Of a stretch of 32,569 bases of DNA, positions 1-32,569 are shown piece after piece. Location of the stretch: assembly GCA_947467625.1 (NCBI GenBank), contig CANIJN010000034.1:1-32569 (forward strand), given 5' to 3'. Source of the stretch: Opitutia bacterium. Lineage in GTDB: Bacteria; Verrucomicrobiota; Verrucomicrobiia; Opitutales; Opitutaceae. Both the position numbers and the translations under genes were made by a program. Positions within the stretch are counted from its first letter, which is position 1. Every line of letters starts with the position of its first letter. The notes under the pieces were generated by a model. It saw only the letters and a list, made by a program, of their open reading frames with translations. It was not told where the DNA came from and did not search any database.

Positions 1-1004
1 CGCAGTTCTTCCCCGTTTGGGACATGAAGAACTCCGCCACCTGGGACTACACGACCGACTTCGATCCTGTGACGTTGCCCTTCTCCACCAATAATCTCTC
101 GGTGACGCGGAACAAGGCGGCTTACGGCGTGCTCAACTTCAGCCTGCTGCAGGACCGTCTCAATGCCGTGCTGGGGGCCCGTCGCAGCACCGCCAGTGGT
201 TCGACGGACAACTACTTGGCTCCGGCTTCGAGCTTGGCGAAGGTGGAAAACAAAAAGACCACGCCGCAGCTCGGGCTCGGCTGGAAAGCGACCCGCGACG
301 TGATGTTCTACGGTTCCTACAGCGAATCGTTTGTGCTCAATGCGGCGGCGTTGACGAAAGAGAACGTCCCTACCGGAGCCGCGGCTCCGACGACGTCGAA
401 AGGCTACGAGTTCGGCGTGAAGACGGATTTGTTCAACGGCCGGGTGTCCACGACGCTCGCTGTCTTCCAAATCGATCAGAAGGACCGAATCCTGCGGTTC
501 AATTCCTTCAGTGCGACGGGCGTGACGGTTACGAATAGCCAGCAAGGAACGCTGGATCGCAGCAATGGAATCGAGGGCGAGATCACCTGGTCGCCGATGG
601 ATAACTGGCAGATCTACGCCAGCGGAGCGATGAATGACATTCGCGTAAAGCAGGTGCCGAAGGGGGTGGAGGTTTTCCTGGGCACTCACCCCGAGGCGAC
701 CGTGAAGGCACTCTTTAATCTCTGGACGCGCTATTCATTTAAGAACGACGCGCTGAAGGGCGTTTGGGTGGGAGCGGGATTCAATCACACCGGCGAGAAG
801 GCGCAGCGCACCAATAATCCCAAGCTCTACCTACCGGCCGAGACGCTGTGGAATTCGGCGGTGGGCTATGATTGGAAGTGGGAGAAACGTCCGATGAATG
901 CCGCGCTTAATTGGCAGAACATGGGTGACATCGAATACTTCCCTGCGAACCAACAGCGCGGAATGCCGGGACGAGCGGTGTTCTCGCTGACGGCGAAATA
1001 CTGA
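1..1004 (+). CDS. TonB-dependent receptor, C-terminal part (5' truncated by window edge)
   Basis: The reading frame is open from the left edge (codons before position 24 read Q-F-F-P-V-W-D), so the Met at 24 is internal and the start lies outside the window. About 333 residues are visible. They alternate short hydrophilic loops with amphipathic strands such as LGWKATRDVMFYGSYSESF, GYEFGVKTDLFNGRVSTTLA and NWQIYASGAMNDI, the pattern of the outer-membrane beta barrel of siderophore-type receptors. The segment NMGDIEYFPANQQRGMPGRA near the end is typical of FpvA/FhuE-like barrels. The protein ends in FSLTAKY, an outer-membrane signature with a terminal aromatic residue. The plug domain and TonB box are not in view, so the substrate cannot be told; a ferric siderophore is likely by family. 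A strong terminator follows. Confidence 0.88.
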   Translation, partial: QFFPVWDMKNSATWDYTTDFDPVTLPFSTNNLSVTRNKAAYGVLNFSLLQDRLNAVLGARRSTASGSTDNYLAPASSLAKVENKKTTPQLGLGWKATRDVMFYGSYSESFVLNAAALTKENVPTGAAAPTTSKGYEFGVKTDLFNGRVSTTLAVFQIDQKDRILRFNSFSATGVTVTNSQQGTLDRSNGIEGEITWSPMDNWQIYASGAMNDIRVKQVPKGVEVFLGTHPEATVKALFNLWTRYSFKNDALKGVWVGAGFNHTGEKAQRTNNPKLYLPAETLWNSAVGYDWKWEKRPMNAALNWQNMGDIEYFPANQQRGMPGRAVFSLTAKY

Positions 1005-1049
1005 GGGATCACGGCCCCCTCGGGGTCGTTCGCCATGGCCTAACATTCA

Positions 1050-1074
1050 AGCCCGCCGCGTGGCGGGCTTTTTT
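1050..1074 (+). terminator. Rho-independent terminator of the TonB receptor gene
   Basis: A perfect 7-bp GC stem (GCCCGCC at 1051-1057, GGCGGGC at 1062-1068) with loop GCGT is followed directly by six T residues (1069-1074). It starts about 46 bases after the receptor stop codon. It is the clearest intrinsic terminator in the window. Confidence 0.9.
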
Positions 1075-1152
1075 GTGCCCGCGGGTTGATGACCTGTCGG
1101 CTGCAGCAAAAGGGTGGAATAATTACTCAGTATGGTTGCTCATCACGGGACC

Positions 1153-1797
1153 ATGATTTCACGTCTGATCTACACGCTCGTGGCGTTGGCCGTCGTGGCC
1201 GGCGTCGCTGCCGATATGAAAATGAACACATCCACTCCCGCTCCCGCCAAGTCTGATTCAACGGACAGACCCAACGCCGCGAAAGATGCACTCGCGTGCG
1301 CGCCCGGGGAACGGTCGGCGTGCGGCCTGCCCTCGAATGTCGTGATCGATATGAGCAAGACGGCGGTGCAGCGGACGGACGCGGAGTGGAAGGCGCGGTT
1401 GACGCCGATGCAGTTTCGCGTCGCACGGCAGCAGGGCACGGAGCCGCCGTTTCAAAACGAGTATTGGGATCACCACGAGGACGGGGTTTATTTTTCCGTG
1501 TGCAGCGACACGCCGCTGTTCGACTCACGGGATAAGTTTGAGAGCGGCACGGGTTGGCCGAGTTTCACCAAGCCGATCGAGCAAGTGTGGGTGGGCGAGA
1601 CGGTCGACACGAGCCACGGGATGCGTCGGGTGGAGTCGCACTGCAACGTCGACGGGGCGCATTTGGGGCACGTGTTTCCCGACGGGCCGCGTGGGCAGGG
1701 CGGGTTGCGCTACTGCATCAACAGTGCGTCGCTGCGGTTTGTGCCGCGAAAAGACTATGCGGCGTGGGTGGAGAAGACTCAGGGCGGTCTGAAGTAG
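1153..1797 (+). CDS. msrB: Exported peptide-methionine (R)-S-oxide reductase MsrB
   Basis: MsrB reduces the R epimer of methionine sulfoxide in proteins. The family signatures are clear: SGTGWPSF, a His-rich LGHVFPDGP segment, and [13 protein letters not shown], whose Cys is the catalytic residue. I chose the ATG at 1153 over the in-frame ATG at 1132 because it opens directly on a signal peptide ([20 protein letters not shown]), placing the enzyme in the periplasm or membrane-anchored. The two CxxC zinc motifs of many MsrB proteins are absent. The position that holds the resolving Cys in PilB-type enzymes (SGCGWPSF) is Thr here. Other cysteines (in FSVCS and ESHCN, plus two near the N-terminus) could take that role. 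It appears monocistronic. Function is confident; the start is likely. Confidence 0.9.
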
Positions 1798-1828
1798 GGT
1801 GGAGTGGCGGCGGAAGCCGCTCCCACGA
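1798..1828. repeat. REP-like hairpin after msrB
   Basis: An imperfect stem-loop begins one base after the msrB stop: GGTGGAGTGGCGGC, loop GGAA, then GCCGCTCCCAC. There is no T-run. It may protect the mRNA 3' end or be one unit of the palindrome cluster that continues to about 1998. Confidence 0.45.
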
Positions 1829-1863
1829 ACGACTCGCCGGTGGGTGCGTGAACGCCACCGACT

Positions 1864-1920
1864 GAGCGGGCGCACCCTCCCGCTCCTCGGTGCGCGGGCT
1901 CGCGCTGACCAAGGAGCGGG
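1864..1920. repeat. Palindrome cluster with two mutually exclusive hairpins
   Basis: GAGCGGG occurs at 1864-1870 and again at 1914-1920, with its complement CCCGCTC at 1879-1885 between them. The middle arm can pair with either outer copy. The larger hairpin (CCCGCTCCT 1879-1887 with AGGAGCGGG 1912-1920) has inner complementary arms (GGT/ACC, GCGCG/CGCGC). It lies between the convergent msrB and sulfatase genes, a usual place for REP elements. Confidence 0.5.
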
Positions 1921-1921
1921 T

Positions 1922-1998
1922 AATGCCAATGTCCTTTGAACTCTGGGATTTTCGGTAGCCGCGACCGCCATTCGCAAACTCAAATGACGTTGGTGTAA
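1922..1998 (+). repeat. Dispersed MITE/REP-like repeat, copy A
   Basis: The element has inverted ends, CCAATGTCCTTTGA near 1926 and TCAAATGACGTTGG near 1980-1993, around a core GGTAGCCGCGACCGCCA at 1954-1970. The same ends and core recur in opposite orientation at 5378-5472. Two homologous intergenic copies with terminal inverted repeats indicate a small non-autonomous repeat. There is no coding capacity. Confidence 0.6.
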
Positions 1999-2008
1999 AC
2001 GATCCCGG

Positions 2009-4327
2009 TCAGCGAGTGGGCGCGGGCAGCGAGCGCGTGAGGAAGGCGCGGATACGGGCGCGGACTTCAGGCGTGTCGAAGGCTTTGCCGCCGTGGCCGG
2101 CACCCGCGACGACGTGAAATTCCGAGGGCACGCCGACTTCGCGGAGGCGGGCGTGGAGGCGTTCGCTTTGCACGAGGGGGACCTGGTCGTCTTGATCGCC
2201 GTGGATGATCAGGAACGGTGGATCGTCTTTGGTGATGTTGTGCAGCGGGCTGACTTGGCGGGCGCGGTCGGCGCGGTCGCGGACGATGCCGCCGAGGAGT
2301 TTTGCGCCGTTGGAGGTGGCGAGGTCGGCGTCGGTTTTTCCGGGACCGGGGACGTTGACGGGCATCGTGAGCATGTCGCTCGCGCCGTAAAAATCGATGA
2401 CGGCACGGACGCGGCTGGAGATAGTTTCGTCGGTGGCGGCGGGTGCGGTACCGACGATACTCGCGAGGTTGCCGCCCGAGGAGCCACCCGAAATGGCGAA
2501 GCGCTCGGGGTCGAGGCGGTAGGTGGCTGCGCGGGTGCGGAGCCAACGGATCGCGGCGCGCGCGTCGTCGATTTGCGCGGGCCACTGGGCGGCCCAGCTT
2601 AGGCGGTAGTTGAGACTCACAACGGCGTAGCCTTCGGCGGCGAGCCACGTGAGCGGGCAATTTTCTTTGGAACCGTTTTTCCAGCCGCCGCCGTGCGTCC
2701 AGAGAATGACGGGGAGCGGATGGGCGGGGTTGGCGGTAGGGAGATAGAGATCGAGGAGGAGTGCGCCGGTGGCGGGACGGCTGTATTCAAGATTCGCGAT
2801 ACGCTGCACGCCGGCAGGGAGGGCGGGGCGCACATCGCCGGCTGGGCGGAGGTGGGTCCCCGGGGTTTTCGTGAGGGCATCGCCGAGATCGGCGCGGGCG
2901 GCGGCGACTTCGGCCTGGAGGCGGGCGACGATGGCGGGGTGGGCGGCGGCGACGTTGCGGAGTTCCGACGGGTCCGTGGTGAGGTTATAGAGAGCGAGTT
3001 CGGTTTTTTCGACGCGGTAACCGTGGCGGCTGGCGATGCCGCGGATGCCAGAGAGCTCGATGGATTCGGGTTTCATTTTACCGTAATTAGAGGGCTTACC
3101 GCCTAGGCCGCGCTCGGCGGCGACGACGAGGTAGTCGTGCGGCACGTGGAGTTTCCATTCGCCGCGGCGGACGGCGTGGAGCTCTTCGCCGGAGTAGAAC
3201 CAAAAGTCGTCGCGGCCTTTCGCGCCGGGTTGGCCGAGGAGGAGTGGCGTCAGGTCGGTGCCGTCGCGTTTCACGTCAGTGAGCGTTGCGCCGGCGAGGG
3301 CGGCGAAGGTCACGTGCAAATCCATGGTGGCAAACGGGGCATCGCTGACGCGTGCGGCGGGGACTTTGCCCGGCCAACGGACCAGACAGGGCACGCGCAT
3401 GCCGCCCTCGAACGTGGTGAGTTTACCCTCGCGGAGAGGCCCCGCGGAGCCGGCGTGTTCGCCGTAGGAGAGGAAAGGGCCATTGTCGGAGCTGAAAATG
3501 ACGAGCGTGTTGTCGTCGAGGCCGAGGCGTTTGAGGGTGGCCATGATTTGGCCGATGGACCAATCGAGTTCCTGGACGACATCGCCGTAGAGGCCGCGCT
3601 GGCTGGTGCCCTTGAATTTTTCGGAGGCGAAGATGGGGACGTGCGGCATGATGTGCGGCACGTAGAGGAAAAACGGTTTGGCGCGGTTACGCTCGATGAA
3701 TGAGACGGCGCCCTCGGTGAGGCGGCGGGTGAACTGTGATTGGTCGGGATCGAGCTCGATGATCTCTTCGTTGGCGTAGAGTGGCAGGGAGGGGATGCCC
3801 GGGGTGGTGGGGTGGAGGGGACCGTTGTCGTTGGAGTAGGGGATGCCGAGCCACTCGTCGAAGCCGCGGCGCGTGGGGAGAAATTGCGGATGATGGCCGA
3901 GGTGCCACTTGCCGAAAATCGCAGTCGCGTAACCGCGGTCTTTGAAGACTTGCGGGAGGAGTTTTTCCTTGGAGTGAAGACCGGTGGGGCTCGTGTGGTT
4001 GAGGGCGCCACTCATGCTGACGCGGTTGGCGTAGCTACCCGTCATGAGTGCGGCGCGAGAGGCGGTGCAGACGGATTGGGACACGTAGAAACTGGTGAAG
4101 CGCGTGCCCTCAGTGGCGAGGCGATCGATGTGCGGCGTCTTGATATCCTTGGCTCCGTAGCAGCCGAGGTCGCCGTAGCCGAGGTCATCGGCGAAGATGA
4201 AAACAATGTTTGGTGGCGGCGCGGGGGGCGTGGCGGCGAGCAGTGCGGAGGTCGCAGCGATGGCCGTGAGGACGAGCAGAACGCCGAGTTGGCCGGCGAG
4301 ACGGCGGAGAGAAAGGGTGGGCTCCAT
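2009..4327 (-). CDS. Secreted sulfatase fused to an alpha/beta-hydrolase (esterase) domain
   Basis: This 772-residue protein joins two enzymes. After a hydrophobic export signal (residues about 11-31), residues 38-490 form a type I sulfatase: metal-binding DD (47-48) in FADDLGYGD, the formylglycine site CTASR (87-91), GKWHLG (139-144), SSDNGP with D281/N282, and GGMRVP. The C-T-A-S-R site needs maturation by a formylglycine-generating or radical-SAM enzyme not seen here. Residues about 505-770 form an alpha/beta hydrolase of the BD-FAE/acetylesterase kind: oxyanion motif HGGGW (545-549), nucleophile motif GGSSG with Ser616, Asp713 in HGDQD and His745 in GAGHG. One export signal serves both domains. 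The likely role is joint desulfation and deacylation of a sulfated polysaccharide (inference). The start is the ATG at 4327; an internal frameshift is excluded because the frame is continuous. Confidence 0.9.
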   Translation of the reverse strand: MEPTLSLRRLAGQLGVLLVLTAIAATSALLAATPPAPPPNIVFIFADDLGYGDLGCYGAKDIKTPHIDRLATEGTRFTSFYVSQSVCTASRAALMTGSYANRVSMSGALNHTSPTGLHSKEKLLPQVFKDRGYATAIFGKWHLGHHPQFLPTRRGFDEWLGIPYSNDNGPLHPTTPGIPSLPLYANEEIIELDPDQSQFTRRLTEGAVSFIERNRAKPFFLYVPHIMPHVPIFASEKFKGTSQRGLYGDVVQELDWSIGQIMATLKRLGLDDNTLVIFSSDNGPFLSYGEHAGSAGPLREGKLTTFEGGMRVPCLVRWPGKVPAARVSDAPFATMDLHVTFAALAGATLTDVKRDGTDLTPLLLGQPGAKGRDDFWFYSGEELHAVRRGEWKLHVPHDYLVVAAERGLGGKPSNYGKMKPESIELSGIRGIASRHGYRVEKTELALYNLTTDPSELRNVAAAHPAIVARLQAEVAAARADLGDALTKTPGTHLRPAGDVRPALPAGVQRIANLEYSRPATGALLLDLYLPTANPAHPLPVILWTHGGGWKNGSKENCPLTWLAAEGYAVVSLNYRLSWAAQWPAQIDDARAAIRWLRTRAATYRLDPERFAISGGSSGGNLASIVGTAPAATDETISSRVRAVIDFYGASDMLTMPVNVPGPGKTDADLATSNGAKLLGGIVRDRADRARQVSPLHNITKDDPPFLIIHGDQDDQVPLVQSERLHARLREVGVPSEFHVVAGAGHGGKAFDTPEVRARIRAFLTRSLPAPTR

Positions 4328-4619
4328 GGGCCGAACGTAGAAAGCGGCGCGGCGGAGGCGAGCGTCGAGTGGGGGCAGAAAGCGGTGCGATCACTGAGTT
4401 CCGGAGTGTAGTTCGGAATCGTGGCGAGGCAGGACGATTTCCGGGAATGGATCTGCCCTCAATCCGCTGCGGTGGGTCGTGCCGTAACGAGGTGTGCTGA
4501 CGGTCGGGGGATGAGTCGCAACCAAGCGCGGTTGGCGCAAAAAAAGGCCGCAGGGGTGCACGGCTAAACGTGAAACGTTAAGCGTTGAGCGTGGCGGTTG
4601 CGCCCATCACGTTCGGGCG
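4328..4619. other. Divergent intergenic region (sulfatase / pRiA4b-like gene)
   Basis: This 292-base gap separates two divergent genes and must hold both promoters. I saw no convincing -35/-10 pair. It includes an A-run at about 4540-4546 and the heptamer repeat listed separately. Confidence 0.4.
4567..4594 (+). repeat. Four imperfect tandem heptamers (AACGTTR-like)
   Basis: Consecutive 7-base units read AACGTGA, AACGTTA, AGCGTTG and AGCGTGG. They lie 26 bases before the ATG at 4620. The regular period suggests either a small tandem repeat or iterated binding sites. The units are degenerate and short, so chance is not excluded. Confidence 0.4.
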
Positions 4620-5216
4620 ATGATCGGTCTCCACGAAGGCAAGGGCTCGGCCCTTAAGAAAAAGCCCGCTGAGCGCGTGTTCTCGCTACGCATGAACGTG
4701 GTCGCGTGCCGGCCGGTGATCTGGCGCCGTCTCCTGGTGCGCGAGTCGATGTGGCTCTCGCGGCTGCACGACACGATCCAAGTCGCGTTCGATTGGTTCG
4801 ATTACCAGACGCACGCGTTTAATCTCGATGACCTCCGGTTTGGCAATCCACTCAAGCGCGACGAATTCATGATTGAGGATGACCGTGATGTGACGCTCGC
4901 CGACCTCGATCTCGAACACCGGGCGCTGTTCTCGTACGGATATCATTTTGGCGAGGGCTGGCAGATCGACATCCAGATCGAGAAGAGCGGGCCTTTGGAA
5001 AAAGGTGTGTTCTGTCCGGTGTGCATTGGCGGTGAACGCGCGGGGCCACCGGAAGATTGCGGCGGGATCGAGGCCTTTCACGACATGCTCGCCTGTATCA
5101 AGGAGCCGCATACTGAGCTGGGCCGGGAGTGGATAGAGTGGCTCGGCGCCGACTACAATCCCGAGGCCTGCGATCTGGAAAAAATCAACAAGGCTTTGAA
5201 AAAGTTGGGTAAGTGA
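4620..5216 (+). CDS. Plasmid pRiA4b ORF-3 family protein
   Basis: The 198-residue protein matches the PRiA4_ORF3-like family. It shows PVIWRRLLV (residues about 37-45), SRLHDTIQVAFDW, a HAFNL segment, FSYGYHFGEGWQIDI, the cysteine-rich CPVCIGGERAGPPEDCGG, and a C-terminal LGADYNPEACDLEKIN. This conserved order is typical of complete members. The biochemical role of the family is unknown. The Cys/His content suggests a metal site, which is inference. No signal peptide or membrane segment is seen, so it should be cytoplasmic. Homology begins near residue 19, so one of the later in-frame starts is possible. It stands alone on the + strand. Confidence 0.85.
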   Translation: MIGLHEGKGSALKKKPAERVFSLRMNVVACRPVIWRRLLVRESMWLSRLHDTIQVAFDWFDYQTHAFNLDDLRFGNPLKRDEFMIEDDRDVTLADLDLEHRALFSYGYHFGEGWQIDIQIEKSGPLEKGVFCPVCIGGERAGPPEDCGGIEAFHDMLACIKEPHTELGREWIEWLGADYNPEACDLEKINKALKKLGK

Positions 5217-5377
5217 GTGAGCGGATGCGGGCTGCCTATCGCCCGACGCCGCTCAGCGGGGCTTGCCAAAGGGAGCGGCGGCGCAGCGCGTGATCGTGGA
5301 TCTCGAAAAGGGCGATCAACCCGGTGGAAAACACCGGCGGCACCATGAGGCCGAATTCGTGGACCCAAGAAAGCCGT

Positions 5378-5472
5378 AATACCGACGTCTCGTGATATTT
5401 GGACGATAGTCGAAACCCCACTCGCTGGCGCTCGCGGCTACCAGACGTCAAAAACTCAAAGGACGTCGGTAT
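5378..5472 (-). repeat. Dispersed MITE/REP-like repeat, copy B
   Basis: Read on the minus strand it begins ACCGACGTCCTTTGAG, carries core GGTAGCCGCGAGCGCCA (+ strand 5426-5442), and ends GACGTCGGTAT. The core matches copy A at 1954-1970 in 16 of 17 positions. The ends form an inverted repeat (ACCGACGTC / GACGTCGGT). It is about 18 bases longer than copy A. Confidence 0.6.
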
Positions 5473-5600
5473 GAAGCCTACGAGGTGAAACCCCGGCCAT
5501 TGCGGAGAGGCCGTCCTGCGAATCGCGCGTCGAGCGGACGCACCGAGGCCCCGGCCGTCGACGGCAAAGCCCACGCCAATCACCAACACCCACTCTCGGG

Positions 5601-5813
5601 ATCGCCGCTTGGCATGCTGCCCTCCAGCGCCGCAAGGCGCGGTGCCGGCTTCCTCAGCGGGAGCGCCTGATCGCGCTGCTGCGGGGCCGGCACCCCACCG
5701 ACAACGAAGCTCAATTCTTCGCGCGCTTTGCGACTGCGTTCGACGGCGCGCTGGCCAAGGAGGTACTGCGGGCGGTGGGGTTCTCCGTTCCCACGTCCTT
5801 GGATAAGTAAACG
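5601..5813 (+). pseudogene. Possible decayed gene tail, family unknown
   Basis: One frame (codons in phase with 5625) reads as protein-like sequence with no stop until the TAA near 5810. It includes RERLIALLRGRHPTDNEAQF, then FFARFATAFDGALAKEVL, and ends FSVPTSLDK. The frame has no plausible start in the stretch that looks coding, and I do not recognise the family. It may be a remnant of a longer gene, or chance in GC-rich DNA. Confidence 0.25.
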
Positions 5814-5850
5814 CAAAACACGGGCGTGGGGTTTGATTTCTACCGGAGAA

Positions 5851-7233
5851 TCACTTTGCGCCGGGTACGGTGCCGGCTTTCACGAGTACCATTTTATCGG
5901 GGTCGAGGTGTTGCTTGATCGCGCCGTTGACCTGCGCCTTCGTGAGCGCGCCGATGCGGGCGGGATATTGGTCGATGAAGGAGAGTTCGAGATCGCGGTT
6001 GAGCGTGGCGAGGATGGTGCCGGCCATGCCGGACGTCGTGGAGAGGGCGACTTTGAAGGTGCCGGCGAGGCCGGTTTTGCGTTGGGCCAGTTCGTCGTCG
6101 GTGATCCCTTGCGTATGCCACTCGATGAGTTGGCGTTTGGTGGAGGCGACGCCTTTTTCGAGCATCTCGGGGGCGAAGTTGGCCGAGATGCGCCAGTCGC
6201 CGTCGACGAAGGTGTCGCCGGCCACGTAGGAGCCGATGCCGTAGGTGAGCCCTTCTTTGTCGCGGACGTTGGCCATGAGACGGCCTGTGAAGCCGCTGCC
6301 GAGAGCGGCGGTGCCGACGCGCAGGGCGAGGGTGTCGGTATCACCATAGCGGAGACCGGTGGTCTGGCCCCAAATCATTGAGATGTTGGTCTTTTCTGGC
6401 ATGAACACATTTTGGTCGCGCGCGGCGTCGACGGCGCCGGGCTTGGCCGGAGCGGGCGTGGGCGGACGGACGCCACCGGTCCAGCCAGCGAAGACTTTGG
6501 TGATTTCATGCTTGGCGGAGGCGGCATCGATGTCGCCGACGAGGACGAGACGCAAAGTGGCGGGGCCGTAGTATTTCGCGTGGAAGGCCTTCACTTCGTC
6601 GAGGGTGATTTTTTCCGCGCTCGCGAGGATTTCGGCGGAAGGTGCTTGGCGGTTGGGGTGGCCGACCGGATACACCGCGCGGCTAAAGGTGTCGTCGGCG
6701 CGGAAGTCGGTCTCGTCGAGCTGGCGGCGGTAGTTGCCCGCGAACTGTTTCTTGAGCTTGGCGAATTCCTCGGGAGAAAATGCGGGCGAGCGGAGTTGTT
6801 CGGCGATGAGGCTGATGACGAGCGGGAGATCGGCGCGGAGGCACCGCGCGCTGATGTTGAGCGCGCTCGGGCCGGTGCTGAAGGAGATCGTCGCGCCCGC
6901 GCTGCCGAGGAGTTGGGCGATCGCGAATTTGTCCTGCTTGGTTGTGCCTCGGTCCAACATGCCCCCGGTGAGGTCGGCGAGAGCGGGGCTGGTTTCGGGG
7001 CTGACGGCATCGCCGGCGGCGAGGGAGCCGCGGACGGTGATGACATCTTTCACGCCGGTTTTTAAAATGACGAGGTCGATGCCGCCGATTTTTTCGCGGA
7101 CGGCATTTTTCGCAACCTGGGCGTGGCTTGCGAGGGTCGAGCACGAAAGGAGTACGGAGGCGAGGAGAGCGGCACAGGTGCGAGACGGGGAGGCGGCGGG
7201 ACGGCGCGCGGAGGAGAGGGGGAGGAATTTCAT
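5851..7233 (-). CDS. M16-family protein lacking the zinc motif (regulatory/partner subunit)
   Basis: The 460-residue protein has the M16 (pitrilysin-like) two-domain fold. It starts MKFLPL at 7233 with an export signal ending near SHAQ (residue 39); a lipobox-like LLSC at 28-31 is possible. A frame extending to 7464 exists but overlaps the upstream gene. Where active M16 enzymes have HxxEH, this protein has ADLTGGML (residues 86-93), so all three metal ligands in that motif are missing and it cannot be a zinc peptidase alone. It keeps the C-terminal substrate-binding pair R324/Y331 in NVRDKEGLTYGIGSY. It lies 89 bases downstream of an M16 gene with an intact zinc site. By analogy with bacterial heterodimeric M16B proteases, the two should form one enzyme in the periplasm. 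Confidence 0.88.
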   Translation of the reverse strand: MKFLPLSSARRPAASPSRTCAALLASVLLSCSTLASHAQVAKNAVREKIGGIDLVILKTGVKDVITVRGSLAAGDAVSPETSPALADLTGGMLDRGTTKQDKFAIAQLLGSAGATISFSTGPSALNISARCLRADLPLVISLIAEQLRSPAFSPEEFAKLKKQFAGNYRRQLDETDFRADDTFSRAVYPVGHPNRQAPSAEILASAEKITLDEVKAFHAKYYGPATLRLVLVGDIDAASAKHEITKVFAGWTGGVRPPTPAPAKPGAVDAARDQNVFMPEKTNISMIWGQTTGLRYGDTDTLALRVGTAALGSGFTGRLMANVRDKEGLTYGIGSYVAGDTFVDGDWRISANFAPEMLEKGVASTKRQLIEWHTQGITDDELAQRKTGLAGTFKVALSTTSGMAGTILATLNRDLELSFIDQYPARIGALTKAQVNGAIKQHLDPDKMVLVKAGTVPGAK

Positions 7234-7260
7234 GGGAGCAGAGAGCGTTGGATTGAGTGT

Positions 7261-7303
7261 GGGGCGGGGTTTAGACCCGCATGGGCAGCCAGAAAGGCTG
7301 CCC
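7261..7303. repeat. Double hairpin between the two M16 genes
   Basis: Two adjacent perfect stem-loops are seen: GCGGG (7264-7268) with CCCGC (7276-7280), and GGGCAGCC (7283-7290) with GGCTGCCC (7296-7303), loop AGAAA. There is no T-run on either strand. This looks like a REP element inserted inside an operon. It could tune the ratio of the two subunits. Confidence 0.6.
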
Positions 7304-7322
7304 CCTAATTTCGACGGAGCGT

Positions 7323-8738
7323 TTACTTGGCGGCGGGCGGCGCGAGCGGGATGAACCAGCCGGTGACGCTCTGGTTGAGGTCGAGGTAGCGATTGGCGAC
7401 GCGGGCTACGTCGGCCGTGGTGACTTTGGCCATGGCGGTGTCGAGGGTGTAGTAGAGCGTCCAATCGCCGGCGGCGATGTCTTCGTTGAGATTGCCGGCG
7501 ATCGAGAAGTAGCCGTCGCGTTTGTAGGCGGTGGCGGCTTTGATTTTACCGAGCGCGGTGGCGACCTCGGCGGCGGTGACTCCGGCGGTTTTCACGCGGT
7601 CTATTTCTTCGAGGAGCGCTTTTTCGACCTGCTCGTGGGTGGTGCCGGGGGCGAGGTTGGCGTAAATATTCAGGAGCGAAGGATCGTGGAAGTAACCGGT
7701 GTTGGCGCTCACGTTGAGGGTGAGATTTTTGTCGGTGAGGGCGCGGTAGAAGCGGCTGGTTTTCCCGGAGGAAAGGATGCTCGCGAGGACGTTGAGGGCC
7801 GGAATATCGGCGTGGCGGGCGGCGGGAGTTTTGTAGGCGAGGCCGACGACGCCGAGTTCGCCGGCGCGGCGGATGGTGACGCGGCGCGGTCCGCTTTGCG
7901 CGGGCTCTTCGGTGTAAACCTGCGGGATGGGTTTCGGCGCGCGCGGGATGGCGCCGTAGTATTTTTTGACGAGCGCGAGACCGGCGGCGGGATCGAAGTC
8001 GCCGACGATCGTGATGGTGGCGTTGTCGGGCCAGTAGAACGTGTCGTAGAACTCGCGGAGTTTTTCGATGGAGACCTTCTCGATGTCGGAGCGCCAGCCG
8101 ATGGTGGAGTGGTGGTAAGGGTGGGCTTGAAAGGCGGCGGCGGTGATCTCCTTGTCGAGGGCCTGCTCGGGATCGTTTTCTCCGATTTCGAATTCGTTGC
8201 GCACGACGGTCATTTCGGGGCGGCGGTCCTCCTCGCGGAGCCAGAGGTTGCGCATGCGGTCGGCTTCGATGGCGATGTAGCCCTCGAGGTGCTCGTTGCC
8301 GATTTCGGCGTAGTAATTGGTGCGGTCGAGGTAGGTCGTGGCGTTGTAGTTGCCGCCGACGCGTTCGAGGAACTGGTCGCTGCTGGTGCCTTTGGTGCGG
8401 TTAAAGGCGTCGGAGCCTTTGAACATCAGGTGCTCGAGGAGGTGGGTGGCGCCGGTGGTGCCGGTGACCTCGTTGCGGGAGCCGACGCGGTAGGTGACCA
8501 TAAAGGTGACGACGGGTGCCGAGTGCTCGGGCAGGAGCAAAACGGCGAGCCCATTGGCAGCGAGCTGGTATTCGGAGATGGCGCCGACGGTTTTGACGAA
8601 GGAGAAGCCGTCGGCTTTGACCGGTGCGCTGGGGGGATTTTCGGCAGCGCGAAGGCGTCCCGGCGACAGGCTCAGGGCGAGTGCGGCGGAGGCGAGGGCG
8701 AGCGTGACGAAGCGGGGGCGGAGGAGGGAGACGTGCAT
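7323..8738 (-). CDS. M16-family zinc metallopeptidase (catalytic subunit), exported
   Basis: The 471-residue M16 peptidase has an export signal (residues about 9-31). The zinc site is intact: H99-L-L-E102-H103 in THLLEHLMFKG, with the third ligand E182 in VVRNEFE. The C-terminal half is present, but the usual R/Y substrate-binding pair is altered: SRFYRALTDKNLTLNVSA has R329, and a Leu (341) where Tyr is expected. That pair is kept by the neighbouring zinc-less M16 protein, so the motifs are divided between the two subunits. The likely substrate is peptides or small unfolded proteins in the periplasm. It lies 158 bases downstream of the PIG-L gene on the same strand. Confidence 0.93.
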   Translation of the reverse strand: MHVSLLRPRFVTLALASAALALSLSPGRLRAAENPPSAPVKADGFSFVKTVGAISEYQLAANGLAVLLLPEHSAPVVTFMVTYRVGSRNEVTGTTGATHLLEHLMFKGSDAFNRTKGTSSDQFLERVGGNYNATTYLDRTNYYAEIGNEHLEGYIAIEADRMRNLWLREEDRRPEMTVVRNEFEIGENDPEQALDKEITAAAFQAHPYHHSTIGWRSDIEKVSIEKLREFYDTFYWPDNATITIVGDFDPAAGLALVKKYYGAIPRAPKPIPQVYTEEPAQSGPRRVTIRRAGELGVVGLAYKTPAARHADIPALNVLASILSSGKTSRFYRALTDKNLTLNVSANTGYFHDPSLLNIYANLAPGTTHEQVEKALLEEIDRVKTAGVTAAEVATALGKIKAATAYKRDGYFSIAGNLNEDIAAGDWTLYYTLDTAMAKVTTADVARVANRYLDLNQSVTGWFIPLAPPAAK

Positions 8739-8896
8739 GCGGAGTGGATACTGGTGGCGGGGAAGATGCGGACAGTTGGCGGAAAGTCCAAGCGGTTAGC
8801 GACGAATGAACGGAGGGAGGACGGGGGTGTGCCGAGGGAGAGCGTGCGTGCCGGCCGGAGCGCCTCATCCCCCATAGGGCGGTTGAGCCGAGGTGG

Positions 8897-9838
8897 TTAA
8901 TCAAAAAACGGGAAAAGCCGTTTGAGGGCGGCGCGGTCGGGTTGGGTGCCGTATTCGCAAAGCTCGAAGGCTTCGGCGTGTTTCACGGTGGCGGCGGTGG
9001 CGCCGGGATACCACGCGGCGAGCTCTTTCGAGAAGCGGAGGGCGATGGCTTGGTAGCGGCGGGAGAAGTTTTCGCGGACCTGGCGCTGGCGTTCGTGCTG
9101 GCCGGCGGCGTCGGCGGGGTAAAGGGCAGCGGAACCGTTGGCACCCCCTTCGGCGAACTGCGAGACCATGACGGCGAGGGCGTCGAGTTTTTTTTCGATG
9201 AAGGGGTCGATGGAGATGACGATGTCCGGCTTCGACGGGGCGGGCTTCAGGAAGCGGTCGGTGTAATACATGAAGACAGGATTTTTCTTCATCGCGGGCA
9301 CGTCGGGGCAGAAGAACGGGACGGTGACCATAAAGGCGGCGTCTTGCACGAGGACGCCAGTGTAGCGGTGGTCGGGGTGGTAGTCGTTGGTGCGCGGGCC
9401 GAGGACGAGATCGGCGTTCCACGCGCGGATGAGACGCGTGAGAGTACGGCGGTTTTCGAGCGTGGGCTCGAGTTCACCGTCGTGGTTATCGAGCACGACG
9501 CCTTGAATACCTAAAATGCGGTGGGCTGCGACGACTTCGACCTTGCGGCGGAGGGCGAGGGGGCCGCCGGCTTCGCGCCAGTGGCCGATATCGCCGTTGG
9601 TCACGGAGACGACGAGCACATGGTGGCCGGCGGCGGCCCAGCGCGCGGCGGTGCCGCCGAGTTGGAGTTCGCAGTCATCGGGATGGGCGCCGAAGGCGAT
9701 GATGCGGAGCTTACCGTCGTCGGCGGGCGGCATCGTGATGCCGGGAATCGCGGCGCGGAGGGCGGGGGCGAGCGTGAGGAGCAGGGCGAGGAAAGCGATG
9801 ATCGCGGAGGGGCGAGGGCGGAGGGAGGGGCGTTTCAT
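8897..9838 (-). CDS. Secreted PIG-L (LmbE-like) N-acetylhexosamine deacetylase family protein
   Basis: PIG-L enzymes are zinc-dependent deacetylases of N-acetylglucosaminyl groups and related substrates. The 313-residue protein has the hallmark HPDD (52-55) in FGAHPDDCEL and the second metal motif YHPDH (H154, H157). It starts at the ATG at 9838; an in-frame TTG at 9868 is less likely because the MKRPSL start gives a normal signal peptide ending near ALRAA (residue 30). The signal indicates periplasmic or secreted location, which suits carbohydrate deacetylation rather than mycothiol-type synthesis. The true substrate is not visible. Together with the two M16 genes it may form a transcription unit. 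Confidence 0.87.
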   Translation of the reverse strand: MKRPSLRPRPSAIIAFLALLLTLAPALRAAIPGITMPPADDGKLRIIAFGAHPDDCELQLGGTAARWAAAGHHVLVVSVTNGDIGHWREAGGPLALRRKVEVVAAHRILGIQGVVLDNHDGELEPTLENRRTLTRLIRAWNADLVLGPRTNDYHPDHRYTGVLVQDAAFMVTVPFFCPDVPAMKKNPVFMYYTDRFLKPAPSKPDIVISIDPFIEKKLDALAVMVSQFAEGGANGSAALYPADAAGQHERQRQVRENFSRRYQAIALRFSKELAAWYPGATAATVKHAEAFELCEYGTQPDRAALKRLFPFFD

Positions 9839-10199
9839 GGGGAAGGAGCGGAGGAGTGTGAGTGTCAAGTGTGGGTGGACGCGAGGTGGACGCCAAGGGA
9901 TTTGGTGGTGCTGGGCAGCGTACTCCCGTCTGATCTGGCCACGTCGGTTTGCACGGCCAGCGCGTCATGCGCACTGCGGTCGCGTTTCGACACCGCCCGC
10001 AACGGCGCAGCTTCGCGCGCTCTGTAGTACGTATCGGCATACGGAGCGCGTCTTTCTCCGGCGGCACGGCCCCATGAGGATCGAACCTGCAACTGCCGAG
10101 CGTCTTCGCAGCACACTGAAGGTTATGTCCTCCGGAAACCGGTCGGGCGGTTTCGTCAGTGGAGCTTAGGATGTGTCCGCGTCCCTGTCGGCGGCGCGC
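9839..10199. other. Intergenic region upstream of the PIG-L gene
   Basis: The 361-base gap holds the presumed promoter of the PIG-L/M16 set and the 3' end of the upstream transcript. A stem CTGGCC (9935-9940) / GGCCAG (9955-9960) is visible. A tRNA T-loop-like string near 10080 was examined and rejected. No gene was recognised. Confidence 0.45.
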
Positions 10200-12056
10200 T
10201 TAGGGCACTTCGTAAACTTCCACGAGGCTCACCCCGCTGCGGCCGGCGCTGTCGGCGACCTGGACCGAGTAGAGGCCCGGGTCGAGCGAGATGATCACGG
10301 CGGCATCCCGGCTGTTCTCGGGCAGTGCGAAGCCACCGACCAAGGCCGTGGCCGCGCGCAGCTCGGCGACGAGGGTGCCTTGGTGCCAATTATCGTTCGC
10401 GATCACGAGGCGGTTGTTGGCGTCGTAAATTTGGAGAACGGGATCGGGGAGGGTGCCCGGTACGCCGAACGCCGCGAGGGCCGGACCGATGCCGCGCACG
10501 ACGAAGAGTTTGGCCCGCGCACCGGCGACCACGAACCCGGCGAAATGGGCGTCGCCGTCGGCGCCGGTGAGCGCGCGGCTGGAAATATTGATGAGCCGCG
10601 CGCCGAGCGTGAGACGATAGACGAGGATCATCGAATCGGTACTGAGCGCGGCCTTGAACGCAGCGCCGTCCTGAAAGCCGTCCGTCGTGGAAAAGTCATT
10701 ATCATTGCCGACGAAGAGGAAGAAATCATCGGGCGCGGTGGGGTCGAGCGCGGGGGCGAGAGCGAGGCTTTCCCATTTTTCGGCGAGCGTGTTGCTGTTG
10801 CTGGAAGAGCTGTTGTTGAGCCCGAATTTCACGAGCTCGGCGTTGTCGTTGAGGTTGATCAGGACGGCGGACGTGGCCGGTGTGACGGACGCGGCGAGCA
10901 CGCCGTTGGGGGCGACGGCGGTGCTGGTCGTGTCGAAGGCGGTGCCGGCGATGTTGGTGGCGCCGGTGAGATCGTAGACGAGGATGGCGCGGTACAGGGA
11001 GGCGGTCGAACTGGAGCCGCGGCCGTTGCCGTCGCGCGCGAGTACGAGAAACTGGCGGCTGCTGAGCACCACGAGATCACCGACGGAGGCGACCTGTTGC
11101 ACGCCGGCTTGGGTGTAGAGGGGCAGCGGCAAGATCCACTCGCCCTTGAGGGTGGCGGCGGCGGGATTGGAAATGTCGTAGGCGAGCAGACGTGTGTGAC
11201 GGCGCAGGCTGCTGCCACCGGAGCCGCCGTCCTGGCGCGTGGCGGACTGCATGAGCGCGTAGAGCGTGCGGCCGTCGCCGGACGCGGCGAGGCCCTCGAA
11301 GCCCTGATTGTTTTCACGACCCGTGGTCGGCTCGCTGGGTGAAGGGGAGGGTTGGCCCGCGGCAGGGTTATCGGCGGAAAACGAGTCGCGGCCGCTGCGC
11401 TTCGGGATCAGGGCTTCGGGCGGACGGATCGCGCCGAGCAAGACCCCGTCGGCAGAGAAGCGGTAGAGGTAGGGGCCGTATTCATCGCTGATGAAGAACG
11501 AGCCGTCGGGCAGGAGGACGAGGCCCTCGGGGTCCACGGAGAGGCGACCGGTCGAGGCTTGCGGCAGCACGGGAAACCCAAGGCGGGTGCCGAGGCCCGC
11601 GGTGGTGGTCGCGGGATCGAGGGAGGTGAGGGCCGTGCCGTTCGATTCGGTGAGTTTTTTCGTATCCGCGAGGGAAAGGCCGAGTTGGATTTGATTGGCG
11701 GCGCCGTTGGGTGCGGGGGTGAAGGAGAGGTCGAGGCGGTGGGTGCGCGGGGTGTAGTTGGTTGCCGAGCCCGCCCGGGTGATACCCCGGTCGGGCTGCG
11801 CGTAGAGTGTCCCGGTGTAGGTGCCATCGGCCGCGCGGCGCCACGTGCGCAGGTCGAGCGCGAGGCCCGAGAGCGAACCGAAGGTTTCACCGAACTTGTC
11901 CCGCTCCGCTGCGGGGATCCGGCCGACCCCGACGAGACCCTTGTGGGAAATCGTGGTGCCTCCAAGGGTGACCGTTTGGGCGGCCGCCCGGGGGGTGGCA
12001 AGGGACAGGGCGGCGAGTCCGAGCATGGCGGCGAAGGAGGGGACGGTGCGGCGCAT
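10200..12056 (-). CDS. Secreted esterase-like phytase-family protein with shared C-terminal E-x-Y-E-V-P domain
   Basis: The 618-residue protein has a signal peptide (to about residue 26, ATPRAAAQ). Residues about 40-485 match the esterase-like activity of phytase family (beta-propeller): SVDPEGLVLLPDG, FFISDEYGPYLYRF, NNQGFEGLA and AEKWESLALAP are its usual acidic, metal-binding motifs. The family is named from a phytase with esterase-like activity; the actual substrate here is unknown. Residues 488-618 (10203-10595) are a separate domain, from NISSRAL to the very end VEVYEVP, which recurs at the C-termini of two other secreted proteins in this window. It is transcribed divergently from the VTC operon, 98 bases away. 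The ATG at 12056 is the natural start. Confidence 0.85.
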   Translation of the reverse strand: MRRTVPSFAAMLGLAALSLATPRAAAQTVTLGGTTISHKGLVGVGRIPAAERDKFGETFGSLSGLALDLRTWRRAADGTYTGTLYAQPDRGITRAGSATNYTPRTHRLDLSFTPAPNGAANQIQLGLSLADTKKLTESNGTALTSLDPATTTAGLGTRLGFPVLPQASTGRLSVDPEGLVLLPDGSFFISDEYGPYLYRFSADGVLLGAIRPPEALIPKRSGRDSFSADNPAAGQPSPSPSEPTTGRENNQGFEGLAASGDGRTLYALMQSATRQDGGSGGSSLRRHTRLLAYDISNPAAATLKGEWILPLPLYTQAGVQQVASVGDLVVLSSRQFLVLARDGNGRGSSSTASLYRAILVYDLTGATNIAGTAFDTTSTAVAPNGVLAASVTPATSAVLINLNDNAELVKFGLNNSSSSNSNTLAEKWESLALAPALDPTAPDDFFLFVGNDNDFSTTDGFQDGAAFKAALSTDSMILVYRLTLGARLINISSRALTGADGDAHFAGFVVAGARAKLFVVRGIGPALAAFGVPGTLPDPVLQIYDANNRLVIANDNWHQGTLVAELRAATALVGGFALPENSRDAAVIISLDPGLYSVQVADSAGRSGVSLVEVYEVP

Positions 12057-12154
12057 GGCGCGGTGTTAACGCCCTCGGGGCGAACAAGTCGAATGGATTT
12101 CACTCATATTTTTGAGTTGCGTGAGCCCAACACTGCCGCGAAAAAAACTGACCC

Positions 12155-13006
12155 ATGTCGCTCGATAAAGCCCAACGGCAGCGCCGCGAGATTAAATATA
12201 TCATCAGCGAAGATGTGGCTTTGGCGATTCGTAGCTACCTCAGCAATTATTTGGAAGCCGACGAGTTTGCGGCCGGCAAGCCGGACAATTCCTACCAGGT
12301 CCACACGCTCTATCTCGATTCCGACCACTTGGCGACGTATCGAGCGGCCAACGACGGCGAGCGCAACCGCTTCAAGCTGCGGATTCGTTACTACGACGAT
12401 AGTGATTTTTCGCCCGTTTGTTTCGAAATTAAACGGCGGATTAACGAGGGGGTTGTGAAGCATCGCGCTCGGGTGCACCGTCATGCCGTGAGTCCGTTGC
12501 TGGCCGGTGAAAGCCCTGTGCCTGCACACCTCTTCAAGTGGAATCCGCAGCAATGGGAAGACCTGTTGGCGTTCTGGCAGTTGGTCGAGCGACTCCAGGC
12601 CGCGCCGCGCGCGCACAACGCCTACATGCGCGAGGCTTATGTCAATTCCGAGGCGACCGTGCGCGTGACGCTGGATCGCTCCGTCCGCATGGGGCCCGAG
12701 TTCGGGCTTGATCTGGGCACCGACATGCCCGACGGGATCGAGGTATTTGCCGGCACCGTGATCCTCGAGCTGAAATTTACCGACCGCATGCCGATGTGGA
12801 TGATTGAGATGGTGCGGGGCTTCGAACTGAAGAGTACGGGCGCGGCCAAATATGTCCAAGGCGTCGACCTTTTGGGCGAGCACAAGGTGTCCCGCCGTCT
12901 CTCCGGTTTCGAGTGGGGCAATGCCGTTGTTTCCACCGCCACGAGTGCCCCTTGGCTAGATGCTTCCGCGTCCGTCCGTGGCGCACTAGGTCCCAATCGC
13001 ACATGA
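12155..13006 (+). CDS. VTC-domain protein (polyphosphate polymerase domain family)
   Basis: The 283-residue protein matches the VTC (vacuolar transporter chaperone) catalytic domain, a triphosphate-tunnel-type fold that makes polyphosphate in yeast Vtc4. Visible motifs are RREIKYII (10-17), TLYLDSDHLATYR, basic strands FKLRIRYY and CFEIKRRI, VRVTLDRSVR, and VILELKFTDRMP; AAKYVQGVD corresponds to the family's terminal S-K-Y block. The alternating Lys/Arg and Glu residues on strands are those that line the tunnel. It has no membrane segment. It is the first gene of an operon and overlaps the next by ATGA (13003-13006). Polyphosphate synthesis has not been shown for most bacterial members, so the substrate is inferred. 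Confidence 0.9.
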   Translation: MSLDKAQRQRREIKYIISEDVALAIRSYLSNYLEADEFAAGKPDNSYQVHTLYLDSDHLATYRAANDGERNRFKLRIRYYDDSDFSPVCFEIKRRINEGVVKHRARVHRHAVSPLLAGESPVPAHLFKWNPQQWEDLLAFWQLVERLQAAPRAHNAYMREAYVNSEATVRVTLDRSVRMGPEFGLDLGTDMPDGIEVFAGTVILELKFTDRMPMWMIEMVRGFELKSTGAAKYVQGVDLLGEHKVSRRLSGFEWGNAVVSTATSAPWLDASASVRGALGPNRT

Positions 13007-13686
13007 ATGCCCTCCTCCAAGGCGACCACGCCTCCGCCCCCACCCCTTTTCAAGCGCTGATCGTCGCCCTGACGCTGGCCTATCTCTTCGGCCAGATGAT
13101 CGCGTGGGTTTATGTCTTTACGCACTCGGGCGTCTCCTATTCGCGCTCGTTTGTGGTCTCCTTAATTGTGCTGCCGGTGCTCGTGTCCCTCGTGCTGATC
13201 GTGATGTCGAACAATATCATCACGGCCTTCGGACTGATCGCGGTGTTTGCGGTGGTCCGATTCCGCAATGCACTGCGTGACACCTTGGATACCTGCTACG
13301 TGCTGGCCGTGATTATCCTCGGCACGGCGTGCGGGACTCAGAAGTTTTCGTCGGCGATTGTCGGCGCCATCGCCCTCAGTGGTTTGTTCGTGTTTCTCTG
13401 GATGACGGCTTCCGGCACGCGTCACCGTTTCGATCTCATTTTGAATCTGCGTTGGACGCGGCCCGCCGCGGAATTGACGGAGGTGAGCCAGCTCCTCAAC
13501 CGCCACAGTCTGCGCGTGCACATCGCCAATCAGCACTTCGGCAAAGGTGCCGAAGCTGCCAATCTTTCCTACCGGCTGCTGCTGCGTGATCCGACGCGCG
13601 CCGCCGAGCTTTTGAGCGAACTGTCTGAGGTGTCGGGCGTCGACCGTGTGTCGAGCGTGCAGGCGGCGGACGAATCCGAAATTTAA
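13003..13686 (+). CDS. DUF4956 integral membrane protein
   Basis: The 227-residue protein has about five membrane segments in its N-terminal two thirds (ALIVALTLAYLFGQMIAWVY, VVSLIVLPVLVSLVLIVM, AFGLIAVFAVVRF, YVLAVIILGTACG, AIVGAIALSGLFVFLWM). The conserved VVRFRNALRDTLDTCY between segments is the DUF4956 signature. A soluble C-terminal domain follows (about residues 150-227). The start is the ATG at 13003, which overlaps the VTC stop, implying translational coupling; an open frame extends upstream but runs through the VTC gene. DUF4956 and VTC genes are regularly adjacent, so this is probably the membrane partner of the VTC protein. Its biochemical role is unknown. Confidence 0.9.
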   Translation: MNALLQGDHASAPTPFQALIVALTLAYLFGQMIAWVYVFTHSGVSYSRSFVVSLIVLPVLVSLVLIVMSNNIITAFGLIAVFAVVRFRNALRDTLDTCYVLAVIILGTACGTQKFSSAIVGAIALSGLFVFLWMTASGTRHRFDLILNLRWTRPAAELTEVSQLLNRHSLRVHIANQHFGKGAEAANLSYRLLLRDPTRAAELLSELSEVSGVDRVSSVQAADESEI

Positions 13687-13690
13687 CTCC

Positions 13691-14791
13691 ATGGACCCAC
13701 GTAATCTTTCGCCGATCCCCACGCCGCCGGCCCAACGCTGGCGCGAAGTCCGTTTGCTTTACCTGCCGCGGGCGATGTTCATCGCCGCGACGCTGCTCGT
13801 CGCGTGGATGTGGAGCGGTGTGGTGGCCCCGTCGGCCATCGTGGCGGAAGCGTCCATCGTCGGCGCGGACTTGCGCGCGAATCAGGCCGGGGTCATCGCG
13901 AGTTTGAAGGTTTCGCCCGGCCAAGCGGTGCGGGCCGGGGAGGTGGTCGGACATGTGGCCGCCGCCAATCCGCGGTTGCTCGACTCGACGCTCGCCGTGA
14001 TCCGGGCCGAAGTCGGCATGTTGTCGGTGAGTATGGTTGGCGCGACGGATCGGCAACGGGTCGCGCTGGAATTTGAACGGATGCACCTCGACTGGATGAG
14101 TCATCGGGTGGAGCGCGCCGCCCTGCAAGGGAAGTTGCAGCAAGCCGAGTCGGACTTGGCGCGTGCCGAACCGCTGTATCGTGCGCGTTTGATGACCGAG
14201 GAAGTCTATGCGCAATTGAAGATTACGCGGGGTAGCTTGGTGGCCCAGTTGGAAGAAAAAAACCAATTGATCCTGCGGCTCGAGCCCGTGTTGAAAGGCA
14301 TGGTTGCGGCGGATCCGAAGGCGGCGGGGATGTCGGGCGAGTCCGCCCTAGCGGCGGCGATCAAAGTGCTGGAGGCCAAACTGCGGCTCGCGGAGGACGA
14401 GCTGTCGCCGCTGCCGCTGGTCGCGCCGATCGACGGAGTGGTCGGACTCATGCTGCGGCGGGCGGGTGAAACCGTCGTGGCGGGGGAAGTCATCCTGCGG
14501 GTCACGGCCATCAAACCGGAGCGCGTCACGGGATATTTGCTGCAGCCTTTGACCATCGACCCGAAGCCGGGGATGGCTGCGGAAATTCGTACGCGCAGTA
14601 ACCCCGTGCAGGTGGCGGCGACGACCATCACGCACGTCAGCGCCACGTTGGAGGTCATTTCACCGACGGTGCTCGCCGCCATGCGGCTCCCGTCGGTGCC
14701 GCTACCGGAGACGGCACTCCGCGTGGATTTTGCACTCCCCGCCGGCCTCGCCCTGCGCCCCGGGGAACATGTCGACGTGGTGATTCACTGA
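13691..14791 (+). CDS. HlyD/RND-type periplasmic adaptor (membrane fusion) protein
   Basis: The 366-residue protein starts at 13691, four bases after the DUF4956 stop. One N-terminal membrane anchor is seen (residues about 22-42, YLPRAMFIAATLLVAWMW...). Next come a first half-lipoyl segment (GVIASLKVSPGQAVRAGEVV), a helical hairpin (about 85-215, rich in Glu/Leu/Gln), the second half-lipoyl segment (PIDGVVGLMLRRAGETVVAG) and a beta-barrel domain ending LRPGEHVDVVIH. This is the order of HlyD-type adaptors. No ABC transporter, RND pump or TolC homologue is encoded nearby, so its export partner is either elsewhere or it works with the DUF4956/VTC proteins in a new way (inference). Confidence 0.87.
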   Translation: MDPRNLSPIPTPPAQRWREVRLLYLPRAMFIAATLLVAWMWSGVVAPSAIVAEASIVGADLRANQAGVIASLKVSPGQAVRAGEVVGHVAAANPRLLDSTLAVIRAEVGMLSVSMVGATDRQRVALEFERMHLDWMSHRVERAALQGKLQQAESDLARAEPLYRARLMTEEVYAQLKITRGSLVAQLEEKNQLILRLEPVLKGMVAADPKAAGMSGESALAAAIKVLEAKLRLAEDELSPLPLVAPIDGVVGLMLRRAGETVVAGEVILRVTAIKPERVTGYLLQPLTIDPKPGMAAEIRTRSNPVQVAATTITHVSATLEVISPTVLAAMRLPSVPLPETALRVDFALPAGLALRPGEHVDVVIH

Positions 14792-14871
14792 GGTGGCGCT
14801 GCGTGCGGCGACAAGAATGTCGCGGTTCCGTCGGAGGGGCGACCTTCGTGTCGGTCAGTCTTTCGTGCCAC

Positions 14872-17800
14872 TTACGGCACCTCATAAATTTCGAACAGGA
14901 TGACACCGCTCGCGCCTGCCTTACCGGTAATTTGAGCGGTGTAAGGTCCCTCTGCGAGCGTGAGCAACAGGACGGCGTCCTTGCTATCAGAGGGCAGGGC
15001 GAATCCACCCACCGCCGCGGTGGCGGCGGCGACTTCGATCGGCGTGGCACCCGCGCTACCGCGGGTGCTCCAGTCATCATTGATCGCCACTTGCACGCTC
15101 GCCTTGTCAAATAGCGTGAGCACGGGGTCGGCCAAAGTGCCCGCCACGCCGAACCCGCCGAGCGTAGGGCCGATGGCACGGATGAGGAGACGTTTAGGTC
15201 CGGGGCCGCGCACCACGACACCGCCGATCAAGACCTCGTCGCCGCCACGCACAAGGCCACGGGTTGAGAGGTTGAGCGTACGGCCGATCCCGGGGTCGAT
15301 CTCGTAGAGCTCCGCCAAACCGACGCCGGTGCCGGTCGTGGCGCTGGAAATTTGCAGCGTGAATTGTCCCGCTGGGAGGCGGGCGAGGAGGGCGGCGTCT
15401 TTGCTCCCTTTCGCGAACGGGAATGCACCGACTAACTTGGTTAGATCGGCAATGTCGTCGGCGTCCGGGCCTGTCTCCCACGCGCTGTTGCGGGCGAGTT
15501 CGCGACCACGGGAGTCGAGGATGCGCAGCACCGGTTGCGCGAGCGCTCCGGCGACGCCGAAACCGGTCAGGGCGGGGCCGACGGCGCGCGCGAGGTATTG
15601 CTTGCCGGCGGTGTCGTTTACAACGACGCCGGCGATCAGGATATTTTCATCCGAGCCGATGAAACCGCGGCTGGACAAGTTTGCGAGGCGCGGCCGAGGG
15701 GCGAGGGTAGGGGATCGCGCGCCGCCCACCGCAGAACTCCACGTCGTGGCAGGCCCGTCCGTAGTGGTAAAATTAGGACGATAGCTGCGGGCCTGGAGAT
15801 CGGCGGTGGCCGGGACAGTCACGGCGGTGGAGGACAGGCGCACGGCGTGGGCCAAGAGGCCGCCAAAGGCGCGCGGGTCGGTGCCGTCGGTGGTGTAGGC
15901 GAGCTGGGTGCCCGGGGCCGGCGTTACCACGAGGGTGCCGGCACCGGCGACGACGGTCGGGGGCGCCGCGAAATGATCATCAATCCAGAGCGCGCGACGG
16001 GTCAGCCAAGATTTCAGCGTATCAATTTCACCCTGCCAACCGCCGCCGAAGCGGGGTGCGTTATCCGGCCAGCGGGCGGCGTCGCGCGCGGCCGCCGCGG
16101 GACCGATTTGGGCGGCTAGAGAATCGACGAGCGTGGCGAGGCTTGGCGCGGAGAGTTCTGTGCGGCGCAGCAGTTGCCAGCGGTCTACCCACGCCTGCAG
16201 GAAATCCGGGTCTTGCGCGAGGAGACCCCACCAACCGTAGTTCCAAAAATCGGTGGCTCCATTGTCGCCCTGCCAGACTTCGTGGTTTTGGGACCGCGGA
16301 TCACCGCCGCCCAAGGCTCGGTCAAAATCCCAGACTGGACCGGCCTGGAGGCGACCTTCGCGATCCTTGTTCATGTAGGTACTGCGGACCAGACCATCGA
16401 CGTTCATTCCGAGGACGTTCAGGATGTGGTGGTCGACCCAAGACGCGCGGTCGATGTAGTCGAGGTACGTGCGATGTTTCCACCCGGAGGCGAGATTGGC
16501 CGTCAGGGCATCGTCGAACTGTTGAAAATAATTACTGACGTAGTCCCGTTGCGAGGGGTGCAAATCGGCGAGTTTGGGTTGGCTGACCCCGAGGGCGAAG
16601 GGCAGGCCGGGGAAGCCGCGCCGCAGCTGGAAATTGAATTCGTTGCTGTCCGGCAGATCGAGTTTGAGGAGGTAGCCGCCGGTGATTTTTTTCGTGCCGA
16701 GGTCGTTGGGGGCGAGCTTCGCGAGGTCCACGCGCTTGCTGTCGATGCGCAACGAATCAGTCAGGATGTAGATGCCCACATAGTCGCTCTGATCGAGGTC
16801 GCCGCCATTGGCATTGAAGAACAGTTCCACCATTTGGGTGCGCGGTGCCCAGCGGCCGAGCCGGTTGCTCAGGGCGTAAATGAAGGCGTTATTGAGAAAC
16901 GTGCGGTCGTAATTCCACGGACCGATGAGCGTCCAGTTCTCGAACGTGGGCAGGCCGTAGAGGGGCAGCGGGTTGTCGCGGCCCAAGGTGTCGTCGAGTC
17001 GCAGGGTGAAACTTTTCTTGGGGAAATCGGCGGAAGAGGCGCCGCGCACGTTGGTGGTAATGGAACTCAGCGCGGTCGGCGGTACCGTCATCGCGGTGTT
17101 GCCGGTGGCCGGACGAGACCACGTGTAAATCCAGCCGGGGCGCACGTTGTCACTTTTCACGAGCGAACTGGTGCCGTGGGTGTCGATCACCATCAATGGC
17201 AGTTGGCTGGAAAACGTATCGAGCCGCGCGCTACCGGTCGTGGCCAACCGCACATAGTGCGCGGTGGCGGGAAAGCCGGTGGCGAGATTGTCGGCACCGT
17301 AGATCATGGCCCGCACGATCGACGAAGTTGAAACCGTGAGGGGCCCCGTGTAGATCGTCGCCGTCGGGCCGGGCTCCGGGACGGTGGCACCGGTCGTCGT
17401 GGGCGGCGCGATCACGTAGCGAATCCGTTGGCCCGCAGTCGCGCCGGACAGGGTGACCGTGATGGTGTCGGTGAACGGGCCGGACGCGCGGGAGAAGACC
17501 ACGCGTTCGGTGAGCAAGACAGTATTCGGTCCTCCATTACGCGCATTGGGCGTCGGAGTGCGGAAAAAGCTCCGCGTTGATTCCTCGCCGGAGCCGGTGG
17601 GCTGGGTCACGCCGTAGGACACGTCGACCAATTGCGGGGGATACGCGGGGGCAAACTCGGTGGCGGCGGTGGTGCCGTCCGGTTTGATGAGGGCGAGGTA
17701 GCCGCCCTCGGCGCTCAGGGCGAAATTGGTGTGCAAGGGCTTCGCAGGATCGCGGCGATTTTCGTTCGAGGCCCAGACGATCAGGTAACCGCCGGCGGGC

Positions 17801-18057
17801 AGCGTCACGGCGGGAAATAGCCATTTCGTTTTGAGCGCTGCGTTGTCGGTGAGATACCAACCGGCGAGGTTGGCCGGCGTGGCGTCCGGATTGAACACCT
17901 CGATCCAGTCCGAGAATACGCCGTCGTTATCGGCGTTGGTCTTCGTGTTGGCCGCGAGAAATTCGGTGATGATGGGATCGGCGCGCATGGCGCTGGGAAA
18001 ACCGAGGGCGAGTGCGAGTGGGAGCAGGGCCCATGGGGGTAACGTGGCGTGACTCAT
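14872..18057 (-). CDS. Secreted CotH-family protein with lamin-tail, chitobiase-like and two shared C-terminal domains
   Basis: The 1061-residue protein starts MSHATL at 18057 with a signal peptide (to about residue 26, MRADP); an open extension upstream looks non-coding. Residues about 28-150 are a lamin-tail domain (ITEFLAANTKT, DWIEVFNPD, LAGWYLTDN). Residues about 185-270 and 700-762 resemble chitobiase C-terminal-like domains (RIRYVIAPP; LAYTTDGTDP). Residues about 285-695 are a CotH domain: NVRGASSADFPKKSFTLRL, ENWTLIGPWNYDRTFLNNAF, and VWDFDRALGGG with D577/D579, the probable metal-binding acids. CotH proteins are secreted atypical kinases. Residues 791-920 (15298-15687) and 927-1061 (14875-15279) are two copies of the domain ending E-x-Y-E; the last residues are FEIYEVP. 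It converges on the VTC-DUF4956-HlyD operon with an 80-base gap. Confidence 0.9.
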   Translation of the reverse strand: MSHATLPPWALLPLALALGFPSAMRADPIITEFLAANTKTNADNDGVFSDWIEVFNPDATPANLAGWYLTDNAALKTKWLFPAVTLPAGGYLIVWASNENRRDPAKPLHTNFALSAEGGYLALIKPDGTTAATEFAPAYPPQLVDVSYGVTQPTGSGEESTRSFFRTPTPNARNGGPNTVLLTERVVFSRASGPFTDTITVTLSGATAGQRIRYVIAPPTTTGATVPEPGPTATIYTGPLTVSTSSIVRAMIYGADNLATGFPATAHYVRLATTGSARLDTFSSQLPLMVIDTHGTSSLVKSDNVRPGWIYTWSRPATGNTAMTVPPTALSSITTNVRGASSADFPKKSFTLRLDDTLGRDNPLPLYGLPTFENWTLIGPWNYDRTFLNNAFIYALSNRLGRWAPRTQMVELFFNANGGDLDQSDYVGIYILTDSLRIDSKRVDLAKLAPNDLGTKKITGGYLLKLDLPDSNEFNFQLRRGFPGLPFALGVSQPKLADLHPSQRDYVSNYFQQFDDALTANLASGWKHRTYLDYIDRASWVDHHILNVLGMNVDGLVRSTYMNKDREGRLQAGPVWDFDRALGGGDPRSQNHEVWQGDNGATDFWNYGWWGLLAQDPDFLQAWVDRWQLLRRTELSAPSLATLVDSLAAQIGPAAAARDAARWPDNAPRFGGGWQGEIDTLKSWLTRRALWIDDHFAAPPTVVAGAGTLVVTPAPGTQLAYTTDGTDPRAFGGLLAHAVRLSSTAVTVPATADLQARSYRPNFTTTDGPATTWSSAVGGARSPTLAPRPRLANLSSRGFIGSDENILIAGVVVNDTAGKQYLARAVGPALTGFGVAGALAQPVLRILDSRGRELARNSAWETGPDADDIADLTKLVGAFPFAKGSKDAALLARLPAGQFTLQISSATTGTGVGLAELYEIDPGIGRTLNLSTRGLVRGGDEVLIGGVVVRGPGPKRLLIRAIGPTLGGFGVAGTLADPVLTLFDKASVQVAINDDWSTRGSAGATPIEVAAATAAVGGFALPSDSKDAVLLLTLAEGPYTAQITGKAGASGVILFEIYEVP

Positions 18058-18175
18058 ATTTTCGTGACTCGAACAGTGCCCCGTCGCGCAAGCAATTCCG
18101 CAATCGAGGTGATTGCGGGCCCGGTTCATTCGCGTTGAGTCCGATTCCGGTAAGCTTGTTTCGCTTGGTTGGAAG

Positions 18176-18234
18176 GGTGGGAGCGAGCTCGTTTGCGACC
18201 GCAAGGAGTCGCGAGCAAGCACGCTCCTATGATG
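18176..18234. repeat. REP-like long palindrome
   Basis: Arms GGGAGCGAGCTCG...GCGAC and GTCGCGAGC...CGCTCC fold back around CGCAAGGA, with small bulges. This has the size and style of an intergenic REP element. It shares the GGGAGCG/CGCTCC arm style with the elements after msrB. Confidence 0.5.
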
Positions 18235-18390
18235 TCTCGCCAAGGCGCAGTCTGTATCTTTTCGGTGAATGCGTTTGGTTTTCATGACTGGTCAAGCCGC
18301 TGTTTTTATGAAACGCAGCGGAGCGAGTGGTCGCATGGCGGCTGATGGGGTTTGGCGACGGGGCCACGGCTGACCAGTGAGTGCCTAGAC

Positions 18391-18630
18391 GATGCCGGCG
18401 AAGAGATGATCGGGCACAACCGCCTCGTAGTGCCCGCGCTCGCGAGCCGGATCGAACTGTTCGCGCTCGTGCCCGACCTGCGCCGCGCGGCCGGACCTGT
18501 GCAGCGCCTTCTGCGGGCACAACCAGAGCTTCAGCGCGCAAGAAGCGATGCCCGACAACACCAACGAGATCCCCCGGCTCGCCGTTCGCGCCTACGGCAG
18601 GGAAAATGCGCGAAAGCAGGTCGGATGTGA
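18391..18630 (+). pseudogene. Possible decayed coding fragment, family unknown
   Basis: One + frame reads DDAGEEMIGHNRLVVPALAS, then RIELFALVPDLRRAAGPVQR and LLRAQPELQ, before turning into Arg-rich sequence and a stop at about 18630. The first 60 residues look like a genuine protein; the rest looks like a frameshift. There is no good start codon or ribosome binding site. I do not recognise the family. Confidence 0.25.
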
Positions 18631-18753
18631 ACTATCCGTATCGGTAGCGTTATTCTTAATTTCAATTTGAGTTTCCTGACGCCCTCGGTGGTCAGCGAAT
18701 TCCGCCGCGTCGTTCGCGAATGAGGGAAACATCCTCACGCCGGCGACGTCGAA

Positions 18754-19515
18754 ATGCCGATGCCCTTCCCCCTGCTTCGCCGCCACTTGTCCCCATTGCG
18801 TTCATTCTCCGCGTCGCTCGCACTCGTGGCCCTAGCGGGCTGTCAGGCGGACGAACGCAGTCCCCGTCGTCCATCCCTGACTGCCGCCACCGGGGCCGCT
18901 GCCCCGGTTCCCGACGGGGCAGAAATGTCCGCTCACGCTGCATTTTTCACTGGTCAACTCGAAGCCGAAGTCATCCTCGGCCACGCGGGCTTCGGCCCCC
19001 GTGTTCACGGTAAAGACGGCGCGCCCTCCGATGGCGGCGAGGCCCGTGGTCGCGGTGGTTTCAGCGGCAGCATGGGCAGCAGTGGTAGTGGCGGCGGCCG
19101 GCACCGCGGCGGCGGCGGCGGTGGTGGCGACCCCGGCGAATCCCGCAGCGGATCGCCGCCCGCGCGTAGCGGCGACGGCGCGCCTGTGCCCCGCATCGTC
19201 GCCGCCAACCGTCCACCTATGCGCCTTCACCTGCGTCTAACGAATCACGGCAGCGAACCCGTGGCCGTCGAGGTCCTCGATTTCAACTCCGACCTCGGGA
19301 ATTTTGTTGTCCAGCCGAGAAAATTCTCGCTCCCAGCCGGTGCCTCCGTCGAAGCCGACCCCATGACCTCCCTCGTCGGTCTGACCGCCGATGCGATCGC
19401 GGTCACGGTGCGTCTGCGGTGCCAAGACCGGATCGAACAGCAGGTCGTGATGCTACAACCTGTCGCCCCGCTCACGCGCGTTCCGAGCCCCCATTCGCCC
19501 CCGGCGGCCGGCTGA
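18754..19515 (+). CDS. Glycine-rich lipoprotein of unknown function
   Basis: The 253-residue protein has a lipoprotein signal: hydrophobic stretch SFSASLALVALAGC, with Cys30 in a lipobox (L-A-G-C). Three regions follow: a short N-terminal part (31-88, with FFTGQLEAEVILGHAGFGP), a low-complexity Gly/Ser/Arg-rich linker (about 89-142, with GGGRHRGGGGGGG), and a C-terminal beta-rich domain (about 155-240, MRLHLRLTNHGSEPVAVEVL, DFNSDLGNFVVQPRKF) that resembles an immunoglobulin-like fold. No enzyme motif is seen. It lies 97 bases before an AsmA-like gene on the same strand and may be co-expressed. An ATG two codons downstream could be the start instead. Confidence 0.72.
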   Translation: MPMPFPLLRRHLSPLRSFSASLALVALAGCQADERSPRRPSLTAATGAAAPVPDGAEMSAHAAFFTGQLEAEVILGHAGFGPRVHGKDGAPSDGGEARGRGGFSGSMGSSGSGGGRHRGGGGGGGDPGESRSGSPPARSGDGAPVPRIVAANRPPMRLHLRLTNHGSEPVAVEVLDFNSDLGNFVVQPRKFSLPAGASVEADPMTSLVGLTADAIAVTVRLRCQDRIEQQVVMLQPVAPLTRVPSPHSPPAAG

Positions 19516-19612
19516 GCTCCCCTCGCCGACGCACCGGACCGCGTCCTCCCACCCGGCACCTACTTTCACGGCACTGTTGCCCTGCTAAGCGGTCTCGCAT
19601 CCCGTCCCACGT

Positions 19613-22600
19613 GTGAGATCTCTACGCCTCCTTTTGATTTCCCTGGCTCTGATAGCCGGCTTCGCCGCTTTGGTCGTAGGCTTGGCCTTCGTGCCGACCG
19701 TGCAAACTTGGTTCGTGGAGCGCGTGCTCGCCCGATCCGCCGGGCTGCACGTGTCGGTGGGCTCCGTATCGGCCGGATTCTCCCGCGCGCAGTTGAAAGA
19801 CATCCGTATTCAATTTAAAGGTGGCGCACTCACCATCCCCTCGCTCGTTGCCCACTTCCCTGTCACAGCCGCTTGGTGGGACGGGCGCGCCGCAATCAAA
19901 ACCGTTGCGGCCAACGGCTGGACCTTCGACGTAAGCGGCCAATCGCCGTCTACCACGATGCCCAGCAGTGCCGTCGATCCGCTCGCTAACAATGAAGTCG
20001 CCGACACCCTCCAGCGCGCGTTTAGCGGACTCCTCGGCGGGTGGACTTTCCCGTTGGATATGTCTGTGGACGAAGCGGAATTTGCCGGCGACGTCCTGCT
20101 GCATCTGCGCCCTGGAGCCGAGCCCACCCGCCTGCACGTGACGATCAAGGGCGGCGGCTTGGCCTCCGGGCACACCGGCGAATTCACCCTCGAGGCTTCT
20201 GGCTCTGTGGCGACTCCCTCCAGAGCTCCCGTCAGGGTCGACCTCCGGGCCAAACTCTTCGTCGCAATGAACTCCCCGCGGACGATTCAGAGCGTCGTAT
20301 TCGCGGGCGCCGTCACGACCGACGACGGATTGCGTTCGGACGATTGGGACCTCTCGGGTGAGGTCGCTGTTGATTCCGCCAAGGCGGAACGCTACCGAAT
20401 CGAACTGCGGCGTGGTGACCGCCCACTCGCGTCTCTCGTCGCCCGGCTGCCGTTCGACCACCCACACTTCCAGGGCACGTGGACACTCGCGCTGACGGAG
20501 GGCGACCTCGCGCGACTCGATCCTGCTCGTCGAATGCCCGCGCTCACCGCGAACGGCGAAGGCAGCTTCGATGTCGACCTAGCTTTTACGCGCCTCCACT
20601 TCACGGGGTACCTGCGCAACGATTTCGATCAGCTGGGCCGACTGGCCCCCGGCCTCGATCGTCTCGGTACCGGCTCATTCGAGAGCGACTTTGATGTGAC
20701 CTACTCCGACCGATCACTCCACTGCGATCATCTGGATACCGCCCTCGCCACCACTCGCCCCATCGCAACCGTCCGCGCCGTCCAACCGTTTGATTACGAT
20801 TTTCGCACTGGCACAGTGAGACCGGCCACCCCCGCTTCGGACTGGCTTGTCGGCTCGCTCCAAGGCCTTCCCCTCGCGTGGCTCGCTGGCCTCGTGGATG
20901 GAACCGCCATCACGGGCGGCGATCTGAACGGAGCGTTTGCCGTGACGGCCGCAGCCGGCCGATTTACGCTGCGCGTCACGGCGCCTCTGCGCGCCACCGG
21001 CCTCACCGTGCTCCACCGCGGCCGGTCCCTCGTCGACGACCTCGACCTTTCTCTCGCACTGCTGGCCGAATATTCTTCCGACGGATGGCGACTTCAGGGA
21101 AGGCCCCTGATCCTCACGAGCAACGGTCGGCGTCTCGCCACAATCGAGGCGACGGTGCTGCCGCTGCGCGAGCCCCGCCTAAGCTACGCCGTCGCAGGAA
21201 AATGGGAGGCCGATCTCGACGCTCTCGCTGCGCGCACGGGATTCGGCGCCAGTTTTGGGCGCGCGACGTCGGGTGATTTTTCGATTCGGGCGGGTCAGAC
21301 GACTGAAGTCCGCACCCATTGCACTGTGCTAAGCCACGCACCAGATCGTTCGGTGACGACCAACGCGCAGGCTTACTTCGACGCCAACGACGGGGTGACT
21401 TTCAAACTTCCGCTGACATTTACCTCCGGAAAAACCACGACGAACCTCTTCGTCGAGGGACAGTGGACCAAGGAAAAAAACGGACGCCGCATCGACGTCG
21501 AAGTAGGCGGCGTCGATGTCGATGTCGCTCACCTCACGCGGCTCGCCACGGCGCTCTCCGCGTGGAATGGCGTCCGGCGGCCGGCGCTCGCCGGTGTCGC
21601 TCCAGGCGGTGCCAACACAACCCCGTCCACGCGCGACGCCCGGCCGTTTTGGGGTGATTGGATCGGACGGGCGAAATTCGATTTCTACCGATTGCACTCC
21701 GCTACACAGGAATTCAACGCGGTGACCGGAACGGTGCGCCTCGAACCCGCAGCCCTCCGACTGGAAGGCGGCCGTGCCGTGCTTGCCCCTGCCCGCGTCG
21801 TGCCGAAGCGGGCCGCCTTCGGTCAAACGAAGGCCGACCCACCGCGCAATCGGCTCGCCGCCGATGGAGTCGTTTTATTCGACGCCGCCGCGGACGATCC
21901 GTACCACCTTGAGGCGACCGCCACCGCCGATGTGATCGAGGCGGCACGCCTGTTCACCACCGAACAGACTGAACACGACCCCGTGATCGAAGGTCGCTTC
22001 TCCCTCGCCGCCACCATCAGCAGTCAGGCTGTCAATCTGCAGGAGCTCGTCGAACGACGCCGCGAGGAGTTTCGTCTGGTCGGGAAAAACGGTATTGTCC
22101 GCCTGCTTAAAACTCGGGTGTCTCCCGATATTCCTGAGGACGCCACGCCGGTAAAGGATGCGTTCACGAAGGTGGGATCGATGGTCGGCGCCCTGTTTGG
22201 GATCAGAAAGGACGCCATCGATACGGGCATGGTAAAGTTGAGCAAAGAGACGAGTGCGGTGCTCGACCTCAACGAGCAGATCCAGGACATCCGCTACGAT
22301 GATCTTTCGCTCACCGCGACCCGCGGCGCCGATCACGTGATCACGGTTTCGTCGTTCGTGCTCACTGCTCCGTTCGAACAGCTGACCGGCTCAGGCCAAA
22401 TCGGCTACGTCCCCGACCTACCTCTCCGCGCTCGGCCGTTTACCCTCGACCTTACAATAGGCGCCAAGGCCCACATCGCCAGCCTCCTCACCACGGCCGG
22501 CCTGCTCTCTCCGGAAAAAAATGCGCTGGGTTATGCGTTGGTCGCCCAGCCCGTCCGGTTCTCCGGTACGCTGGAGAAGTTGGACAACTCGGCTTGGCAC

Positions 22601-22654
22601 GACCTGCTGGTCAAGGCCGCGACATCATCCGTCGAACGCAAAAAATCGCGCTGA
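19613..22654 (+). CDS. Large AsmA/TamB-like envelope protein
   Basis: The 1013-residue protein has one N-terminal membrane anchor (residues 5-27, RLLLISLALIAGFAALVVGL...), followed by a long periplasmic region of repeating beta strands. The beginning fits the AsmA-like pattern: short anchor, then VLARSAGLHVSVGSVSAGFS and LKDIRIQFKGGALTIPSLVA. The C-terminal part (IQDIRYDDLSLTATRGAD, FEQLTGSGQIGYVPDLPLRA) resembles AsmA-like C-terminal domains. Such proteins are thought to carry or organise lipids between the membranes. Similarity is by architecture, so the exact subfamily is uncertain. The start is a GTG at 19613 with no clear ribosome binding site. It follows the Gly-rich lipoprotein gene. 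Confidence 0.65.
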   Translation: MRSLRLLLISLALIAGFAALVVGLAFVPTVQTWFVERVLARSAGLHVSVGSVSAGFSRAQLKDIRIQFKGGALTIPSLVAHFPVTAAWWDGRAAIKTVAANGWTFDVSGQSPSTTMPSSAVDPLANNEVADTLQRAFSGLLGGWTFPLDMSVDEAEFAGDVLLHLRPGAEPTRLHVTIKGGGLASGHTGEFTLEASGSVATPSRAPVRVDLRAKLFVAMNSPRTIQSVVFAGAVTTDDGLRSDDWDLSGEVAVDSAKAERYRIELRRGDRPLASLVARLPFDHPHFQGTWTLALTEGDLARLDPARRMPALTANGEGSFDVDLAFTRLHFTGYLRNDFDQLGRLAPGLDRLGTGSFESDFDVTYSDRSLHCDHLDTALATTRPIATVRAVQPFDYDFRTGTVRPATPASDWLVGSLQGLPLAWLAGLVDGTAITGGDLNGAFAVTAAAGRFTLRVTAPLRATGLTVLHRGRSLVDDLDLSLALLAEYSSDGWRLQGRPLILTSNGRRLATIEATVLPLREPRLSYAVAGKWEADLDALAARTGFGASFGRATSGDFSIRAGQTTEVRTHCTVLSHAPDRSVTTNAQAYFDANDGVTFKLPLTFTSGKTTTNLFVEGQWTKEKNGRRIDVEVGGVDVDVAHLTRLATALSAWNGVRRPALAGVAPGGANTTPSTRDARPFWGDWIGRAKFDFYRLHSATQEFNAVTGTVRLEPAALRLEGGRAVLAPARVVPKRAAFGQTKADPPRNRLAADGVVLFDAAADDPYHLEATATADVIEAARLFTTEQTEHDPVIEGRFSLAATISSQAVNLQELVERRREEFRLVGKNGIVRLLKTRVSPDIPEDATPVKDAFTKVGSMVGALFGIRKDAIDTGMVKLSKETSAVLDLNEQIQDIRYDDLSLTATRGADHVITVSSFVLTAPFEQLTGSGQIGYVPDLPLRARPFTLDLTIGAKAHIASLLTTAGLLSPEKNALGYALVAQPVRFSGTLEKLDNSAWHDLLVKAATSSVERKKSR

Positions 22655-23054
22655 GGCGGCACCTACCCGCCAGCCCGCACCTGATCCCCTTGCAAATCCA
22701 GTGTTCAATTCGCTGCTCCCGATTGCTGGCGATATTCTAAATCCCGTTTCCGGCTGTTTCGAAATCGAAGCTCTACGGCACGGATCAAATTGTATGATCC
22801 CACCTTGCTGAGCCTGAGCGAAGCCTCAGATGAGTCGCCACCCCGTTAGCGATCTTCAAACCAGTATTTCCACCCAAACCGCCGCGGGACCGTCCGCGAG
22901 CCCATTAGACGAAGCGGCTGAACATCATCGCCCGCAGGTGATGCCAGTCGCCATGACGTTCGAACTTGCGCGCGGAGGTGAGGGCTGTGGCCCGCCGCCG
23001 ACACGGCCCCGCCGACACTTGCCGACGGCTCAAGGGGGCCCGTCACCAGTCCCC
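22655..23054. other. Intergenic region between AsmA-like gene and sorB
   Basis: The 400-base gap lies between two convergent genes. I see no assignable gene. The minus strand near 22905-22975 reads RHGDWHHLRAMMFSRFV then a stop, which may be a remnant of a transposase or other gene. GCCGACAC occurs twice near 22995-23020. Confidence 0.4.
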
Positions 23055-23483
23055 TCATCGGGGAGCCGGCGGACGTGGGGGTAGTCCCGCTGGCTTCTTC
23101 GCTGCGGCCTCCAGTCTCGCGTCGGTGGCGTAGGGATTGCGCGGCATCAGCGTAGCGGGGATGGGGGGACGGCGGTCGGTCCCGCTATCGCCGGGCCCGT
23201 AATGCGCGGCGAGGTACGTGATGATCGTTTTCTGCACGGCGGGATCGAGCTTCCCGAGGCCCCCGTTGGTTTGCATCCATGCGAGCGTCGAGGTCCAGTT
23301 CGCCTCGGTGGCGCGCTGGCGCAGAAAGGTCTGCGGCGAGTGGCAGGCGATGCAGTGATTGCGCACGATTTCCCAATCCGCTCCCATTTTCATGCCGGTC
23401 GTCGGATCGAGCGGCACCTTTTCGTTCGCTGCAAAAGCGAGACGGGACAGAAAGGTAACGGTAATGAGGCAAAGGAAGCGCAT
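23055..23483 (-). CDS. sorB: c-type cytochrome subunit of sulfite dehydrogenase (SorB-like)
   Basis: The 142-residue protein starts MRFLCL at 23483, two bases after the stop of the molybdoprotein gene. A signal peptide runs to about AFAAN (residue 19). One haem-binding motif CIACH is present, and a Met in AWMQTNGGLG is the probable sixth ligand. The C-terminal tail is Pro/Lys-rich (RRPPIPATLMPRNPYA). In SorAB enzymes the cytochrome subunit accepts electrons from the molybdenum subunit and passes them to the respiratory chain, so the gene order fits this role. A CCCC/GGGG hairpin overlaps the stop (23051-23063) but has no T-run. Confidence 0.82.
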   Translation of the reverse strand: MRFLCLITVTFLSRLAFAANEKVPLDPTTGMKMGADWEIVRNHCIACHSPQTFLRQRATEANWTSTLAWMQTNGGLGKLDPAVQKTIITYLAAHYGPGDSGTDRRPPIPATLMPRNPYATDARLEAAAKKPAGLPPRPPAPR

Positions 23484-23485
23484 AG

Positions 23486-24820
23486 TCAGACGGCTTGGAT
23501 GGCGATGCGATGGCAGGAGTTGTTGAGGTAACCCTCCGGATTCCAACCGGGCAGGATCATAGGTTGGGCGCGGCCTTGGTCATCGACCGCCCGCGCCCAG
23601 ATTTCGTAGTAACCCTTCTTGGGAAGAGCCACCGTGGTGCGCCACTGCTGCCAGGCGTAGCGATTCGCGGGCTTGTCGAGTTCCGCCTGGCGCCACGTGA
23701 TGCCGAAGTCGAACGACACCTCCGCAGAAGCCACGGCACCTTCACCCACCCACGCATGTCCGCGCACGGTGAGTTGCTCTGCGCAAGGGTGACTGGAGCC
23801 GGATTTCGGAAAGGTCACGAGCGACTTCACCGGCATGGCTTCGATGACCACCATGTCTTCAGCCGGTACCTTGGAGCCGGGGGCCACGGGATGACGCGGC
23901 ATCCGATAGGAGTGCCCGGTCATCTTTTCACCATCGTGCTCGCGGTCGCGGATCACGATTTTCTTCACCCACTTGCCGCAAGTGGACGCAGCCCAACCGC
24001 CGAACATGAGGCGGAGTGGATGGCCGTGTTGCCACGGCAGTGGTTCGCCGTTCATGGCAAAGACGAGCAACGACTCATCTTCCAGCGCCTTGGTGATCGG
24101 CACGCCCCGCGAGATAGCCGATTTTTTCGGATCGCCGGACAGATGCACATCCGCGCCGTAGTAGCCTACGTAAACGGCATTCTTTTTCACACCGCAGTGC
24201 CGCAAAACATCGGCGAGCCGCACGCCAGTCCATTGCGGACAACCCACGCCGCCGGTCGTCCACTGGTTCCCGGTGGCGGGCGGATTGAACTCGCTGCGTC
24301 CGTTGCCGGCGCACTCGAGCACCATTTGCAGGGTCTGCGGCTGGAATTTTTCCTTCAGCTCCTTGAGTGAAAATGTCGTCGGCTGCTCGCAGCTCTCACC
24401 AGCAATCTCCAGCGTCCATGTGTCGGGATCGAGCATCTCCGGCGTGGGTGCGAGACCATTGTTGCGGATAAAGAGATGTTTCGCCGACGTGATCGCATCG
24501 TCGAGTAAGTGTGCGGGCGTTTCGGCCACCAACGGTCGGTCGTTCATGACCATGAGGCCTTCTTTCCCCATGATTTGAAACGGCGCGGTGGATTGCGCGA
24601 GCGCGACCGGGATCAACCCCGAGGGCAGCTTGTCGCCGAAGACGATTTTCGCGCCCACGGCGGCGGACATGGAGACGAGCCCGAGCCTGCCCAGAAAGCC
24701 CCGCCGGCTGACGGAATCTGCGCGGCGGTCCCAGAGGAGTTCATCCGCTCGCCGGGCATTTGCGGAGTCGCGGTGGGGAAGGCCGGCCGGCCGATGGGAT
24801 TTTTGGGGCTTGGAGTTCAT
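23486..24820 (-). CDS. sorA: Sulfite oxidase-family molybdopterin subunit (SorA-like), Tat-exported
   Basis: The 444-residue protein oxidises sulfite to sulfate in the periplasm by family. It carries a Tat signal (SRRGFLGRLG, residues 38-47) behind a rather long N-terminal extension, as expected for export of a folded molybdoenzyme. The molybdenum-ligating Cys is C170 in VLECAGNGRSEF. Further family motifs are GGVGCPQWTGVRLADVL, NGEPLPWQHGHPLRL and the Mo-co dimerisation domain (SEVSFDFGITWRQAELD-like). I chose the ATG at 24820 over a GTG at 24847. The sorB cytochrome follows after two bases. A perfect palindrome sits 73 bases upstream of the start. Confidence 0.9.
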   Translation of the reverse strand: MNSKPQKSHRPAGLPHRDSANARRADELLWDRRADSVSRRGFLGRLGLVSMSAAVGAKIVFGDKLPSGLIPVALAQSTAPFQIMGKEGLMVMNDRPLVAETPAHLLDDAITSAKHLFIRNNGLAPTPEMLDPDTWTLEIAGESCEQPTTFSLKELKEKFQPQTLQMVLECAGNGRSEFNPPATGNQWTTGGVGCPQWTGVRLADVLRHCGVKKNAVYVGYYGADVHLSGDPKKSAISRGVPITKALEDESLLVFAMNGEPLPWQHGHPLRLMFGGWAASTCGKWVKKIVIRDREHDGEKMTGHSYRMPRHPVAPGSKVPAEDMVVIEAMPVKSLVTFPKSGSSHPCAEQLTVRGHAWVGEGAVASAEVSFDFGITWRQAELDKPANRYAWQQWRTTVALPKKGYYEIWARAVDDQGRAQPMILPGWNPEGYLNNSCHRIAIQAV

Positions 24821-24892
24821 AAATTGACTTTCGTTAGGGCCGCGCACCGGCGATCAGCAGTCGAGGGGTCGCAGTTCATCGTGGTGGGTGGG

Positions 24893-24907
24893 CTGTGATT
24901 TTCACAG
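24893..24907. promoter_or_regulatory. Candidate operator: perfect palindrome upstream of sorA
   Basis: CTGTGATTTTCACAG has 6-base arms CTGTGA/TCACAG around TTT. It lies 73 bases before the sorA ATG in an otherwise GC-rich region. The half-site TGTGA resembles CRP/FNR-family sites, but the 3-base spacing is shorter than the usual CRP spacing of 6, so the regulator is unknown. Confidence 0.45.
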
Positions 24908-24968
24908 GTTGATTTTTAGCGGAACAGCCGGCGCCCGGAGAAGGCCACCGCAAAGGTAATGAGGGAAA

Positions 24969-25330
24969 TGGGCTTACCTCGAAAAAATGAAGACCAATTT
25001 AGTCGGCTTGGCTTTGGTTTAGCGTATTTGTTTGTGAATACCATGGGCATTACCCAACCGAGTGAGCTGTGGCGTCTCTTCCGGATGTAGAGGGTTTCGA
25101 TGTAATCGAAGACGGCAAGCGCGGTCTGATGGCGGCTGACGGGAATGGCCTCAGCTAGTCCGGTCGCGGACTTCAGGGGGCGCCAGAACGATTCTAGCGC
25201 GGCGTTGTCGTGGCCATTACCAGCGCGGCTCATGCTGCGTCCGATGCTCGCGGCGCGGAGCGCATCGAGGTAGCCGCCGTCGACACAGTGGCCTCCGCGC
25301 GAGGTGGCCATGCTCGTGAAGGCGAAGTTC
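24969..25330 (-). pseudogene. IS3-family transposase remnant (C-terminal integrase core)
   Basis: The minus strand encodes SMSRAGNGHDNAALESFW, LAVFDYIETLYIRKRRHSSL and GWVMPMVF, the last part of an IS3-family DDE transposase; the catalytic Glu is in ESFW. Upstream the similarity fades (TSRGGHCVDGGYLDALRA stands where HSDRGxQY is expected), the second Asp appears lost, and the N-terminal part is absent or scrambled. The + strand at 24969-24990 (TGGGCTTACCTCGAAAAAAT) resembles a typical IS3-type terminal repeat, so this is probably the true element end. No second end was found. Confidence 0.78.
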
Positions 25331-25655
25331 GCCGTCGAGGCGCTCCCCGTCGCTGCGGTCGGGGGCCCGAGCAATAGGCAAAAGGATAGCGTCGCCACCT
25401 TCGTGGTTGATGCGGGCGAGGAGTGGTCGCACGCCCGCCGCGGTTCCGGGTGTGCGGTGGCCTTCGCGTCGTTCCAAGTCGACGGCTCCCGGACCACGAT
25501 CATTGAAATCTGCGGGGTGCGATTCCGGCCGACGCGCGGTTCGCGACCATGGGCAAGTTTCCTCTGTAACCCCGGAAGGACCGAACTCGGCGACGCGCCG
25601 CCGCGAGATCGCCTTGGCGCTTGCCTCGCGGGGGCCTCGCAACACGGTTTCAGTC

Positions 25656-27428
25656 GTGGTTAACAATCACGTTTTCCGCGCATGGCGGCTTTGGCTCGTG
25701 GCGCTGCTGGCCAGCCCGTTGATTCCATCTGCCCAAACGGCGTCTCCCTTTGTCAGCGGTGCGTGGTGCGGGAACGTGACTCCGACCAGTGCCTCGGTCG
25801 CCATCCGGCTGACGGCCCCCGGCCGCCGCGTACGCTTGCGGGTGAGCCCTCAGAGTGGGTTATCGCCTGCCGTGTTTTCACCGGTGCTATCGACGGGCTC
25901 CGAGTCAGGAAACACGGTGAAACTCGACGTCGCGGGGCTCCAGCCTTCGTCGGACTACGGCTATGAAATTGAGGTGGACGGAGTGGTGCGCACGGAGACG
26001 CTAGCGCGCGGAAAATTTCGCACGTTTCCGCAGGGCGCCGGTTCGTTTCGCTTGGCCTTCTCTTCTTGTGGCGACTCCCTTGACCCCGACCAAGGGGCTT
26101 ATGAGGCCATCCTCGCCGAGCAACCGCTGCTCTTCGTGCACATGGGGGACTTTCATTACAAAGATAAGAACACGATCGTCGCCGAGGATTATCGCCGTAA
26201 TTACGACGAGGCTCTCAATAGCCGCAATTCAGGTGCGCTCTACCGCGGTGTTCCGCTGGCCTACATGTGGGACGATCACGATTTCACGGGAGACGATAGC
26301 AACGGTACCGCCATCGGTGCCGCCACGGTGCGCGGCGTGTATCGCGAGACGGTGCCGCACTACCCGATCACCGTCGCGGGCGGCACGATCGCGCAAGCTT
26401 TCACGGTCGGCCGAGTGCGGGTGATCATGACGGATTTGCATAGCGCGGCCTCCCTGGCAGGTTCGGCCGAGTCGGCGAACAAGTCGCGCCTCGGAGCCAC
26501 CCAGAAAGCGTGGTTCAAGCAAGAGTTGATTGCGGCGCGCGACGCCGCGTTCCCGCTGATTATTTGGGTCAACACATCGCCTTGGATCGGAGCGGCCCAA
26601 TTGGGCGTTGATTCGTGGGCGGGGTTTTCGACCGAACGCGCCGAGCTCGCAAATTTCCTCCGAGATAACCGGATCAAGAATCTGTTGATACTCTCCGGCG
26701 ACATGCATGCGCTCGCGTATGACGACGGCAGGAATTCCGACTACGCCGTCGGGGGCGGCGCGCCGCTCGTGGTCCTCCATGCCGCCCCGCTCACGCGCCT
26801 AGGCGGGCCCAAAGGCGGACCCTATGCGGCGGGTCCGCTCATCGGGATTCAGCAATACGGGTTGCTCGATGTGACGGACACCGGTGGTCCGGCGGTGCAC
26901 GTGCGCTACAGCGGCAAGCGGGTCGGCGAAGGGACCAAGCTGTCGTTTCAAGGTGTCGCCTCCACGGCCGGCATCGTCGCGGACAGCATCGGCACCGGGG
27001 GACTTTCCGCGGCCACCAGCGGGGCCGACCGCGCTTTCGTGAATGTCTCGACCCGCGGCCGAGTCGCGACCGCAGGTGACGTCCTCATCGTGGGATTTGT
27101 CGTCGGTGGCACCGAGCCCCGCACGATCTTGGCGCGGGCGGTCGGGCCTTCGCTGGCCGTGTTTGGCATCACGGATGCGTTGTCCAGACCCACGCTCACG
27201 CTCCATCGCGGCAACGTCGTCATCGCCAGCAACGATGACTGGACGCTCACCGACGCGGCGCGGTTGTTTACGGCCTTCGAACGGGTCGGGGCTTTTCGCC
27301 TGCTCGGTGGTGCCCATCCGGATGCAGCCCTCCTCACGACGCTGGCTCCCGGTGCCTACACGCTGCAAGTCACCGGGGGCGGTGGCGCGGTGGGCACCGT
27401 CCTCCTCGAAGCCTACGACGTACCTTAG
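25656..27428 (+). CDS. phoD: Secreted PhoD-type alkaline phosphatase/phosphodiesterase with shared C-terminal domain
   Basis: About 590 residues. The probable start is the GTG at 25656, which leads into a signal peptide (FRAWRLWLVALLASPLIPSAQT); no ATG is suitable and the start is uncertain. Residues about 33-125 form the N-terminal PhoD beta-sandwich. Residues about 130-440 are the metallophosphatase: AFSSCGD (135-140), HMGDFHY (162-168), MWDDHDF (204-210), and SGDMHA (347-352), the Ca/Fe-binding motifs of PhoD. PhoD cleaves phosphomonoesters and diesters. Residues about 461-590 (27036-27425) are the domain that begins FVNVSTRG and ends LLEAYDVP, shared with the phytase-like and CotH proteins. 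It stands next to an IS remnant. PhoD genes usually respond to phosphate limitation; no Pho box was recognised. Confidence 0.85.
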   Translation: MVNNHVFRAWRLWLVALLASPLIPSAQTASPFVSGAWCGNVTPTSASVAIRLTAPGRRVRLRVSPQSGLSPAVFSPVLSTGSESGNTVKLDVAGLQPSSDYGYEIEVDGVVRTETLARGKFRTFPQGAGSFRLAFSSCGDSLDPDQGAYEAILAEQPLLFVHMGDFHYKDKNTIVAEDYRRNYDEALNSRNSGALYRGVPLAYMWDDHDFTGDDSNGTAIGAATVRGVYRETVPHYPITVAGGTIAQAFTVGRVRVIMTDLHSAASLAGSAESANKSRLGATQKAWFKQELIAARDAAFPLIIWVNTSPWIGAAQLGVDSWAGFSTERAELANFLRDNRIKNLLILSGDMHALAYDDGRNSDYAVGGGAPLVVLHAAPLTRLGGPKGGPYAAGPLIGIQQYGLLDVTDTGGPAVHVRYSGKRVGEGTKLSFQGVASTAGIVADSIGTGGLSAATSGADRAFVNVSTRGRVATAGDVLIVGFVVGGTEPRTILARAVGPSLAVFGITDALSRPTLTLHRGNVVIASNDDWTLTDAARLFTAFERVGAFRLLGGAHPDAALLTTLAPGAYTLQVTGGGGAVGTVLLEAYDVP

Positions 27429-27620
27429 GCTCGGCCGACGCCTCTCGCCAGAAACGTCCGAAATCAATGATCTCTAATGGGGTGAATTTCTCCCTGAAAA
27501 TGGCCGGATTTTTCCGCTCTAATGTGACCGGGTAATTCTCGCCGCCCCTTCCGCGCCGAGCGCGCCGAATCTGCCTTTTTTGGCTCGGCCAGCTTGCTGC
27601 TTGTCACCAGCTTCCGCCCC

Positions 27621-29414
27621 ATGACTTGGCAAATAGCACTCGTTTTTATTCTGCTGCTCGCGGCCTTGATCATGTTTGTGCGGGAAAAGATATCCCCCGA
27701 CCTCATCGCACTCGGGGTGCTCGTCATCATCGCCGCCTTGGGCCTAGTGCCCACCCGCGACGTGCTTGCGGTCTTTAGCAATCCCGCCCCCATCACCGTC
27801 GCAGCAATGTTCGTGCTCAGCGCCGCCCTTGTGCGCTGCGGTGCCCTCGACGACCTCTCCGTTGGACTCGAACACGCCGCGCGTTTTTCCTACCGGTCAG
27901 TGATTTTTCTGCTGGTCGTGCTGGTAGCCTTCGTCTCGGCCTGGATCAACAACACCCCGGTCGTCGTCGTGTTTGTCCCCGTCGTGATCACGCTCGCCCG
28001 TCGCATGTCGCTGCCGGCTTCCAAGTTTCTGATCCCGCTTTCCTATGCCGCGGTGCTCGGCGGCACCTGCACCCTCATCGGCACCAGTACTAACCTCGTC
28101 GTCAACGGCATCCTCGCCCAGCGCGGCATCCCGGAAATGGGTATGTTCGAACTCACGTGGATCGGCGTGCCCGCCACGCTCGTCGGCGCGGTTTACCTCG
28201 CGCTAGCTGGTGGCCGCCTGTTGCCCGCGCGCGAGAACCTCACCTCGATCCTCTCGGACGAAGAGCGCCGCGAGTACTTCACCGAGGCCTTCGTGCCGCC
28301 AGACTCCCGGCTCATCGGCAAGAGCCTGCGTGCAGCCGGCCTTGTTCGCAGTCGCGGTTTCCGCGTCATCGAAGTCGTCCGCGACGGCGTCAGCCTGCAC
28401 ATCGAACCCACGCTCACCCCGCTTGCGGCCGGCGACCGTCTGATCCTCGCCTGCCGGCCCTCCGACATCGCGCGCGTTCGGGCGATGCCCGGATTCGACT
28501 TCACTGCGGAAGCCGGATTGGAGCAAATCTCCTCCCACGAGGGCGTCATCTTCGAGGGCGCCATCGCTCCGCACGCCGACATTATCGGCCAAAGCATCGG
28601 TGAACTGCGCTTCCGCCAGCGCTTCCGCGTGATCGTCCTCGCTCTCCACCGCAGCGGCGAAAGCGTGCGCGACAAACTCGAGACCCTGCCGCTGCGCGCC
28701 GGCGACATTCTCCTCATGATGGGCACCGAGCCGGCAGCCGACGCCTTGCGCCGGGGCCGGGACCTCATCCTCTTTAACTGTCCGCCGCTCCCCTCGCGGT
28801 CGCTGCATCGCCGGTTGCCGATCGTGCTCGCCACGATTGTCGCCGTGGTGCTCGGCGAGACGTTCGACTGGCTCCCGATTGAGATCGGGGCGATCGGCGG
28901 TGCGGTGCTGGTTTGTCTCACCGGCTGCCTCAAACCCAAAGAGGCCTACGAATCGATCGAGTGGCCACTGCTGTTCGTGATCTTCGGGATGCTCGCTCTT
29001 GGCGCCGCGATGCAAGCCACCGGTGCCGCTGCGTGGTTGGCCCATCATCTCGTCGCTGGCATCGATCATTTCGTCACCGGTCCGCACAAGGCCCTCGTAC
29101 TCCTCGCGGGCCTTTACCTCGGCACCGTGGTTCTCACCGAGATCCTCTCGAACAACGCCGTCGCCGCGCTCATGGTGCCAATCGCCCTCTCGATCGCCGT
29201 CGCCGCCGAACTGGACGCGCGGCCGTTTATCATCGCAGTGACGTTTGCCGCCAGTGCGGCTTTCGCCACGCCCATCGGCTATCAGACCAATACTTACGTC
29301 TACGGCATCGGCGGCTACCGCTTCGCCGACTTCGTTAAAATCGGCGTACCCTTGAACGCCCTCTGCTTCGTCGTAGCGATGGTGGTGATACCGCTAGTCT
29401 GGCCGTTCCGCTGA
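27621..29414 (+). CDS. SLC13/DASS-type transporter with two RCK_C (TrkA-C) domains
   Basis: The 597-residue protein (ATG 27621 preferred; a TTG at 27594 is also open) has about ten or more membrane segments in two halves. The first half carries INNTPVVVVFVP and GGTCTLIGTSTNLVVNG, and the second carries SNNAVAALMVPIAL and ATPIGYQTNTYVYG: the paired substrate and Na+-binding motifs of the SLC13 family. Two TrkA-C domains sit between the halves (about 221-290 and 309-380), as in bacterial SLC13-like permeases of the CysP/SdcS-like groups. Candidate substrates are sulfate, dicarboxylates or similar anions. No operon partner is evident; guaA follows after 102 bases. Confidence 0.87.
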   Translation: MTWQIALVFILLLAALIMFVREKISPDLIALGVLVIIAALGLVPTRDVLAVFSNPAPITVAAMFVLSAALVRCGALDDLSVGLEHAARFSYRSVIFLLVVLVAFVSAWINNTPVVVVFVPVVITLARRMSLPASKFLIPLSYAAVLGGTCTLIGTSTNLVVNGILAQRGIPEMGMFELTWIGVPATLVGAVYLALAGGRLLPARENLTSILSDEERREYFTEAFVPPDSRLIGKSLRAAGLVRSRGFRVIEVVRDGVSLHIEPTLTPLAAGDRLILACRPSDIARVRAMPGFDFTAEAGLEQISSHEGVIFEGAIAPHADIIGQSIGELRFRQRFRVIVLALHRSGESVRDKLETLPLRAGDILLMMGTEPAADALRRGRDLILFNCPPLPSRSLHRRLPIVLATIVAVVLGETFDWLPIEIGAIGGAVLVCLTGCLKPKEAYESIEWPLLFVIFGMLALGAAMQATGAAAWLAHHLVAGIDHFVTGPHKALVLLAGLYLGTVVLTEILSNNAVAALMVPIALSIAVAAELDARPFIIAVTFAASAAFATPIGYQTNTYVYGIGGYRFADFVKIGVPLNALCFVVAMVVIPLVWPFR

Positions 29415-29516
29415 GCCGCGCTCGTCCTGAGCGCCGCGGGCATTGACACGCGGCGAGCGGTCGCGGCACGCTCATGGCTCATTTTTCGCAGCCGTCACGT
29501 CACGCCCGCCGCACAC

Positions 29517-31058
29517 ATGCCACAAATCATCGCTGTCCTCGACTTTGGCTCTCAACTCACGCAGGTCATCGCGCGCCGCATCCGCGAGTGCCAAGTCTAC
29601 TCGAAGATCTATCACTACTCGACCCCGGCGGCGAAGCTCCGCGAGGACGGCGTGGTCGGCATCATCCTCTCGGGCGGTCCGCAGAGCGTTTACGCGAAAA
29701 CGGCGCCCCATCCGGACAAGGAGATTTTCAACCTCGGCGTCCCCATGCTCGGCATCTGCTACGGCGTGCAACTCATGGGACACCACCTCGGCGGCCACGT
29801 GGCGCACAGCAAGGCGCGCGAATACGGGCACGGTCAGCTCACCATCAAGAAGGCCGGTAAACTCTTCGCCGGGCTCCCGAAGAAGCTGCGCATCTGGAAT
29901 TCCCACGGCGACAAACTGGAAAAACTTCCGCCTGGCTTCGTCGCAACTGCGGTTTCCGAAAATTCGCCGTATGCGGGTATCGAGGACAAGCGGCGCGGGT
30001 TCTACGGCATCCAGTTCCACCCGGAAGTGTTTCACACCGAGCGCGGCGGCGAAATGATCCGCAACTTCCTCGTCGGCATCTGCGGCGCGAAACAGGATTG
30101 GACCACCCAGGATTTTATCGCGCAGTCCGTCGCCACGATCCGCGATCAGGTCGGCAAGGGCCGCGTGCTCCTCGGTCTCTCCGGCGGCGTCGATTCTTCG
30201 GTGGCCGCTGCGCTGTTGCACAAGGCCATCGGCAAGCAGCTCACGTGTGTCTTCGTGGACAATGGTCTCCTCCGCAAGGGCGAGCGCGCGGCGGTCGAAA
30301 AACTCTACGGTGATCATTTCAATATCGACCTCCGCGTGGCTGACGCGTCGAAGCTTTTCCTCAAGCGCCTCAAGGGTGTCTCGGAGCCCGAGCAGAAGCG
30401 GAAAATCATTGGCCGCACCTTCGTCGAAGTGTTCGAGAAGTCGCTGAAGTCGATCAAGGGCAGCGCGGAGTTTCTCGCGCAGGGCACGCTCTATCCGGAC
30501 GTGATCGAGAGTGTTTCGATCCAGGGCAACCCCGCTTCGCTCATCAAGACTCACCACAATGTCGGCGGCTTGCCCGAGCGCATGAAGCTCAAACTCGTCG
30601 AACCGCTGCGCCAGCTCTTCAAGGATGAGGTCCGCCGCGTCGGCGAAGCGCTCGGCCTACCGAAGGAAGTCGTGTGGCGCCAACCGTTCCCAGGTCCGGG
30701 TCTCGGCGTGCGCGTGATGGGAGACATCACGGCCGACAAACTCGAAATCCTGCGCAACGCCGACTTCGTGCTCCAAGAGGAAATGATGGCGTCGGGTTAT
30801 TATTGGAAAGTATGGCAGTCGTTCTGCGTGTTCCTCCCGGTCAAGACGGTCGGCGTCTTCGGCGACGAACGCACCTATGACTATGTGATCGCGCTGCGGA
30901 TCGTGGAGAGCACGGATGCCATGACGGCCGATTGGGCCAAGCTCCCGCACGACGTGCTCCAGAAAATCTCGAGTCGCATCACCAATGAAGTCCGCGGCGT
31001 CGGCCGCGTCGTCTACGATGTGAGTTCCAAACCGCCCGCGACCATCGAGTGGGAGTAA
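29517..31058 (+). CDS. guaA: GMP synthase (glutamine-hydrolysing)
   Basis: The 513-residue enzyme converts XMP, ATP and glutamine to GMP in the last step of guanine nucleotide synthesis. The N-terminal class I glutamine amidotransferase domain has Cys81 in LGICYGVQ and H168/E170 in GIQFHPEV. The ATP pyrophosphatase domain starts near residue 192 with the P-loop SGGVDS (222-227). The C-terminal dimerisation domain ends KPPATIEWE, the family terminus. Length is normal. A TTGACA (29443-29448) lies 69 bases upstream of the ATG, but the -10 region is weak, so this is only a possible promoter. A housekeeping gene. Confidence 0.97.
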
Positions 31059-31113
31059 TCTCCGCCGATCGCCGGACTTCCCTCGCGGCCCTCCTTTCAC
31101 CAAGGTCCGCTGC

Positions 31114-31887
31114 ATGATTCCCCGGACTGCGAGTCCTCTGCGCTTCCTTGCTAGGGCTGTGGCCGCGGTCGTTCTGACCATCGTCGCCCGTGCGGCCGAG
31201 CTGCCGATCATCACCAAGGCGAGGGCGCGACTGGGCTCCGAAGCGGCGATCGGCGACGTGAAATCGATCCACTACGTCGGTACCTTGGTCACCACCGATC
31301 CCGCTGATCCGAGCAAGCAGCAGCGGGCGACGATCGACATTGTTTTTCAGAAGCATGACCAGCAGCGGATCACGACGACGTATGATCAACTGATCGAGAC
31401 AACGTCGCTTGATGGCTACGACGCCTGGCAGCGAAAGCAGGACCCGACCGACCCGACCACCTGGCAGCAGGCACTCCAAGGAGCGGAGCAGATCAAGCGT
31501 CTTCGGGCCAACACCTGGGAGACCCTCGCGTTTTTTCGAGGCCTAGAGACCCAGGGCGGGCGCATCGAAGACCAGGGGCCCGTCACGATCGACGGCGTGG
31601 CTTGCCAGAAAGTCGCCTTCGTCCACGCGGAGAACATCATCTTCTATCGCTACTTCGATCTGGCGACCGGCCGACTGAGGTTAACCGAGACCGAGGCGGG
31701 TGGCACCTTGCGCGAGCAGGGCGAGATGATCGCCGCCGGCCTCCGGTTTCCCAAGAGCTTGGTGACGACGGCGAAAAATCCTGCTGGTAAGGTCCAGACC
31801 GTCACGGTCACTGTCGAAAAAATCACCGTCAACGAGGTCTTCCCAGTCTCGTTTTTCGCGGTGCCAATCCTCTCTCCCCAGAAGTGA
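31114..31887 (+). CDS. Exported protein of unknown function (LolA-like size and pattern)
   Basis: The 257-residue protein starts with a signal peptide (MIPRTASPLRFLARAVAAVV..., cleavage near ARA-AE). The mature part alternates beta strands (IKSIHYVGTLVTT, QQRITTTYDQLIETTSLDGY, VACQKVAFVHAENIIFYRYF) in a manner like LolA or outer-membrane lipoprotein-sorting folds, with a region of Gln/Trp-rich sequence (TTWQQALQGAEQIKRL). The similarity is by pattern only, so no function is assigned. It lies 55 bases after guaA on the same strand. Confidence 0.75.
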   Translation: MIPRTASPLRFLARAVAAVVLTIVARAAELPIITKARARLGSEAAIGDVKSIHYVGTLVTTDPADPSKQQRATIDIVFQKHDQQRITTTYDQLIETTSLDGYDAWQRKQDPTDPTTWQQALQGAEQIKRLRANTWETLAFFRGLETQGGRIEDQGPVTIDGVACQKVAFVHAENIIFYRYFDLATGRLRLTETEAGGTLREQGEMIAAGLRFPKSLVTTAKNPAGKVQTVTVTVEKITVNEVFPVSFFAVPILSPQK

Positions 31888-31982
31888 TCGCCGTCGTGGC
31901 CGCCCTTGGGTTTGGTGAACAAGCGGCAACAAGCCGCAACGGACTCGACGCCGGGGTAATCATGCGGCTAGGATTTCTTTTC

Positions 31983-32569
31983 ATGCGCACGCTCCATCAC
32001 GCTTCGAAGACTTTTGCCGACGAACTCGCCGCCTTCTGCCGCGGCTCGATCGTGCCGAAGGAAATTTCGGATTCCGTCGCCGCGATCCTTGCCGATGTGC
32101 GCGCGCGCGGAGACGAAGCGGTGGGCTATTATGCGGCCAAGTTTGATAGTGCTAAGATTCGGGCCCGCGATTTCCCTGTTAAGTCGTCCGACTTGGCCGC
32201 CGCCGCCGACCGCCTCCCGCTGGCCGAGCGTCGCGCGATTTTGGCCGCGCGAGACAGCATCCTTGATTTCAACCGCCGGAGCCTTCCGAAGAATTGGACG
32301 GAGAAAAATAAACACGGAGCGGTCGTGGGCGAGAAGTTCGACCCCATCCGGCGCGTCGGCCTTTACGTGCCCGGCGGTGAGGTGCCGTTGGTGTCGACTG
32401 TGTTGATGACGGTGACCCTTGCGAAAATCGCCGGCTGTCCGGAGATCGCGGTCTTCACACCGAGCAATGCCGACGGCAAGCTCGCCACGGGTCTGCTCGC
32501 GGCGCTGCACCTCTCCGGCATCACGGAAGTGTATTGTTTCGGTGGCGTGCAGGCGATCGGCGCAATGGC
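31983..32569 (+). CDS. hisD: Histidinol dehydrogenase, N-terminal part (truncated by window edge)
   Basis: About 195 residues are visible. HisD oxidises histidinol to histidine in two NAD-dependent steps. The region EKFDPIRRVGLYVPGG, then VSTVLMTVTLAKIAG and VYCFGGVQAIGAMA, matches the family's NAD-binding signature, and the N-terminal helical part (DVRARGDEAVGYYAAKFD) fits too. I chose the ATG at 31983 because an AGGA lies about 9 bases upstream; an in-frame ATG at 31962 is also possible. The zinc and catalytic His residues lie beyond the window edge. Confidence 0.88.
   Translation, partial: MRTLHHASKTFADELAAFCRGSIVPKEISDSVAAILADVRARGDEAVGYYAAKFDSAKIRARDFPVKSSDLAAAADRLPLAERRAILAARDSILDFNRRSLPKNWTEKNKHGAVVGEKFDPIRRVGLYVPGGEVPLVSTVLMTVTLAKIAGCPEIAVFTPSNADGKLATGLLAALHLSGITEVYCFGGVQAIGAM

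Follow-up and report, generated by a model that had tools for sequence, protein, structure and literature searches.

Two neighbouring genes predicted to encode the halves of an exported M16B peptidase, and their one-chain relatives

Within the window, the whole stretch of 32,569 nucleotides that was analysed, two neighbouring genes on the reverse strand very probably encode the halves of one heterodimeric M16B peptidasome that is exported and probably periplasmic, a reading to which we give a probability of about 90%. Heterodimeric M16B peptidases are already a known kind of bacterial enzyme, to which this pair adds one more, and as an enzyme it is ordinary; what adds interest is that the pair occurs in a one-chain and a two-chain form and that the linker of the one-chain form has a conserved island.

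7323 to 8738, reverse strand: chain A, putative catalytic subunit, 471 amino acids, signal-peptide-like N-terminus (PF00675 and PF05193; 3amj_C, 8.2e-57)
5851 to 7233, reverse strand: chain B, putative non-catalytic partner, 460 amino acids, ATG at 7233, its own signal-peptide-like N-terminus (PF05193)
8430 to 8444, reverse strand: HLLEH zinc motif, residues 99-103 of chain A (computed from residue numbers)
8193 to 8195, reverse strand: E182 of chain A, putative third zinc ligand (from the alignment to E131 of SPH2681)
7716 to 7736, reverse strand: T335-L341 of chain A, the expected R/Y site, both residues absent (computed from residue numbers)
6961 to 6975, reverse strand: DLTGG, residues 87-91 of chain B, at the place of HLLEH (computed from residue numbers)
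6241 to 6264, reverse strand: RDKEGLTY, residues 324-331 of chain B, with R324 and Y331 (computed from residue numbers)
7234 to 7322, reverse strand: spacer from the stop codon of A to the ATG of B, two predicted hairpins

Distribution of the active-site residues over two chains

The preliminary description had delimited the pair exactly: the stop codon of the downstream gene finishes at 5851, and the ATG of the upstream gene starts at 8738. From the stop codon of A to the start of B there are 89 bases, few enough that both genes may share one transcript. Hairpin folding is predicted for the stretch 7234-7325 (z -2.62). An interspersed repeat was considered for this hairpin and rejected, as the stem pattern was found once in its own genome with up to two mismatches and in only one of nine genomes of the genus, the window's own, with up to one mismatch.

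The pair combines M16 (clan ME) domains with HXXEH and a distal Glu. Chain A matched the Pfam domains PF00675 (83.5 bits) and PF05193 (120.4 bits), and chain B matched PF05193 (104.5 bits), its PF00675 score being 21.8 against a cut-off of 22.3 in hmmscan and 24.4, above the cut-off, in the genome search. The closest solved sequence matches of chain A were 3amj_C (8.2e-57) and 3ami_A (8.7e-57), both the active subunit, 3amj_C bearing the title 'zinc peptidase active subunit'. The nearest solved sequence matches of chain B were 3gwb_A, an 'inactive domain family protein' (7.5e-35), and 3amj_B, titled 'zinc peptidase inactive subunit' (8.1e-30). An AlphaFold2 model of B (residues 40-460, 43 sequences) reached a pLDDT of 95.3 and a pTM of 0.92, and its best PDB fold match was again 3amj_B, with a TM-score of 0.90 at 26% identity. 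The pair has the make-up of a heterodimeric M16B enzyme, with two chains of about 50 kDa (mass from length only), HXXEH in one and R/Y in the other, and a modelled B that resembles the inactive subunit of a solved heterodimer.

The zinc motif that the preliminary description had assigned to the upstream protein was located in chain A, where HLLEH at residues 99-103 is the single HXXEH. This motif is absent from the whole 460-residue chain B, and in a profile alignment of the two chains (hhalign, probability 98.7, two groups) HLLEH lies opposite DLTGG 87-91, part of ADLTGG at residues 86-91; therefore H, E and H are all missing from B. In agreement with the earlier claim that the downstream protein lacks the zinc motif and keeps the substrate-binding pair, chain B has R324 and Y331 in RDKEGLTY. 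The same alignment places T335 of A opposite R324 and L341 opposite Y331, chain A thus lacking both residues of the pair and not Tyr alone. Counted along the sequence alignment, E182 of chain A falls on E131 of SPH2681, a zinc ligand in that protein according to excerpts of PMC12731061. In the model of B, R324 and Y331 (model residues 285 and 292) lie at the end of helix 279-287 and at the start of strand 291-299, respectively, and in the excerpted PMC12731061 the R/Y pair is assigned to the loop that joins helix 10 to strand 9.

In M16 enzymes, two His and a distal Glu bind zinc, water is activated by the HXXEH Glu, the other half contributes the R/Y pair to substrate binding and transition-state stabilisation, and the shell opens and closes (PMC12731061, in excerpt). 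By analogy, chain A would hold zinc via H99, H103 and E182, with E102 as the general base, and chain B, a paralogue devoid of the zinc site, would close the clam shell and position R324 and Y331 on the substrate, close to the bond to be cleaved; peptides would be trapped in the chamber and then cut. Pairing of A with B, export and activity are predicted here, and catalysis may need both chains, as the preliminary description claimed. On this point excerpted reports on comparable enzymes disagree: TTHA1264 was inactive alone (PMC12731061), whereas H. pylori PqqE alone kept about 70% of the activity (PMC8115454). In PttP1/PttP2, single mutations in either motif are described as reducing activity (PMC8960859). 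The first 45 residues of both chains contain a hydrophobic stretch, with a maximum 12-residue Kyte-Doolittle mean of 2.24 in A and 2.35 in B. A lipoprotein-like cysteine of B is replaced by Trp in the sisters G091 and G067.

Conservation in the family and beyond

When 150 genomes of the window's family were searched at E<=1e-20, 146 matched A and 76 matched B, many of the A matches having about 30% identity and being taken as paralogues. The other 74 genomes, some of which are incomplete, gave no B match at this threshold, so that the M16B pair is probably dispensable. The window's own genome encodes three single-chain M16 proteins of 875, 984 and 986 residues (C15, C64 and C89), each having HXXEH in its N-terminal half and an R-x6-Y string in the half that follows (a string match only), making the pair one of at least four M16 enzymes in this genome. 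A 519-residue frame at a contig end of the same genome has R-x6-Y strings and is devoid of HXXEH.

The family comparison comprised 62 loci with both chains, three orthologue loci with A only, three with B only and the window, hence 66 A rows and 66 B rows; G014, G050, G079, G132 and G058 were counted as single-chain rows only, and G112, G011 and G081, whose chains lie on separate or partial contigs, were left out of the fetched loci. HXXEH was found in 63 of the 66 A rows (window included), the other three being cut by contig ends, and E182 in the same 63, with three gaps. Among the B rows, R/Y was present in 66/66 and HXXEH in 0/66 (window included), and R and Y of RDKEGLTY were invariant in 43 aligned rows. 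The substrate-binding pair of A had previously been called degraded; Leu341 is indeed there, but decay is not what the family indicates, as position 335 is never R and position 341 never Y in the 66 A rows, from which it follows that the two chains of this family have long divided the work in this way. Other M16 groups (L145-L155 and L162), kept outside the family counts, supplied 12 A and 11 B outgroup rows, of which 11/12 had HXXEH (one gap) and 11/11 had R/Y.

A wider set consisted of the best 80 of at least 589 confirmed candidates from a scan of named genome contigs with the patterns LEHLMFKG and AHPYHH[SP]T, and these 80 loci cover 13 phylum labels besides unlabelled ones. The two sets are not independent, since five of the 80 (L167, L168, L169, L173 and L196) are also family loci. 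HXXEH was present in all 80 A halves, partly by selection because one scan pattern overlaps this motif. A B half was found at 77 of the 80 loci, and the R/Y-type pattern occurred in 77/77 and HXXEH in 0/77 of these halves. An HXXEH in the B reading frame of L172 proved to be located before the B domain, and a string resembling R/Y that L212 (one of 77 loci) has in its A half lay upstream of the R/Y site when aligned to P0001 and was dismissed as a pattern coincidence. Among plasmid records, 186 matched A, each at less than 60% identity.

Six window proteins were also compared with reading frames of at least 100 codons in flanks of up to 5 kb around the best 80 wider loci (E<=1e-8). Only the pRiA4 ORF-3-like protein was found, at two of the 80 (L165 and L173), and the neighbours thus compared gave no clue to the substrate.

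One-chain and two-chain versions

At 18 of the 62 family loci a single reading frame encodes both chains, A first; three of the 18 are near copies (G018, G143 and G088) and three have an A half truncated at a contig end (G087, G143 and G088). The remaining 44 loci are split, with A upstream of B on one strand and a constant gene order, so that one bacterial family holds the same peptidase in both forms. Of the best 80 wider loci, 51 were fused and 26 split, and no B was found at three. That relatives naturally join precisely these two chains is good, if indirect, evidence for their acting as a single enzyme. Together with the likeness of A to 3amj_C by sequence and of B to 3amj_B by fold, these A-then-B fusions bear out the earlier proposal of complementary subunits of a heterodimeric M16B protease.

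The same observations weigh against the idea that chain A works alone as a homodimer, in the manner of BHP of Bacillus halodurans, with B as a separate or modulating pseudo-enzyme. BHP is indeed described as a homodimer (excerpts of PMC12731061), and recombinant PqqE of H. pylori alone kept about 70% of the activity, full activity being reached with YmxG (PMC8115454, in excerpt). However, A lacks both residues of the R/Y pair and B has both in every one of the 66 family rows, and the two chains are either fused or adjacent in the order A then B, which makes a self-sufficient A quite improbable. Still less credible is a pair that is no longer a peptidase and serves as a scaffold comparable to the bc1 complex core proteins, which are M16 homologues, some inactive and without HXXEH (PMC12731061, in excerpt), and which do occur among the fold matches, since every family row that could be read retains both the zinc site and the R/Y pair and no respiratory protein was detected among the eight window reading frames scanned with Pfam.

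For the heterodimeric peptidase, the two versions differ in what precedes the B domain. In 41 of the 44 split B chains a hydrophobicity of 1.8 was reached upstream of the domain (1.18 to 1.79 in the other three), whereas none of the 18 fused linkers did so, the highest reaching 1.46, indicating that split B chains as a rule have their own export signal. The fused linkers instead share an island, P-x-[YF]-Y-R, present in 16 of the 18 family linkers compared with a mean of 0.01 in shuffled linkers, a figure that is descriptive as the island was spotted first and then tested. The island-bearing linker is otherwise variable and about 65-72 residues long. Among the wider fused loci, the island was present in 11 of the 17 with a B score of at least 400 (Bacteroidota 7/8, Verrucomicrobiota 3/6, Ignavibacteriota 0/1, Fidelibacterota 0/1 and one unlabelled; L169 and L173 repeat family rows in this count) and in none of the 34 with a lower B score. 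In the split chains of the family, the window's included, it was absent from the 48 A rows and the 45 corresponding B rows that were compared.

The structure of one fused relative, L173 (911 residues), was modelled from 23 sequences to a pTM of 0.85. Its linker, residues 432-488, had a pLDDT below 50, and the island can therefore not be placed in the structure. The whole chain gave TM-scores of 0.76 with 9ldy_A, 0.77 with human PreP (4rpu_A) and 0.70-0.74 with IDE; since one half alone would probably not reach 0.76, the halves of the modelled L173 appear to be set as in known M16 enzymes. The scores were lower for FusC (0.50-0.52) and PqqL (0.38), leaving the degree of opening uncertain. Each of the VIA-align rows shown for the L173 model matches one half, the top row for the A half being 5euf, titled as a protease from H. 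pylori, which we take to be PqqE.

The direction of change was approached with trees. On a quick tree of A and B, the fused state required four changes, at least three of them on well supported branches, and a single clade of fused rows was rejected (p-AU 9.6e-6). A tree of A only gave four changes, all forced, and a tree of B only four, two of them forced. A wide FastTree of 144 rows, in which branches are long and many of the rows have an unusual make-up, gave nine changes, at least eight of them forced. Fused forms occur on four branches of the family, and on the rooted family tree fission alone would take nine events compared with four for fusion alone, which weighs against fission alone. 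Taken by themselves, the tree counts thus point to repeated fusion. In contrast, the shared linker island speaks against independent fusions alone, and suggests either one old fusion followed by repeated splitting or a transfer of the central gene segment from lineage to lineage.

That the two-gene peptidase of the window arose by the splitting of an ancestral single-chain form is a tentative proposal, for which we would give somewhat less than even odds. If this is true, the split state would have arisen repeatedly as the island was lost and the second half acquired a new signal peptide, the island would serve as a latch, hinge or processing site needed only in one chain, and the family would offer a natural series in which one enzyme occurs in one-chain and in two-chain form. 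Such close relatives make it testable whether clam-shell closing needs the linker, how a one-chain enzyme and a two-subunit enzyme change into one another, and how a second signal peptide is gained. A search of titles and the first lines of abstracts, in a literature where most subscription journals lie outside the search, found no report of M16 enzymes toggling between one and two chains, and the excerpted FusC paper (PMC6071955) has no word beginning with 'fusion'.

Comparison with known M16 systems

The closest known system is SPH2681/SPH2682 of Sphingomonas sp. A1 (3amj and 3ami), which likewise consists of two chains, with HXXEH and the distal Glu in one and R/Y in the other, and which among solved structures comes nearest to A in sequence and to B in fold. 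Window B is 26% identical to 3amj_B and the A half of L173 34% identical to 3ami_A, and the assembly of the window pair is a prediction. The same split into an HXXEH chain and a partner occurs in other bacteria, namely in TTHA1264/TTHA1265 (7v4y), H. pylori PqqE/YmxG, Bcn-gP1/gP2 and PttP1/P2, according to the excerpts available for these systems, and in PA0371/PA0372 (4nnz, one subunit) according to the title of the record. Bcn-gP1/gP2 and PttP1/P2 are described in such excerpts as cutting lanthipeptide precursors, whereas the eight window frames scanned showed no lanthipeptide sign.

Both window chains match YfmF_fam (NF047422) and YfmH_fam (NF047421) weakly and are not members, as chain A scored 50.9 bits for YfmF and 65.9 for YfmH and chain B 42.5 and 22, respectively, against cut-offs of 285 and 250. 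No NCBIfam model cut-off was reached by either chain, the score of chain A for PqqF being 67.4 against 320.

FusC, PqqL and the P. gingivalis protein 9ldy have two M16 halves in one chain, which is the layout of the fused relatives of the window pair, and excerpts of PMC6071955 describe a whole clam shell formed by FusC from one polypeptide. FusC and PqqL have low TM-scores to the fused relative L173. Unlike these single chains, the window peptidase is encoded by two genes, and each product has a signal-like N-terminus of its own.

Predicted hairpins in the spacer of the M16 pair

The features of the window considered here are as follows.
7234-7322: spacer between chain A and chain B of the M16 pair, with two predicted hairpins (folding z -2.62)
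8897-9868, minus strand (as the pair): PIG-L deacetylase gene, directly upstream of the pair
2009-4327: single 772-aa reading frame with a sulfatase domain (PF00884) and a BD-FAE/alpha-beta hydrolase esterase domain (PF20434), from Pfam
14872-18285: CotH kinase, lamin-tail and chitobiase C-terminal domains, from Pfam, together in one protein of 1137 aa
11572-11661: tRNA call with a two-base anticodon (ARAGORN), inside a phytase-like reading frame of the opposite strand; probably a false positive

In the sister genome G091, a hairpin lies at the same place of the spacer with both arms altered jointly (CAGCC/GGCTG vs CAGGC/GCCTG), and in the other sister, G067, the hairpin is present with poorer pairing. 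A folding z of -2 or lower was found in 7 of the 13 split family loci having spacers of 80-190 bases; in many other split family loci the spacer comprises only 0-41 bases.

The upstream deacetylase gene

The top NCBIfam match of the PIG-L deacetylase was BshB1, with a score below the BshB1 cut-off, and no match to this protein at E<=1e-8 was detected near the pair in the wider loci (the best 80 of at least 589 candidates).

Further M16 sequences and the linker of fused relatives

The loci L163, L164, and L175 show 61-71% identity to chain A although the titles of their draft genomes read Rhodocyclaceae, Lysobacterales, and Gammaproteobacteria, which may reflect transfer or misbinned contigs. 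In the window's own genome, locus L013 (G000:C285) has at its 5' end an M16 frame of 519 aa that shows R-x6-Y strings but no HXXEH; it sits at a contig end, beyond which its partner or its first half may be located.

The motif P-x-[YF]-Y-R, which occurred in none of the split family chains checked, forms a conserved island between the two M16 halves of fused relatives (e.g., L173, L169, and L189, and fused family loci among L101-L143), where D, H or T and P often come next and the rest of the linker is variable.
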